A DNA stretch of 64,000 nt. It comes from Lentisphaerota bacterium. GTDB lineage: Bacteria; Verrucomicrobiota; Lentisphaeria; Victivallales; Victivallaceae. Each line of letters begins with the position of its first letter. The stretch's first letter is position 1. The translations under genes were made by a program, and so were the position numbers. Shown here in pieces: positions 1 through 64,000 of the stretch. The stretch covers positions 1-64,000 of the forward strand of contig SUWF01000016.1 in assembly GCA_015061575.1 (NCBI GenBank). Reading direction: 5' to 3'. Below the pieces are notes generated by a model. The model made no database searches. It saw only the letters and a program-made list of their open reading frames with translations, and was not told where the DNA came from.

Positions 1-89
1 ATCGGGTAGATCGCGGCTGCTTCGCTGAATGCGTAAGCTACATACGCTGCGGCGTAGTTACCGTCGATCGTCTGCATGACTTTACCCAT
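1..89 (-). CDS. nifJ: Pyruvate:ferredoxin (flavodoxin) oxidoreductase, N-terminal fragment cut by window edge
   Basis: Reverse complement from 89 reads MGKVMQTIDGNYAAAYVAYAFSEAAAIYP, matching the conserved PFOR N-terminus (MQTxDGNxAAAHVAYAFSEVAAIYPITPS). Absent from the ORF track because it is short and truncated. Possible RBS (ggaggt) upstream. Confidence 0.85.
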   Translation of the reverse strand, partial: MGKVMQTIDGNYAAAYVAYAFSEAAAIYP

Positions 90-400
90 TGAAAACCTCC
101 AATGTTGTTTAATGGTTGAATGGTTGATAAAAAAACATATCCAAACCGGCAAAAATCTCTCTTTGCCGACTGTATACAATTAAACTTATATAATATACTC
201 TATAAAACGATTTTTTCAACCATTTTAGCAGAAAAAACTCCTGAATCCCCAAAAGTTTTCCTGTTAAAAAGAAAATTTGATTTACGGCTGCTGAAGTATT
301 TCCGGCGGAATAGGAAGCTTTTTAAATTTGCAAACATTGTCTTCCGGTGTAAATTAAATTGAATTTGGCTCGCTTAATCAATCAATACGGGAGTTTTATA

Positions 401-1078
401 ATGCAGAAAAGTTTGAAAATATACTTTGCCGGTGATCTTTTTGACGGCAAGGATCTGGGCGGTAATCTGCTGCTTGCCAAGGCCATCGAAAAGAGTTCTT
501 GTTGTCGTTATCAGGTCATGCTGCCGCAAGATGGCGAGTGTGAAGTAAAAGAACGCACTTCCCAAAGTATCCGTGATGCGGATTTTCAGCTGCTTTACAA
601 CTGCGATTGCGTGGTGGCGAATTTTGACGGTCACGATCTTGATTCAGGTACTGTAGTGGAATTCTGCTTTGCCAAGATGCTGGATATGCCTGCAGTGTTG
701 CTGCGTACTGACTTCCGGCACAGTGGCGATAATACTTTGCCGGATGGCGATCCGTGGAATCTGATGTGTTCGCATTTTCCGCGTACCGAAGTATTGCATA
801 TCAATGCGATGAAACTTTACCACGAGTGCCGTAACAGTGGTTCTCAAACAGAGCTGTTGGATGATTTTTATAATTCCATAGCTCAAAAAACGGTGCAGAA
901 GCTTGACCGGGTATGTGCGATGCAGTCGTGGCTGAAATGTGATAAACTTTTACAGCAGTTTCAAATGGCGATCAAAAGTATCGGTGGAACGCTGCCGGAA
1001 CTGCTGGATGAGGAAACACTTGAAAATTTGTGCCGTCAAAAAATCGCCAGTGGTTTGTATAGCACAGATGCTGAATAG
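401..1078 (+). CDS. Nucleoside 2-deoxyribosyltransferase-like protein
   Basis: MQKSLKIYFAGDLFDGKDLGGN...CDCVVANFDGHDLDSGTVVEFCFAKMLDMPAVLLRTDFR resembles the family: IYFAGPLF start, D-S-GT-x-E active-site region. ATG at 401 preferred over 359 because of the gggag RBS. Confidence 0.7.
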   Translation: MQKSLKIYFAGDLFDGKDLGGNLLLAKAIEKSSCCRYQVMLPQDGECEVKERTSQSIRDADFQLLYNCDCVVANFDGHDLDSGTVVEFCFAKMLDMPAVLLRTDFRHSGDNTLPDGDPWNLMCSHFPRTEVLHINAMKLYHECRNSGSQTELLDDFYNSIAQKTVQKLDRVCAMQSWLKCDKLLQQFQMAIKSIGGTLPELLDEETLENLCRQKIASGLYSTDAE

Positions 1079-1101
1079 TTTTTTTACAGCTGCATAGAAA
1101 A

Positions 1102-1133
1102 AGGGCTGCTGCAATTTCTTTTGCAGCAGCCCT
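1102..1133 (-). terminator. Rho-independent terminator of the hyd operon
   Basis: Hairpin GGGCTGCTGCAA/TTGCAGCAGCCC (1103-1114 / 1121-1132), followed on the minus strand by a T run. Confidence 0.75.
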
Positions 1134-1175
1134 GAATGTTTTACGGCAGCAACTTTGTTTTTAACAAGTTGTTTT

Positions 1176-3197
1176 TCAGAGCGCCTTTATACCGTCGAGG
1201 ATGGATTTGCCGAGGGTTTCCACCGAGCAATCTTCCATATCCAGCACCAGATCGCCGATGGTCACACCAATGGTACCTTCCACCTGCGGACGGGAGCTGA
1301 ATGCGGCATCGATATCGACCATTTCGGCCACGCCGTTGGCCTTGACAAACCCTACCAGTTCCGAAAGCAGCTTCTGACCGTTGCAGTCTTTCTGCTGAGT
1401 GCAGATCGTTACGCAGATCGGCAGTTTCTTTTCGGCACTGCCGCTGAGCACGTTCTGACGGGCGTCAAAAATCTGACAGCGGTTCTGATAGCGTGTGTGC
1501 AGTGCTTCGTGCGCTTCGTGGCTGCCGGGATGGCCGCCGAAGTTTTCCTGATAGCACTTTTCGACCATGAAGTTATCCTGCGATTTCTGCAGACGGCGGG
1601 ATTTATCTGCCGAATAGAGTCCGGCGGCCCGCTGCTGACGGAATCCGGGAGTGGTATTGATCGGCTGACCGCCGCCGGCCACACAGCCGCCGGGGCAGGA
1701 CATGACTTCCACAAACTGATAATCCACTTCGCCGGCTTTGATCTTTTCGATCAATTTGCGGGCGGCTGCCAGAGTATGCACCACGGCGATTTTGACCTCT
1801 TTGCCGGCTACGTTGTAGGTGGCTTCCCGCAGATAATCCATGCCGCGGACTTCTTTGAAGTCGACCTTGGCCAGCGGTTTACCTTCCAATTTTTCCACAG
1901 CGTAACGCAACGCAGCTTCCATCACCCCGCCGGTGGCACCGAAGATGACACCGCCGCCGGTGGAGAAGCCCAACGGCATATCGAATGAATCCGGTTCCAG
2001 ATTCATCATGTTGATACCCATGGATTTGATCATTTGCGCCAAACCGACGGTCGTGACCACATGATCCACATCCGGACGGCCTTCACGCTTGAATTTATCC
2101 AGTTTGGCTTCAAATTTCTTGGCCACGCAGGGCATGATCGACACGATCACCAGATTTTCCGGTTTGATCCCCAGTTTGGCCGGGAGCGTCTGCCGGGCGA
2201 CTGCGCCGAAGATCTGCTGCGGAGAACGGGTGCTGGAGAGGTTGGGCAGCATTTCCGGATAATAGGTTTCTGCAAATTTCACCCACGCCGGGCAGCAGCT
2301 GGTGAACATCGGCAGCTTGCCGCCATTTTGAATACGATCCAAAAGTTCAGTGGCTTCTTCAAAGATAGTCATATCCGCCGAGAAGCAGGTATCGTAAACA
2401 TAATCAAAGCCCATCATGCGGAGCGCAGAAATCATCTGTCCTTCAACGTTGGTGCCGGTGGGGCAGTTGAAGTATTCACCCAATGCCACCCGGACGGCCG
2501 GAGCGATTTGGGCCACGACCACCTTTTCCGGATTGTTCAAATCGGCCCAGACGTTGTCATAGTCCGGCTTGGGCACGATGGCACCGGTGGGACAGACTGC
2601 AGCGCACTGACCGCAGTTGACGCATTCCACTTCGTTGAGGTTTTTGTCAAAAGCCGGAGCCACCCGGGCTTTGGTTCCCCGGAACGCAAAGTCGATGGCA
2701 CCAACGCTCTGCAATTCCGAACAGACCCGCACGCAGTCGCCGCAAAGCACGCATTTATTGGGGTCACGCACCAGCGACACGCTGGAGTCGTCGATGGGCA
2801 GGGTCGTTTCGGTCTGCTTGTAGCGGATTTCGTTGACCCCCAGACGGCGGGCAATATCCTGCAGATTGCAGCTGTTGCTGCGCACACAGCTGGGACATTC
2901 GCGCTTGTGGTTGGCCAGCAAAAGTTCAATGTTGATCTTGCGCATATTGCGCAGCTGGGCAGTTTCGGTTTTGATCACCATGCCGGGGCGGGGGGCCGTA
3001 GCGCAGGCGGCAGTTACGCCTTTGCCGACGATTTCCACCAGACAGAGCCGGCAGGCTCCATAGATCGACAACTCCGAGTGATAGCAGAACGTCGGCAGAT
3101 CGATCCCCGCTTTGCGGATCACTTCCAGCAGATTGCGCTCGCCTTCGATGGCAACTTCAATATTATTGACAATAAGAGTATTGGGTTTAGTTTCCAT
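1176..3197 (-). CDS. hydA: NADH-dependent [FeFe] hydrogenase catalytic subunit (HydA, group A)
   Basis: N-terminal 2Fe-2S and NuoG-like domain, CVLCGDCVRVC and CVNCGQCAAVCPTGA ferredoxin clusters, H-cluster motifs TSCCPAWVKF, MPCVAKKFEA and MSCPGGCVAGGGQP. Start at 3197 (METKPNT) has RBS ggagat. Confidence 0.95.
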   Translation of the reverse strand: METKPNTLIVNNIEVAIEGERNLLEVIRKAGIDLPTFCYHSELSIYGACRLCLVEIVGKGVTAACATAPRPGMVIKTETAQLRNMRKINIELLLANHKRECPSCVRSNSCNLQDIARRLGVNEIRYKQTETTLPIDDSSVSLVRDPNKCVLCGDCVRVCSELQSVGAIDFAFRGTKARVAPAFDKNLNEVECVNCGQCAAVCPTGAIVPKPDYDNVWADLNNPEKVVVAQIAPAVRVALGEYFNCPTGTNVEGQMISALRMMGFDYVYDTCFSADMTIFEEATELLDRIQNGGKLPMFTSCCPAWVKFAETYYPEMLPNLSSTRSPQQIFGAVARQTLPAKLGIKPENLVIVSIMPCVAKKFEAKLDKFKREGRPDVDHVVTTVGLAQMIKSMGINMMNLEPDSFDMPLGFSTGGGVIFGATGGVMEAALRYAVEKLEGKPLAKVDFKEVRGMDYLREATYNVAGKEVKIAVVHTLAAARKLIEKIKAGEVDYQFVEVMSCPGGCVAGGGQPINTTPGFRQQRAAGLYSADKSRRLQKSQDNFMVEKCYQENFGGHPGSHEAHEALHTRYQNRCQIFDARQNVLSGSAEKKLPICVTICTQQKDCNGQKLLSELVGFVKANGVAEMVDIDAAFSSRPQVEGTIGVTIGDLVLDMEDCSVETLGKSILDGIKAL

Positions 3198-3216
3198 TAT
3201 GTATATCTCCGTAAAA

Positions 3217-5112
3217 TTAGATGCCCATGACCGCATCGAATTTGCAAGCTGTTTTACAGGCTCCGCACTTGATACATTTGTCAGTATCAACAACGTGAGG
3301 CTGTTTGACACTGCCGGTGATGGCGTTCACCGGACATTTGCGGGCGCAAGCAGTGCAGCCCTTGCACTTGGCCGGATCGATTTCCACCTTGGCCAGAGCT
3401 TTACATTCTCCGGTCGGGCAGATCTTGCGGATGACGTGATCTTCATACTCCTTGCGGAAATATTTGATCGTGGAAAGTACCGGGTTGGGTGCAGTTTTGC
3501 CCAGACCGCACAAACTGCCCAGTTCCACCGCTGCTGCTGTTTGTTCCAGCAGTTCCAGCGTTTCCATCGTGGCCCGGCCTTCGATGATGTCGTCCAGCAA
3601 AGCCAGCATCTGCTTGGTGCCTTCGCGGCAGGGGACGCATTTTCCGCAGGATTCATTCTGGATGAACTGCATGAAAAAGCGGGCGATCTTGACAATACAG
3701 GTTTGCTTGTTCATGACCACCAAACCGCCGGAACCGACCATGGCACCCACTTCGGGCAGACTGTCAAAGTCGATGGGCAAATCAAGCATTTCGGGGATCA
3801 GACAGCCGCCGGAAGGTCCGCCGATCTGCACGGCCTTGAAATCTTCGTTGGTGATATTGCCGTCATTATCGGTAACACCGCCGCCGATGTTGTAGACGAT
3901 TTCCCGCAGCGTGGTGCCGAAAGGTACTTCGATCAAACCGGTATTGGCCACATGCCCGGAGAGGGCAAAGGTCTTGGTTCCCGGAGATTTGGCAGTACCG
4001 ACCGAACGGTAGAAATCCGGGCCTTCCCGGAAGATGATCGGCAGCGACGCCAGCGTTTCGACGTTGTTGATGATCGTCGGCTTGCCCCACAGACCGGATA
4101 CGCTGGTGCGGGGGGATTTGGGACGGGGCATACCGCGGCGGCCTTCGATACTGGCGATCAGAGCAGTACCTTCACCGCAGACGAACGCTCCGGCACCTTC
4201 CATAATGTGTACCCGGAAGCTGAAATCAGTACCGAAGATATTGTCGCCCAGTACGCCGGCAGCTTCGGCATCGGCCACGGCGTGACGCATTCTCTGCACG
4301 GCCAGCGGGTATTCCGCACGCACATAAACATAACCTTCGTCAGCACCGATACCTTTGGCTCCGATCATCATACCTTCGATAACAGCGTGGGGGTTGCCTT
4401 CCATGACCGAGCGGTCCATAAATGCGCCCGGGTCGCCTTCGTCGCCGTTGCAGATGATATATTTTTTGTCATTTTTGCTGCTCAAAGCCGCCTGCCATTT
4501 GCGTCCGGTGGGAAAACCGGCACCGCCGCGGCCGCGCAAGCCCGAATCAATGGCGGTCTGGCAGACCGTTTCCGGAGTCATTTCCACGATCGCTTTGCGG
4601 GCACCTTCGTAGCCGCCACGGGCGATGTATTCGGCGATATTTTCCGGTTCGATCATGCAGTTTTTCATGACCATACGATGCTGACGGTTCTGGAACGGTA
4701 TTTCGGCATTGCCCTTGCAGCGTTCGCCATTGCTGGGATTGCAGTAGAGCAGTTCTTCGATAATTTCGCCATTTTTGATCGTCTTTTCGACGATGGCCGG
4801 TACGTCGGACACCTTTACTTTGGTGTAAAGGATGTGTTCCGGTTCAATGTGCATCAGCGGCCCCTGCTGGCAGAACCCCTGACAACCGGACTTGGATACA
4901 TAGATAGCTTCGTTGAGGTCTTCGCCGTTTTCGGCTTTGATTTCCACGGTCACTTTAATACCGGCTTCGCTCAGCGCAGCCACCAGTGCGTCACGCACTT
5001 TGAGTGCGCCGTTGGCCACGCATCCGGTACCTCCGCAAAGCACGATCCGACGGGAGAGCTGGCCGGTGGCCTGCAAATAGTTATCGGCAATTTTTTTCAA
5101 ATCAACGTTCAT
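3217..5112 (-). CDS. hydB: NADH-dependent [FeFe] hydrogenase flavoprotein subunit (HydB, NuoF-like)
   Basis: 2Fe-2S N-terminus, NuoF core (GRGGAGFPTGRKW, GEGTALIASIEGRRG), ESCGKCVPCREGT cluster and C-terminal 2x[4Fe-4S] CxxCxxCxxxCP. Confidence 0.95.
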   Translation of the reverse strand: MNVDLKKIADNYLQATGQLSRRIVLCGGTGCVANGALKVRDALVAALSEAGIKVTVEIKAENGEDLNEAIYVSKSGCQGFCQQGPLMHIEPEHILYTKVKVSDVPAIVEKTIKNGEIIEELLYCNPSNGERCKGNAEIPFQNRQHRMVMKNCMIEPENIAEYIARGGYEGARKAIVEMTPETVCQTAIDSGLRGRGGAGFPTGRKWQAALSSKNDKKYIICNGDEGDPGAFMDRSVMEGNPHAVIEGMMIGAKGIGADEGYVYVRAEYPLAVQRMRHAVADAEAAGVLGDNIFGTDFSFRVHIMEGAGAFVCGEGTALIASIEGRRGMPRPKSPRTSVSGLWGKPTIINNVETLASLPIIFREGPDFYRSVGTAKSPGTKTFALSGHVANTGLIEVPFGTTLREIVYNIGGGVTDNDGNITNEDFKAVQIGGPSGGCLIPEMLDLPIDFDSLPEVGAMVGSGGLVVMNKQTCIVKIARFFMQFIQNESCGKCVPCREGTKQMLALLDDIIEGRATMETLELLEQTAAAVELGSLCGLGKTAPNPVLSTIKYFRKEYEDHVIRKICPTGECKALAKVEIDPAKCKGCTACARKCPVNAITGSVKQPHVVDTDKCIKCGACKTACKFDAVMGI

Positions 5113-5147
5113 AAGATTCAATTCCCTTGTTTGTGCAGTACTGCAGC

Positions 5148-5660
5148 TCAATTTTCGGCGGCATCATTTTTCTTGATTTCTTCGACCAGGGCCACCGCCT
5201 GTTCCGGAACCACCTGACCGTGGACTTCGCCATCGACTACCATCACCGGAGCCAAACCGCAGGCTCCGAGGCAGCTGACAGTTTCTACGGTAAATGCAAA
5301 ATCATCCGAGGTGGTCTTGTCACCTTCCAGCTTCAGATGGCTGCGCAGAGCATTAAGAATACCATGGGATTTTTTGACATGACAAGCCGTACCGTCGCAC
5401 AGACGGATGATGTGGCGGCCTTTGGGTTCCAGCGAAAAATGCGCATAAAATGTTGCCACTCCGTAAACCTTGGCCGGAGGTACACCAATGCTGGTGGCTA
5501 CATAACTGATCACTTCTTTGGAAAGGCATTTGTAGACTTCCTGCGTTTCCTGCAAAATCGGGATCAATTTGGCCGCACTGTAGTTGTGCTTCTGGAGAAT
5601 TCGGTTGACTTCGGCAAAGTGTTCGATCATTGCCGTGGTCTTTTCCATGGATTCCTGCAT
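5148..5660 (-). CDS. hydC: NADH-dependent [FeFe] hydrogenase NuoE-like subunit (HydC)
   Basis: 170 aa with NuoE 2Fe-2S pattern (CDGTACHVKKS ... CLGACGLAPVMVVD). Confidence 0.93.
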   Translation of the reverse strand: MQESMEKTTAMIEHFAEVNRILQKHNYSAAKLIPILQETQEVYKCLSKEVISYVATSIGVPPAKVYGVATFYAHFSLEPKGRHIIRLCDGTACHVKKSHGILNALRSHLKLEGDKTTSDDFAFTVETVSCLGACGLAPVMVVDGEVHGQVVPEQAVALVEEIKKNDAAEN

Positions 5661-5714
5661 GTTCTTTCCTTTGTTTATTGGTTTATATCTGGTAAAAACT
5701 GTTTTTTTTATTGA

Positions 5715-6377
5715 TTAAATGTCCGGTGTATCGTTGAATAATTTGCCTGACAGTCTTACTGAGAGTTCGGCCAGATCTCCGGCCATATTCACCCGCTGCA
5801 GCACAACCTCTTTTTCTTTGGGTATTGCCAGCGGCGTATTGGTGAAATTCCAGATCGCTTTCAATCCGGCATCCACGATCAAACCGGCAGCTTCCTGGGC
5901 ATGTTCGCAGGGGACGCTCAAAACAGCGATCTTGACCTGCATTTTTTGCGCCATTTCTTTAAGCTGACTGATGTGATAAACTTTTTTGTTGTGGATTTCA
6001 GTGCCGACTTTGTTTTGATCATTATCAAACGCTGCAACGATGTTGAAGCGGTATTCTGCAAAACCACGATACCCGAGCAGGGCGGAACCCAGGTTGCCGA
6101 CCCCCACCAGAAAAACCGGCGTTTCGTCGTTCCAGCCCAGAAAATTTTCAATCCCGGCTATCAGACTTTGTACACTGTAGCCCACTCCCGGTGCTCCGGG
6201 ACATGCGGCCAGTTCAAGATCTTTACGCACAATTATCGCTTCCAGCCCCAGTTTTTGGGCCAGTTGAGTAGTTGAAACCATTTGCTGGCCATTGTCGCGC
6301 AGCAGTTTAAGTTCATGCAGATAAGACGGAAGGCGTTTTACTGACGGCAATCTGGGTACTTTCCGGCTGTCGTTCAT
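5715..6377 (-). CDS. rex: Redox-sensing transcriptional repressor Rex
   Basis: N-terminal winged helix (VPRLPSVKRLPSYLHEL...TTQLAQKLGLEAIIVRKDL) and Rossmann motif VGVGNLGSALLGYRGF. Confidence 0.93.
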   Translation of the reverse strand: MNDSRKVPRLPSVKRLPSYLHELKLLRDNGQQMVSTTQLAQKLGLEAIIVRKDLELAACPGAPGVGYSVQSLIAGIENFLGWNDETPVFLVGVGNLGSALLGYRGFAEYRFNIVAAFDNDQNKVGTEIHNKKVYHISQLKEMAQKMQVKIAVLSVPCEHAQEAAGLIVDAGLKAIWNFTNTPLAIPKEKEVVLQRVNMAGDLAELSVRLSGKLFNDTPDI

Positions 6378-6734
6378 ATTTCCTCCGTGGTTGAGTGGTT
6401 ATTCTTGACGCAGCGGCCTGATTCCTGACTCTTACAATACCTGTTTTTTTCGGCTGCTGCATTATTTTTTTATGGCTGAAATTTTACTCTCCGCCATCCA
6501 TATTCATGTAATATAGCACACATAATGTATAATTCAATATTTTTTTATCTAATTTTGCACACCTTATGCATTTTCAGCATATCCCCGGAAGACCGGATAC
6601 AAAATATCGAAAAAAGTTGATTTAATAATTGCAATACGTTTTTTTCAGGTTATTTTAAACTGAGTATACAACGTTTGCTGCTTTTTTGAGGCGGCGAGAA
6701 AGATCATATTGAAAAAAACTGTAAGCATAAAACT

Positions 6735-8480
6735 ATGGCAGAATTCAATCTCAGATCGTTTTTGAGGCCCTATCGCGGGCTGATGTTCTTTTCCTGTGTT
6801 TCCAACATTATCTTCACCGGGCTGGCGTTGACTTTGCCATGGATGCTCAAGATCGCTATCGACCGCGTCCTGCCCACGGCTGACTACGGATTATTTTTTA
6901 TTCTCTGTGCCGCCATGCTGACGACCTATTCGGTGCGTTGTGTAGTGCGCTACATTGCCGGGATACTGGGCTCTTATATGGTATACCGGGTGATGGTTGA
7001 TGTGCGGTTCAAACTTTTTCGTCATCTGCAAAGCCTTTCGTTGAGATTTTATGAAGAATACCGGACGGGGAAGGTGGTTTCCAACGTCATCAGCGATGTC
7101 GGGCTGCTGCAGCAGTTTGTCGGTTCTATCGTGGGAATGGCCGACCAGATCTTTATGCTTATAATCATATCTATATTGCTGCTGTTCATCAACTGGCAGT
7201 TGGGTTTTCTGGTGCTGGCGATCGCACCGCTGCACTTTATCAACTTTGCTTACTTCCGCAAAAAACTGCAGAAAACCAGTAAGGCTTTTCAGGAAAAAAT
7301 GTCAGAAATTTCGGCTAATCTGGCAGAAACTATCAACGGTATCAAGGTGGTAAAATCCTTTGGTCAGGAACGCACTGAGTGCTGCAGCTTTTTCAAGTGC
7401 CTGCGGCCGACGCTTTCTATCGGGGTGCGCTTGAATCTTTTGGGGAATATATGCGGCTCGGCGGCGGACATGCTCAGTATCTGCACTTATCTTCTGGTGA
7501 TCGGGGTGGGGATCCGCTTTGTGCAGCAGCAGGTTATGACCATTGGTGAGTTTGTGGCATTTTACAGCTATGTGGGCAGTCTTTTGGGGCCGATTTCGAT
7601 TTTTGCCACGCTTTCAACAACCATATCGCAAGGGCTGGCCGGCGCGGAACGTATCGGTCGGCTTATGCGCATAATACCGGAAATACAGGATGTGCCGGAT
7701 CCGATCAAGGCCGGCAAGCTGGAAGGACGTATCGTCTTTGACAGTGTGTCGTTCAAATATGACGATCAGCCGGTGATCAAAGATTTGGATCTGACGATCG
7801 AACCTGGCAAAAAAGTCGCTTTGGTCGGACCGTCCGGCTGCGGCAAAACGACGCTGGGCAATCTTATATTGCGTTTTTATGATGTCAGCAGCGGGCGTAT
7901 TCTGATCGATGGGATCGATATACGCAAATACGGCAAAGATTCATTCCGCAACAACGTTGCGGTGGTGCTGCAGGAACCTTTTCTCTTCAGCGGAACCATA
8001 AAAGAAAACATTGCTTACGCCAAAAAAGATGCCACCAATGAAGAGATCATTGCTGCTGCCAAAATGGCCAATGTGGAAGAATTTGTTAATATGCTGCCGC
8101 ATGGATACAAGACTGTTATCGGCGAAAACGGCGCATCGCTTTCCGGCGGACAGAAACAGCGAATTGCTATTGCCCGGGCGATCCTGAAGAATCCTTCGAT
8201 CCTGATATTGGATGAAGCTACCAGTGCCCTGGATACAGTTTCGGAGTATCTGGTGCAGCACGCGTTGGATAACCTTATGGAAGGACGTACTACGATCATC
8301 ATTGCCCATCGGCTTTCCACGATCAAAAATGCCGACCAGATCGTTGTGCTTAAATCCGGGAAAATCGAAGAAGTTGGTACTCACGAAGAACTTATGCAAG
8401 GTAATGGTACTTATCACGACCTTTATACCATTCAGCAGCAGACCGCTTTGGATGGCGCTGAAATGGAGGTGAAAAAATGA
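6735..8480 (+). CDS. ABC transporter, fused permease/ATPase (exporter)
   Basis: 581 aa; six-TM N-terminal region, Walker A GPSGCGKTT, LSGGQKQR signature, Walker B ILILDEATSALD. Confidence 0.93.
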   Translation: MAEFNLRSFLRPYRGLMFFSCVSNIIFTGLALTLPWMLKIAIDRVLPTADYGLFFILCAAMLTTYSVRCVVRYIAGILGSYMVYRVMVDVRFKLFRHLQSLSLRFYEEYRTGKVVSNVISDVGLLQQFVGSIVGMADQIFMLIIISILLLFINWQLGFLVLAIAPLHFINFAYFRKKLQKTSKAFQEKMSEISANLAETINGIKVVKSFGQERTECCSFFKCLRPTLSIGVRLNLLGNICGSAADMLSICTYLLVIGVGIRFVQQQVMTIGEFVAFYSYVGSLLGPISIFATLSTTISQGLAGAERIGRLMRIIPEIQDVPDPIKAGKLEGRIVFDSVSFKYDDQPVIKDLDLTIEPGKKVALVGPSGCGKTTLGNLILRFYDVSSGRILIDGIDIRKYGKDSFRNNVAVVLQEPFLFSGTIKENIAYAKKDATNEEIIAAAKMANVEEFVNMLPHGYKTVIGENGASLSGGQKQRIAIARAILKNPSILILDEATSALDTVSEYLVQHALDNLMEGRTTIIIAHRLSTIKNADQIVVLKSGKIEEVGTHEELMQGNGTYHDLYTIQQQTALDGAEMEVKK

Positions 8481-9592
8481 TTATCGATCTGGACAGCCGG
8501 ATGAATTTTCAGCGGCAGATAAAAATCATTCAGCGTTTGGTGATTGCACTGGTCGTGGTGATGATTGCAGTGATTGCCGGAACGTTTATCTTTTCTATGA
8601 ACGACGAATCCATCGGGCGGGGAACGGTTGAAGGTCTGCGCAATTACGATATGAAATCATCGGTCAAAAGCCGTATTGCCAAACTGCATTTCCGGGATGG
8701 CGATATGGTCAAAGCCGGAACCGTGATGCTGGAGCTGGATTCCAGCGCCTTGCAGGATGCTATTGAAAATGTTACCTACCGCATCCGGGAACTGGAGGCG
8801 GAATTGGCAGTCAAGCTTGCCGCTCTGGAGCTGCTCAAACACGATCCGCTGCCGGCAGAGTACCGCCATACCAAGATCGCTTTGGAAGAAAGCCGCCTGC
8901 GGCTGGCCACCAGTCAGGCGGAACTCAATGCCTATAAAGCTTTGCGCAAACGGGGCGTGATCGCCGAGCTTGATTACAACCGGCATGAAATGGAAGTCAG
9001 CCGCAATAAGATGGAATTGGAAAAACTGCAGAATGACTACGCCACTCTTTCCAGCGGTTTAGCCGGCAAGATCATTGCCCGGGCAGAGGCAGAAATCGAT
9101 CTGCTCAAGACCCGGATCGAAAACTGCCGCAATGAGCTTATATCACTGAACAACAAGCGGCGGGAGTATTTATTTATTGCGCCGGAGGATGGGCAGATCG
9201 CCTATATACCGACCAAGATCGGTACCTATGTGGAGCCGGGTATGTCGGTAATTCAGTTTGCCGCCGGCAACGGACGCAAATTTATTGCCTACATTGATGA
9301 AGTGGAAATTTTCAAGATCGAAGAAGGTCAGAGTGTACGCATCGCTTCCAGTCAGTACAGCATTTATGAATATGGTTATTTCAATGGCGAAGTAATGTAT
9401 ATAAGTGAATTGCCGCAGGAGCGGGCAGGGCGGGTCTACTACCCGGTCTATATCAAAGTAACCCATGCGCCGGATGATAAGCTGGTGTTGCGGTTGGGGT
9501 CTTCCGGCGAAGCGCGGATCAGTACCGGCCGTGACCGGATCATTCGCACGATCATGGGAACCAACCGCAAACGGCGCAGCGGTGTAAAATAA
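8477..9592 (+). CDS. HlyD/RND-type membrane fusion (periplasmic adaptor) protein
   Basis: Single N-terminal TM, barrel-sandwich and coiled-coil organisation; ATGA overlap with the upstream ABC gene. Confidence 0.85.
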   Translation: MIIDLDSRMNFQRQIKIIQRLVIALVVVMIAVIAGTFIFSMNDESIGRGTVEGLRNYDMKSSVKSRIAKLHFRDGDMVKAGTVMLELDSSALQDAIENVTYRIRELEAELAVKLAALELLKHDPLPAEYRHTKIALEESRLRLATSQAELNAYKALRKRGVIAELDYNRHEMEVSRNKMELEKLQNDYATLSSGLAGKIIARAEAEIDLLKTRIENCRNELISLNNKRREYLFIAPEDGQIAYIPTKIGTYVEPGMSVIQFAAGNGRKFIAYIDEVEIFKIEEGQSVRIASSQYSIYEYGYFNGEVMYISELPQERAGRVYYPVYIKVTHAPDDKLVLRLGSSGEARISTGRDRIIRTIMGTNRKRRSGVK

Positions 9593-9610
9593 AAGAGGAT
9601 TCGACATTAA

Positions 9611-10048
9611 ATGCGTTTGATTGTGCAGAGAGTGCGCTCGGCCAGTGTAAAGGTCGATGGCAAAGTTATTGGCGAGATCGGCAGCGGATTGATGACGCTG
9701 GTCGGTTTTACCCACAGCGATACTCCGGATACGGTCAAGTATCTGGCTGACCGCAGTGTAAAGTTGCGGATTTTTGAGGACGAAAACGGCAAGATGAACC
9801 GTTCTTTGCTGGATGTGAATGGCGCAATGCTGATCGTATCGCAATTTACACTTTATGGCGATACTGTTCACGGCCGCCGACCCGGATTCGATGCGGCGGC
9901 CAAGCCGGAACAGGCGACAAAGCTTTATGAACAATTTATTGAAGAAGTCAAGGCTTTTGGCGTGGAAACTGCCACCGGAGAGTTTGGAGCCGATATGCTC
10001 GTTACGCTGGAAAATGACGGGCCGGTTACTTTTACGCTGGAAAAATAA
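9611..10048 (+). CDS. dtd: D-aminoacyl-tRNA deacylase
   Basis: MRLIVQRVRSASVKVDGKVIGEIGSGLMTLVGF, SQFTLYGD, GRRPGFDAAAKPEQA; canonical Dtd. Confidence 0.96.
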   Translation: MRLIVQRVRSASVKVDGKVIGEIGSGLMTLVGFTHSDTPDTVKYLADRSVKLRIFEDENGKMNRSLLDVNGAMLIVSQFTLYGDTVHGRRPGFDAAAKPEQATKLYEQFIEEVKAFGVETATGEFGADMLVTLENDGPVTFTLEK

Positions 10049-10086
10049 TAAGCAAAATTAAATCACTTTTTAAAAGGATATTTTTT

Positions 10087-11292
10087 ATGGTAGAAATTAC
10101 AAATTTCCGTCAGGGCGCAGTGCTTAATCACAACCACGGTTGTGAAAGCAATAATGCATTGCGGGTAACGATCGAAGGTATATCCAGTTCCGGATATCCG
10201 GTTTATGTCAACGGTGTCAAGGCCGAAATGGATGGTCAGCATTTTGAAGCTGAAATCGATTTGACTGCCAAGATCAATGTGGTAAAAGCCACTTCTACGA
10301 CACCCTACGGGACTTTTTCGCAGGAGTTGACGCTGGTGTGGGATAAAAAATCCTTCAAGCGCTACAGCTGTTACATTGATGATCACAGTTTTCTCTTTAC
10401 CGATTTAGCCAAAGACCGTCCCCGCAGTGCTTTTGATCACTTTTATCTGGCAGGTTTGAAGCAGATCCACGACAAATACGGTTTGAAGGTCACGCTCAAT
10501 ACATTTTATCACAACGACCACCACGATTTTGAACTCAAAGATATGCCCGATATCTGGCGTTCGGAATTTATGGATAACGCCGATTGGCTGAAGTTTTCGT
10601 TCCACAGCTACGGCGAATTTCCGGATCGGCCGTATCTGGAAACCACTGCTGAAGAGTTCGGACGTGATTGGGATTTAGTGCAGAATGAAATTTACCGTTT
10701 TGCCGGAGAAGCTGCTTACATCCCGCCGGTAGTTATTCATTGGGCCAATATCCATCCGGTCGCTGCGCAGGAAATGATCCGCCGGGGAACCCGCTGCTAT
10801 TCCACGAGCATGCGGGCACGGGTGATGGGCGGCCCCAGTCTGGCCGACCGGCAGAAGGGTGGAAATATGACCACGGTGCAGGCCCGTTCGGCGTCTGGCG
10901 AAGACAAAGCTTGCGATACCGAAGCATTGAGTATGCACTACGGTTTTGCAGACGAAAGCAACTACCTTAAAAAGCACGGCGTTTATTATGATGCCGGTTT
11001 GGGGCTGTTTTTCTTTGGTCCCTGCGGCAAGCTGGGCGGCTGCTGCTGCAATCTGGTGCCGCTGGCAGATGTGCCTCAGCGCATCAACAGCATGTTGGAA
11101 GGTGCGGATAAGGTCGGTACCGAAGTGTTTAACTATGCCAGTCACGAGCAATATACGTTCCCCTATTATCCGAACTATCTGCCTGACCACATGGAACGCA
11201 TCGAAACTGCGGCCCGCTGTCTGGTGGAAGGCGGCTGTAAAGCAGTGTTTATGAACGATGGTTTGATGGGCAATATGGCCTGGGAAGAATAA
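10087..11292 (+). CDS. Polysaccharide-deacetylase-like (NodB-homology-like) uncharacterised protein
   Basis: 401 aa; CYIDDHSFLFTDLAKDR and FSFHSYGEFPDRPY segments resemble the D-D/H-x-H layout of deacetylase-like barrels. No signal peptide. Confidence 0.5.
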   Translation: MVEITNFRQGAVLNHNHGCESNNALRVTIEGISSSGYPVYVNGVKAEMDGQHFEAEIDLTAKINVVKATSTTPYGTFSQELTLVWDKKSFKRYSCYIDDHSFLFTDLAKDRPRSAFDHFYLAGLKQIHDKYGLKVTLNTFYHNDHHDFELKDMPDIWRSEFMDNADWLKFSFHSYGEFPDRPYLETTAEEFGRDWDLVQNEIYRFAGEAAYIPPVVIHWANIHPVAAQEMIRRGTRCYSTSMRARVMGGPSLADRQKGGNMTTVQARSASGEDKACDTEALSMHYGFADESNYLKKHGVYYDAGLGLFFFGPCGKLGGCCCNLVPLADVPQRINSMLEGADKVGTEVFNYASHEQYTFPYYPNYLPDHMERIETAARCLVEGGCKAVFMNDGLMGNMAWEE

Positions 11293-11324
11293 AAACTCCG
11301 TTTCAATCAACTGTAAAACTATTG

Positions 11325-11353
11325 ACCGGCAGTAGATATTGCTGCCGGTCTTT
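11325..11353 (+). terminator. Rho-independent terminator
   Basis: GACCGGCAG...CTGCCGGTC stem followed by TTTTTATG. Confidence 0.7.
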
Positions 11354-11370
11354 TTATGACTGTATAAAAA

Positions 11371-11400
11371 AACCGGTTGAAGTTTTTGCTTCAACCGGTT
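11371..11400. terminator. Bidirectional/convergent terminator hairpin
   Basis: AACCGGTTGAAG..CTTCAACCGGTT inverted repeat between two convergent genes, preceded by AAAAAA (T run on minus strand). Confidence 0.65.
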
Positions 11401-11418
11401 GATTGTCAGTTGGAAGAA

Positions 11419-13755
11419 TTATTTATTTTCTTCAGCTGTTTTGTTGTCAGTTTCCTGACGGTCGATGGCTTCAAGCTGAGCTTTGTCGGCCAGCGACATG
11501 TTGCCTTCGACCCGGCCGTCATCCAGTTCGTTGATCGTGCGGGTTTGCAGATCACGGAACATCTGCACCAGGTCGATCGGCGAACAAATGCCGAACCAGA
11601 CCGCCGTGACTGCCGCCATGAAGCCGGGAACGATCAGAATGGTGATCAGGAAGTACCAGCTCCAGTATTCTATCGGCCAGGGCGTGATCGCATTCCAGAT
11701 GATCACCAGCAAAAAGGTCAAGCCGAAGCGATAGATGAAAGAGTAGACAAAGTAGCTCCAGGCAATGAACTTGTCGCCGGTGGTATATTCCGGTGTGATG
11801 CCGATGAGCTTGTTGAATACGTTTCTGAAAGACCAATCACTCTTGATGTTGCGTTCGCCATCCAACGCATATTTTCCGCGATGCAGCATACGGTCAAGGT
11901 TGTAAGGCTCTTTGCAGGTAAGGAACGATACCACGCAATAGAGTACCAGCGTAAGCATCATGGTGAAGAAATAGAGTTCATAGCTGTTGATCGGGCATTT
12001 ATCCTGCACGACGTTGCTCCAGTCGATGTAGGGCATCATGGGGCGGGAGAGGGCAGTCAGAACATTGGTGACACCTTCCAGCAAATTGTTGTCACGCAGC
12101 CACGGATAGACCACGCCCGCCCAGTTGCGCTGGATGGCCATACCGCCCAGCGCCATAAACATACCGGTCAGCAAGCTTGTCCAGGCCCCGGCGGTGGTAC
12201 CGAAACGGCTGTAAAGCCCCAGGATCAGCACCGGGCCGCAGCCGCCCAGCCACATGGTACACATCAACGCCACAAACAAGGCGATGTAATCCAGCTGCGC
12301 CATGAAGCTGGAACCGAGGAAGAAGAATATCCCGATACCGATAGCTACCAAACGTACCATCCACATGTGTTCACGGGGGGTAAGTTTTTTCTTGCGCAGC
12401 GGCAGGATTACGTCCTGACTGACGGTTACTGTGGCGCTGAAAATACGGGTGTCGTCGGTCGATATCATCAGCAGGATCATCAGCAGACAGAACATACCCA
12501 TCATGCCGGAAGGCAGCATATTGCGCAGGGTCACCGGCAGCATCAATTGATAGTAGAGGGTGCGGAACTTCTGATAAATCGGAGTACCGATATCGGCATT
12601 TTCAGCCGTGAGCTGTTTTTTTACTGTATCAAGATAGCGGGTGTCGATGTTGCTTTTGTCCGACAGCGGGGTATCTTGGCCGATGATGTGTTTTTGCACC
12701 GGCATTTGCTGAACCCCGGCGATCACGTTTTCGCGCATGGTTTTATCCGTCACGATTTCATGCGAAATCTTGCGGGTGAGTTCCAAGCGTACTTCGTGAG
12801 CCTGCTCAGAGTGATTCTGATGGTTGAGCAAGGTCAGCAAGGCTACGGCGATCAATACATAGAAAATCTGGCCCAACGCTTGACGCCAGGTACCCAGCAA
12901 GCTGGCCATTTTCTGTTCGTGAGGTGAGCGGGCGGCGGTGGAAGATGAACCGGCGCCGATCCAGCTGGCCCGCTGCAGCAGCTGAGTCACAAACGGCAGC
13001 AGCAGCAGCGAAAACAAGTTGAAGTCACGCAGTTTGGCAATATCAGTTGGATTGATAAAACTTTCTCCAGGAACACGGTCAACCATTACCGGCATCATTT
13101 CGGCATTCCAGGGGAACTTGACCATAATATAAATGACCATGAAGCAGAGCATGGGGTAGCAGATGAAGCCCTGAATGGTGTCGGTTATAATAATAGACAT
13201 GGCTCCGCCCATGCAGATAATGGATATAGCCATGAACAGACAGATGATCATAACCAGATGGAAGGTCGATATTTCAATCCCCCACAGCGTGAAATAGTGC
13301 GGAAGATCAAGAAAGTAGATGAAGAACCGGGCCGCCAGCGCCGGCATGATCATATTGGCGAGCATTTCTGATATACTGCGCAGAGCCGAAGCAAAAATAC
13401 GGAAATTGCGGCTGTAGCGCATTTCCAGAAACTGGCCGATACTCTGGGATTTGGTTTCCCGGAAGCGGTAGGTAACGTAGCCGAACAAACCAAGCACCAC
13501 CCCGACCGGCAGCAGTAAAGAGGTCCAGAATGTGGTGGCAAAACCGGTTTTGTAGTGGATTTCCACATAGCTGAGCAACCCGAGGATGGACAATCCTGAC
13601 GCAATGTCGCCGACTGAAATAACATAGCGGCCGCAAACCCGCCCTGCAGAAAGAAAAGTCGTTACATCACGCAGGTACCTGCGCGAATACATCCCCATAC
13701 CCAACACAAACAGTGTCGGGATGATTACGATCATCCAATCCCAGAATGACATCAT
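11419..13755 (-). CDS. Sodium:solute symporter (SSS) family protein
   Basis: 778 aa polytopic protein; FLSAGRVCGRYVISVGDIASGLS and later TM segments typical of the SSS family. Confidence 0.85.
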   Translation of the reverse strand: MMSFWDWMIVIIPTLFVLGMGMYSRRYLRDVTTFLSAGRVCGRYVISVGDIASGLSILGLLSYVEIHYKTGFATTFWTSLLLPVGVVLGLFGYVTYRFRETKSQSIGQFLEMRYSRNFRIFASALRSISEMLANMIMPALAARFFIYFLDLPHYFTLWGIEISTFHLVMIICLFMAISIICMGGAMSIIITDTIQGFICYPMLCFMVIYIMVKFPWNAEMMPVMVDRVPGESFINPTDIAKLRDFNLFSLLLLPFVTQLLQRASWIGAGSSSTAARSPHEQKMASLLGTWRQALGQIFYVLIAVALLTLLNHQNHSEQAHEVRLELTRKISHEIVTDKTMRENVIAGVQQMPVQKHIIGQDTPLSDKSNIDTRYLDTVKKQLTAENADIGTPIYQKFRTLYYQLMLPVTLRNMLPSGMMGMFCLLMILLMISTDDTRIFSATVTVSQDVILPLRKKKLTPREHMWMVRLVAIGIGIFFFLGSSFMAQLDYIALFVALMCTMWLGGCGPVLILGLYSRFGTTAGAWTSLLTGMFMALGGMAIQRNWAGVVYPWLRDNNLLEGVTNVLTALSRPMMPYIDWSNVVQDKCPINSYELYFFTMMLTLVLYCVVSFLTCKEPYNLDRMLHRGKYALDGERNIKSDWSFRNVFNKLIGITPEYTTGDKFIAWSYFVYSFIYRFGLTFLLVIIWNAITPWPIEYWSWYFLITILIVPGFMAAVTAVWFGICSPIDLVQMFRDLQTRTINELDDGRVEGNMSLADKAQLEAIDRQETDNKTAEENK

Positions 13756-13802
13756 TTCCTGAAAAATCCTTTCTTGGTTGAAACAGTGTTCTGCTCCGAA
13801 TT

Positions 13803-13852
13803 AAAAAAAACACCTCTCTAATAACTGATCCGTCAGGGAGGTTGTTGAGAGG
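13803..13852 (-). promoter_or_regulatory. Terminator-like hairpin in the leader of the symporter gene (possible attenuator)
   Basis: Minus strand: CCTCTC...CTGACGGATCAG...GAGAGG-TG-TTTTTTTT, about 50-100 nt upstream of the symporter start and downstream of a candidate promoter. Confidence 0.5.
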
Positions 13853-13890
13853 AAAAAACAATTGCAGCAACAAAACGGTGCCGCAATCTT

Positions 13891-13918
13891 AGTATAGCAC
13901 AAAAAACTCGTTTTGCAA
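13891..13918 (-). promoter_or_regulatory. Candidate sigma70 promoter for the symporter gene
   Basis: Minus strand TTGCAA (13918-13913), 16 nt spacer, TATACT (13896-13891). Confidence 0.45.
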
Positions 13919-14033
13919 ATAGACAAGCTTGTTTTTTATGTAAAAAATATCGCTTCCCGAAGCGTTGCATACAATTGTATTCCAATTGTATTGCAAGAAA
14001 TTAAGCAGATGATCAGTGAGAAAAAACAACCGG

Positions 14034-15158
14034 TCAATTACCGAAGACGATCCCGGAGTCCATTGCGCACTGTACCCACGGGTGATCGATGGTAAGTTCC
14101 TGCCGCTTGCCGGAAATTTCCTCCAGCGGCACCAGTTCGGTTGTGCCATTGCGGTAAGCTATCATGCAGCCGAATTCTTTTTGGATAACAGCCTGCGCCG
14201 CCCGGCAACCCAGTTGAGTTGCCAACAGCCGGTCAAAACAGCTGGGCGTACCACTGCGCTGCAGATAACCCAGGATCGTTACTCGGGTTTCCAGCCCGGT
14301 AAGTTCTTCCAATTTACGGGCGAGTTCAAAGATACGGGCAGGGTTGTAGGCAGTCAGTGCAGACAGCTGATTTTTCAGCTCAGCCTTGCGGGTTTTGTCG
14401 CTGGAGCTGGCAATATCGTTTTCCAGTTCTTTTATCCGTTCGGCTGTAACGCAGTCGATTGCTCCTTCGGCGACCGGGACTATGCTGAAAAATTTCCCGT
14501 TGCTGGAACGCTTTTTCAATGCCTCGGCAACTTTATCTATATTGTAGGGCAGTTCAGGTATCAATACTACATCTGCTCCTCCGGCCATCCCGCTGCCCAG
14601 AGTAAGCCAGCCGGTTTTATGGCCCATGATCTCCACTAACATGATGCGCTTATGACTGCTGGCGGTACTGTGCAGACTGTCTATGGCGCTGGCAGCTACG
14701 TTCAATGCGGTATCAAAGCCGATGCTGCTGTCGGTTCCGCTGAGGTCATTATCTATGGTTTTGGGCAGAGTAATGATATTCAAGCCGGCTTTTTTCAGCA
14801 TCATTGCACTTTTATGCGTACCGCCGCCGCCGATGCAAATCAATGCTTCCAGCTGGTGTTTGCGGTAATTTTCCACAATATTTCCGGTCATATCCAGCTG
14901 TTTTTTGCCCAGCGGCATCTTGTTGGGTTTATGGCGGCTGGTGCGCAATACAGTACCTCCGGCGGTCAATATGCCGGCTAATTCGCTGTCGGTCAATTCA
15001 ACAAAACGGTCAAATGCTATGCCCTCAAAGCCATCCATAAAGCCCAGCAGGCGGTAATTGGATCGCAATAACACCCGGCCAACTGCATGGATTGCTGCAT
15101 TAAGTCCCGGACTGTCACCGCCGGCAGTCAGAATAGCTGCACATTTTTTCATGGTCAA
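14034..15158 (-). CDS. pfkA: 6-phosphofructokinase family protein
   Basis: AAILTAGGDSPGLNAAI, LPKTIDNDLSGTDSSIGFDTA, VEIMGHKTGWL; the nucleotide-binding motif reads ICIGGGGTHKSA. Confidence 0.88.
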   Translation of the reverse strand: MTMKKCAAILTAGGDSPGLNAAIHAVGRVLLRSNYRLLGFMDGFEGIAFDRFVELTDSELAGILTAGGTVLRTSRHKPNKMPLGKKQLDMTGNIVENYRKHQLEALICIGGGGTHKSAMMLKKAGLNIITLPKTIDNDLSGTDSSIGFDTALNVAASAIDSLHSTASSHKRIMLVEIMGHKTGWLTLGSGMAGGADVVLIPELPYNIDKVAEALKKRSSNGKFFSIVPVAEGAIDCVTAERIKELENDIASSSDKTRKAELKNQLSALTAYNPARIFELARKLEELTGLETRVTILGYLQRSGTPSCFDRLLATQLGCRAAQAVIQKEFGCMIAYRNGTTELVPLEEISGKRQELTIDHPWVQCAMDSGIVFGN

Positions 15159-15179
15159 AAGAGCGCCTGCTTTGAGTAG

Positions 15180-16100
15180 TTATTTTTGTTTTTTGCGCAA
15201 ACAGACCCCCAGACTGTTGGCGACTTTGCGGGTATATTTGTATTTATCTTTTTTGTCGGCTTGTCCGGCGCCGGGCGGTGTGTTTACCACCTCGGCTTTG
15301 CCGTTGCTGCCAGTGACCAGCGTAGTCGATCCGCCGCCATCCATATTTATGCCGTCATCCGCACCCAGATATTTAAGAAACCGGGCGCCTTCGCAGAGCG
15401 CCATGCCTTCGCTGTAATCTTTCTGGCGGCCGTCAGCGATCACCAGATACAACTTGCTGCCATCCCGGGAAAGTCCATAAAATGTTCTGGGGTGCAGCAC
15501 TATTTTGTTGTTGCAGACTTGCTTGCCATCCTGCAGGACGATTTCAAAGCCGGACAGAGCCAGCTGTATATCGCTGGTTTTATCGCCTTCTTTGAACTTT
15601 ATAAGCTCAACTTTACCGTTTTTGCGTACCACCAGCGCCGGAACCGTGCGCTTTTTGGGCAACGCCACCACAGTGCCGTTGGAAACCATCAATCCGATGC
15701 TGCCGGCGTACTTGTGCGTAAACGGTTTGGTCCACGGCCGCCAGGGAGAAGCGTTGACGGCCAGACGCATATCCTGACCGCTGCGCTGATAGCTTTGCAT
15801 AAAGTCGTACACCCGGGTGCGTCGGGTCTGGATCTTCATTTGCGGATAGTCGGGCATTGCCTGTCCCCAATCTTTATCGCGTTGATTGGTCACCAGATAA
15901 ATATCCGGATGGGCGAGGTCGATCCGCACTGCGTAGACTTTAAGGGGACGCGGTTTGTTGTAAGTAAAATCTTTGAGCCGGATCCCGCTGGCTACACTTT
16001 GGGCCCGCATCCAATCAAAGCTGCCGCTGACCGGCAGGCTTTTGGCCCACAAAGATAAAACGATAAAAAAACATACCGCTGCAGTACAGAATCTTTTCAT
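15180..16100 (-). CDS. Phosphodiester glycosidase (NAGPA-domain) family protein, probably exported
   Basis: Hydrophobic N-terminus (FCTAAVCFFIVLSLWA) and NAGPA-type motif LGADDGINMDGGGSTTLV. Confidence 0.82.
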   Translation of the reverse strand: MKRFCTAAVCFFIVLSLWAKSLPVSGSFDWMRAQSVASGIRLKDFTYNKPRPLKVYAVRIDLAHPDIYLVTNQRDKDWGQAMPDYPQMKIQTRRTRVYDFMQSYQRSGQDMRLAVNASPWRPWTKPFTHKYAGSIGLMVSNGTVVALPKKRTVPALVVRKNGKVELIKFKEGDKTSDIQLALSGFEIVLQDGKQVCNNKIVLHPRTFYGLSRDGSKLYLVIADGRQKDYSEGMALCEGARFLKYLGADDGINMDGGGSTTLVTGSNGKAEVVNTPPGAGQADKKDKYKYTRKVANSLGVCLRKKQK

Positions 16101-16125
16101 GATAGCTCCGCAATGCGTTAGAATC

Positions 16126-17067
16126 TTATTCCCAGAAGATCTTGGCGCAGAAATCCCGCATGGTTATTTCACCGCGCAAACGCCCCTGGCTGTCCACTAC
16201 CAGCAATTCACGGGCGTGGGTATTCAAAAATATCTTGACCAGATCACCGGCCGGAAGATCTTCGCATACTTTTTCGCAGTCGCTTTGCATTATATCGCTG
16301 ACTTTGATCTGATCGGCTGCCGCCAGCATCTTGGCAAAAGGCTGGAAGTTGTACAACGCAGTCCAGTCTTCGGCCAGCAGCAGATCTTTCGGCAGATTGT
16401 AACGCAAGATGTCTTCCAGCATGATCACACCCAGAAGTGAACCTTCGTTATCCATGACCGGCAGTTTGGCGGAACGGGATTCGGCGAATTTGCGGAACGC
16501 AAATGCCAGACTGTCATCGGCCAGCAATATCGGCCCGATCCCGTTGGCCAGATCACCAACCTTGAGGTAATCGGGCAACCGCATCGGCATGATGCCGAAA
16601 AATCCGACAATATCGTTAATGCTGTTCAACTCCGCCAGCTGGTCGATTTTGCTCAAATCGCTGAACTCCCGGGCCAGAGCCGAAACCACATGCAAGTGCA
16701 TGGTCGGATTGTCGGCCGGAGAAAGCACCAGCACAGCGACTTTGACGTTTTCGCCATCTTCTTCAGAGCCAAAACGAACGCCTTGTGGGATCGTAGCCAA
16801 GGCAACGATCAGTTTATCCAGATTACTGACCCGGGCGTGCGGCATGGCCAATCCGGGCGCAATTACGGTTGGAAACATTGCTTCGCGTTCAAAAACACCT
16901 TTGCGGACGCTTTCAATATCCAGCTGCGGATTGTTTTTGACTGCAACTTCAATAAGTTCATTGATGATGTTTTCGGAAGTTGCTGCACTGCTGCGGCAGA
17001 TTATGGCAGAAGCGTTGACAAAATCCTGAAATTTACCGGAGGTTTTGGCGTTACTGACGTTGTCCAT
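16126..17067 (-). CDS. PTS EIIA (fructose/mannitol type) domain fused to a CBS-domain pair
   Basis: N-terminal EIIA: VIAPGLAMPHAR with active-site His; C-terminal CBS-like repeats (KLPVMDNEGSLLGVIMLEDILR, ELLVVDSQGRLRGEITMRDF). Confidence 0.82.
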   Translation of the reverse strand: MDNVSNAKTSGKFQDFVNASAIICRSSAATSENIINELIEVAVKNNPQLDIESVRKGVFEREAMFPTVIAPGLAMPHARVSNLDKLIVALATIPQGVRFGSEEDGENVKVAVLVLSPADNPTMHLHVVSALAREFSDLSKIDQLAELNSINDIVGFFGIMPMRLPDYLKVGDLANGIGPILLADDSLAFAFRKFAESRSAKLPVMDNEGSLLGVIMLEDILRYNLPKDLLLAEDWTALYNFQPFAKMLAAADQIKVSDIMQSDCEKVCEDLPAGDLVKIFLNTHARELLVVDSQGRLRGEITMRDFCAKIFWE

Positions 17068-17240
17068 ATAAGTCCCATTTTTTTAGTTCAAACTCAAGCT
17101 CACTGCGGAATATAATACAAGCTTATTGAATTAGCAAATAAAAAATTCTGAAAAAATAAAAAAAATACTGATTTTTTGTGTTTTTTGTTCCATTATATTG
17201 TTTCTGACAGTATTTTTTATTGTTTTACGGGTAAAAAAAC

Positions 17241-17270
17241 AGCGGAACAAGCACAAATGTTTGTTCCGCT
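17241..17270 (-). terminator. Rho-independent terminator of the RND operon
   Basis: Perfect 10-bp stem AGCGGAACAA/TTGTTCCGCT, T run on the minus strand (AAAAAAA at 17233-17239). Confidence 0.8.
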
Positions 17271-17289
17271 GGTACGTTGAATATAAGTT

Positions 17290-20200
17290 TTACTTAGCTT
17301 CCGGAGTATCGTTGAGCATGTAATCCGGTTTGGTGCCTTTGAAAACTTTGTATTTGATGAATTCACGCAGCCGCTGACATGCCGCATACAAAGCCGGTGT
17401 AAACACGATCCCCACCACCGTTGCCAGCAGCATACCGGAGAAGGTGGTTATACCGATAGCCTGACGGCTGGCCGCCCCGGCACCGCTGGCGATCACCAGC
17501 GGGAACACCCCGAAGAGGAAGCTCCACGCCGTCATCAGCACCGCACGGTAACGCAGGTCGCCGCCCCGCATGGCGGCTTCGGTGATCGAGAGGCCGCGTT
17601 CACGCTCCTGCTTGGAAAATTCCACCATCAAGATGGCGTTTTTGGCAGTCAAGCCGATCAACATAACCATCCCCAGCTGAGCATAAATACTCATGGTTTC
17701 GCCGGTCAGCCAAAGCCCGAGCAATGCCCCCAAACTGGCAAATGCCACAGACATCATCACCGGCACCGGAATCGTCCAGGATTCATACTGGGCCACCAGA
17801 AAGAGGTATGCAAATATGATCGCCAGCATCATGAGCTTGCCCAGCTGACCTTCGTTTTCCTTTTCCTGATAGCTCATGCCGGTCCATTCAATATGGTACT
17901 GCCGGGGCAGTTCAATCTTTTCGATGATCTGGATCAAATCCCCGGTGGAAGCTCCGGGCTTACCCTGAACGTTCATTTCTGCCGAGGTAAGCTTGTTGAA
18001 CCGCTGGATACGGCGCGGGCCGACCATGAAGCTGAGTTCACCGACCGAGCTCAACGGCACCATTTCGCCGTAGCTGTTGCGGATCTGGATGTTTTTAAGA
18101 TCATCGATCGTGGAACGGTTTTCGGCATTGCTCTGGATCTTGACATAGAAGCTGTTGCCCAGAATGTTGAAGTCGTTGATGTAGAAACTGGCCAGCTGGC
18201 TCTGCAAACTTGAATAAATATTGCTGGCAGTCAAACCGAGCGTTTCGGCCTTGTCGCGGTCAATATTCAAGTAAAGCTGCGGAGTGTTGGCATCGTAAGT
18301 GGTAATAGCATACAGCGTCTTGGGATCAGCTGAAATCTTGCCGGCAGTATCCATGGCCTGATTGAAAAGGTTCGTCGGCGTGATTTCCCCTTCGCCGGAG
18401 AGCATGAATGTAGCACCACCGGTGGCCCCCAGCCCCATGATGGCCGGCGGGGTAAAGCAGAGGATCTGGGCCGAAGCAATGGTACGGGCAACGCCCTGAA
18501 TTTTCATATTCAATGCTCCCAGCTGCTTATCCGGAGTGGTACGGTCTTTCCAGTGATCAAGTTTTACAATAGCGATACCGGCGTTTTCGGCCCGGCCGGA
18601 AAGAATACTGAAACCGGAACCGATCAGCACGCTCTGAACGCCATCAACTTTGAGTACCTTGTCGCGAAACTCAAACAACGCCTGTTCGGTACGGGCCAGC
18701 GTGGCCCCCGGCGGCAGGTCGATGTTGACCAGAATTGCACCTTTGTCTTCGGTCGGCAGGAACGAACTCAGGATCTGCTTATTCATAAACCAGATGCCGC
18801 CCAGCACAATACCGAAGATGATCAGCGTAAGCAGTGCCCGGCGTACCAGCAGTTTGACCCCAAACAAATACACTTTGCGGGAAGCGTCCAGCACAGCATT
18901 GAACGGGGCATAGATCCTGGCCGGTTTTTCTGCCGGAGGACGCAGCAGAAGTGCGCACAATGCCGGACTGAGCGTCATCGCCACAATAGTGGAGAAGCAC
19001 AGCGATATACACATGGTCACAGCAAACTGCATGTAAATAGTCCCCACCATCCCGCCGTAGAACGCCAGCGGCGCATAACACGCCACGGTCACCAGCGTAG
19101 TGGCAATAATTGCCCCGGTGATCTGCTGCATACTCTTGAGGGCAGCTTCTTTGGCGGAAAGTTTTTCACGCTGCATAAGGGCCTGACAGTTTTCCACCAC
19201 CACGATAGCGTCGTCACAGAGCGAACCTACTACCAGGATCAACCCGAACATGGTCAATACGTTGATACTGTAGCCCAAAGCCAGCATCACCGGAAAAGTT
19301 GCCATCAAAGCTACCGGGATCGCCAGTGACGGGATCAGCGTTGCCCGCCAATCCTGCAGAAAAATCCAGGTAATTACCACCACCAGCAACAGTGCAATCA
19401 CCAGAGTAGTGATGATTTCTTTCAAAGAAATAACAATAAATTCCGTGGGGTCATACGCTGTAGTGTAGCTTACACCTTGCGGAAAACGCTGGCTGAGCCG
19501 TTTGATTTCAGCTTTGACCTGTTCTACAGTTTTCAAAGCGTTGGCATCGCTGGAGCGGTAGATCATCATACCGACTGCTTCGCCATTGTTGAACCAGCCG
19601 TGTCCGGCGTATTCCTTGGCCCCCAGCTCCACCCGGGCTATGTCTTTGAGGCGGATCAGATTGCCGTTGCCGTCGTTGCGGACGATGATATTGCCGAATT
19701 CTTCGGCGTTTTTCAAACGGCCCTGTACGTTAAGTTTGTATTCGATGTAATCGCTGGAGTTTTCGGAACCGATAGTACCGGCGGCCGCCTGAATGTTTTG
19801 CGATTTGACCGCCGCAATGATTTCGTCAGTCGATACGCTCAAGCCGCCCATACGGATGGGATCCAGCCAGATACGCATACTGAATACCTGGGCGGACATG
19901 ACTTCCGCCGCCGCCACCCCGTCAATACGGGAAATCGGATCTTTAATGGTAGTGTTTACATAGTTGTTCAACTCAATAACCGACATATTGCTTTTGTCGG
20001 TCATAAATACAAACACCGCCAGCATGTCGCCGGTACGTTTGTCTACGTTTACGCCCACGCGTTTGACATCATCCGGCAGCTTGGGTTCGGCCCGTTTGAG
20101 GGCGTTCTGCACGTTGACCATGGCCATGTCGGAATCGGTTCCGCTTTTGAAGGTCACGGCGCAGCTGTAGTTGCCGAGGTTGTCGCAGGTACTGGAAAAA

Positions 20201-20433
20201 TAGAGCAGATCGTCCACCCCGTTGAGTTCATCTTCGATCGGAATGGCTACGGTATCGGCCACCACCCCCGCACTGGCACCGGCGTAGTTGGTCGTTACCG
20301 AAATCTGCGGCGGGGCGATTTCCGGATATTCGGCAATCGGCAGCTGGGTAACTGCCATGATCCCCATAAGCACAAATACAATACTAATGACCATCGCAAA
20401 GCGTGGCCGTTCAATAAATATCTTGGAAAACAT
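17290..20433 (-). CDS. RND multidrug efflux permease (HAE1/AcrB family)
   Basis: 1047 aa; MFSKIFIERPRFAMVISIVFVLMGIMAVTQLPIAEYPEIAPPQISVTTNYAGASAGVV, typical AcrB start, plus TM motifs. Confidence 0.96.
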   Translation of the reverse strand: MFSKIFIERPRFAMVISIVFVLMGIMAVTQLPIAEYPEIAPPQISVTTNYAGASAGVVADTVAIPIEDELNGVDDLLYFSSTCDNLGNYSCAVTFKSGTDSDMAMVNVQNALKRAEPKLPDDVKRVGVNVDKRTGDMLAVFVFMTDKSNMSVIELNNYVNTTIKDPISRIDGVAAAEVMSAQVFSMRIWLDPIRMGGLSVSTDEIIAAVKSQNIQAAAGTIGSENSSDYIEYKLNVQGRLKNAEEFGNIIVRNDGNGNLIRLKDIARVELGAKEYAGHGWFNNGEAVGMMIYRSSDANALKTVEQVKAEIKRLSQRFPQGVSYTTAYDPTEFIVISLKEIITTLVIALLLVVVITWIFLQDWRATLIPSLAIPVALMATFPVMLALGYSINVLTMFGLILVVGSLCDDAIVVVENCQALMQREKLSAKEAALKSMQQITGAIIATTLVTVACYAPLAFYGGMVGTIYMQFAVTMCISLCFSTIVAMTLSPALCALLLRPPAEKPARIYAPFNAVLDASRKVYLFGVKLLVRRALLTLIIFGIVLGGIWFMNKQILSSFLPTEDKGAILVNIDLPPGATLARTEQALFEFRDKVLKVDGVQSVLIGSGFSILSGRAENAGIAIVKLDHWKDRTTPDKQLGALNMKIQGVARTIASAQILCFTPPAIMGLGATGGATFMLSGEGEITPTNLFNQAMDTAGKISADPKTLYAITTYDANTPQLYLNIDRDKAETLGLTASNIYSSLQSQLASFYINDFNILGNSFYVKIQSNAENRSTIDDLKNIQIRNSYGEMVPLSSVGELSFMVGPRRIQRFNKLTSAEMNVQGKPGASTGDLIQIIEKIELPRQYHIEWTGMSYQEKENEGQLGKLMMLAIIFAYLFLVAQYESWTIPVPVMMSVAFASLGALLGLWLTGETMSIYAQLGMVMLIGLTAKNAILMVEFSKQERERGLSITEAAMRGGDLRYRAVLMTAWSFLFGVFPLVIASGAGAASRQAIGITTFSGMLLATVVGIVFTPALYAACQRLREFIKYKVFKGTKPDYMLNDTPEAK

Positions 20434-20454
20434 CAGAGCTGCTCCTCAATTAAC

Positions 20455-21537
20455 TTACTTGGCCAATTCCACCGTCGAGCCGGGGCGGGCCTTGTGAGTA
20501 CCGTCAACAATGATCGTTTCGCCAACTTTAAGACCTTTATCCACGATCACGAATTTGCCCCGTTCGCTGCCGAGTTTGACATCCCGGCGGCTGACCTTGT
20601 TGGCTTTATCCAACACATAAACGTAAGCATTTTTGCTGTCGTGCATCACGGCTGAGGGGGTGATGGCCGGGCAGTTGGCGGCAATCTTGCGTTCCAGCAT
20701 TACCGAAACGGTGGAGCCGGGGATGAGTTTGTATTGTTTGTTGGGAAATTCAGCGTAAATTTGAATGGTATCGGTACGGCGGTTAGCGGCGTTGTCCACA
20801 AATGCCACAGTGCCGATTTCTTCAAATTTACTGTCGTCGGCCAACTTCAAAGAAAGCCGGGCTTCTTTTTTCAAAGCATCCAAAGTGCCGAACATCTGCA
20901 GAAAGTCCCGGTTGCTCATGGCAAACTGCACCCGGATCGGCGTCACCTGATTGATGGTGGCCAGCAAGCCCGAGGTGGGAGTTATGTAATTACCTTCAGT
21001 GTAATTGGTTACCCCGATAACTCCGTCCATCGGAGCGGTGATTACGGTGTTGTCCAAGTCATCTTTGGCGGTGATCAATGCCGCTTCGGCAGCGAGCAAA
21101 CTGGATTTGTAGGCTTCCAGCGAACTCAAAGTATTTTCCAGCGAGTCCTTACTGGCGGCGTTCTGACCGTAAAGCGAGTGGGCGCGGTTGTAGCTGTTTT
21201 GGGCGTATTCCAAACGGGCTTTGCACTCAGCGATTTTAGCTTCGGCACTTTTAACCGCAGCATCATAGCGGATGCGGTCAAAGGTATAAAGCATCTGGCC
21301 TTTGCGTACATAGTCACCGTTTTTGAATCCGACTTTCAGCAGTTCGCCGGAAACCCGGGGCACCAGCTGGACCACGGCCGGAGCGGAAACCAATCCGGAG
21401 TAACGGCGCACTTCCACATTATCCTGAGCGACGACTTTCCCGGCTTTGACAACGGGAGCAGGCATCCCGCCGGGGGCGGCGTTGACTGCTCCGGCAATAA
21501 GCATACCGCAAGCAGCGGTGAACATGATTTTTTTCAT
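20455..21537 (-). CDS. RND efflux periplasmic adaptor subunit
   Basis: 360 aa with signal peptide; VQLVPRVSGELLKVGFKNGDYVRKGQMLYTFD and TAPMDGVIGVTNYTEGNYI. Confidence 0.94.
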   Translation of the reverse strand: MKKIMFTAACGMLIAGAVNAAPGGMPAPVVKAGKVVAQDNVEVRRYSGLVSAPAVVQLVPRVSGELLKVGFKNGDYVRKGQMLYTFDRIRYDAAVKSAEAKIAECKARLEYAQNSYNRAHSLYGQNAASKDSLENTLSSLEAYKSSLLAAEAALITAKDDLDNTVITAPMDGVIGVTNYTEGNYITPTSGLLATINQVTPIRVQFAMSNRDFLQMFGTLDALKKEARLSLKLADDSKFEEIGTVAFVDNAANRRTDTIQIYAEFPNKQYKLIPGSTVSVMLERKIAANCPAITPSAVMHDSKNAYVYVLDKANKVSRRDVKLGSERGKFVIVDKGLKVGETIIVDGTHKARPGSTVELAK

Positions 21538-21574
21538 AATCTTCTCCTCCTTATAAATATCTTTTATTTTGTCT

Positions 21575-22039
21575 TTATTTTGATTGTTGGGGCAAATTGC
21601 TGATTTGTTCCAGTAATCGCTCTAAAACTGATTGAAATACGGCAAATTCTTCAGCGGAAATTCCGCAGGATATAGCCTGCATGACGTTTTCGATTCTGCG
21701 GCCATGTTCTTCTTTGAGCGCCAAACCTGATTCTGTCGGCCGCAGCAATATAGCGCGCCGGTCAGTGGGGCTGGTGGTACGTTCCACAATATTTTCTTTG
21801 ACCAGAGTATCCACGGTTTGCGAGATCGCTCCCGGGGTCAACTTCAGTTCATCGGCGATTTCTTTGAGCATGACGCCTTGAGGGTGCCGGTCGTAAATCA
21901 CGCCGATGACCCGCAGCTGCGAGAGCGGCAAACGGTTGGGCAGGTCACAATCAGTGATCCCGGAACTGCTCAAACGGTCGGCCAGACGAAGCACATTGCG
22001 CCACACATTTTCGTGCGGTTGGGGGTCGGTAGTTTTCAC
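21575..22039 (-). CDS. MarR family transcriptional regulator
   Basis: Winged-helix LSQLRVIGVIYDRHPQGVMLKEIADELKLTPGAISQTVDTLVKENIVERTTSPTDRRAILLRPTESG. Confidence 0.93.
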   Translation of the reverse strand: MKTTDPQPHENVWRNVLRLADRLSSSGITDCDLPNRLPLSQLRVIGVIYDRHPQGVMLKEIADELKLTPGAISQTVDTLVKENIVERTTSPTDRRAILLRPTESGLALKEEHGRRIENVMQAISCGISAEEFAVFQSVLERLLEQISNLPQQSK

Positions 22040-22072
22040 AAATAATGACTCCAGAGAATATTTTTGTTTATC

Positions 22073-22107
22073 AGGTTAAATGTTTAATATGATTAAATAG
22101 TTTACCT
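22073..22107. promoter_or_regulatory. Candidate MarR operator (imperfect 35-bp palindrome with perfect core)
   Basis: aggttaaatgTTTAATatgATTAAAtagtttacct; core and outer arms (aggt..acct) share the same centre (22090), immediately upstream of marR. Confidence 0.5.
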
Positions 22108-22263
22108 TTTAAAATAATCCTTATTTGAAAAAATGCAAGTGGCTTACCGTTTATTTTGCTTTTTGATACTTGAAAAAGTTGCTTTTTAAGGATTCTGGTG
22201 TATTATTTACCAAATACGGATAAACACACGACACTTTTGTATTTTTAGTGGTTGGAGGAAAAT

Positions 22264-25200
22264 ATGCAGTTGGATTTCAGAATCGACTGGGGATATTTGT
22301 ATTTGTATTCGCGGCGTCATTATCACCCGTTTTTTGAATGGGATGGCCATTTGGAGTGCTGTAACGGAAAAATTGCAGAATTGCGCCAGCTTGAGTATCC
22401 GGTGATCTGGTTCGGTCCCGGCCATTGCGCCAGGGAAACTGTATTGCCCGATAACAGCTGGAAAAGCCGCACCCGCCGGGGCATGGCCGGAGTGCGGGTG
22501 ATTGCTGAAGTCAACGAAGATACTGTTTTTAAACTGGTTACCCGCAGCGGCAGTTTTGAATTTTCGGCGCAAAGCATCATTGAGGACGGCCGGATCGTTT
22601 TTCCGGTCGGTCCCAAATATCTGGGCTGCTCGGTGATCGTTACCCGCAGCGGGTATCTCTGGTTCCGCCCGGCTCCGGCGGCAGGGCAGACTGTGTTTGA
22701 AGCTGAAGATCTTACTCAGCTGCCGCTGCATGATTGGATGCGGATGCCGACGGCATGGCTGGCTCCGGGCGCTAAAGTCGATCTGCCGCTGGAAATTGCC
22801 CCGGATAAATTTGATTATAACGAAACGCTGCTGCATCTGGCGGCCATGGCAGCTCCGCCATCGGGGTATACGCCGGGTGATGAGCAGGTTTTTCATGATG
22901 ACTTTACTATAAATATTTATGTTGATGGAGTTTTTTGCAAAAAGGTCACCCACTTTTTCCGGGAGCACGATACTTTTATGCAGATGCTCGAAGATGTGTG
23001 GGTTCGCTTTGCTGCGGCGCCGGGCAAGCATGTGATCACGCTTGAAAATACCCACAAAGATGGTTATCTGTTGATCAGCAGAGCAGTTTTCAGCCGTTGC
23101 GGTTATAACCACTTGCAGTTGAGTTTGCCGCAATGGGCATTGGTCGGCGAAAAGATCATCGGCCGGATCTTTGCGGTAAAAAGCGATCAAGTTGCCGTGC
23201 AGACGCCCAGTGGAGAAATTGCGCTGGAAGTTGCTGCCGGCTGGAATGAGTTTGAGTTCAAGCTGGAGCAGCCGGGACGCAATGTGGAAATTTTCACCAG
23301 CAGTTCCCGGAGCGTTATTGGCGAAGTTTACGCGCTGGGGAGCGAAAATATTCCGGTGACGGTCGGTTACGATATGACCATTGTGCCGCATGACGATAAC
23401 GGTTTTATGGATTGGCTGCTGGATTATACCTGGCGTACTCAGCTGGCTAATCTGGTGGTTTTCCGCTCCTTTTATTATGCAGTCGGCTGCTATGGTGCCG
23501 GTAACCGGGCTCCCCGGAAAATCGACGGAGCTTTGCTGAGCCGTTGGGCGGAGTTTTGCCGCAAACATGGCATTTGGGTGGAAGCGGCTACGGACTTTGA
23601 CGGCGGCGAACTGATCAAAGGTGCCGGAGAATACATCCATTACGTCGGGCGTCACGAATACCCCGGAGCGGTGTACGCTTTTGACCCGCAGGAACCCTAT
23701 ATATCGCAGGATATGCAGGAAGCCAGCCAAAAGTATATGGAGTATTTGAAGATCGAAATCGACCGGGCGCACAACGCCGGCGGCCGCTGCGCCTTTGGGG
23801 ATGCTTCCGGCGGACACCGTTACTGCTATCTGGCCGGAGCGGATTTTATCCGCAGCGAAACCATGGTGCCGCACACCATGCACCTTTTGAGTCAGGCCCG
23901 GCCGGCGGCAGAGGCTCTGAGTTCCGGCGAATGGGGAGTGCATATTGCCATCCATCACCCCAAACAACCCTATTTTGAAACTCATTTGGGCGAGTATTAT
24001 TTGAGTATCTTCCAACCGTGGATCATGGGCGCAAATATGATCTACGAAGAAGACAGTCTGTTTTTGCTTTTCAAAGAAGAACGCCAGAGCTGGGACGATG
24101 CTTTGACCAAGGGCAAGCGCGATATGACAAGGGAGTTTTACAAATTTGTCAAAACCCATCCCCGCAGCGGCAAGTGCGTGCGCAATATTGCCTTTCTGGA
24201 AGGGCGTTACGCCGCTCCGTTCAACGGCTTTATCTGCGATTGCGAACAAACGCCGGATTATTCAGTCTGGGGCCGTTTCGGCAATCCGGCTCCGGAATGG
24301 GGCCACAAACAGCCGGAAAAATGCCGCCAGCTGCTGGACGTACTCATGCCGGGGGCCAATACGCAGCCGCTGCGGCAGCAATATGACAAACGCCGCTTTT
24401 TCTTTTCGGGCTCGCCCTACGGTGACTTTGATGAAGTACCGGTTGAAGCGGCTGCTGAATACTTTGACCAGTATAAACTCCTGCTCAATCTGGGCTGGCA
24501 CACCTGTGAAGATGCTGACTGGGAAAAACTTGCCGGTTTTGTCCAAAAAGGCGGTATCCTGCTGACCGGCATCCCGCAGTTCAGTACGCATGTCAAACGG
24601 GATTTCCTCAAAGATTTCAACGATTTGGCTTTGTGGAACGGCGGCGATCTGAGTGCGGCTTGCGGTATCAAAGTCAAAGGGCGTGGCGCAAAATATTCCG
24701 GCCAGTGGAACTGCGCATGGCGGGAAGATTTTCCGGAAGTGGAACTCTCAGCCGCCCCAAATGATGATGTCAACGAAGATGATTTGGGCTTTGCGGCAGA
24801 TATTGATTTAGCTGGAGCGGAAGTGGTGATTTATGATGCTTCGACCGCTGCGCCGCTTTTGGTGCGTTACCGTTTGGGCGCAGGCTGGGTCTACACGCTT
24901 ACTTTGTGGGCATATCCCGGGCACGAAAAATTCCAGAAACTCAGCGCAGCAGTGATTGCGGCGTTAGCCGCCAGCGTGCGTTCGGAGCATTATGTGGAAG
25001 ATCCTTCCCGGGAAGTCTTTTGGACGTATTGGCGCAATACCGATGATCAGGCCGATGCGCTGCTGATGCTGCTCAACACCGATTGGTCGGTCAAAGGCAA
25101 CTGCAAGACCGTTATGGTGCATACTCCCGGATGGAGTTTTGAATTGGCAGTACCGGAACGGGATATGCAGTTTGTCAGGATCTATGGAAACAAAGCGTTG

Positions 25201-25356
25201 ATTTCCGGTACCGATCTTTTTGTGCAGAGCAAAGCAGATAAGTTGATAGCTTACGGGCAGGGGCAGGTGGCCTGTCAGGTTATTGATGCTGATGGCAACG
25301 CCGAAGATCGGGTGCTTGATTTTGCCGATAATACAGAAATGGAAATAACAATATAA
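22264..25356 (+). CDS. Uncharacterised large protein, putative glycoside-hydrolase-like (barrel plus amidotransferase-like domain)
   Basis: 1030 aa from ATG 22264 with RBS ggagga; segments suggest beta-sandwich, TIM-barrel-like and Rossmann-like domains (DWEKLAGFVQKGGILLTGIPQF). No signal peptide. Confidence 0.45.
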   Translation: MQLDFRIDWGYLYLYSRRHYHPFFEWDGHLECCNGKIAELRQLEYPVIWFGPGHCARETVLPDNSWKSRTRRGMAGVRVIAEVNEDTVFKLVTRSGSFEFSAQSIIEDGRIVFPVGPKYLGCSVIVTRSGYLWFRPAPAAGQTVFEAEDLTQLPLHDWMRMPTAWLAPGAKVDLPLEIAPDKFDYNETLLHLAAMAAPPSGYTPGDEQVFHDDFTINIYVDGVFCKKVTHFFREHDTFMQMLEDVWVRFAAAPGKHVITLENTHKDGYLLISRAVFSRCGYNHLQLSLPQWALVGEKIIGRIFAVKSDQVAVQTPSGEIALEVAAGWNEFEFKLEQPGRNVEIFTSSSRSVIGEVYALGSENIPVTVGYDMTIVPHDDNGFMDWLLDYTWRTQLANLVVFRSFYYAVGCYGAGNRAPRKIDGALLSRWAEFCRKHGIWVEAATDFDGGELIKGAGEYIHYVGRHEYPGAVYAFDPQEPYISQDMQEASQKYMEYLKIEIDRAHNAGGRCAFGDASGGHRYCYLAGADFIRSETMVPHTMHLLSQARPAAEALSSGEWGVHIAIHHPKQPYFETHLGEYYLSIFQPWIMGANMIYEEDSLFLLFKEERQSWDDALTKGKRDMTREFYKFVKTHPRSGKCVRNIAFLEGRYAAPFNGFICDCEQTPDYSVWGRFGNPAPEWGHKQPEKCRQLLDVLMPGANTQPLRQQYDKRRFFFSGSPYGDFDEVPVEAAAEYFDQYKLLLNLGWHTCEDADWEKLAGFVQKGGILLTGIPQFSTHVKRDFLKDFNDLALWNGGDLSAACGIKVKGRGAKYSGQWNCAWREDFPEVELSAAPNDDVNEDDLGFAADIDLAGAEVVIYDASTAAPLLVRYRLGAGWVYTLTLWAYPGHEKFQKLSAAVIAALAASVRSEHYVEDPSREVFWTYWRNTDDQADALLMLLNTDWSVKGNCKTVMVHTPGWSFELAVPERDMQFVRIYGNKALISGTDLFVQSKADKLIAYGQGQVACQVIDADGNAEDRVLDFADNTEMEITI

Positions 25357-25375
25357 AACCGCAGGAGCAAAGATT

Positions 25376-27364
25376 ATGCAAGGTTATTGGGTACAGCTTT
25401 TTACCCCCCGGGTGAAAAGTGATATCGTGGATTTTTTGCCGGATAATGTGAAGTTTTTAAGTCAAGCCGCTCCGGAAGAGCTTGAGCAAGTGCTCGCTGC
25501 AGCCCGGAAAGGCGAAGCTAAAGTGCTGCTGGAGTGCCCCGCAGAGTATCCGGGATTGGATATTGGCGATGAACTTTACGCCGACAGTTTCAAGGCCCGT
25601 TCAGTCGTGGCTGATGACTGGTTTGGAGAAGCTTTGCCGCTTTGCCGTATTCTTACGCAGCACAACTTTGTTTTGCGCAAAGTGACTGCTCCGGTAAAGG
25701 CGCATTTGGTGGCAGCCCGGGTGGCGGGGTATCGGGATGCGTGTTTCGGATTGGCAGATGCCGAGCAAATGCCGGTGCTTTTTGAAGCTCCGGATTGCTC
25801 GAATATTCTTATAGCGGTTACGCCGCTGGCCAGTTTTATCGGCAGCCGGTTTGCCCCGGCAGTGGATTGGCAGGTGGTGATCGGCAAACTGCTGGCGTTT
25901 TTGAGCGGCAGTGCTGAGATAATTCCGATCAAATACACCTTGCCGGTGCATCCGGCTTATCAGGCGCAGGAGACTTTGCCGGAAAATTTTGAAGATAACG
26001 CTTTCAATCGCAATGCTGAATGGTTCTATCGCGAAATGATCTACAATCATCACGGTTCGCTGGGCGTTTTTGAAGGCTGCACATCTATAATTGATGTGAC
26101 CGGCCGGCAGTGGATCATGCCGGCGCTGCGGGGCGACTGTCTGGGCGAATGTTCGGCAGTCGGGGCATTGGATTACATTATCAATCGTGAACGGGCCGGG
26201 CGGGAAATGGCCGAAGGTTTGATCAAAACCATGCTCGATACGCCCAAAGTGCGGGATTGCTGCCCGGCCAGCCAAACTTACGGTTCGCTCTTTTTTGACG
26301 ACAGCAACCGCTCGATCTACGGCGATGATAACTCCCGGGCGGCACTGGGGGCGATATTATCTGAAGATTTGCTCGAAGATCCGCAGCATGCCAAAAAAAT
26401 CCTGCAGTTGGGATATTCGCTGTTGCGTACTACCGGCCCCAACGGATTGCGCACGCCCAGCTTGCTGCAGCCGGAAAGTTTTCAGGGCAAAACCTGGCAA
26501 TATTACCGGGAAAATAATTACGAAAAATGCCATCCGCATTATCAGGCGTGGCATTGGGCTTTGAACTGCCAGTTATATAAGCTTACCGGCGACCGGGATT
26601 TTCTGGATTCCGCCATCGCTGCCATGCAGGAAGCCAACAAATGCTTCCCGGATTTTTACTGGCAGAACGGAGCAACCGGCGATTGGGCCAGAATCCTGCT
26701 GCCGTTTGCCATGCTGGTGGAAGTTGATGATACTCCGGAACATCGGGCGTGGCTGGACAAGGTGGCCAATTACTTTATCGATAAACTCAATGAATATCAT
26801 ACTGCGCCTGAAGTTATGGGCAAATTGGAACTCGGGCATTATCCGGCGCCTTCCTGCAATGCTGATCACGGCCGTGGCGAAGCTGCGCTGGTACAGTTCA
26901 ACGGCGATCCGGCCTGCGATTTGCTCTACTCGGTCAATTACGCTTTCCCGGGCCTGCACGAAGCGTATATGGCAACCGGCAATCCCCGCTACAAAGCAGC
27001 GGTGGACGGCATGGCGGAATTTTTCTGCCGGATCCAGGCTGTTTCCAGCGAGCAGAAGTATCTGGATGGAGCATGGCTGCGGGGATTTGACTACGATCTG
27101 TGGGAATTTTTCGGCAGTGCTTCCGACTCCGGCTGGGGCCCATGGTGTGTGGAAACCGGCTGGACAAACTCTTGGATCGCCGGTACGTTGGGACTGCGCA
27201 AGCTCAATCGCCCGTTGTTGAGCAGTAAAAATGCCAATGTGTATAAAGAGCTGGTTCCGGAAGTCAAAGCAATGATGTTTGCACCGCTGATGCCATCAAC
27301 AACGAGCCGGGGTACCCAAACGATCATTAATACGTCATTGACCGGCGGCTTTGCCGAAGGTTGA
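25376..27364 (+). CDS. Uncharacterised protein with alpha/alpha-barrel (six-hairpin glycosidase-like) features
   Basis: 662 aa; helical repeats with YQAWHWALNCQLYKLTGDRDFLDSAIAAM, YMATGNPRYKAAVDGMAEF. Lies 19 bp downstream of the previous gene. Confidence 0.45.
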   Translation: MQGYWVQLFTPRVKSDIVDFLPDNVKFLSQAAPEELEQVLAAARKGEAKVLLECPAEYPGLDIGDELYADSFKARSVVADDWFGEALPLCRILTQHNFVLRKVTAPVKAHLVAARVAGYRDACFGLADAEQMPVLFEAPDCSNILIAVTPLASFIGSRFAPAVDWQVVIGKLLAFLSGSAEIIPIKYTLPVHPAYQAQETLPENFEDNAFNRNAEWFYREMIYNHHGSLGVFEGCTSIIDVTGRQWIMPALRGDCLGECSAVGALDYIINRERAGREMAEGLIKTMLDTPKVRDCCPASQTYGSLFFDDSNRSIYGDDNSRAALGAILSEDLLEDPQHAKKILQLGYSLLRTTGPNGLRTPSLLQPESFQGKTWQYYRENNYEKCHPHYQAWHWALNCQLYKLTGDRDFLDSAIAAMQEANKCFPDFYWQNGATGDWARILLPFAMLVEVDDTPEHRAWLDKVANYFIDKLNEYHTAPEVMGKLELGHYPAPSCNADHGRGEAALVQFNGDPACDLLYSVNYAFPGLHEAYMATGNPRYKAAVDGMAEFFCRIQAVSSEQKYLDGAWLRGFDYDLWEFFGSASDSGWGPWCVETGWTNSWIAGTLGLRKLNRPLLSSKNANVYKELVPEVKAMMFAPLMPSTTSRGTQTIINTSLTGGFAEG

Positions 27365-27560
27365 TATAAAAAAGCAGTTAAATGAGGTAATTAAAAAAGT
27401 CCTCAAAAGTCGTCAAAGGCCTAACCTGCGCCCGGTAAAAGGAGCGTTTTCGAGTGTTGCCTTACAGGTAGCAGAGCTTAAACTACCTTTTACCGTGCTG
27501 TGGTTTTGCTATTTGCCTTTGTTCTGAATGACTTTTGAAATCGCCTCAAATAAAAAAAAT

Positions 27561-27598
27561 CGGGCCGCTGCAGAACTTTTGCGTTGAGCAGCGGCCCG
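27561..27598 (-). terminator. Rho-independent terminator of rnr
   Basis: CGGGCCGCTGC...GCAGCGGCCCG stem; T run on the minus strand. Confidence 0.8.
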
Positions 27599-27620
27599 AG
27601 CGTTTTTATAGCGGGGTGGA

Positions 27621-29666
27621 TCATTGGCGAGGACGTATGCTTCTGAACGTTGCGGTGGCTTTTACAAAGTCTATTTCGTCCAGAGCTACGGTCAGAACTT
27701 TGCCTATGTGGCAATCGCTCAATGCTTTTTCTTCGCTGCGATGTCCGCCGGGCAGGTCGCCGGCATACACAAACCCCTGTATGCCAAGATCCGGCAGTTC
27801 AATAACTGCTCCGGAATTGGTCACTTTGGTGATCAAGGCAGGGTGGATATTTTCTTTGCCGGCGAGCAGCATTTCTTCCAAATATCTTAATTTCATGCGG
27901 TTGCTGGCGGCAAAATACGCATCGTCATTGTTGTTTTCCAATTCCGAAAGCGTTTCGCCCCAGCCTTGCATGGTTTTGTTGCTTTTGAGCGCCTGATGTT
28001 CGTCAAATGCCCACAGCTGCTGGTGGATGAGCAAGTCGGAGTAGCGCCGTATCGGGCTGGTAAAGTGGCTGTAAAGCACTTTGCCCAAACCGTAATGCAG
28101 AGCCGGTTCTTCCTGATAACTTGCCCGGGGCAGCGACCGCAAAAACGCATTCAACAGCGGAGCTTTAGCAGGTGTATCCGGCAGGTTGTGCAAATAATTT
28201 TTGCAGGCCTGACGGCTGGAGAGATCACCGGCGGGAATGTTGAATGCGCTTTCGGAGAGTGCCGAAAATTCCTCCAGTTTTTCCAATTCCGGTTCCGGGT
28301 GGATGCGGAACAATCCGGGAATATGTTTGGCGGTCAATTCAGCAGCAACAATACTGTTGGCCGCCAGCATACACTCTTCGACCAACTGCTCGGATGGCCG
28401 CTGCAGATGATTTTCCAAGCCCAGAATCTTATTATTGACTTCATCGCAGATCACCCGGATCTCCGGAATTTCCAAGTCAAGGAATTGTTCGGTTTGCTGG
28501 CGGTAATGGCGCATCTTTTGCGTTATTTGCTGCAAACTGCTTAAATTGCTCTGCAATTCATCGCTCCAGTCGTCCGGAGCTTTGCCATCGTCAAAAAACT
28601 TTTGCACTGTGTCGTAGTCCAGACGTTTATTAACGTGGATAAGGGTGTGTTTGCGCTCAGCGGCAACGATCTTGCCGGTGGCTTTTTCCACTTCCAGAAT
28701 CACGCTGTGCGCTATGGAATCCACGCCTTCGGTCATGCTGATTTTTTTTGTCAAACCTTTGGGCAGCATGTTGATCGTGCGGCCGGGCAGGTAAGCAGTA
28801 AAACCACGGGTACCGGCTTTTTTATCAAAATACGATCCCGGTGGTATCCAGGCGGCAACCTCAGCAATGTGCACCCCAACTTCCACGGTTGCGGGGGTGG
28901 AGCCCGGAGCCAGACTGATGGCATCATCGTAATCTTTGGCGTCAAACGGATCGATGGTCAGGGTAAAACGTTCCCGCATATCGCTGCGTTTTATAGTGCG
29001 CACTTCGATAGCTTCGGCCATGGCTTCTTCTTCCAGAGTATAAAATTCCGGCAGATTGTACTCTATGCAGACAGCGTCCAAATCAGCCTGGATCACTCCG
29101 GCCTGGCCCAGACGGCGTACCACCGTGGCTGTGATCCCCGCCAGACGGCGGGTGATGCTTTTGCGACTGACACGCCGCCGGGGTTTCAGCAATCCATCAT
29201 AATCCGGCTTGACCTCCACCCAATCGCCCTTTTTAGCTCCGTGCAGATTCCCGGCCAGCAGAATATCTTCCGGCAGGTGTTTATCCAGCGGCCGCACCCG
29301 GTCGTAAGAGATCATAACTCCCACGAGGGTTTCCCGGGCCCGCCGGACGATTTCCAGCACCTGCCAGGCGGAGTTTTCGTTTTTGCCGTTATCAAAATGT
29401 GGGTCCGGCGGCAGCTGAACGATCCGCACCGTGTCGCCGTGCATGGCTCCGGATAGATACTTGGCCGGTACAAAGCAGTCCTTGACGGGAGTATTTTCAT
29501 CGTCAGAAACCACCCGGACAAAACCGAATCCGGCGGGATTTATGGAAATTTTTCCGGTCAGCAGTTTACCGATGCTGACTTGGATAAGCTGTTTTTTGCG
29601 CTGTTGCTTGCGTTCAAAGCGGCGTTCTGACAGCCGTTCGAGCCGTTTCTTTTTGTCTTTTCTCAT
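27621..29666 (-). CDS. rnr: Ribonuclease R / RNase II family exoribonuclease
   Basis: RNB motifs (TIDPFDAKDYDDAISL, HIAEVAAWIPPGSYFDKKAGTRGFTAYLPGRTINMLP, YSHFTSPIRRYSDLLIHQQL) and C-terminal S1 domain. Confidence 0.94.
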   Translation of the reverse strand: MRKDKKKRLERLSERRFERKQQRKKQLIQVSIGKLLTGKISINPAGFGFVRVVSDDENTPVKDCFVPAKYLSGAMHGDTVRIVQLPPDPHFDNGKNENSAWQVLEIVRRARETLVGVMISYDRVRPLDKHLPEDILLAGNLHGAKKGDWVEVKPDYDGLLKPRRRVSRKSITRRLAGITATVVRRLGQAGVIQADLDAVCIEYNLPEFYTLEEEAMAEAIEVRTIKRSDMRERFTLTIDPFDAKDYDDAISLAPGSTPATVEVGVHIAEVAAWIPPGSYFDKKAGTRGFTAYLPGRTINMLPKGLTKKISMTEGVDSIAHSVILEVEKATGKIVAAERKHTLIHVNKRLDYDTVQKFFDDGKAPDDWSDELQSNLSSLQQITQKMRHYRQQTEQFLDLEIPEIRVICDEVNNKILGLENHLQRPSEQLVEECMLAANSIVAAELTAKHIPGLFRIHPEPELEKLEEFSALSESAFNIPAGDLSSRQACKNYLHNLPDTPAKAPLLNAFLRSLPRASYQEEPALHYGLGKVLYSHFTSPIRRYSDLLIHQQLWAFDEHQALKSNKTMQGWGETLSELENNNDDAYFAASNRMKLRYLEEMLLAGKENIHPALITKVTNSGAVIELPDLGIQGFVYAGDLPGGHRSEEKALSDCHIGKVLTVALDEIDFVKATATFRSIRPRQ

Positions 29667-29795
29667 AATAATACTTTCCGAAACGCAAAAGTTGTGATAT
29701 ATTATATATAATAATACTGAAAACGATTATTGCAAGTATTTTTTGAGTGATAATCACTCCTTTGCATATAAAATATTCTGGAGGTGTCTGGTTTT

Positions 29796-30599
29796 ATGGA
29801 AAGACGTAAATTAACAGTGGCGAGTTTTCGCAAGATGAAAGCCAACCACGAAAAAATCGTTATGGTCACTGCTTACGATGCTCCCGGTGCCGGTATTGCT
29901 GCCGCCAGCGGAGTGGATATGCTGCTGGTCGGCGATTCATTGGCCATGACTGCATTGGGGTATGAAAATACTTTGCCGCTGACTTTGGATGAATCTTTGC
30001 ACCATGCCAAAGCGGTGCGCCGGGGGGCGCCTCAGGCTTTTATTGTTGGCGATATGCCGTTTTTGAGCTATCAGCTGGATGTGAACGAAGCTGTACGCAA
30101 TGCCGGCAGATACATCAAAGAAGCCGCTTGCGACGCCGTTAAACTTGAGGGGGGCGCTGAGATCGTTCCGCTGGTGGAAAAGCTGGTTCGTACCGGTATA
30201 CCCGTTATGGCTCATGTGGGATTGATGCCGCAGCATATTCAAACCGCCGGCGGCTACCGGGTGGCCGGACGCACGGAAGATGAAGCGGCCAGATTGCTGG
30301 CAGAAGTCAAAGCTTTTGAGCAGGCCGGAGCGTTTGCAGTGGTGCTGGAGTGCATCCCTGCGGCGGTGGCCGAAGCTATAACCAGTCAGGTCAATATTCC
30401 GACTATCGGAATCGGCGCCGGTGCCGGAACCGATGGTCAGGTGCAGGTTTGCAACGATCTTTTAGGGTTGTTTGACCGCTTTGTGCCGCGCCATGCCAAA
30501 AAGTATTGCAATTTGCACGATATTATGCTCAAAGCATTTCAGGAATATGTGCAAGATGTTAAAGAACAAAAATTTCCAACCCAAGAAAATTCTTTTTAA
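29796..30599 (+). CDS. panB: 3-methyl-2-oxobutanoate hydroxymethyltransferase
   Basis: MVTAYDAPGAGIAAASGVDMLLVGDSLAMTALGYENTLPLTLDE, VKLEGG, GLMPQHIQTAGGYRVAGR. Confidence 0.96.
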   Translation: MERRKLTVASFRKMKANHEKIVMVTAYDAPGAGIAAASGVDMLLVGDSLAMTALGYENTLPLTLDESLHHAKAVRRGAPQAFIVGDMPFLSYQLDVNEAVRNAGRYIKEAACDAVKLEGGAEIVPLVEKLVRTGIPVMAHVGLMPQHIQTAGGYRVAGRTEDEAARLLAEVKAFEQAGAFAVVLECIPAAVAEAITSQVNIPTIGIGAGAGTDGQVQVCNDLLGLFDRFVPRHAKKYCNLHDIMLKAFQEYVQDVKEQKFPTQENSF

Positions 30600-30622
30600 C
30601 TTTTAAGAAAGGTTAGTTTATT

Positions 30623-32569
30623 ATGGCAAAAGGTACCGTTGTACAAAAAATTATCGATGCGCATTATGTTGCCGGAGTAAAAATCCCCGGTCAGCCGGTG
30701 GCGATCAAAATCGATCAAACGTTGACTCAGGATGCAACCGGAACCATGGCTTATCTGGAGTTGGAAGCCATGAAGACCAGCAAGGTCAAGACCGAACTCT
30801 CCGTATCCTATGTTGACCACAATATGCTTCAGAGCGGCCCCGAAAACCGCAACGACCACCTCTATTTGCAGAGCGTTGCCGCCAGCAAGGGCGTGCGTTT
30901 TTCGCCGCCGGGCAACGGCATTTGCCATCAGGTGCATCTGGAACGCTTTGGCGTGCCGGGGAAAACGCTGTTGGGGTCCGACAGTCACACTCCCACCGGC
31001 GGCGGTATCGGCATGATGGCGATCGGTGCCGGCGGGTTGGATGTGGCTCTGGCCATGGCCGGACAGCCCTTTAATATGCCTTACCCCAAAGTCGTCGGGA
31101 TCAAACTTACCGGTGAACTCAAGCCGTGGTGCGCAGCCAAGGATGTTATCCTCAAGGTGTTGAGCATCTTGACCACCAAGGGCAACGTTGGATCTATGGC
31201 CGAATACTTCGGTCCCGGCGTGGCAACTTTGAGCGTGCCGCAGCGGGCCACTATCACCAATATGGGGGCTGAATTGGGCGTAACGACGTCGGTTTTCCCA
31301 TCCGATGAACGCACCCGGGAATTTCTTAAAGCGCAAAAGCGTGAAGAAGTCTTTACCCCGCTGGCAGCTGATGCGGATGCTGAATATGATCAGGTCATCG
31401 AAATTGCGTTGGATGAACTCGAACCCATGGCGGCTTGTCCCTCCAGCCCTGACAATATCAAGACCATCCGGGAATTGTCCGGGATCAAAGTCGGTCAGGT
31501 CATTGTCGGCAGCTGCACCAACAGCAGTTATCGGGATTTGGCGATGGTGGCGACTGCTCTCAAGGGCCGTCGGGTACACAGCGATGTGACTTTTGCCATT
31601 GCTCCCGGCAGCCGTCAGGTGCTGGAAATGCTTTCCCGCAACGGTATGCTGGCTGATTTGATCGCCGCCGGGGCACGGATTCTGGAAACCGGCTGCGGGC
31701 CTTGCATCGGGCAGGGGCAGAGTCCGGCGCAGGATACTGTTTCGGTAAGAACTTTCAACCGCAACTTTGCCGGACGTACCGGTACCAAGGGCGATCAGGC
31801 TTATCTGGTCAGTCCGGAAACTGCGGTGGCGGTAGCTTTGACCGGCTGCTTTACCGATCCCCGGACGCTGGATGTGGCTTATCCGCAAATTGCTGACGTG
31901 GAAGAGTTTTTGATCAATGATAACATGATCCAGCTGCCGCCGGAAGATGGCAGTGCGGTCGAAATCATCCGCAAACCCACCATCGGTCAGCCGCCGCTGA
32001 ATGATAAACTGCCGGAAGTGATCGATGGCAAAGTGGTGATCAAGGTCGGCGACAAGATCACTACCGACCACATCATGCCCGCCGGTGTGCATCTGAAGCT
32101 GCGCAGCAATATACCTGCTTACAGCAAAGTGGTCTTTGAGTGCTTTACTGAAGCTGGCAAGCCCTCTTTTGCGGAACGGGCCGCTGCTGTGCGCGATGCC
32201 GGCAGTCACGGGGTGATCATCGGTCGTGACAGCTATGGCCAGGGCTCCAGCCGCGAACATGCGGCCATCTGTCCGATGTATTTGGGAATCAAGGTGGTTG
32301 CAGCGTTGGCTATTGAACGTATCCACCGGGCCAATCTGGTCAACTTCGGTATTCTGCCGCTGTTATTTGCCAATCCGGCGGATTATGAAAATATCGCTGA
32401 AGGCGACAGCTTGAAGTTTGAAAATGCTCCCGCTCAGCTGGCGGTCGGTGCGCCGGTGACGGCGGTTTTGACCAAAGCTGACGGCACGCAGCAGACGATC
32501 GAGTTCAAACATCAGCTCTCCGAAGAAGACATCAAGATCATCAAAGCCGGCGGACGGTTGAATTGCTGA
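30623..32569 (+). CDS. acn: Aconitate hydratase
   Basis: GSDSHTPTGGGIGMMAIGAGGLDVALAMAGQPF, VGSCTNSSYRDLAM, ETGCGPCIGQGQSP, GRDSYGQGSSREHAA. Confidence 0.93.
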   Translation: MAKGTVVQKIIDAHYVAGVKIPGQPVAIKIDQTLTQDATGTMAYLELEAMKTSKVKTELSVSYVDHNMLQSGPENRNDHLYLQSVAASKGVRFSPPGNGICHQVHLERFGVPGKTLLGSDSHTPTGGGIGMMAIGAGGLDVALAMAGQPFNMPYPKVVGIKLTGELKPWCAAKDVILKVLSILTTKGNVGSMAEYFGPGVATLSVPQRATITNMGAELGVTTSVFPSDERTREFLKAQKREEVFTPLAADADAEYDQVIEIALDELEPMAACPSSPDNIKTIRELSGIKVGQVIVGSCTNSSYRDLAMVATALKGRRVHSDVTFAIAPGSRQVLEMLSRNGMLADLIAAGARILETGCGPCIGQGQSPAQDTVSVRTFNRNFAGRTGTKGDQAYLVSPETAVAVALTGCFTDPRTLDVAYPQIADVEEFLINDNMIQLPPEDGSAVEIIRKPTIGQPPLNDKLPEVIDGKVVIKVGDKITTDHIMPAGVHLKLRSNIPAYSKVVFECFTEAGKPSFAERAAAVRDAGSHGVIIGRDSYGQGSSREHAAICPMYLGIKVVAALAIERIHRANLVNFGILPLLFANPADYENIAEGDSLKFENAPAQLAVGAPVTAVLTKADGTQQTIEFKHQLSEEDIKIIKAGGRLNC

Positions 32570-33264
32570 CCTTGCCGAGCAAGTGGGCGGCGGCATTGAC
32601 GGAGTACACCACCAGTGCCGCTTGCCGGGTGTTGTTGGAAAAAATCGCATCCGAACGGCGGAAATATCAGGTCTTTCCGCCCGAAGATGCGGTTTTCCGG
32701 GCGTTGGAGCTTACGGATCTTGCAAAAGTAAAAGTCGTTATTCTGGGGCAGGATCCTTATCATGACAACAATCAGGCGCACGGCTTGGCGTTTTCGGTAC
32801 CGCAAGGGGTGAAAATGCCGCCCAGTTTGCGTAATATCTATAAAGAATTAGCAGCTGAATATCCGGGAACTGCGATTCCTGATAGCGGCGACTTGACGCA
32901 CTGGGCAGAGCAGGGCGTGCTGCTGCTCAATACCGTGTTGACAGTGCGGGCTCATTGTGCCAATTCTCATGCCCATTGGGGCTGGGAGGAGTTTACTGAT
33001 GAAATTATCCGGGCGGTAAATCGTCACGCTCCAACTGGCGTGGTTTTTATGCTCTGGGGAAATCCGGCGCAGAAAAAACGCGGCCTGATCGACGAAAATC
33101 GCCACCATGTTTTGTGTTGTGCACATCCGTCGCCGCTGTCGGCCTACCGGGGTTTTTTCAACAGTAATATTTTCCGCCGGGCCAATGAGCTGCTGGAGTC
33201 ATCCGCTCAAAAGCCGATCGAATGGTTGAAAAATGATCAAATTCAGGAAAGTCTGTTTTTATGA
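32563..33264 (+). CDS. ung: Uracil-DNA glycosylase (family 1)
   Basis: VVILGQDPYHDNNQAHGLAFSVPQGVKMPPSLRNIYKEL, LLLNTVLTV, AHPSPLSAYRGFF. Probable TTG start overlapping the acn stop. Confidence 0.95.
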   Translation: MLTLPSKWAAALTEYTTSAACRVLLEKIASERRKYQVFPPEDAVFRALELTDLAKVKVVILGQDPYHDNNQAHGLAFSVPQGVKMPPSLRNIYKELAAEYPGTAIPDSGDLTHWAEQGVLLLNTVLTVRAHCANSHAHWGWEEFTDEIIRAVNRHAPTGVVFMLWGNPAQKKRGLIDENRHHVLCCAHPSPLSAYRGFFNSNIFRRANELLESSAQKPIEWLKNDQIQESLFL

Positions 33265-33761
33265 ATGAATTGTCAATACAAGTAGCGCAGGCGGTAATTG
33301 CTGCTGCCCGGCAGGCCGGTTATTTGCTGGAAGATGAAGCCATGCAAAGCGCACCGGAGCTGGTTGAGCTGGAAAAGCCATTATTTGTCAAAATGTTTCA
33401 AGCTTTCAGGGAGCATCTTCAGAAGGTTAACCGCATGGAACTTACCGCTGACGAAATCGCCAGTATGTTTAACTTTGCCGTCGGCAAAGGTGCCGAAATG
33501 GCCTATAACTTTATGAGCGATCAAAAGCAGGATTGCAATGTCAATGGTTTGTTCGATCCCCGCATGTCGCTTTATGTGGATGACCGTTTGATGAATTTTC
33601 TCAAAGCGGAACCGGTGGCGGCCAGGCTGGGCGGAGCTTTTGTGGATTTTCAAGCCGAAAACCCGGATATCGATCCGGTGTTGGCGTTGTTTGAAGCTCT
33701 GAAGTGGGTCATGCGCATATCTGAACATTTGACCATCAAACTGATCAATAAATATCAGTGA
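33261..33761 (+). CDS. Hypothetical protein
   Basis: 166 aa; ATGA overlap with ung supports a real gene; no family recognised. Confidence 0.65.
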   Translation: MNELSIQVAQAVIAAARQAGYLLEDEAMQSAPELVELEKPLFVKMFQAFREHLQKVNRMELTADEIASMFNFAVGKGAEMAYNFMSDQKQDCNVNGLFDPRMSLYVDDRLMNFLKAEPVAARLGGAFVDFQAENPDIDPVLALFEALKWVMRISEHLTIKLINKYQ

Positions 33762-33818
33762 ACTTGTTACAAGGTGGCCGCAGGCGATAGTTTTGAGTTG
33801 CTTTTGAAGTTGCCTTGA

Positions 33819-34526
33819 TTATAAAAAACGCCCCAGTAAGGCGGCCAGCGCAGTTTCGGTGCGCAGGATCCGTTGGCCGAGCGTGCCTCCGCAAGCGCCG
33901 CTTTCCAACAGGCGGCTTACTTCATAATCAGTAAAGCCGCCTTCCGGGCCCAGCAGCAGCAGCGCCGGAGTTGCCGGGTGCTGCGGAAAGTTTTCGCCGC
34001 AAACCGGATGCGCCAGATAAACTGTCCGGTTGCTGCTCAAGCGGGGCAGTTCATCTTCCACAAATTTTTTGAAATACCGGTGATACTCCACAGTGGGCAT
34101 GATCGTGTCACAGCATTGTTCGAGGGCGGCAACACTTTCCCGTTCAAAAATTTCTGTATTTAATACCGGACTGTCCCAGTAGCTCTTTTCCACCTTGAAC
34201 GACCCGAAAAATACCAGTTTTTTCACCCCCATGGTTATTGCTATATGCAGCACTTTTTTGTAGGTCTGCGGCCGCTGCATGGCGCAGGCCAGTATCAGGT
34301 CAAGTTCCGGCGGCGGGGGAGTGTTGAGTTCGACGTTCAGTTCGGCATTTTCGGGCGAAATACTCCGGACGGTTCCGCTGCCGAGGTTCCCGTTCAGCAT
34401 CCCGACTTTGCAGATACTGCCGCTGCGGCATTTCAAGACCTTGCGCATGTGTTCAAGGCGGTGATCGCTCAATACGACGGTATTCGGGGCAATAAAATCA
34501 TCTTTTTTCAGCAAGATTGTGTTCAT
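33819..34526 (-). CDS. rsmE: 16S rRNA (uracil1498-N3)-methyltransferase
   Basis: HRLEHMRKVLKCRSGS, ACAMQRPQTYKKVLHIAITMGVKKLVFF, LLLGPEGGFTDYEV, GQRILRTETALAALL. Confidence 0.95.
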   Translation of the reverse strand: MNTILLKKDDFIAPNTVVLSDHRLEHMRKVLKCRSGSICKVGMLNGNLGSGTVRSISPENAELNVELNTPPPPELDLILACAMQRPQTYKKVLHIAITMGVKKLVFFGSFKVEKSYWDSPVLNTEIFERESVAALEQCCDTIMPTVEYHRYFKKFVEDELPRLSSNRTVYLAHPVCGENFPQHPATPALLLLGPEGGFTDYEVSRLLESGACGGTLGQRILRTETALAALLGRFL

Positions 34527-34608
34527 AAAAATTGCGTTCCGCTTTTAATGGTATATATTACTGTAATTCGTGTTTAATATAGTTGGATTTTCAAATTTTG
34601 CAAGTTTT

Positions 34609-34974
34609 ATGATCATTGGAATCGGTACGGATATTGTGCAGACAGCCCGCTTGCACTCTTCGCTGGAAAAGGTTCGCAACCGCTGTTTTACTGCTGCTGA
34701 AATTGCGTATGCGGAGGCTTTCAAAGACTCCATTGGCCATTATGCCGGGCGTTGGGCGGCCAAAGAGGCGCTGGCTAAAGCGTTGGGCTGCGGTTTTGGC
34801 CAATCGTGTGAGTGGCAGGATATTGAAATACTCAATAACGATAACGGTAAACCGGAAATGCGTTTGTCCGGCAAGGCTGCCGATACATTCAACTCTTTGC
34901 ACGGCAAAACTATACACCTTTCGATCAGTCACGAAAAAGATTATGCAACTGCTTTTGTAATATTGGAGGATTAA
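34609..34974 (+). CDS. acpS: Holo-[acyl-carrier-protein] synthase
   Basis: MIIGIGTDIVQTARL, FTAAEIAYAE, GRWAAKEALAKALG, HLSISHEKDYATAFVILE. Confidence 0.95.
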   Translation: MIIGIGTDIVQTARLHSSLEKVRNRCFTAAEIAYAEAFKDSIGHYAGRWAAKEALAKALGCGFGQSCEWQDIEILNNDNGKPEMRLSGKAADTFNSLHGKTIHLSISHEKDYATAFVILED

Positions 34975-34977
34975 CTT

Positions 34978-35547
34978 ATGAACGAACTTTATGGCAATCC
35001 GGAAAAAACTAAGCGCGGCAGCAAACGCCGCTGGATATATTTAACTGCTGCCATGGTCGTACTGGCAGTGCTGCTGCTTTTGCCCAAGGCTAAAACGGTG
35101 CGTTTTTCGCTGGTGGTGCATCCGGGAAATCCGGTGGAAATGGTGTTGAATCTGCCGGAGGATTGCGTGTTGGATAAAGTTTATTTGCGCAGCAGTTCGC
35201 ATGTGCCGCGGCAGGGGAAGTTGTTTGAGCTGAAAGCCGGCGGTAAGCTTTTTGAAGTTGCCGAACTGGCCAAATTAACTCCGGGCGAAGCCGACAGCGA
35301 TAATAACTATACCAGAAATTTGCTTGATGTACCGTGGAAAAGCCTCTTTGACGGCCGGACTTTGACCGTTTCGTGCCACAATATAAATTCCCAAATCCAG
35401 CAGTATGATATGGAGCTGGTTTTTGAGGTCAGCGGCTCGCCGGAAACGGTAAAAGAATGGCACAATCTGGTAAAATTGCGCCATTTGGATGGAATAATAA
35501 TTCCGGAAGATAAACTCAAACCGCAAGCTGACTCAACTGTTAAGTAA
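34978..35547 (+). CDS. Hypothetical membrane-anchored protein
   Basis: 189 aa with N-terminal TM (WIYLTAAMVVLAVLLLLP); 3 bp after acpS. Confidence 0.6.
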   Translation: MNELYGNPEKTKRGSKRRWIYLTAAMVVLAVLLLLPKAKTVRFSLVVHPGNPVEMVLNLPEDCVLDKVYLRSSSHVPRQGKLFELKAGGKLFEVAELAKLTPGEADSDNNYTRNLLDVPWKSLFDGRTLTVSCHNINSQIQQYDMELVFEVSGSPETVKEWHNLVKLRHLDGIIIPEDKLKPQADSTVK

Positions 35548-36177
35548 AGTCATCATGGCCAAAGCGGCATGAACTTTGTCAAAAACTATGGTCAGCGAAC
35601 CGTCGGTTTGAAATTCAGCACTGACTACGGCCTGCATAACAAGTTTATAACGCTGATCAGCGGAGTATTTTTCCAACGCCTGATCAACCGCTTTCTGCAC
35701 CGCCATATTGGGCAGCGGCAGCTTGCCGAGTTTACTTTGTTTGATGCTTATTTGCAGCGATTGATCTTTAATTACCGGCGCACAAGCAATTTGAGCGTTC
35801 AGATAACCGGCGAAGGTTTTTTGGGAAAACTTGACCGTCATGATCCCATTGTCGGCCTGGGCGTAAAATAACGGGTCCTGTGGTTTTTTGCTGGCTTCCC
35901 AAGTACGGGTTGCCATATTGAGCAGCGAATTGAGGGAATCTTGCGGGATATTTATTTTGAAAGTCGTTGTATTGGCGTCTTTGGCGGCTTTACGCATGGC
36001 ACTGGAGATTTTTATGCTGTTGACAAGCAGCGAAAGACCGTCCCGATGTTCGGTTTCCGGAGATACCGTGGTGATCGGTTTAAACTCCACTACGCTGAAA
36101 TACAATCCCGCTGTCAGCAGCAGAACTGCGATTATGCTCCAGATAATTTTTTTGCTTCGTGATGTTTTTTTGCTCAT
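35533..36177 (-). CDS. Hypothetical protein with N-terminal signal/TM segment
   Basis: MSKKTSRSKKIIWSIIAVLLLTAGLYFSVVEF; no family recognised. Confidence 0.6.
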   Translation of the reverse strand: MSKKTSRSKKIIWSIIAVLLLTAGLYFSVVEFKPITTVSPETEHRDGLSLLVNSIKISSAMRKAAKDANTTTFKINIPQDSLNSLLNMATRTWEASKKPQDPLFYAQADNGIMTVKFSQKTFAGYLNAQIACAPVIKDQSLQISIKQSKLGKLPLPNMAVQKAVDQALEKYSADQRYKLVMQAVVSAEFQTDGSLTIVFDKVHAALAMMTLLNS

Positions 36178-36203
36178 GTTTGACCTCATTTGGGGGTTAA
36201 AAA

Positions 36204-36231
36204 AAGCAGCAGTATTGCAATACTGCTGCTT
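36204..36231 (-). terminator. Rho-independent terminator of the type I secretion operon
   Basis: 28-bp perfect palindrome AAGCAGCAGTATTG/CAATACTGCTGCTT, T run on the minus strand. Confidence 0.8.
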
Positions 36232-36240
36232 GTATTTTGC

Positions 36241-37629
36241 TTACGGTTCGCGGGCGGTTTCATCCAGTGCTTTGATCAACGGATAGATCAAATACTCGAT
36301 GATCCGGCGGCGTCCGGCTTTGATTTCTGCCGTGGCTTCCATACCGGGGATCAGCCGGAACTTTTCCGGCTGATTGCGCAGCTGACCGCTGATGGTAATA
36401 CGGGCCCGGTAGTAGGTTTGACTCTGGCCTATATCGGTGGGCTGTCCCTGCCGGGTGATGGTATCTTCAGAAATGTTGCGCACGATACCATTAAGCGTAT
36501 CGTATTTCTGGAACGGATAAGCCGTCAGCTTGATCCGCACTTCGGAACCGACCTGCACCTTGGCGATATCCTGCGGACGGATCTCGGCTTCCAGTTCCGC
36601 TTTGCCGTCCAGCGGGATCAACGTGATCAACGCTTCGGCTTCCCGCACGGCCGAACCGGCGGAAAAGGCGGCGATTTCGTGAACTACTGCTTCGCAGGGG
36701 GCACGCAAATAGAGCGAATCCACCCGCAGCTGGTTCTTTTCGTACTGCCGCTGATTGGCAGAGAGTTCGCGCTCGGTTTCCACCAGCTGTTCAGAGATGC
36801 TGTTGCGCCATTCTTCGATAAACGAATTGCGGGAGGAGAGGGTGCTGCCGCGCTGATGCTGCAATTCCAGCAGGGCGTTTTCCAGCTCATCGATGGTGGC
36901 TTCCATCTGCATACGCGAGAGTTTCAGCTCCACATATTCTTTGAGGGTCGTTACCTTCTGCTTATACATGGCATCAAAGGTATCTTCCAGAGCTTTGATC
37001 TCTTTCAGACGGGCTTTGTGGTTCTGCATGGAGTCTTCCCGGGTTTTGCGGGAAGCATCGATCTGTTTGAGCGTTTCGTCAAAATAGCTCAAACGTTCCC
37101 GGAAATAATCCTGCCGCTGTTTGAAGATCGCTTCCTGCAGCTGCGGAAAACGGGCTTTGCTGGCGGCCTGATAGGCTTTGTTGTTGAATTCGGCCTGCAA
37201 ACGGGAGAATTTGGCGGAAAGACTTTCCACTTCCAGCTGCAGACGTTCAGCTTCGGCAATATTGATCGTAGGGTCAAAGGTGATCAAAATCTGATTGGGT
37301 TTGACCACATCGCCGATCTTGACGTTGATTTCTTTGATCACGGTCAATTCCAGCGGCTTCATGACGATGGTCTGCTTGTCGCTGACGACTTTGCCGTTGC
37401 CGGTCACGATCACATCCACCTTGCCCAGCGTGGCCCAGGTTATGGCGCCGGCCAGAAAGATAAATGCAAATACTACACTGTAACGCGCCCACAGCGGCAG
37501 CCGGGAGTTGGCGATTTCCAGTGCATCGGGCTGGTACTCGATGGCTTTATCCGGAATTTCGCTGGCATTCCAGTTCATGAATTTCTGGAACTTTCTCCAG
37601 GGCGCAGTAATAATCGAAAAGATTTTCAT
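36241..37629 (-). CDS. HlyD-family type I secretion periplasmic adaptor
   Basis: 462 aa; VDVIVTGNGKVVSDKQTIVMKPLELTVIKEINVKIGDVVKPNQILITFDPT; C-terminal VGSEVRIKLTAYPFQKYDTLNGIVRNIS. Confidence 0.93.
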   Translation of the reverse strand: MKIFSIITAPWRKFQKFMNWNASEIPDKAIEYQPDALEIANSRLPLWARYSVVFAFIFLAGAITWATLGKVDVIVTGNGKVVSDKQTIVMKPLELTVIKEINVKIGDVVKPNQILITFDPTINIAEAERLQLEVESLSAKFSRLQAEFNNKAYQAASKARFPQLQEAIFKQRQDYFRERLSYFDETLKQIDASRKTREDSMQNHKARLKEIKALEDTFDAMYKQKVTTLKEYVELKLSRMQMEATIDELENALLELQHQRGSTLSSRNSFIEEWRNSISEQLVETERELSANQRQYEKNQLRVDSLYLRAPCEAVVHEIAAFSAGSAVREAEALITLIPLDGKAELEAEIRPQDIAKVQVGSEVRIKLTAYPFQKYDTLNGIVRNISEDTITRQGQPTDIGQSQTYYRARITISGQLRNQPEKFRLIPGMEATAEIKAGRRRIIEYLIYPLIKALDETAREP

Positions 37630-37652
37630 ATTATTTTAGCTCCTGTTTTTGA

Positions 37653-40202
37653 TCACTTTTCAATACGCATTTGCTGATGCCAGAATTCGCGGTAGGTTCC
37701 GGGCTGGTTCAGCAGTTCCTGATGAGTACCCTTGGCGGAGATCTGACCGTTGTCGATCACCACGATCTGGTCGGCGCCGGAAACAATACTCAAGCGGTGC
37801 GAAATGATCAGCACGGTGCGCCCGCGGGCGATGGACTTGAGGTTGTTCTGGATAACCAGTTCGCTTTCCGGGTCCAGTGCGCTGGTCGCTTCGTCGAAGA
37901 TCAGCACCGGCGGGTTGTTCAAAAGTGCCCGGGCGATGGCCAGACGCTGCTTCTGACCGCCGGAGAGGTTGGAAGCGTTTTCTTCGAGCATGGTATCGTA
38001 ACCGCGGGGGAGCTTCTGGATAAACTCATCGGCTCCGGCAAGTTTAGCTGCGTAGATGATTTCCTCAATGGAGGCGTTGCGCTTGGTCAAACTGATATTT
38101 TCCCGGACAGTACCGGAGAAGAAGTAGTTTTCCTGCAGCACCACCCCGATCGAACTGCGCAGGTGAGATTTGTCGATTTCCCGCAAATCGATGCCGTCGA
38201 TCTTGATCAAACCCTGCACCACCGGGTACAATCCCTGCAGCAGCTTGGTGATGGTCGTTTTACCCGAACCGGAGCGGCCGACGATCCCCAGCGTGGTACC
38301 CGGCTGGACCGAAAGGCTCAAGCCTTTGATCACCGCCGGCAGATCCTGCCGGTACTGGAAGGTGATATTTTCAAAGTCGATCGCACCCCGCAGCGGATTG
38401 CGCACACCGCCGCCCTGCGGTTCCACCGGGGTGTTCATAACCACACCCAACATCTTTACCGACAAGGCGATCTGTTGATATTCGTGGATCAGACCCACCA
38501 ATTTGACCAGCGGCCCGGTCACCCGGTTGGCCAGCATCTGGAAAGCGATCAACGCCCCGACGGAAATGTGGTGTTCAAAGACCAGCAGCGCTCCCAGCCA
38601 GATGACCGAAATGGTCATCATCATTTCCAGCACCTGACTGATGCTTTTGGCGGACATGGAGATCTTGCCGACCCGGAAGTAGGATTTTACGGCATAGGCA
38701 GTGGAGTCGTCCCAATATTTTTCCTGCACCGGCTCCAGCGCCAGCGATTTGACCGTGCGCACACCGTGGATAGCTTCCACGAGCATACTCTGGCGTTTAC
38801 CTTCAGCCTGATAAAGTTCATTCAATCTCCGCTGGAACGGCTTGATCAAACAGGCGATCACCAACGCCATCAAGGCCGAATAGCCCAGCACCACCAGCGT
38901 TAATTCCACTGTATAAAGCAGCAGAACCGGTATGAAGATGCACAAGCTGCAGAGGTCAAGGATGGTGAAGAACAAATTCCCGGAGAGGAAGCCCCGGATC
39001 TTTTCGGTCTGCTGCATGTGCTTGAGCAGCACCCCGGAAGGGACCCGTTCAAAGAAATCCACCGGCAGCCGCATCAGATGGCGGAAGGTCTTGGTGGCGG
39101 TGGCCACGTCGATCTTGTTGGTGGCAAAGAGCAGGAAGTAACTGCGCAGGAAATCCAGAAATCCGTTGAAGATCACTGCGGCGATGATCCCGATACCCAA
39201 TACGTTCAATGTATTATAGGATTTATTGATCAAAACCTTATCGACTACGATCTGGAAAAAGAGCGGTACGATCAGCGACAGCACCGTGATCATGGCCACG
39301 GTCAGCGCAATCTGGGCAAAAATACCCCGCAGCTTGAAAAATTCCGGCAGGAACCACGCCAGCGAAAACGGCCGGTCTTCGTCGGAAAGTTTGTAACGGC
39401 GTTTAAGCAGCATGACTTCGTTGGTGAGTTCCGCTTCCACATCGTCTTTGCTCATGAATGTGAAGCGGGATTCGGCGCTGGTCTTTTCGGGGTCGAGCAC
39501 CACCAGATCGGTGGTTTCGTCCTGATTGGGCCGGATGCCGCAAATCACTACATATTTGCCATTTTGTTTTTTGCCCATGGCCGGATACGCCTGACCGAGC
39601 GAGATGAGTTTATCGAACTTCATTTTGACCATGCGGGTCTTGAGTTCGTAGCTGTCGGCAATGCTGCGGAGCAGCGCCAGACGGGGTTCTTCCGTATCGA
39701 TGGCAAAGTCGTGCATGACCCGTCTTAAATCCATTGATATATTATGGTGACGGGCGATGGCGCACAAGCAGAAGAGCGCGCTTTGTTCCTGGGCGTCGAT
39801 TTCCTGCAGATTCCGGAAGATCACCACGGCATCACCGGCCCGCTCCAGGAGTTGTTCTTTTTTGACCAGCAATGTTTTATCGGTGGTCGGGTCAAAGATG
39901 GCAACGGCATTTTCGCGGATTATCTGCTGGCTGCGCAGGATCAATATCCAGCTGTTGTTGTTGAGCCGCAGCAGAGCAGGGCCGTTGTAGGTTTTGGCGA
40001 TCTCGACTATATCGGAATGTTTTTCCGGGCGCAGATCGTGATTGTTGGCCAGTTCGATGATCACTTCCTGTTCATCATTGCCGCAGCGTTCACGCAGCTC
40101 GTTGGTCAGGAGGGCATCAAAGTTGATGTTGCGCCGGAACTGGCCGAACAGCCGCCGCAGACACTCAATGCCGCTTGGATTTTTAAGTTGGATTTCAGAC
40201 AT
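37653..40202 (-). CDS. Type I secretion system permease/ATPase with N-terminal peptidase C39-like domain(s)
   Basis: 849 aa; C39-like region (EQSALFCLCAIARHHNISM...), TM domain, Walker A VGRSGSGKTT, LSGGQKQRLAIARALL, Walker B LIFDEATSALD. Confidence 0.93.
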   Translation of the reverse strand: MSEIQLKNPSGIECLRRLFGQFRRNINFDALLTNELRERCGNDEQEVIIELANNHDLRPEKHSDIVEIAKTYNGPALLRLNNNSWILILRSQQIIRENAVAIFDPTTDKTLLVKKEQLLERAGDAVVIFRNLQEIDAQEQSALFCLCAIARHHNISMDLRRVMHDFAIDTEEPRLALLRSIADSYELKTRMVKMKFDKLISLGQAYPAMGKKQNGKYVVICGIRPNQDETTDLVVLDPEKTSAESRFTFMSKDDVEAELTNEVMLLKRRYKLSDEDRPFSLAWFLPEFFKLRGIFAQIALTVAMITVLSLIVPLFFQIVVDKVLINKSYNTLNVLGIGIIAAVIFNGFLDFLRSYFLLFATNKIDVATATKTFRHLMRLPVDFFERVPSGVLLKHMQQTEKIRGFLSGNLFFTILDLCSLCIFIPVLLLYTVELTLVVLGYSALMALVIACLIKPFQRRLNELYQAEGKRQSMLVEAIHGVRTVKSLALEPVQEKYWDDSTAYAVKSYFRVGKISMSAKSISQVLEMMMTISVIWLGALLVFEHHISVGALIAFQMLANRVTGPLVKLVGLIHEYQQIALSVKMLGVVMNTPVEPQGGGVRNPLRGAIDFENITFQYRQDLPAVIKGLSLSVQPGTTLGIVGRSGSGKTTITKLLQGLYPVVQGLIKIDGIDLREIDKSHLRSSIGVVLQENYFFSGTVRENISLTKRNASIEEIIYAAKLAGADEFIQKLPRGYDTMLEENASNLSGGQKQRLAIARALLNNPPVLIFDEATSALDPESELVIQNNLKSIARGRTVLIISHRLSIVSGADQIVVIDNGQISAKGTHQELLNQPGTYREFWHQQMRIEK

Positions 40203-40525
40203 TATTCTAACCCCATTTTACAGCCGGTATACCCGGTAAGTTTCAATCAAACACAAAAATCCCGCCAGAAGCCCCTGCTTCTGTGGGTTCTATTACAGCT
40301 TACGCCAATTTGATTTGTCTTACAATAACACGCCTTTGTTTATTTTGCAAATATTGTGCTTTTTTTTTTAAACAATATATTGTATTAACTGAAAAAGTGT
40401 GAAAAAAAGCAAAAAAAAGTTGATAAGTACCATTTTAAAGCTTGCAAAAAACATTAATATGGAGTATAGTGCTTGCGAATATATATGGAGAAATAAATTA
40501 TCGAAGCAGGAAAGGGCTGTTTTTT

Positions 40526-43500
40526 ATGTCGAAATACAATAAGAATCTGAAAAACAATTACTACAATAGCGGTTGGAGTTGGTTGACCAACTACGGTACC
40601 AATATTGTTTTGCTGGGGAACACATACAGCAGTGATACCGGCGGTTATGTCCGGAATGGGCAACCTTACAGCAGCGGCAGCTATCACCCTGATAATTCCA
40701 CTGATTACGCTGTAACGATGTCCAGCGGTCAAATGCTGACCATCGGCGGTAACTACAGCAGCCCCAATATTCAATGGGTGGGCAGCTGGGTGCAAGGCCC
40801 GGCCAGTGCAGTGATCTGGAGCGGTGATGGTTTGCTGAATTTTACGGCGCATACCGGCGGGGATATTCTGGGTACTGCTGAAGCGGATGCCAATTCGCAG
40901 GTCAGTGATGTGGGTATCCGGATCAACGTCAAAAACAGTATGCCCAATGCTTACGACTTTAATGGTACGAATAAAGCTACTCCGGCGCAGAATATCAGCG
41001 CCTATGGCTTTAATGCCAGCGGTACTTTGCGGCTGGTAACTGATATGGCGGCCTCAATCAATGCGGAAAGCGGAACCAATTCGGCTAACGCCATGCGTGG
41101 ATACTACACAGTTTCCGGCACAACGACAACTCTGCATAATCTTTCCAGTAATAATGTGGTGGAAAGTTCTGCACTCAAGGCGGCCAGTATTGTTTTTGAT
41201 AACCATTTTACCGGCAATATTACTGTAAAAAGTGAACTGGATGCCATGGGATATGGCAGTCCGGATGCCAGCAGTAATACCGTGACGGCAGCCGGGGTGA
41301 ATGCTTCCGGAAATATCAGTTTGGAAAATGGTTACTGGGCCGGCTCGATCGATGCCCGCAGCGAAGGAAACCTTATTTATGGTGACTTCAACTTTGTGCT
41401 TGACTCTTCTAACGGACGGGAAAACAGCGCAACGGTCAACGGTAACAAAATCAGTGCGTTGGGGATCACCGGTGATACTGTTACGATCAAGGATTTTAAC
41501 GGTGAGATTTTCACGTCTGCCCGGGATAATCACTTTGTAGCAGCGGCTGTTAGCAAGGAAAATCAGACTTGCAGTGTTACCAGCAATGTAATTACTTCAG
41601 TAGGTATCAAGGCTGCCACTTTGAATGTTACCGGGGATTTCAGCGGCAGCATCCAAGCTGAAAACAGCAATATATCTCAAAGCTATACCGGCGGTAAGCT
41701 GACTGCGTCCGGCAATGCCGCAACTGCTTATGGTATTGAGGCAACCACCATCAGTGTCAACGGCAGTTTGCGTGGCGATATCGAAGTGGTTACTAATAAC
41801 ATAAGATTGCTGGCCAGCGACAGCAATACTGTTACTATTGACGCTGCAGGTATCAAAGCCACTACGATTACGGTCGATGGTTATATTGCAAGCGATATAT
41901 CCATGAGCTGTATCGGTTATATCGATGGTATTTCAGCAGGCAATATCACCGCTCAGGCTTTTACCGGACGCATTGATATTGAAAAGAGTACCGGTACTTC
42001 GGATGGTATCTATGTTACAAGTGGTATTACTAATACCAATGACGGCGTTTTTGATATGGCCGGTTACATTTCTGTTTCCAACGGCGGTATCTGGGGCTTC
42101 AGCAAGGCAGTGAATCTGCGGGTTTCCGGCGAAATTTATGCCAATAAGTTTGCGGTCGTTGCCGGTGATATTATCGGCAACTCAATCAGATTTACCGGGC
42201 AGAATGACTTTATGGAAGTTGCCGCCGGGGCGGTGATCGTAGGCGATATCGACTTGACGGATATGGAAAATACCATGTATGTGGACAGCAATGCCCGCAT
42301 TGAAGGTATTGTCAGTTCCTCCGGCGGTAAGCTCAATTTGACCTTTATGCTTAATGATAAAGCTATGGATGGGGTTACTGCCGCCAACAATAATTCTGCT
42401 ATTGAAGCATCTGACGCCACTGGTTCGGCGCTTTCCAGTACTACATCCATTACCATCAATTTGAACGATGTGGTGTTGGATAACAACCAGCCCAAGACCT
42501 ACTATCTGGTCAACGACAACAGTTCGGACTGGACCAACCGGCAGATCGCCTTTGTTTATCAGAATCAGCTGGTTTACGCCAAGGTCGGCGATACGGTAAC
42601 GGGCGAAAACGGTTCGTTTGTTGTCCGCAGCGAATATACTCACGACAAAGGTTTCTTTGTGGTGGTCGAATCCATTGTGGAAAATACGGATTGCGTAGTG
42701 CCCGGCAATTTGGCGCACGAAGTTTCCGCTGCCGATAACTCCATGACCATCAGCTGGTCTGCTGTGGAAGTGACGGATCCGGAATTTACCCCGGTCAAGT
42801 ATGAGTTGGAATACCGGATCGTTGATACCAACGGTACCGTGGGCAAGAGTATTACGGTAATGCTCGATGCCGACAAGACCAGCTTTGAACTGACCGATAT
42901 TCTGGATGGGCAGAAAGTGGAATACCGGGTGCGTACCCATTACAACGAATACCGCAGCTTCAGCGATTGGTCCAATATGCAGAATGCGGTCATGGGGTCG
43001 TATGATACTCCGGTAGCCAGCGATAAAGCCAAGTTGGAATACGCCAACCCGGAAAATGCGGCCACGACTTCCAGTTCGGTGATCGAACTCTCCTGGAGCG
43101 GTTTTGAAACTCCCGATGGGCTGGATCATTACGAAATCCGCTACTATGTTCAGGATAAACCCTTCGCCAGTGAAGCCGAACTGCAGGCCAAATGGGATTC
43201 GCTGCAGTATGGCAAAGGCGAACGCTACTATCATAAATACACCACTGCCAGAGAGATCATCGTTTCCGGTCTGAATGACAGCGATTACGTCTATTGGCAG
43301 GTGCGGGCGATCGATGTCAACGGCAACGCTACCGACTGGGTGGGCGGCGATGTGTTCCAGGTGACTTTGGGCGACATCAAAGACCCGGTCATGACTGCGT
43401 TCAACGTCAACAGAACCTGGGATACGACCAAAAATCCGGATGAAGCCGGATTTATTGTGGTCAATGCCGACTGGAGTGCGTATGACCCCGCCGGCGGTTC

Positions 43501-46500
43501 CGGGGTGCGTTTCTACTATGTAAGCTACCGGATGCAGCTGGTTGATGAAAATGGTCAGCCTCAGGTCGACGCCGAAGGCAACGCCGTTTATGGCGAATGG
43601 AGTACCGAAAAGAAGTATTCCGCCGATACCACCAGCGATGTATACAAACTGGTCAATGGCAACTATCAGTGGAAGATTTACAGCACCGACCACTCCGGCC
43701 GGACAAGTGAAGTTATGTACGCTCAAACTGATACCGACTGGGTTGCCCCCAGTGTGGAATCCGCTTACAGCGTCAAGTACGATGTCAAACTCAAGCCCGA
43801 AGAAGCCGGTTTTATGACCGCTACTGTTTCCTGGAGCGGCAGCGATAATGAAAATGGCGTGGGTATTGAGTATTATCAGGTTCGCTATCGCAAAAAAGAA
43901 CTCAACAGCGAGGGCGAATACGAGTATGGCGAATGGGTCGCCACTCAGTTTGATAACACTGTGTTGAAGCATGATTTTGCGCTACCCAACGGCGAATACG
44001 ATTGGGAAATCGTCGCTATCGACTTTGCCGGCAACACCAGCACTACGCATGTAATGGAAGTCGAAGGCGACGTCACCGGTCCGACTTTCAATAACACCGG
44101 TTACAGCTTCACGCTGTTGTGGGATGATGTGGATCTGCAGCTGGTGGTCAACGGCAGCTGGCACGATGCGTTCGATACTCAAACCGGTCTGGCCGGATAC
44201 CGCCTCTCTTACCGTAATCTGGAGTGGGACGGCGATCAGTGGGTGGTGCTCAACTTTGATGTCAATACCACGCAAACCACGCTCCGGATCGACAACGGCG
44301 AATATGATTGGAAACTCGAAGCCGTTGACTTTGCCGGTAACGTTACTGCGCTGGATAAGCACAGCAACTGGGTCGGCGACGTGGAAGGCCCGGTATTCAC
44401 CAATCCCGATTACCTCTTCAGCAACGTCCGCACCGATGCCAACGGCAAAAAGGTCGTGGACTTTGAATGGAGTGTGGCAAATGATCCGCGCACGCAGATC
44501 TGCACCGGATTTTCGCACTACGAACTGGTTATCTACGAAGATCTTAATAAAGACGGCGAGTTCAACGCCGATGTGGATAAACTGGTGCTGCGCCAGAAAG
44601 TTTCCGGCAAGTATCACACTTCGGTGACGGTTGACAGTATCGATTTCAACAAGAACTTCAACTACTCCTGGTGTGTGGAAGCCTACGATATCGGCGGCAA
44701 CAAATCCACTTGCAGCAACAGCAATTTCACTATCGACTTTACGGCGCCGGTCGGCAGCTTTGAAGACGATACCAACTACAATATTTCGGTGGTGTGGGAT
44801 ACCCGCCTGGAACTGAACGAAGATACCAATCAGTACGAACAGGTCGATTTCATCAGCGATATTACGCTGCGTTTGGACTTTGATGCGGCGCACGAAGATG
44901 ATCTCAGCGGTGTGCGTTATCAGATCCAAATTTGCGAAAATGATTCTTTCAGCGGCAAGACTCTGAAAAATTACTACACATCCACCGATGCAACTGAGCT
45001 GATCTTTGATGCCGGTAACGGATCAAATAACGGTCACGAAAATATGGGCGATCTGCGCGGTTATGAACACATCTACTGGCGGGTGCGGGCCATCGACGGC
45101 AGCGGCAACGCTTCGGATGTCTGGTTCCTGGGCAATGACGGCAACCCGATCAAGCTGCGGGACTACAACCGTTTGGACGAAGATCTTTCGCCCAGCCGTC
45201 TCTACGATAACACGGCTCCGAGCTTTAATATGAACAGCGAAGTGCTTTTCCAGTGGGATATGGAAGGCGGACTGTATGTGTCGTGGGATGGAGCGCATGA
45301 TGCGTTCGGTATTGATCACTATGTGCTGAAGCTGACCCGGGAAACGGCTTATCCGAGCGATCTGCCGCTGATCGAGTGGGAAACGATGGATCCGTCTTAC
45401 AGCAATATTGCCAAGCTGGTGAAGTCTTCGCCCAAAACCTACACCATCACCACCGACAGCGGTGATAACTGGTTTGCCGTACAGAACCTGCCGGATGGCG
45501 TTTACAAGCTTACAACACGGGCCTATGACGCTGCCGGTAATGTCAGCGAAGCTGTCAATCTGGAAAAATCCATCACCATCGATACGCACGGCCCGACGCT
45601 GGATACGGCTTCGGTCAAGAGCGAGGTGGCGGCCAATGATGTGCTGTTCACATGGGATGCCGCTCTGGATTTGGTTGGCGTATCCCGCTATGAACTGACT
45701 TACAAGAAGTTGAATGATCAGACGCTGGCTTACGAAAAAGTTCAGACCATCGTTATCGATGGCAAGGAAACCGAGTTCTGGCTGCGCAATCTGGAAGCCG
45801 GTGAATACAGCTTTACACTGCAGGCGTTTGATACGATTTCGCAGAGCAGCAATATGTTCGGGGTTTCCTCCAACGGTTCGGATGTCACTGCTTCGAGCTT
45901 GTTTACCATCATTGGCAGCGATGCGGGCAACAACTTTGCCAGTGCCGTAGCTATGGTTAACAACAAGGTCTACAGCGATGCGGTAAGCTATACTGATACG
46001 GCGGATTGCTATTCGCTGGTCATGGCGGGCGCCGGAGCGGCGGTCTTTACTGTAAGCGATGTCAAAACGCTGGGCAAGTCCAGCGGCGGCGTCAAGCTGA
46101 CGTTCTACAACAGCAGTTATAAAAAGCTCAAGACGGTAACGCTGAGCAAAGGTACCAAGAGCTACAGCTATAACTATGCTGCCGGCAAGTACTTTGTGGT
46201 GGTTTCTCCGGCCAAAGGCAACAGCAGTGTAACTTATTCGATTTCGGTCGATACCAGCGAATATCCGGCGGCTACGCTCAAGGATGATGCTGCGTACTTC
46301 AAGGCCAATACGCTGGTCAAGACCCCGATGGTCAATAACGCTGCCAATACCGGCGCAACGCTCAGTTTGTCCGGCTGGGTCGGTTTTGGTGATGGCGAAG
46401 ATTACTATGCGGTTACTGCCGACCGTTCGAGCAGCAGCTCAATCAAGATCACCGGTATTACCAGCAAGACCAAAGTCACGCTGTATGATGCCAATAAGAA

Positions 46501-47362
46501 AAAGCTCAAGAGTGTGACTCTCACTGCCGATGGTACGCTTTACAGCGGTTATCTGGGCGATGCTTACTACATTGGTATTGCTTCCGGCGACAAGGGCAAG
46601 GGCAAGTATAACAGCAATTACGCCGTAAGCATCGACTCCACTTATGTGCGGGCAGATGCGGTCAATACCACGGCGGCGCTGGCATCCAGCAACCAGCTCT
46701 CCGGCTGGGTCGGGATCGGTGATGTGTCGGATCTGTACAAGTTCACCAACGCCAGCGGCGAAAAACTTTCGTTCAATGTCAGCGGCGTGACCGGCAAGCT
46801 CAAGTTGACGGTCTACGACAACAACATGAAGAAAGTCAAGAGTGTAACGGTCAAGAAAGATGGCACTTATTTGGACAATCTGCTGGTCGATGGCAACTTC
46901 TATGTGGAAGTAGCTTCGTCGGATAAGGGCAAAAAACAGCATGGCAACTACGATATCACCATCAATGCGGATATCTTCCCGGTGGAAGCCAAAGCCAACA
47001 ACTCCATGGCACAGGCCGGTAATCTGGCTGATGCGGCCACTGGAGGCGTGGTCAACGCTTGGGATGGAGCCGCGGCGCTGGTCGATGAATGGGTCGGCTT
47101 TGGCGATAAGAGCGACTACTTTGCCTTTGAAATGAGTCAGGCCGGTCAGGTCGACTTTAATCTGGTGCTGGATGATGCCTCGCTCAAGGTCGGCAAGGCG
47201 GTCAAGGTTACGCTGTACAACGCTGACGGCAAAAAACTCAAGCTGGATGCTGATTTCATCAGCAAGGATGAGTTGGCCATCGGCAAGTATTTTGTGGCGG
47301 TCGAAAGTGCCAGCGAAAAGAAATACAGCACTGGTTACAAACTGGATATAACCATCTGCTAA
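40526..47362 (+). CDS. Giant modular secreted/surface protein, presumed substrate of the adjacent type I secretion system
   Basis: ~2278 aa from ATG 40526: N-terminal solenoid-like repeats, about nine FN3-like modules with YxWxxxAxDxxGN signatures, four C-terminal PPC-like modules. No Sec signal peptide; divergent from T1SS genes. Confidence 0.8.
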   Translation: MSKYNKNLKNNYYNSGWSWLTNYGTNIVLLGNTYSSDTGGYVRNGQPYSSGSYHPDNSTDYAVTMSSGQMLTIGGNYSSPNIQWVGSWVQGPASAVIWSGDGLLNFTAHTGGDILGTAEADANSQVSDVGIRINVKNSMPNAYDFNGTNKATPAQNISAYGFNASGTLRLVTDMAASINAESGTNSANAMRGYYTVSGTTTTLHNLSSNNVVESSALKAASIVFDNHFTGNITVKSELDAMGYGSPDASSNTVTAAGVNASGNISLENGYWAGSIDARSEGNLIYGDFNFVLDSSNGRENSATVNGNKISALGITGDTVTIKDFNGEIFTSARDNHFVAAAVSKENQTCSVTSNVITSVGIKAATLNVTGDFSGSIQAENSNISQSYTGGKLTASGNAATAYGIEATTISVNGSLRGDIEVVTNNIRLLASDSNTVTIDAAGIKATTITVDGYIASDISMSCIGYIDGISAGNITAQAFTGRIDIEKSTGTSDGIYVTSGITNTNDGVFDMAGYISVSNGGIWGFSKAVNLRVSGEIYANKFAVVAGDIIGNSIRFTGQNDFMEVAAGAVIVGDIDLTDMENTMYVDSNARIEGIVSSSGGKLNLTFMLNDKAMDGVTAANNNSAIEASDATGSALSSTTSITINLNDVVLDNNQPKTYYLVNDNSSDWTNRQIAFVYQNQLVYAKVGDTVTGENGSFVVRSEYTHDKGFFVVVESIVENTDCVVPGNLAHEVSAADNSMTISWSAVEVTDPEFTPVKYELEYRIVDTNGTVGKSITVMLDADKTSFELTDILDGQKVEYRVRTHYNEYRSFSDWSNMQNAVMGSYDTPVASDKAKLEYANPENAATTSSSVIELSWSGFETPDGLDHYEIRYYVQDKPFASEAELQAKWDSLQYGKGERYYHKYTTAREIIVSGLNDSDYVYWQVRAIDVNGNATDWVGGDVFQVTLGDIKDPVMTAFNVNRTWDTTKNPDEAGFIVVNADWSAYDPAGGSGVRFYYVSYRMQLVDENGQPQVDAEGNAVYGEWSTEKKYSADTTSDVYKLVNGNYQWKIYSTDHSGRTSEVMYAQTDTDWVAPSVESAYSVKYDVKLKPEEAGFMTATVSWSGSDNENGVGIEYYQVRYRKKELNSEGEYEYGEWVATQFDNTVLKHDFALPNGEYDWEIVAIDFAGNTSTTHVMEVEGDVTGPTFNNTGYSFTLLWDDVDLQLVVNGSWHDAFDTQTGLAGYRLSYRNLEWDGDQWVVLNFDVNTTQTTLRIDNGEYDWKLEAVDFAGNVTALDKHSNWVGDVEGPVFTNPDYLFSNVRTDANGKKVVDFEWSVANDPRTQICTGFSHYELVIYEDLNKDGEFNADVDKLVLRQKVSGKYHTSVTVDSIDFNKNFNYSWCVEAYDIGGNKSTCSNSNFTIDFTAPVGSFEDDTNYNISVVWDTRLELNEDTNQYEQVDFISDITLRLDFDAAHEDDLSGVRYQIQICENDSFSGKTLKNYYTSTDATELIFDAGNGSNNGHENMGDLRGYEHIYWRVRAIDGSGNASDVWFLGNDGNPIKLRDYNRLDEDLSPSRLYDNTAPSFNMNSEVLFQWDMEGGLYVSWDGAHDAFGIDHYVLKLTRETAYPSDLPLIEWETMDPSYSNIAKLVKSSPKTYTITTDSGDNWFAVQNLPDGVYKLTTRAYDAAGNVSEAVNLEKSITIDTHGPTLDTASVKSEVAANDVLFTWDAALDLVGVSRYELTYKKLNDQTLAYEKVQTIVIDGKETEFWLRNLEAGEYSFTLQAFDTISQSSNMFGVSSNGSDVTASSLFTIIGSDAGNNFASAVAMVNNKVYSDAVSYTDTADCYSLVMAGAGAAVFTVSDVKTLGKSSGGVKLTFYNSSYKKLKTVTLSKGTKSYSYNYAAGKYFVVVSPAKGNSSVTYSISVDTSEYPAATLKDDAAYFKANTLVKTPMVNNAANTGATLSLSGWVGFGDGEDYYAVTADRSSSSSIKITGITSKTKVTLYDANKKKLKSVTLTADGTLYSGYLGDAYYIGIASGDKGKGKYNSNYAVSIDSTYVRADAVNTTAALASSNQLSGWVGIGDVSDLYKFTNASGEKLSFNVSGVTGKLKLTVYDNNMKKVKSVTVKKDGTYLDNLLVDGNFYVEVASSDKGKKQHGNYDITINADIFPVEAKANNSMAQAGNLADAATGGVVNAWDGAAALVDEWVGFGDKSDYFAFEMSQAGQVDFNLVLDDASLKVGKAVKVTLYNADGKKLKLDADFISKDELAIGKYFVAVESASEKKYSTGYKLDITIC
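40980..41940 (+). repeat. N-terminal solenoid-like amino-acid repeats (about 7)
   Basis: Repeated pattern N-x-(V/I)-T-x-x-G-(I/V)-x-A-x-x-(I/L)-x-V-x-x-x-x-x-G-x-I, e.g. NVITSVGIKAATLNVTGDFSGSI, NAATAYGIEATTISVNGSLRGDI, NTVTIDAAGIKATTITVDGYIASDI. Confidence 0.65.
42690..45930 (+). repeat. FN3/Ig-like module array (about 9)
   Basis: Recurring YEIRYY/YVSYR/YQVRYR/YRLSYR...YWQVRAIDVNGN/YDWEIVAIDFAGN/YDWKLEAVDFAGN/YWRVRAIDGSGN/YKLTTRAYDAAGN. Confidence 0.75.
45930..47359 (+). repeat. Four C-terminal PPC-like beta-sandwich modules
   Basis: Repeats of (S)GWVGFGDxxDYYxF...V.LTxYxxxxKKLKxVT...GxYxVxVxSxxKxxxxxYxIxI. Confidence 0.7.
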
Positions 47363-47390
47363 GCAGAATTTTATTGGTTGTAAACAACAA

Positions 47391-47428
47391 AAAACTCCGC
47401 AATGACAATTTGTCTTGCGGAGTTTTTT
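47391..47428. terminator. Bidirectional terminator between the adhesin and hydF
   Basis: AAAACTCCGCAA...TTGCGGAGTTTT inverted repeat with A/T tracts on both sides, between convergent genes. Confidence 0.75.
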
Positions 47429-47447
47429 TATAGGCTTTTGCGGCGTT

Positions 47448-48650
47448 TTACGGCACTAAGACTTTATCCAGTACCCCCTGACAGTAAGATATGGCCATGC
47501 CGTAATTGGTGATGGGGATTTGAGCTTTTTCGGCGCAATGCAGCCGCCACATGGTTTCCTGCCGGTTGAGCATACAACTGCCGCAATGCACGATAAGTTT
47601 GTATTGGGCAAGGTTTTCGGGAAAATCACGTCCCGGAGCAAAGTCAAATTCCAACGCTTTGCCGGTAGCTTTTTTCAGCAGCACAGGCAGCTTGACCCTG
47701 CCAATATCTTCGCAGGTCGGGTGATGGGTGCAGGCTTCGGCGATCAGGATTCGATCGCCATCCTGCAGCGCAGATATTTGCTGACATCCACGGAGAAACA
47801 ACCGGGTGTCGCCTTTCAGCCGGGAAAAAAGAATGGAAAACGTTGTGCATGGTATCCCCGGCGGAGTAGCTCCGGTGACCATCTTGACAACCTGTGAATC
47901 GCAAACCACCAACGCCGGAGCCGGATTGATTTGTCTGATAACTTCGGCAAAGCGGTCTTCTTTGAGGACAAGGATCATGGCGTTGTGATCCAGTACATCC
48001 CGGATCGATTGCACCTGCGGCATGATCAAACGCCCCCGGGGCGCCTGCAAGTCGATCGGTACGACCATAACCACCAAATCTCCGGATCGGATCAAATCGC
48101 CCAGCAGCGGCGGCGGTTTTATCCATTGCTCCGGCAAAACTGCCAGCAGGGCTGCGCGGAAGCGATCAATAAAATCGCTGCGCAGCTCCGGGCAGCGTGG
48201 ATCAACTTGCAGCAGGTGCTGAGAATGCTGTTTTATTTGCGTTTGCAATTCCGGCGTGGGGGATTGTATATCGCAATGGGTGAGCACGGTGATCACGGGA
48301 ATTTTATGTGCTGAAGCTTTGGCAATGATTTCCAGTTCCGTTGCGCCCCAACTTTGCGGGGTTGCCACCAGCACGGCCACGTCGGATCGATCAAAGATTT
48401 TTTCTGTGCGTTTGATCCGTTCTCCACCCAATTCGCCGGGATCGTCAAATCCGGCGGTATCGATAAACAGCACTGGGCCGATCGGGGCAAACTCCATAGC
48501 TTTTTCGACCGCATCCGTGGTGGTGCCGGCCAGCGGGCTGGTAATAGCAACATTCTGGTTGGAAATATAATTTACCAGACTGGATTTTCCGGTATTGGTG
48601 CGGCCGAAAACTGCAATTTGCAGCCGCATTGATTTGGCAGTTGAATTCAT
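47448..48650 (-). CDS. hydF: [FeFe] hydrogenase H-cluster maturation GTPase HydF
   Basis: GRTNTGKSSLVNYI GTPase N-terminus, plus C-terminal CTHHPTCEDIGRVKLP and HCGSCMLNR cluster ligands. Confidence 0.94.
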   Translation of the reverse strand: MNSTAKSMRLQIAVFGRTNTGKSSLVNYISNQNVAITSPLAGTTTDAVEKAMEFAPIGPVLFIDTAGFDDPGELGGERIKRTEKIFDRSDVAVLVATPQSWGATELEIIAKASAHKIPVITVLTHCDIQSPTPELQTQIKQHSQHLLQVDPRCPELRSDFIDRFRAALLAVLPEQWIKPPPLLGDLIRSGDLVVMVVPIDLQAPRGRLIMPQVQSIRDVLDHNAMILVLKEDRFAEVIRQINPAPALVVCDSQVVKMVTGATPPGIPCTTFSILFSRLKGDTRLFLRGCQQISALQDGDRILIAEACTHHPTCEDIGRVKLPVLLKKATGKALEFDFAPGRDFPENLAQYKLIVHCGSCMLNRQETMWRLHCAEKAQIPITNYGMAISYCQGVLDKVLVP

Positions 48651-48879
48651 ATCTGACCTTTCTATAAAATTTGCCCCGTTGAGTCAAAAAAGACGCAGAA
48701 CGGCAATTTTTTTTGTTTTTTTATAAAAAATAGCACTTCATTGCAAAAAGTAAACCCAAAATAGTTGCAATTTTGGCAAAATGGCAATAATTTATCATAA
48801 TGTCTGAATTTTGCCGCATTATTTGACTGTGCAATGCTGCAAAAATATGTAAAAACAGTTACGAGGATTATTTTTGATC

Positions 48880-49599
48880 ATGACTTTGACCCGTTATGGA
48901 ATCCGTGAATGGGGCGGCGGCGGCCTGGTGGCTCTGCTGCTGCTGGTTGGTTGTTATTTTGCTGCCGTGCATGTTAATTTTTATCTGGGGTTGATACCCG
49001 GCGTATTGATAGTTTTGATCTATGGTTTTGTAGTGTTCTTTTTCCGCAATCCGCACCGGACGCTGCCATCCAATCCGGAGTTTATTTTAAGTCCGGCCGA
49101 TGGGGTGGTGCGCGATATAACGGTTGTGGATGATTTTGATCAGGCTCCCTTTGAAGGCAAAGCGCTGCGGATCGGGATATTCCTTTCGGTACTCAGCGTG
49201 CATGTGAACCGGACTCCGGCGGAAATGCAGGTGGTCAGCAAACACTATCGGGAAGGGCGCTATCTGGATGCCCGCAATCCCGATTGTGCCCGGGAAAATG
49301 AAGCGATGACCATTGCCGGTAATGCGGTGGCGGCCGGCGTGGAATTTCCGATGGCGATCCGGCAGATCTCCGGGGCGATCGCCCGGCGTATCGTTTGTCC
49401 GGTGGAGCCGGGGATCAAAATCGGCCGGGGCAAGATCTACGGTATGATCAAATTCGGTTCCCGCACGGAGCTTTATCTGCCGGTTGATGAGAAGTTTGAA
49501 ATTCTGGTGAAGCCGGGCGATAAGGTCAGCGGCGGCAGCAGTGTGCTGGCCAAAATCCGTACCAGCCAGACGGCAGCGGGAGATGGCAATAATGAATAA
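48880..49599 (+). CDS. psd: Phosphatidylserine decarboxylase
   Basis: FFRNPHRTLPSNPEFILSPADGVV, IFLSVLSVHVNRTPAEM, MIKFGSRTELYLP (GS autocleavage site). Confidence 0.94.
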   Translation: MTLTRYGIREWGGGGLVALLLLVGCYFAAVHVNFYLGLIPGVLIVLIYGFVVFFFRNPHRTLPSNPEFILSPADGVVRDITVVDDFDQAPFEGKALRIGIFLSVLSVHVNRTPAEMQVVSKHYREGRYLDARNPDCARENEAMTIAGNAVAAGVEFPMAIRQISGAIARRIVCPVEPGIKIGRGKIYGMIKFGSRTELYLPVDEKFEILVKPGDKVSGGSSVLAKIRTSQTAAGDGNNE

Positions 49600-50428
49600 C
49601 CGGGCAAAAAACTTTTTGAACCGCCGTAAAAATTATCGGGCCGGAACTTTTGCTGCCAGAGCCAAAAAACGCCTGCGCTGGCTGCCCAACACTTTGACGC
49701 TCTGTAATTCATGGTGCGGTTTTGCTTCCATACTCTGGACGCTTACGGTTTATGAGCGGTTGTCCAATACCTATGATGTATTGGCCATAAGTGCGCTGAT
49801 CATTCTCGGAGCAATGATTTTTGACGTGCTGGACGGCTTTGCGGCCCGAATGCTCAATGCTACAAGTATGCACGGCTTGCAGATGGATTCGCTTTCGGAT
49901 ATGGTCACATTCGGGGTGGCACCCGGGGTGCTTATGGCGGTAATGACCCACTGGCTGCAGGGCGTGCAGACCACTGGTCAGGTGTGGTGGACTTACTTGC
50001 TTTGCTCGATTTATGTAGGGTGTACAGCATTGCGGCTGGCAACATACAATGTCAAAGCAATGGAACAGACTGGCGACAGCAGCACTTTTCATGGCTTGCC
50101 TTCGCCGGGCGCTGCAGCGGCTATTGCCAGTTTAGTGTTGGCGATGCGGGTTTATGACCGTGATTTGAGCAATTTGGCAGCGGTGCTGCCGATTTATGCA
50201 GCTTGTTTGGGGGTGTTGATGGTCAGTCCGCTGCCCTACAAGCATTTGGGTAAATGGCTGCTTTCCCGGCGGAATAATCAGACAGTGAAAATAATTGTAC
50301 TGATCATTACGATCTTTCTGGTGGGGATTTTCCGGGAATTTGCCATTTTCAGTATAATTACACTTTATGTGCTTTCCGGCCCGGTGGGTGCTTTGTACCG
50401 TTTGATGTTGCCGGGCGGTAATAAGTAA
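49583..50428 (+). CDS. pssA: CDP-diacylglycerol--serine O-phosphatidyltransferase
   Basis: LPNTLTLCNSWCGFASI, DVLDGFAARMLNATSMHGLQMDSLSDMVTFGVAPG CDP-alcohol phosphotransferase motif. Confidence 0.94.
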   Translation: MAIMNNRAKNFLNRRKNYRAGTFAARAKKRLRWLPNTLTLCNSWCGFASILWTLTVYERLSNTYDVLAISALIILGAMIFDVLDGFAARMLNATSMHGLQMDSLSDMVTFGVAPGVLMAVMTHWLQGVQTTGQVWWTYLLCSIYVGCTALRLATYNVKAMEQTGDSSTFHGLPSPGAAAAIASLVLAMRVYDRDLSNLAAVLPIYAACLGVLMVSPLPYKHLGKWLLSRRNNQTVKIIVLIITIFLVGIFREFAIFSIITLYVLSGPVGALYRLMLPGGNK

Positions 50429-50448
50429 ATATTCCGGGAGTAGCTGAA

Positions 50449-51405
50449 ATGAATTTTTTGATTACCGGTGGAGCCGGTTTTATCGGTGGGCATCTGACTG
50501 AACGTTTGTTGGCCGCAGGACATAAAGTTGCGGTTATCGATGATTATTCGACCGGATCACCACGCAATTTGTCTGCTGTACGCAATCATCCTGATTTACA
50601 GGTGGTGGAAGATAATTTGCTGACTTCGGATAAGCTGGATGAATTGATCGAAAAAGCTGATGTAATTTATCATTTGGCCGCTGCCGTTGGCGTGGAATTG
50701 GTCGTGCATGATCCGGTTCGCACCATCCGGACCAATGTGGAAGGTTCCGCCCGGGTGCTGGAGTTGGCAGCCAGGTATCGGCGGAGAGTGATCTTAGCTT
50801 CTACCAGCGAGGTTTATGGCAAATCCACCCATCCAGAGTTTAACGAAAATGACGATCTTCTGATTGGCTGTCCGGTGCGTTCGCGCTGGTCGTATGCGTG
50901 CAGTAAATTACTGGATGAGTTTTATCTGATGGCTTATCACCGCAATATGGGGTTGCCCGGCACGGTGGTGCGTTTCTTTAACACCGTCGGCCCCCGGCAG
51001 ACCGGGCAGTACGGTATGGTGATCCCGCGTTTTGTCAAAGCGGCGCTGGCCGGACAGGCGTTGAAGGTTTACGGTACAGGTGAACAGAGCCGTTGCTTCT
51101 GTCATGTCAACGATACGGTGCGGGCATTGGTGGCTTTGGCTGATTGTCCGGATTCGATCGGCAATATCTACAATATTGGCGCTACGGAACCGGTGACGAT
51201 CATGGAGCTGGCGCAGCGGGTGATCCGGGAGTTGAACAGTTCCTCCAAGATCGAATTGATCCCATACGAACAGGCCTACGAGCATGGTTTTGAAGATATG
51301 CTGCGGCGCAAGCCGGATACTTTGGCTATACGCAGTTTGATCAATTGGCGTCCTGAACATGATCTCAGTGATATAATTGCGGATGTAGCCAGGGATTTGA
51401 GCTGA
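50449..51405 (+). CDS. NAD-dependent epimerase/dehydratase (extended SDR; UDP-sugar type)
   Basis: ITGGAGFIGGHLTERLL, YHLAAAVGVELVVHDP, STSEVYGKS, SRWSYACSK (YxxxK), RFFNTVGPRQTGQYGMVIPRFV. Confidence 0.9.
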   Translation: MNFLITGGAGFIGGHLTERLLAAGHKVAVIDDYSTGSPRNLSAVRNHPDLQVVEDNLLTSDKLDELIEKADVIYHLAAAVGVELVVHDPVRTIRTNVEGSARVLELAARYRRRVILASTSEVYGKSTHPEFNENDDLLIGCPVRSRWSYACSKLLDEFYLMAYHRNMGLPGTVVRFFNTVGPRQTGQYGMVIPRFVKAALAGQALKVYGTGEQSRCFCHVNDTVRALVALADCPDSIGNIYNIGATEPVTIMELAQRVIRELNSSSKIELIPYEQAYEHGFEDMLRRKPDTLAIRSLINWRPEHDLSDIIADVARDLS

Positions 51406-51421
51406 TTGCGGGCATGGTGTT

Positions 51422-52069
51422 ATGGCCAATAGTGATACATTGGTGGTGCTTGCGCACGGTTTTTGCCGCAGCGGAAAAAATATGCAGGTTTGGCAAAAAG
51501 CGTTGGCGGATGATTTTCCCAATATCGTTATTGCTGATATGCCGGCAAAGCACCGGAGTTTTGAGTGCTGTCTGGATAAATTGGTCAAAACTGTTGACGC
51601 AGCCGGGCCGGAACATTATCAGCAGCTTTATCTGGCCGGTCACAGCATGGGTGGTTTGCTTTTGCGGGAATATCTGGCGCTGCGCAGGCCGCAGAATGCC
51701 CGGAAACTGATTTGTGTCGGTACGCCGCATTATGGGTCAAAACTATCTGATATAGCATTGCTCATGCCGGGAGCTGGGTGGGTCTGGCCGCCGCTTTTGG
51801 CGCTCAGACGTTCCGCTCGCAAACAAATTACCGTGCCGGATATTTCCGGGTTGAAGGTCGCCGTAATAGTCGGGCGCAATAATGCTCATTGGCCGGGAAA
51901 GTATTTTTTGCCGGAGCCGGCCGATGGTTTGGTGGAAGCTTATTCAGCATTGGCACCGGATGCCGATTCTGTTGCTTATACGGATGTACCGCATGATTAT
52001 ATGCAGTATGACAGCCGGATAACTGATTTGATAAAAGAATTTTTTTTGAATGGAACTTTTAATTCATAA
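51422..52069 (+). CDS. Alpha/beta hydrolase (lipase-like)
   Basis: LVVLAHGFCRSGKNM, LAGHSMGGLLLREYL nucleophile elbow, late VPHDY. Confidence 0.75.
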   Translation: MANSDTLVVLAHGFCRSGKNMQVWQKALADDFPNIVIADMPAKHRSFECCLDKLVKTVDAAGPEHYQQLYLAGHSMGGLLLREYLALRRPQNARKLICVGTPHYGSKLSDIALLMPGAGWVWPPLLALRRSARKQITVPDISGLKVAVIVGRNNAHWPGKYFLPEPADGLVEAYSALAPDADSVAYTDVPHDYMQYDSRITDLIKEFFLNGTFNS

Positions 52070-52181
52070 TAAATCTGTTATAGAGGAGTAAAAAATAATA
52101 CATTATTAATTTGAATCAGATGGTGCTGAAGCAGGCGGCTTGAGAAGTTGCAAAAGCCCATACTCAAAAATAAATCATTGT

Positions 52182-52350
52182 TTATCCCGCTCAAATTTCC
52201 ACACCGCATTATCTGTGCAGATATGCTTTTGAAGATGAACAATACCGCTGTCCCAACAATCGAAAATGTGTTGTTAAATAAGCACATTCCGATTGATGGG
52301 ACTGGTACGCCGTGGAAAGCGTGAGCGGGATAATCTTTCGGAGTGTGCTT
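52182..52350 (+). ncRNA. Candidate structured RNA / leader with terminator
   Basis: Perfect 12-bp inverted repeat TTATCCCGCTCA (52182-52193)/TGAGCGGGATAA (52321-52332), crossed by AAGCACATTCCG/CGGAGTGTGCTT ending in TTTTTT. Confidence 0.35.
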
Positions 52351-52410
52351 TTTTGATAACCGTCCTCAATGATCGCAGCATTTACAGCTGCCATCGTATG
52401 AGGTTGTGGT

Positions 52411-52647
52411 ATGGATGAATTTGATTGCAGGCATGATGTAATTGAACAACTGGTAAAAAATCACATCGGTATGCTTAAAGCCGTGGATGAAGCCCAACGC
52501 AGCAGCGATTGGAGCAAGGTTGCAGAGTTTGCAGCATTTTGCCGGGAGGATTTGCGGCAGAGTTTGATTTGGAATATCGGGCAATATCTGCAAGAGCGTC
52601 CGCATAATCGGCGATTGGCTGAACTGCTGGAACTGCTGCAGCAATAA
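52411..52647 (+). CDS. Hypothetical small protein
   Basis: 78 aa, preceded by gaggttgtgg; acidic/helical; no family recognised. Confidence 0.5.
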   Translation: MDEFDCRHDVIEQLVKNHIGMLKAVDEAQRSSDWSKVAEFAAFCREDLRQSLIWNIGQYLQERPHNRRLAELLELLQQ

Positions 52648-52763
52648 GTAAAAAATCACTGTTTTTTTGGGGAATGATTTGACATCATCATTCTCAAATG
52701 GTAAATTAGTCAGGTAGTATAATTGTTGTATTATCTGAAAAAATTGTACTGATGAGGTTTTTT

Positions 52764-54017
52764 ATGAAAGAAAAACGCTTTGCCGCAGAAAATCTCCCGG
52801 AGGAGATTCAAGTGCTGGCTGAGGCGATGAATTGGGATGCGGATGCAATCGGCGACTATATGATTCCTGAACTCCCTTTTAGCAGACTGACCACGCCGGA
52901 TGAGTTTACTGAAAATATTCGACCTCAGCTGTTGGAGCCCTTTGTCAGTTCTATGTATGGTGCGATCCCGGAATGCTGTGAAAACGTATCTTTTAAGCTG
53001 GTCAGCGAAGCTCCTGCTTACGGTAATTTAGCCATCAGACGGGAAATCGATATAATCTGCCGCCATAAGAATGATGAACAAATTTTGCATTTACTGCTTT
53101 ATATACCGCAATGCCGCCAGGGAAAGGTTCCGGTGTTTTTTGGGTTGAATTTTTTGGGCAACCATGCTGCAACTACTGATCCTGAAGTTACTTTTTATGA
53201 TTTTGAACCTGCGCCTGATCTGTGGAGTATGCGGTACAATGATCGACGGGCAACCGCCAGTCAGCGCGGGATACAAGCACATCGGTTTGCTTTTGAAGAG
53301 GTTTTACAGCGGGGATTTGCCAGTGCTACGATTGATTACAATAATATTTATTTTGATCGCCCGGAGGGGTTTGCCACAAGTATCATGCGCTTTTTCTTTA
53401 CTCCTGAAGAGTGGCACAGCTCCAATCGGCCCAGCGGTGCAATCAGTGCGTGGGCATGGGGTATAATGCGAGCTCTGGACTGTTTGAGTGAACAACCGGA
53501 AATCGACAGCAGCAAGTTTATTGTGCATGGACACAGCCGTTTGGGTAAAACTGCGCTTTGGGCCGCAGTCAATGATCCCCGGATATGGATGGCAGTTTCT
53601 AATTGTTCCGGCACGGCTGGAGCCAAGCTGGCACACCGAAACTTTGGCGAAACTTATGCCTGGCTGAATTGCTGGTATAACTATTGGTTTTGTGGTAAAT
53701 TCGGGGAGTTTGCCGGCCGTGATCAGGATTTTCCGGCAGATCAACACTTTTTGCTGGCCGCAATTGCCCCTCGATTGCTTTATGTAAGCAGTGGCAATGA
53801 AGATATCCATGCAGATCCGCATGGCGAATATCTGGCAGCAAAATTGGCTTCCAGAGCATGGAATATTTTTGATCGTCCGGCGTTGGAAAATACTTCTTTT
53901 CCGGAATGCGGGGAGCTTATCGGCGGCGATGTCGGGTATTATTTGCGCCGGGGAGGGCATGATTTTACGCCGGAAAACTGGCAAGCACTTTTAACATTTG
54001 TGGAAAAACATCTTTAA
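52764..54017 (+). CDS. CE15-like (glucuronoyl esterase-like) alpha/beta hydrolase, no signal peptide
   Basis: FIVHGHSRLGKTALWAAVNDPRIWMAVSNCSGTAGAKLAHRNFGETYAW and late GGHDFTPENW; typical of acetylxylan/glucuronoyl esterase annotations. Confidence 0.78.
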   Translation: MKEKRFAAENLPEEIQVLAEAMNWDADAIGDYMIPELPFSRLTTPDEFTENIRPQLLEPFVSSMYGAIPECCENVSFKLVSEAPAYGNLAIRREIDIICRHKNDEQILHLLLYIPQCRQGKVPVFFGLNFLGNHAATTDPEVTFYDFEPAPDLWSMRYNDRRATASQRGIQAHRFAFEEVLQRGFASATIDYNNIYFDRPEGFATSIMRFFFTPEEWHSSNRPSGAISAWAWGIMRALDCLSEQPEIDSSKFIVHGHSRLGKTALWAAVNDPRIWMAVSNCSGTAGAKLAHRNFGETYAWLNCWYNYWFCGKFGEFAGRDQDFPADQHFLLAAIAPRLLYVSSGNEDIHADPHGEYLAAKLASRAWNIFDRPALENTSFPECGELIGGDVGYYLRRGGHDFTPENWQALLTFVEKHL

Positions 54018-54039
54018 TTTTAACTTTGGAGTATATAAA

Positions 54040-55779
54040 ATGAGTTTCAGGGTCAGCAGTGCCAACTGGCAATGGCGTTATTTTTCTGCGGCGGATATTC
54101 CGGATGTGCTCGGCAGCATTGATGGTTTTATTGAAAATGAACTGGCTTTGCCGGATGGACGGGTATTGCAGGCAGTGCCGTTCGATTTTCCTGCCGGGGG
54201 GATCATCAATATGTATGATATTATGGAGGAAATTCCTCCGGCTTTGGCCCGTAATTTGTTGATCGCTGACTTTACAGCAGATGCTCCGGGCAGTTTGTTC
54301 ATCGGGCTGGCGGCGGATTGGAAATGGATTTTTTACTTTAATGGTCAGAAACTTATAGATACATCGGTTTGCGGTAATGGCGAAGCTCCGGTGCGAGCCA
54401 CCAATCACAGTTTACAGCTGGATTATAAAGCTGGCCGCAATCAGGTGGTGTTTGAGGTCTTTGGCGGTACTTACCGGCACCCGGGACGTGATGGCGGCAT
54501 GGATGTAGCTGTGGAAATCATTGCCGGAATGTCGCTGCTTAAGTTTGAATATGAACCTTTTGTATCATTTCCGGATGCGGAGGATAATGCTGTGACGGTG
54601 ATTTTCAGCGGCAGCCGGATCTCTCCGGCGGCGGTGGAGTACCGGCTGCAGGGCAGCTCCGGAGAATGGCAGCGGATCTATGATAATCTGGGTGGACAGA
54701 TGCGCAACGACCGCAAAGTTCACCCCATCCGATTGAGTGATTTGCAGCCTGATACGCTTTATGAATACCGGTCTGTATTGCTGGATGACAGTCAGCAGCT
54801 TAAAGAAATCTATGGTGCAGTAAATACGTTCCGGACGGCGCCGGCAGCGGGTAAGCAGTTCAGTTTTGTGGCTTCTGCGGATTTGCAGAATCCGGAGACC
54901 CGCATACCGTTTCTGGAGGATCTGCTGGGGAAAAATGCGCCGCATAAAAATGACTTTTTTGCCTTCATCGGCGATTTACTCTGGACATCGGACTATGATC
55001 TTTCGGTCATGGATGAATTTATAATACCGTTCCGGAAAATCACCAATAATCAGCTGCCGCTGGTGATGGTGCGGGGCAATCACGAAATTTACGGTCGGGA
55101 GTCCAACCGTTATTTTGAATATTTTACAGCACCATATCCGGGGCGGGAAGGGTATTACCTTTTCCGCTGGGGTGATGTTTGCTTTATCGTGTTGGATTTT
55201 TGTGATGATACTGGCCGTTGTGCGCCGCCATCCACCCGGCGTATGCACGATTTTGAGCCGTACATCGCAGCTGAGGCCAAATGGCTCAAGCAGGCTGTGG
55301 AGCTGCCGATGTGCCGCAATGCCAAATACCGTATCGTTTTAGCGCACGGTATTCCGGTAGGGGATGCGCAAAAATATATGCCCAAACACGTCCGGCAGGT
55401 GATCGATCCGGTGTTTGGCGGAGCGAACCCGGTTGTGCAGATACATTTGTGGCTGGGCGGGCATGTGCATCGGCCTTTCCGCAGCATACCGCTGCAAAAT
55501 GCGTGTTACTCCATGCTGCCGCCGGATAGTTTTGCTCAAGAACCGCTGGATTGGAACGGCAGTAACTACTGCTTCCCGGTGGTAATTACCGGCGGGCCGA
55601 CTGGCAAGTTGGGCGATAATATGCAGTTCACTTCGATCCGGGTAGAGGTCGATAACGATGGTTTGACCGTCAGCAGCAGTGACCGGTATAATGTGGAGTT
55701 TGACCGTTTTACTATTGCGCCAGATGGGGAGATCAGGGAGCTTGAACGCGCTGACGAATTTAAATATTACGAATATTAA
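54040..55779 (+). CDS. Metallophosphoesterase with N-terminal beta-sandwich and FN3-like (purple-acid-phosphatase-type) domain
   Basis: FIGDLLW, VRGNHEIYGRE, VLAHGIP, LGGHVHRPF metallophos motifs; LQPDTLYEYRSVL FN3-like. Start 54040 with RBS. Confidence 0.8.
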   Translation: MSFRVSSANWQWRYFSAADIPDVLGSIDGFIENELALPDGRVLQAVPFDFPAGGIINMYDIMEEIPPALARNLLIADFTADAPGSLFIGLAADWKWIFYFNGQKLIDTSVCGNGEAPVRATNHSLQLDYKAGRNQVVFEVFGGTYRHPGRDGGMDVAVEIIAGMSLLKFEYEPFVSFPDAEDNAVTVIFSGSRISPAAVEYRLQGSSGEWQRIYDNLGGQMRNDRKVHPIRLSDLQPDTLYEYRSVLLDDSQQLKEIYGAVNTFRTAPAAGKQFSFVASADLQNPETRIPFLEDLLGKNAPHKNDFFAFIGDLLWTSDYDLSVMDEFIIPFRKITNNQLPLVMVRGNHEIYGRESNRYFEYFTAPYPGREGYYLFRWGDVCFIVLDFCDDTGRCAPPSTRRMHDFEPYIAAEAKWLKQAVELPMCRNAKYRIVLAHGIPVGDAQKYMPKHVRQVIDPVFGGANPVVQIHLWLGGHVHRPFRSIPLQNACYSMLPPDSFAQEPLDWNGSNYCFPVVITGGPTGKLGDNMQFTSIRVEVDNDGLTVSSSDRYNVEFDRFTIAPDGEIRELERADEFKYYEY

Positions 55780-55902
55780 AAATGGTGTTTCAGTTGGACG
55801 GAGGCAAAATCGGATTATCCAAAGTAAACGCAGTTGAAAAAAACTGATTTTGTGCTATTTTACTTTTCAACATTTTTTATTCATTATAAAGGATCATTGA
55901 AT

Positions 55903-57312
55903 ATGCAGCTCTTAACCAAAAAACTGTTGTTGGTGCTGACCGTTGCCGTAAGCGTATGGACGGTGACGGCAGCTGATGTTGTTAAAGAGATCAAACCGGT
56001 AAAGTATGTTTTCCTTTTTATCGGTGACGGTATGAGTATTCCGCAGCGTATGCTGGCTGAAGAATACAGCGTAAAAACCGGGCAGGGCAAGCTGGCGATC
56101 AACTCCATGCCCTATCAGGCTTTGACTACCACCAGTTCAGGTAATAAGCTAATTACTGACTCCGCTGCCAGCGGTACGGCGATCGCCTGCGGCGAAAAAA
56201 CGGTCAACGGCTGCATCGGTATGGATGTGGAACGCAAACGCAATTTGACTTCCACGGCGCAAGCGGCCAAGGATGCCGGACGCAAAGTCGGGGTCATTTC
56301 CAGTGTTACGATCAACCACGCAACTCCGGCGGCGTTTTATGCGCACAATCCCAGCCGCAGCAACTATTATCAGCTGGGGTTGGATCTGGTGAAATCAAAC
56401 TTTGACTACTTTGGCGGTGGCGGAGTTGCCAAAAATGATCACAAGAGCGATAAAAAATATCAGGGAGATATTTATAAACTTGCTTCTGACAACGGTTATC
56501 AGGTTGCCAGAGGTCGGCAGGAGATCCGGGCCGTCAAGCCCGGCAGCGGCAAGGTGCTGGCGGTCGGAGCCAGTTCGGCACTGCCTTATGCTATCGACCG
56601 TCAGGAAAGCGATATGGCATTGTCGGAGTTTGTTGAACATGCTATTGCCATGCTTGACAACGAAAAAGGTTTCTTCCTGATGGCCGAAGGCGGCAAAATC
56701 GACTGGGTTGGTCATGCTAACGATGCAGCCACCTCGCTCAAAGAAGTCATTGATCTGGATAAAGCGGTGAAAGTCGCTCTGAAGTTTGCCCAAAAACATC
56801 CTGAAGATACCCTGGTAGTCGTTACCGGCGATCACGAAACCGGCGGGCTGACGCTGGGGTTTGCCGGAACCGGTTACAAATCGTATATTGAAAAACTGGA
56901 TATGCAGAAAGTTTCCATTGAACAGCTGACTATTCAAATCAAAGAGTTGGATAAAAATAAAGACGTGGTGACTTTTGATGATATAAAAGCTTTGATCCGC
57001 AAGAACTTCAATATGATCTTTCCCGGCGATGAACGTCAGTCGGAAAAGCAAATCTTGTTGGGCAGCGAAGATGTCAAACGCCTGGAAAAAGCTTTTAAAC
57101 GGCAGTTCCCCAAAGGCCGTTACCATGGCAAACCTGCTTTGGGTAACGAAATCGTCCGTTGTTTCAACAGTCAATGCGCATTGGCGTGGACCACTGGCGG
57201 GCACACCTCCATGCCGGTATTGACTACTGCTTACGGCAAGTGCGCATGGATGTTTACGGGCTTTATTGACAATACGGATATATCCAAGAAGCTCAAGCAA
57301 GTTGTCCGCTGA
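55903..57312 (+). CDS. phoA: Alkaline phosphatase (PhoA family), exported
   Basis: Signal peptide MQLLTKKLLLVLTVAVSVWTVTA; VFLFIGDGMSIPQ; ITDSAASGTAIACGEKTVNG; VVTGDHETGG; TTGGHTSMPV. Confidence 0.93.
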   Translation: MQLLTKKLLLVLTVAVSVWTVTAADVVKEIKPVKYVFLFIGDGMSIPQRMLAEEYSVKTGQGKLAINSMPYQALTTTSSGNKLITDSAASGTAIACGEKTVNGCIGMDVERKRNLTSTAQAAKDAGRKVGVISSVTINHATPAAFYAHNPSRSNYYQLGLDLVKSNFDYFGGGGVAKNDHKSDKKYQGDIYKLASDNGYQVARGRQEIRAVKPGSGKVLAVGASSALPYAIDRQESDMALSEFVEHAIAMLDNEKGFFLMAEGGKIDWVGHANDAATSLKEVIDLDKAVKVALKFAQKHPEDTLVVVTGDHETGGLTLGFAGTGYKSYIEKLDMQKVSIEQLTIQIKELDKNKDVVTFDDIKALIRKNFNMIFPGDERQSEKQILLGSEDVKRLEKAFKRQFPKGRYHGKPALGNEIVRCFNSQCALAWTTGGHTSMPVLTTAYGKCAWMFTGFIDNTDISKKLKQVVR

Positions 57313-57314
57313 AG

Positions 57315-58451
57315 ATGTTTACCATCTTAAAGAAACTTCTGCCTGCCCGCCGGGATGCCGTCATGCTGCTGGTGCTGCTGACTGCATCTTGCGGATTGTG
57401 GCAGATGGGTTTATTGGATCCGATCAAGCTCGAACCGGGCACCAAAGAAAAAGCCCGGGTGCTTGCGGTCGATAACAGTCAACTTGTTCAAATGGGGTTT
57501 GTCCAGCGCGGATCACAGCAGCTGGAAGTGGAAGTGCTTACCGGTAAACATCGAGGCAAAAAGTTTACCGCCACTAATGAGTTGCGTTCGCAAATGGAGC
57601 TGGATAAGGTGTTTGTTCCCGGCGATACCGTTTTAGTGGGGATCCTGCATGACGCCCGCCCGGAGCTGGACACGATCAATGCGCAGGATCATTACCGCAT
57701 TGAATACACCTTGCTGCTGTTCGGCTTGTTTGCGCTGCTTTTGATTTGCTTTGGCGGATATACCGGATTTTGCGCATTGCTTTCATTTGTTTTCAGCTGT
57801 CTGGCGGTATGGAAGCTGGTTATACCGCTTTGCCTGAATGGGGTCAATGCTTTGCTGGTGTCTTTTCTGGCGGTGGTGCTGCTGTCGATAGTGATCATAT
57901 TGCTGGTGGCCGGACTTACCCGCAAGGGTGCTGCGGCGTTGTCCGGCACTCTGCTGGGCGTTATTGCCAGTGCGGCTACCGGATGGATCTTTACTTATCT
58001 GTTCAAGATCAACGGTGCGGTCATGCCGTACTCGCAATCGCTGCTCAATGCCGGATATGAGTATTTGAATTTATCAGATATTTACATCGGAGCGATTTTT
58101 TTATCCAGTTCCGGAGCGGTCATGGATTTGGCTATGGATGTAGCCAGCGGTATCGAAGAAGTCGCCCGCCGCAATCAGTTGGGCTTTGTGGAACTCTGCA
58201 AATCCGGTTTGCGTATTGGCCGCAGCGTGGTCGGCACTATGACCACTACATTGCTGCTGGCTTACTCCGGCGGATATTTGACCTTGATGATGGTTTTTGC
58301 CGCTCAGGGAACTTCGCCGGTGGATTTTATCAATACGCCGTATGTGGCCAGCGAAATAGTTAAAACTCTGGTCGGCAGTTTTGGTCTGGTGTTGGTAGCG
58401 CCCTTTACTGCAGTGGTCGGAGCATGGATCTTTGCTGGCAAAAAGCATTGA
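57315..58451 (+). CDS. YibE/F family multi-spanning membrane protein
   Basis: 378 aa; EVLTGKHRGKKFTATNEL, GDTVLVGI, multiple TM segments, GAVMDLAMDVASGIEEV typical of YibE/F. Confidence 0.88.
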   Translation: MFTILKKLLPARRDAVMLLVLLTASCGLWQMGLLDPIKLEPGTKEKARVLAVDNSQLVQMGFVQRGSQQLEVEVLTGKHRGKKFTATNELRSQMELDKVFVPGDTVLVGILHDARPELDTINAQDHYRIEYTLLLFGLFALLLICFGGYTGFCALLSFVFSCLAVWKLVIPLCLNGVNALLVSFLAVVLLSIVIILLVAGLTRKGAAALSGTLLGVIASAATGWIFTYLFKINGAVMPYSQSLLNAGYEYLNLSDIYIGAIFLSSSGAVMDLAMDVASGIEEVARRNQLGFVELCKSGLRIGRSVVGTMTTTLLLAYSGGYLTLMMVFAAQGTSPVDFINTPYVASEIVKTLVGSFGLVLVAPFTAVVGAWIFAGKKH

Positions 58452-58473
58452 TTTTTTTGATTGGAAAAAAAGA

Positions 58474-58513
58474 GCAGGGCTTCAGCAATATTTGATTGTT
58501 GCCGGAGCCCTGT
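58474..58513 (-). terminator. Rho-independent terminator of the MFS gene
   Basis: CAGGGCT...AGCCCTG stem, T run on the minus strand. Confidence 0.6.
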
Positions 58514-58531
58514 GGTTTGGCAGCGAAAAAA

Positions 58532-59851
58532 TCAGAGCTTGCGCAGGCGTTTTTTACGGCGTTGATTTCTTTCCAGCCGGTAAATATTCTCTCCCCGGGT
58601 TTCCGGTAAGATCAATGCGGCTGCTATCGCCAGAATACTGATCAGCAATGCCAGAATAAATACTGCAGCATAACTCCCTGCCGGGTAGATGACAATTGAA
58701 TCTTTAACTACTTTTCCGGCCGAAAACGCATCCATCAGGACCCCGGCCAGATTGCCGCAGATCGCCACCGATAAATAGGCAACAAAATTCAAGGCGCTGG
58801 CCCCGGAACCGGTGTATTGCGGCGGCATGTATTCACGCATCAGCGAATTGGTCACAGGCGAAAAACCTGCCGACACCGCTATCAGCTGCATACATATAAT
58901 AAAGAGCCAGGAGCCCGCCTGCAGCCGCAACCCGATCAGGCCCAATACCGATCCCAGCAGGCAGGAGGCTAACGTTGCCACTAAAAACGGTTTGCGCAGA
59001 TTGCCGAATTTGGCACTCAAGGCGCCAACCAGAAAATTCATTCCTCCGGCCACGATCACCATCAGCGATACACATCCGCCCGCCACCGTCGGCGAAGTCG
59101 AACAAATATCTTCCAAAAGTTTTTTGCCCATGACCGCCAGCATCAGATAGTAAACAGAGTATCCCACGCCGCCGGCGATCAGCAGCCAGCGGCAGTTGGC
59201 ACTGCGCATGACTACTGCAAAAGGCAGCAGCGAGAGTTTTTCGCGGCGGATCGGCGGAATCTTGACCTGGCTTTTGCAATAGACAAAAGCCAGGTAGCCG
59301 ATCAGGGTCAGCACCGCAACTATGGCAAAGGCCCAACGCCAGCTGATGACTTCCACCGTTTTGCTTAATGGCAATCCGCCAAAAATACTGCCTGCGTAGC
59401 CCAGCAGAATGATCGTACCCAGCACGGAGGTGAATTTGCCGGGATACAGCCGGTCAACTTCTTTGACGATTGCCAGATAGATCGTTCCGGCGCCCAAGCC
59501 CACCAGCACCCGTCCCAGCAGCAGCAGGCCAAGATTGTTGCAGATCGGGAAAAGCAGCGAGCCAATGCTGAAAAGCAATCCGCCCCAAAAGATGGTGCGG
59601 ACACCGCCGAATTTATCCGATGCCAATCCCGCAACCAGCTGCGTGAAGGCATAAACATACATAAAAACCGCACTGATATTAGTTACTTGAGCGGCTGTTG
59701 CGTCAAACGAACTTTGCAGTTCATTGAAAATCGTTCCCGGAATGGAGGAACGCTGGAAATTTACAAAAAAATAAACCACTACCGCTGAAGACAGCAGCCA
59801 TAAATTGAGTTTGCTTTGTGGTCTATTGTTTTCAAGCAATGTAACACTCAT
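58532..59851 (-). CDS. Major facilitator superfamily transporter
   Basis: 439 aa, 12 TM-like segments; GLASDKFGGVRTIFWGG loop 2-3 motif. Confidence 0.88.
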   Translation of the reverse strand: MSVTLLENNRPQSKLNLWLLSSAVVVYFFVNFQRSSIPGTIFNELQSSFDATAAQVTNISAVFMYVYAFTQLVAGLASDKFGGVRTIFWGGLLFSIGSLLFPICNNLGLLLLGRVLVGLGAGTIYLAIVKEVDRLYPGKFTSVLGTIILLGYAGSIFGGLPLSKTVEVISWRWAFAIVAVLTLIGYLAFVYCKSQVKIPPIRREKLSLLPFAVVMRSANCRWLLIAGGVGYSVYYLMLAVMGKKLLEDICSTSPTVAGGCVSLMVIVAGGMNFLVGALSAKFGNLRKPFLVATLASCLLGSVLGLIGLRLQAGSWLFIICMQLIAVSAGFSPVTNSLMREYMPPQYTGSGASALNFVAYLSVAICGNLAGVLMDAFSAGKVVKDSIVIYPAGSYAAVFILALLISILAIAAALILPETRGENIYRLERNQRRKKRLRKL

Positions 59852-59870
59852 GTTTGATCTCCATAAAAAA

Positions 59871-59894
59871 TCGTCCGGCCGTTATTCCGGACGA
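59871..59894 (-). terminator. Rho-independent terminator of pyrRB
   Basis: TCGTCCGG...CCGGACGA hairpin with T6 on the minus strand. Confidence 0.7.
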
Positions 59895-59918
59895 TCGGTA
59901 TGAATCTGTTTTTTTGAG

Positions 59919-60854
59919 TCAGTTTTTATTGCATCCAGCCACCAGGAACAACACAGCCATACGCACGGCCAAACCGTTGGTCACCTGTTCCAGAATCACT
60001 GAACGTTCGCCATCTGCCAGCTCGCTGGAAAGTTCCACATCCCGATTGATCGGGCCCGGGTGCATGATCAGAGCATCTTTTTTCAGGAACCGGGCCGTGT
60101 GGCTGTTCAGCCCGAAAAAGCGGGCGTATTCGCCGGTGCTGGGGAAAAATCCGCTTTCCTGACGTTCCCGCTGAATACGCAGCATATTTACCACATCGGC
60201 ATCGCAGATGGCTTCTTCCAAATTGTGGCAAACCTTTACGCCGACATCTTCAAACTCTTTAGGTGCCAATGTAGACGGCCCTACCAGAGTAACTTCCGCT
60301 CCCAGTTTGAGCAAGCCCCAGAGATTGCTGCGGGCCACCCGGCTGTGCATAATATCGCCCACGATCGCTACTTTAAGTCCTTTGATACGGCCTTTGTGTT
60401 CGCGGATGGTGAACAAATCCAGCAGCGCCTGCGTCGGATGGCTGTGCGCACCGTCACCGGCATTGACTACGCTGGCTCCGACCCGTTCGGCAACAAAGTT
60501 GGCAGCTCCGGGCACCGGATGACGCATGACCAGCAAATCCACGTTCAGCGCTTCGATGTTGCGGACAGTATCGAGCAAAGTTTCGCCTTTGGTCAGACTG
60601 CTGGTACTGGCGGTAACGTTGACAATATCCGCACTGAGCCGCTGTTCGGCCAGTTCAAACGAAACCCGGGTTCGGGTACTGGGTTCAAAGAAAAAGTTCA
60701 CCACCGTTTTGCCGCGCAGAGCCGGTACTTTTTTGACCTGCCGGGCCGAAACTTTTTTGAACTCAGCTGCGGTATCAAGAATAAAACTGATTTCTTCTGC
60801 TTCCAGATCATAAAGACTCAAAAGGTCTTTACGGGTCCATTGAAACGCACTCAT
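59919..60854 (-). CDS. pyrB: Aspartate carbamoyltransferase catalytic subunit
   Basis: FFEPSTRTRVSFELAEQRL, MRHPVPGAA, INAGDG-like VNAGDGAHSHPTQALLDLFTI, HPGPINRDVEL. Confidence 0.96.
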   Translation of the reverse strand: MSAFQWTRKDLLSLYDLEAEEISFILDTAAEFKKVSARQVKKVPALRGKTVVNFFFEPSTRTRVSFELAEQRLSADIVNVTASTSSLTKGETLLDTVRNIEALNVDLLVMRHPVPGAANFVAERVGASVVNAGDGAHSHPTQALLDLFTIREHKGRIKGLKVAIVGDIMHSRVARSNLWGLLKLGAEVTLVGPSTLAPKEFEDVGVKVCHNLEEAICDADVVNMLRIQRERQESGFFPSTGEYARFFGLNSHTARFLKKDALIMHPGPINRDVELSSELADGERSVILEQVTNGLAVRMAVLFLVAGCNKN

Positions 60855-60866
60855 ATATATAACTCC

Positions 60867-61424
60867 TTATTCTGCACGATGCTGCCAGGGTACTTCATAA
60901 ACCCCGTCGGAACCGTCTTCTTCACTGAATTCAACTACGATCTTGCGGTCATTGCCGCACTTTATCTGCCAGCCGATATAATCCGCCCGGATCGGGTACT
61001 CCACTCCGCCCCGGTCGATCAACACCGCCAGCCGGATCAGATCCGGACGACCGTAATCGGTCACGGCATCCAACGCCGCCCGGATCGTCCGCCCGGTGGA
61101 AAGCACATCATCCACCAGAATCAATTTGGCATCTTCCACGTCAAAGGGGATCACCGTTTCACGGATCAGCGGCAATGCGCTGCGCTGCCCGAAATCATCC
61201 CGGTACATGGATATATCAAGCATCCCGCACTGCAGGGCGATCCCGGTACGTTGTTTGATAATTTCTGCCAGCCGCCGGGCCAGCGGAACACCTGCTTTGT
61301 AAAGCCCCAGCAAAACCACATCAGCCAGTTCGCTGGACCCAAATTCGCTGATAATGCTGTCGGCAACAGTTGTGATGGCCTGCTGCATTTCTTCGGCATT
61401 ACGCAATAAAATCCGATTATCCAA
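60867..61424 (-). CDS. pyrR: Bifunctional pyr operon regulator / uracil phosphoribosyltransferase
   Basis: VVLLGLYKAGVPLARRLAEII, ILVDDVLSTGRTIRAALDAVTDYGRPDLIRLAVLIDRG. Confidence 0.95.
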   Translation of the reverse strand: MDNRILLRNAEEMQQAITTVADSIISEFGSSELADVVLLGLYKAGVPLARRLAEIIKQRTGIALQCGMLDISMYRDDFGQRSALPLIRETVIPFDVEDAKLILVDDVLSTGRTIRAALDAVTDYGRPDLIRLAVLIDRGGVEYPIRADYIGWQIKCGNDRKIVVEFSEEDGSDGVYEVPWQHRAE

Positions 61425-61535
61425 AATTTACCTCCTGCGGCAATAATCATCTGCCGGTAAAACGCTTTTTTTTGTCAAATCTAAAAATAACTCCAAATGG
61501 CCGATATTGCCAGTTTAAAAACGGTTTTTTTGTGC

Positions 61536-63023
61536 TTATTTATCGTTAAAAGTCAATTCCGGCGGTTCATCTGTTGCTTCTCCGGGTGATCCATCCGGGA
61601 TCGTTTCGGCAAGCTGCAGGGAGCTTGGCAGTTCCAGTTTGCGTTTCATTTTTATGCCCAGCGCCTTTAATTCCTCGCCTTTTTTGACTACGCTGCGTTT
61701 GCCGCCGCTGCCCCGCAGCCGATCAGTGGCTTTGCGGTAAACATCCAGCGATTGTTCAAGCTTGTGCCCGATTTCGTCAAACTCCTGATAAAAACTGTAA
61801 AGCCGGTCCAGCAGCTGGGCGGCACCGTCAACGATCAACAGCTGATTGCGTTCCTGATCATACCGTTTCCAGCTCAGGTGGATAAGCTGCAGCAACGCCA
61901 TCAAATTTACCGGGCTTACGATCAATACTTTATTGCTGAAGGCATACTGCCAGAGTTTTATATCCTGCCGCATGGCCAGTTCGTAAGCGCCTTCGTTGGG
62001 CATGAACATGATCACAAAATCCATAGCTTCCTGCTTGGATTTTTTTACATAAGCTGAATAATTTTTGCGCACCAGTTCATCCACATGACTGCGCACGCTG
62101 CGCAGATGGCTGCGCAACGCTTCTGCGCGGGAGTTTTCGTCCTCGCTGTTGACCCAATCTATGTAATTGGTCAAGCTTACTTTGCTGTCGATGATCACTA
62201 CTTTGCCGTCGGGGTAATTGACCAATACGTCCGGGCGCATGATGCTGTTGGTTTCTTCATTGCGCAGGGCGTTGCCGGTATCATCGGTCAAAGTAGCTTG
62301 CTTTTGATAGTGTACGTTTTCCTGCAAGCCCGAAGATGCAAGGATCTCATCCAGAATCATTTCTCCCCAGTTGCCCTGAACTTTATTGTCGCTGCGCAAG
62401 GCCTTGGCCAGCTGCGAGGCTTCTTCGCCCAGCGTTCGGGAGCTTTGCATAAGCAGCTGGATCTGCTCGGACAAACGGGCGTTGGTTTCCAACGTCTGTT
62501 TACGGGCATTTTCGGCATTGAGTTTGAACTCATCGAGTTTGACTTTCAGCGGGGCGAGCATGGCATCAATCTGATTTTTACCGTTTATGGCAAAAGCTTC
62601 GCTGCGTTCAGTCAGGATCTTTTCGGCCAATATTTGAAATTCGGATTTGAGATGTTCATATTGCTTCTGAGCAGTTGTTTCCTGAAGTTCTTTTTGTTTT
62701 TGCATCTGTTCACTGAAGAGCTGTTTTTGCTCCTCCAACTGCCGGAGCAGCAGGGCTTTTTGGTTTTCAGCTGCCAGTCGATCACTTTCCCGGGCGGATA
62801 AACTGGCGTTCTGCTGTGTTTGCATTTGTTCGCTGAAGAGCTGTTTTTGTTCTTCCAGCTGCCGGAGCAGCAGGTTTTTTTGAGCTTCGGCTGCCAGACG
62901 ATCATTTTCCCGGGCAGATAAACTGGCATCCAGCTGGGGCTGCAGTTTTGTCCGGCACGCCCAATATCCGGCTGCCGCTGCTGCGATCACCGCTGCGGCA
63001 GAAAGCAATATATACACGATCAT
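61536..63023 (-). CDS. rmuC: DNA recombination protein RmuC
   Basis: N-terminal TM and coiled coil; KVQGNWGEMILDEILASSGLQENVHY; RPDVLVNYPDGKVVIIDSKVSLTNY; FMPNEGAYELAM. Confidence 0.95.
   Translation of the reverse strand: MIVYILLSAAAVIAAAAAGYWACRTKLQPQLDASLSARENDRLAAEAQKNLLLRQLEEQKQLFSEQMQTQQNASLSARESDRLAAENQKALLLRQLEEQKQLFSEQMQKQKELQETTAQKQYEHLKSEFQILAEKILTERSEAFAINGKNQIDAMLAPLKVKLDEFKLNAENARKQTLETNARLSEQIQLLMQSSRTLGEEASQLAKALRSDNKVQGNWGEMILDEILASSGLQENVHYQKQATLTDDTGNALRNEETNSIMRPDVLVNYPDGKVVIIDSKVSLTNYIDWVNSEDENSRAEALRSHLRSVRSHVDELVRKNYSAYVKKSKQEAMDFVIMFMPNEGAYELAMRQDIKLWQYAFSNKVLIVSPVNLMALLQLIHLSWKRYDQERNQLLIVDGAAQLLDRLYSFYQEFDEIGHKLEQSLDVYRKATDRLRGSGGKRSVVKKGEELKALGIKMKRKLELPSSLQLAETIPDGSPGEATDEPPELTFNDK
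62701..62940 (-). repeat. Tandem duplication, exact 120-bp period x2, within rmuC
   Basis: 62701-62820 and 62821-62940 align without gaps, about 100/120 identical by eye; encodes SARENDRLAAEAQKNLLLRQLEEQKQLFSEQMQTQQNASL-type repeat twice. Confidence 0.9.
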
Positions 63024-63224
63024 AGAACATCCCTGATGTTAGCTGTTGGAATTTTTTGGGCGCATTTAATAAGTCAGGTTCTGACTTGTCAAATCACCTT
63101 TTTTATAAGATAATACCAGTTTGTTTTTTTACAATCACATTTCACAAAAAAATCACCGGTTTTTCCGTAACAATATTTGTGCCTGATTTCAGGAATAACA
63201 CTTTGCTGTTCCAAGCTGATTTTT

Positions 63225-64000
63225 TCAAGGCATGGGCAGTCCGCCTTGCCGCACAAACTGAGCAGGGGAGGAGCCAAAGTAATTTTTGAATACCTTGGAA
63301 AAGTGATACCGGTCGGCGAAGTCAAGTATAGCGGCAGTTTCTTTTATACTGTATTGCTCGTGCAAAAGCAGCTGCACAGCCTTGGCCATCCGGCGGTTGA
63401 GCAGCCATTTCTGCAACGGCAAACCTGTGGCCCGGAAAAATTCCCGCTGCAGGGTATTTACCGACGTAAAACACTTTTGTGCCAGCTCCGGACAGCTGAT
63501 ATTGTAAATGTTATTCAGCTCCAGATAATTACAGGTTTTTTCAAAAAGCGTCAAAACATTGTCATTGCTTTTGGGCAGAAGAATATTTTCCGGCAAAAGC
63601 AGCAAAGCCGCATTGACCGCCGCCGAGCCTGCCCAATGCAGCTGCTGAGAGGAAAATTCCGGCAAAAGCTTTTCCCACTCCGGCAGAATAATTTTCCGGG
63701 AGTCAAACTGCCAAACCTGACGCTGCTCCGGCGATACGACCGCCGATAAATTAAAATGCACATAAAAATGCGGAAAACTCTGCTCGGCTCCGGTGGCAAA
63801 TGCCAGCTGCGGCGGAACCAGTACCGCAATAGATTTATCAAGCAGGACAGTTTGATTTTTACAGCGGATCCACGCTCCCGGCCCGGGGTTCCAGTAAAGC
63901 CGCCAGGTCGGCGTGCTGGCGTGACTGTAATTCCAGCGCGGAACGGAGCTGATAAAATTCGACCATATTATTTGTACATTGTAGAGCGCTTTGGGTGAAT
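63225..64000 (-). CDS. AraC family transcriptional regulator, N-terminus cut by window edge
   Basis: C-terminal HTH (LQKWLLNRRMAKAVQLLLHEQYSIKETAAILDFADRYHFSKVFKNYFGSSPAQFV). The frame stays open from the listed 63761 start to the window edge (…YSHASTPTWRLYWNPGPGAWIRCKNQTVLLDKSIAVLVPPQLAFATGAEQSFPHFYVHFNLS). Confidence 0.9.
   Translation of the reverse strand, partial: SPKALYNVQIIWSNFISSVPRWNYSHASTPTWRLYWNPGPGAWIRCKNQTVLLDKSIAVLVPPQLAFATGAEQSFPHFYVHFNLSAVVSPEQRQVWQFDSRKIILPEWEKLLPEFSSQQLHWAGSAAVNAALLLLPENILLPKSNDNVLTLFEKTCNYLELNNIYNISCPELAQKCFTSVNTLQREFFRATGLPLQKWLLNRRMAKAVQLLLHEQYSIKETAAILDFADRYHFSKVFKNYFGSSPAQFVRQGGLPMP

Follow-up and report, generated by a model that had tools for sequence, protein, structure and literature searches.

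The window analysed here, the first 64,000 nucleotides of the forward strand of contig SUWF01000016.1 from a gut Lentisphaerota bacterium of the class Lentisphaeria (assembly GCA_015061575.1), contains two large adjacent ORFs, both on the + strand. The first (22264–25356 including the stop codon, coding 22264–25353) encodes a protein of 1030 aa, hereafter protein 1 (P0001), and the second (25376–27364 including the stop codon, coding 25376–27361) a protein of 662 aa, protein 2 (P0002). Only 19 bp separate them, in agreement with the frames and spacing given by an earlier sequence-only reading of this DNA. Both start codons are backed by the conserved N-termini of orthologues and by ribosome-binding sites on the same strand, GGAGGA 4 nt before the ATG of protein 1 (22254–22259) and AGGAG 8 nt before that of protein 2 (25363–25367). 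Comparison with three orthologous pairs gave dN/dS values of 0.10–0.13 for protein 1 and 0.08–0.11 for protein 2; values about 0.1 indicate functional genes under purifying selection, not chance ORFs. A promoter and terminator scan showed no clear excess over shuffled sequences. By inspection, neither protein carries a signal peptide, as had been claimed, which fits a cytoplasmic role on an imported sugar. Among the segments quoted in that reading, GDASGGHRYCYLAGADFIRSET and HYQAWHWAL are present, while the one given as WMGAN really reads WIMGAN. The pair is flanked by an efflux operon and housekeeping genes, with no sugar locus.

Sequence searches with either protein gave no match in Pfam, NCBIfam or PDB, in line with the earlier failure to place them in a named family; literature searches found no paper describing either family, and relatives of either protein were not found in viral contigs. 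Both families, so far unnamed, are widespread and conserved, that of protein 1 spanning Lentisphaeria and related lineages and that of protein 2 occurring in Verrucomicrobiota, Bacteroidota and Bacillota. The carbohydrate-enzyme-like character attributed to both proteins was supported. As to the suggestion of new glycoside hydrolase (GH) families, novelty holds against Pfam, NCBIfam and PDB. Protein 1 is likely to be a GH, while protein 2 could be one or have another activity. Since AlphaFold2 models, with 5 and 3 close orthologues as input, were too poor to use (pLDDT 39 for protein 2 and 34 for protein 1), the (beta/alpha)8 barrel and toroid folds referred to below are predicted ones.

Protein 1 appears to consist of a beta-rich N-terminus, a (beta/alpha)8-type barrel, a GH42M-like domain and a beta-rich C-terminus. 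The N-terminal, sugar-binding-like region (residues 1–361, 22264–23346) has no Pfam match and is beta-rich in the low-confidence model; a long N-terminus is absent in part of the wider superfamily. The superfamily alignment and its conserved Glu pattern delimit a predicted catalytic barrel (residues about 362–700, 23347–24363) with a candidate acid/base, E465, at the end of beta4 (23656–23658) and a candidate nucleophile, E596, at the end of beta7 (24049–24051), both invariant in 45/45 aligned relatives, as well as a further barrel glutamate, E532 (23857–23859), conserved in 44 of the 45. The barrel is followed by a GH42-type, class I amidotransferase-like trimerisation domain (residues about 712–890, 24397–24933). 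PF08532 was matched by 18/25 family members (best E 2.6e-4) and by 15/22 wider members (best E 4.1e-10), and a profile of the wider family matches GH42 structures at E 7.6e-6 in this same region, reaching in some matches into the beta-rich C-terminal domain (residues 891–1030, 24934–25353). The window protein by itself does not reach PF08532, the domain being detected at family level only. The barrel and amidotransferase-like domain of the sequence-only reading are thus supported, the latter as a GH42-type trimerisation domain.

The succession of a barrel and a class I amidotransferase-like trimerisation domain is shared with GH42 beta-galactosidases (PDB 8ibs, 5dfa, 5xb7). However, protein 1 has a long additional beta-rich N-terminal region, and the Glyco_hydro_42 catalytic domain was matched neither in P0001 (E<=1) nor in the 25 family or 22 wider members. 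Op5Man5, an enzyme of clan GH-A from Verrucomicrobia that forms a GH42-type trimer and is placed by CAZy in GH5, uses Glu156 and Glu281 as its beta4/beta7 pair, 125 residues apart, compared with 131 residues from E465 to E596 in protein 1 (PMC8233224). Together with Bs164 (GH164), this enzyme provides a precedent, in Verrucomicrobia among others, for GH42M domains on non-GH42 barrels (PMC8233224), although the barrel region of protein 1 matches no PDB chain by sequence beyond noise. The two invariant glutamates have a spacing that would fit a clan GH-A pair, putatively on beta4 and beta7. Most likely, protein 1 belongs to a new family of retaining glycosidases in clan GH-A. Its homologues have GH20 and GH123 among their neighbours; in Phocaeicola, a distant relative lies directly upstream of a GH89 NAGLU gene, in a SusC locus with GH95. 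Unrelated housekeeping genes often flank the homologues as well.

Protein 2 combines an N-terminal domain with a predicted alpha/alpha-toroid domain. The former (residues 1–200, 25376–25975), possibly amidotransferase-like, shows conserved ARVAGYR and FAPxxDW motifs in the alignment of homologues; the idea that it equals the GH42M-like domain of protein 1 was discarded, no profile match being found between them. The predicted catalytic toroid (residues 201–640, 25976–27295) matches the relatives of 400 aa at profile level (E 1e-38). In 34/34 sequences from three phyla, E233 (26072–26074), D254 (26135–26137) together with R252, and D515 (26918–26920) together with Y518 are invariant, the two aspartates and the glutamate being candidate catalytic residues. 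Foldseek with the low-confidence helical model gave nothing significant, PL27 (best E 0.059), GH76, GH127 and UGL appearing in the non-significant list. The Bacteroides finegoldii homologue starts with a lipoprotein-type signal, unlike the window protein.

The genomic surroundings of protein 2 relatives point to amino sugars. An AGE epimerase gene lies within 1.5 kb of the 400-aa relatives in 13/49 loci, against 0.12 expected; these linked relatives come from eight genera, often with a LacI regulator, and the best PDB match of the linked epimerase is an N-acetyl-D-glucosamine 2-epimerase (E 5e-110). Full-length homologues likewise adjoin AGE in two genomes (G083 and G101) and in B. finegoldii, where the locus is of SusCD type and holds a GlcNAc/ManNAc 2-epimerase together with GH89, and the Mesobacillus homologue lies beside NanE and a ROK protein. 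GH20, GH84, DUF4838 and GH38 also occur near full-length homologues. The AGE family also includes cellobiose epimerases, and hence specificity for amino sugars is only presumed. The AGE plus ROK and NanE plus ROK combinations of the B. finegoldii and Mesobacillus loci recall the sialic-acid/ManNAc route of Bacteroides, which uses the AGE-family NanE-II and RokA (PMC10017367); neither a sialidase nor a NanA-type lyase is annotated beside the homologues in these two loci. The genome of the window has a single AGE gene, on another contig away from the pair. A sialic-acid locus around that gene was considered and rejected, the gene tested resembling a tRNA-dihydrouridine synthase, and a 1126-aa neighbour had no PDB match. 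GH89 as a pathway partner was also set aside, since none was found in this genome.

Given the linkage of protein 2 relatives to the epimerase and the GH89 gene of the B. finegoldii locus, the probable role of the pair is the cytoplasmic processing of N-acetylhexosamine glycans. Protein 1 would be an exo-glycosidase of the cytoplasm with a retaining mechanism and a barrel of the clan GH-A type, E465 serving as putative acid/base and E596 as putative nucleophile, in a family separate from GH42 despite its GH42-type trimerisation domain, and its substrates would be imported N-acetylhexosamine-containing oligosaccharides. Protein 2 would be a helper in the same kind of pathway, an alpha/alpha-toroid enzyme with E233, D254 and D515 as catalytic candidates. 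Its substrate would be an (oligo)saccharide that contains GlcNAc or ManNAc, and its step would adjoin that of the GlcNAc/ManNAc 2-epimerase. The two genes would have become neighbours in this genus, with co-transcription probable. Taken as a whole, including folds, reactions and substrate, this account has in our judgement roughly even chances of being right. We are more doubtful about its strongest form, in which protein 2 represents a new toroid class of three phyla carrying out an undescribed amino-sugar step and protein 1 a new clan GH-A family supplying its substrate. If true, this would mean an undescribed step coupled to the GlcNAc/ManNAc 2-epimerase, for instance the cleavage of a ManNAc-containing disaccharide. 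Gut Lentisphaeria hold large sets of unnamed carbohydrate enzymes, and for two such families there are now candidate catalytic residues as well as a predicted architecture and a genomic context. With the epimerase linkage in many genomes and the SusCD locus of a human-gut Bacteroides, the amino-sugar step can be tested in organisms that are more tractable than uncultured Lentisphaeria.

The two proteins might instead be unrelated glycan enzymes that have been adjacent since the ancestor of the genus and are transcribed together with no common substrate, a quite plausible explanation that we nevertheless do not favour. The adjacent pair occurs in one genus only (g1), in four of its five genomes (G000, G001, G003 and G004), and the paired protein 2 genes do not form one clade against the unpaired ones. 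Protein 2 orthologues at 68–78% identity in four genomes (G002, G037, G062 and G126) have no adjacent protein 1, 22/31 genomes with protein 1 are without full-length protein 2, and co-occurrence outside the genus is not significant (5 observed versus 3.4 expected, p = 0.23). Since pairing is genus-bound and co-occurrence not significant, the pair is largely not co-conserved, and the two-gene catabolic unit suggested earlier appears weak. Against mere chance, gene order and a gap of 19–39 bp are kept in the four pair genomes despite dS of 1.3–2.0 between them, and genes with a GH42M domain lie within two genes of protein 2 homologues at three independent places outside the pair genomes (p = 0.005).

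Other readings concern the reaction of protein 2. It could be a phosphorylase, epimerase or isomerase that partners the AGE epimerase, with either a disaccharide or ManNAc/GlcNAc itself as substrate, which we consider unlikely. Alpha/alpha toroids include phosphorylases and epimerases, and the tight linkage to AGE, with NanE and a ROK protein nearby in Mesobacillus, would suit such a role. However, its resemblance to AGE is undetectable beyond the toroid level: PF07221 is not matched by P0002 or its family members, and a diverged AGE epimerase was rejected at hhalign probabilities of only 42% over 56 columns and 11% over 123. The homologues moreover possess a further domain at the N-terminus, and that of Bacteroides resembles an exported lipoprotein, unlike a cytoplasmic phosphorylase.

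Less likely still is a GH88/GH105-type unsaturated-glycuronidase-like enzyme removing the non-reducing-end uronyl residue from uronic-acid glycans. An alpha/alpha-toroid architecture is probably common to protein 2 and the GH88 unsaturated glucuronyl hydrolases (PF07470): 4/25 family members show a weak resemblance (best E 0.035), the catalytic domain aligns with GH88 at P 2.8e-4 over 185 columns, and one relative (G320:C8) reaches E 3e-5 with the GH88 model along a stretch of 68 positions. Nevertheless, P0002 has no match to the GH88/GH105 family model, even the best family member falling below the cut-off, and the score of protein 2 is no higher than between unrelated toroid families. AGE epimerases reach an equal level with protein 2 and score higher against GH88, and the resemblance is therefore best seen as generic toroid similarity. 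Beside the homologues tested, the sole polysaccharide lyase gene recognised is a heparinase II/III-like one in G002.

Finally, we know of no activity for any relative of protein 1, and its wider superfamily partly lacks the long N-terminus, yet a protein devoid of catalysis, or a binding or scaffold protein of GH42-like layout, is very improbable, as E465 and E596 are invariant across members of about 19–27% identity, which is unexpected in a non-enzyme. Both glutamates are kept even in the distant Phocaeicola relative (L173).

The two adjacent ORFs described in the sequence-only reading are present on the forward strand, the first (22264–25356; protein 1) encoding 1030 aa and the second (25376–27364; protein 2) 662 aa, each with a ribosome-binding site in front and with a gap of 19 bp between them. 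In comparisons with orthologous pairs, both proteins showed dN/dS values of 0.08–0.13, which indicates strong purifying selection on the two genes. Neither protein matched any Pfam or NCBIfam entry at E ≤ 1, nor any PDB sequence at E ≤ 10, and new family means here absence from these three collections. We infer the folds, residue roles, reactions and co-transcription discussed for them.

The same reading suggested a possible two-gene catabolic unit, an idea that finds little support. Adjacency was found only in four genomes (G000, G001, G003 and G004), all of the window's genus, and the fifth genome of this genus (G002) carries protein 2 without protein 1, while co-occurrence of both genes outside the genus was seen in 5 genomes versus 3.4 expected (p = 0.23). 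Paired protein 1 genes form a single clade (100/100), and the protein 2 genes that belong to pairs are scattered among unpaired ones from other genera, a pattern that would be expected after transfer or loss. Taken together, the one-genus adjacency, this scatter and the non-significant co-occurrence mark the pair as a local arrangement rather than a widely conserved operon. It is flanked by an efflux operon and housekeeping genes. The former, named from sequence, is a divergent MarR–membrane fusion protein–RND efflux operon (17290–22039) starting 224 bp upstream, and large opposite-strand ORFs are likewise arranged beside the pair at three other loci (L063, L064 and L067).

The GH42-type trimerisation domain of protein 1, two invariant glutamates and their spacing suggest that this protein, with its predicted barrel, is a retaining glycosidase of clan GH-A that forms a family of its own. 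The domain was matched by 18 of 25 family members (best E 2.6e-4), and the wider family profile matched GH42 structures across the same region (E 7.6e-6); the GH42 catalytic-domain model was matched by no family member scanned. When those 25 members were aligned with 20 distant relatives, all 45 sequences shared E465 and E596, and a single one lacked E532. The candidate pair E465/E596 lies 131 residues apart. For comparison, 125 residues separate the catalytic residues on beta4 and beta7 in Op5Man5, a clan GH-A enzyme from Verrucomicrobia that has a GH42-type trimer; the GH164 enzyme Bs164 has the same layout as GH42 (PMC8233224). Proteins with this trimerisation domain are very numerous in 22 Lentisphaeria genomes (2 to 36 per genome), mostly encoded by ORFs of about 600–1900 aa.

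The C-terminal domain of protein 2 is homologous to proteins of 400–600 aa from the same phylum (profile E 1e-38), and E233, R252, D254, D515, Y518 and W596 are invariant in 34/34 sequences from three phyla. Since its likeness to GH88 and to the GlcNAc/ManNAc 2-epimerase (AGE) family is no higher than that of these two families to each other, protein 2 is most likely an alpha/alpha toroid belonging to neither.

Gene neighbourhoods of protein 2 homologues point to N-acetylhexosamine catabolism, when AGE, NanE/ROK and glycosidase neighbours are considered together with the AGE-family route from ManNAc to GlcNAc in Bacteroidota (PMC10017367). An AGE gene lies within 1.5 kb of the shorter, 400-aa relatives in 13 of 49 loci versus 0.12 expected, a count drawn from match lists in which related genomes are not independent; the excess is still very large with only eight loci counted (P 4e-13). 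This linkage occurs in eight genera, often with a LacI regulator alongside, and the linked epimerase most closely resembles true N-acetyl-D-glucosamine 2-epimerases. Full-length homologues adjoin an AGE gene in G083 and lie near one in G101; in the source genome, the AGE gene is located away from the pair. In Bacteroides finegoldii, whose homologue (30% identity over 88%, E 8e-76) adjoins the epimerase, the order is ROK regulator, DUF4434, MFS porter, AGE epimerase, homologue, SusC and SusD, followed by DUF5018, DUF4855, GH89, GH3 and SGNH. In Mesobacillus foraminis (E 2e-35), NanE and a ROK-family protein precede the homologue and an FAD oxidoreductase follows it, an oxidoreductase of the same Pfam family adjoining homologues in G101 and G010. 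Further neighbours include GH20, GH84, DUF4838 and GH38. In many Lentisphaeria genomes (L190–L201), the gene for an unnamed toroid protein of 400 aa is grouped in operon-like fashion with those for a GlcNAc 2-epimerase and a LacI regulator; this is likely an amino-sugar operon with an uncharacterised enzyme.

A gene with the GH42 trimerisation domain also lies within two genes of protein 2 homologues, apart from the pair itself, in G037, G062, G007 and G026. With G037 and G062 counted as one lineage and the G026 match, just under Pfam's cut-off, included, there are three independent neighbourhoods over 23 loci versus 0.37 expected (p = 0.005). This suggests that protein 2-type toroids repeatedly work beside GH42-architecture glycosidases of different subfamilies, a link that is no more than suggestive, since carbohydrate genes cluster anyway.

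Among 149 related genomes, full-length relatives of protein 1 were found in 31 and of protein 2 in 23, and both extend to other families of the phylum. The closest public records are Lentisphaeria MAGs, some from sheep colon. The source genome (94% complete) holds a second protein 1 copy, 60% identical and on a different contig, one protein 2 copy only, and no detectable GH89. In Phocaeicola massiliensis (L173:10843–16185, an unannotated record), a distant protein 1 relative (profile E 1e-34) has a signal-peptide-like N-terminus, and a GH89 gene lies ~16 bp downstream of it; their locus also includes SusC and GH95. The B. finegoldii 'plasmid' record L171 (NZ_OY725913.1) carries thrS, infC, rpmI and rplT, and is thus probably a piece of chromosome that was circularised or mislabelled. 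At L074, a 132-aa ORF (10550–10945) two genes downstream of a protein 2 homologue duplicates the C-terminal end of the latter, and the window itself contains a 2306-aa open frame at 40442–47362 on the forward strand.
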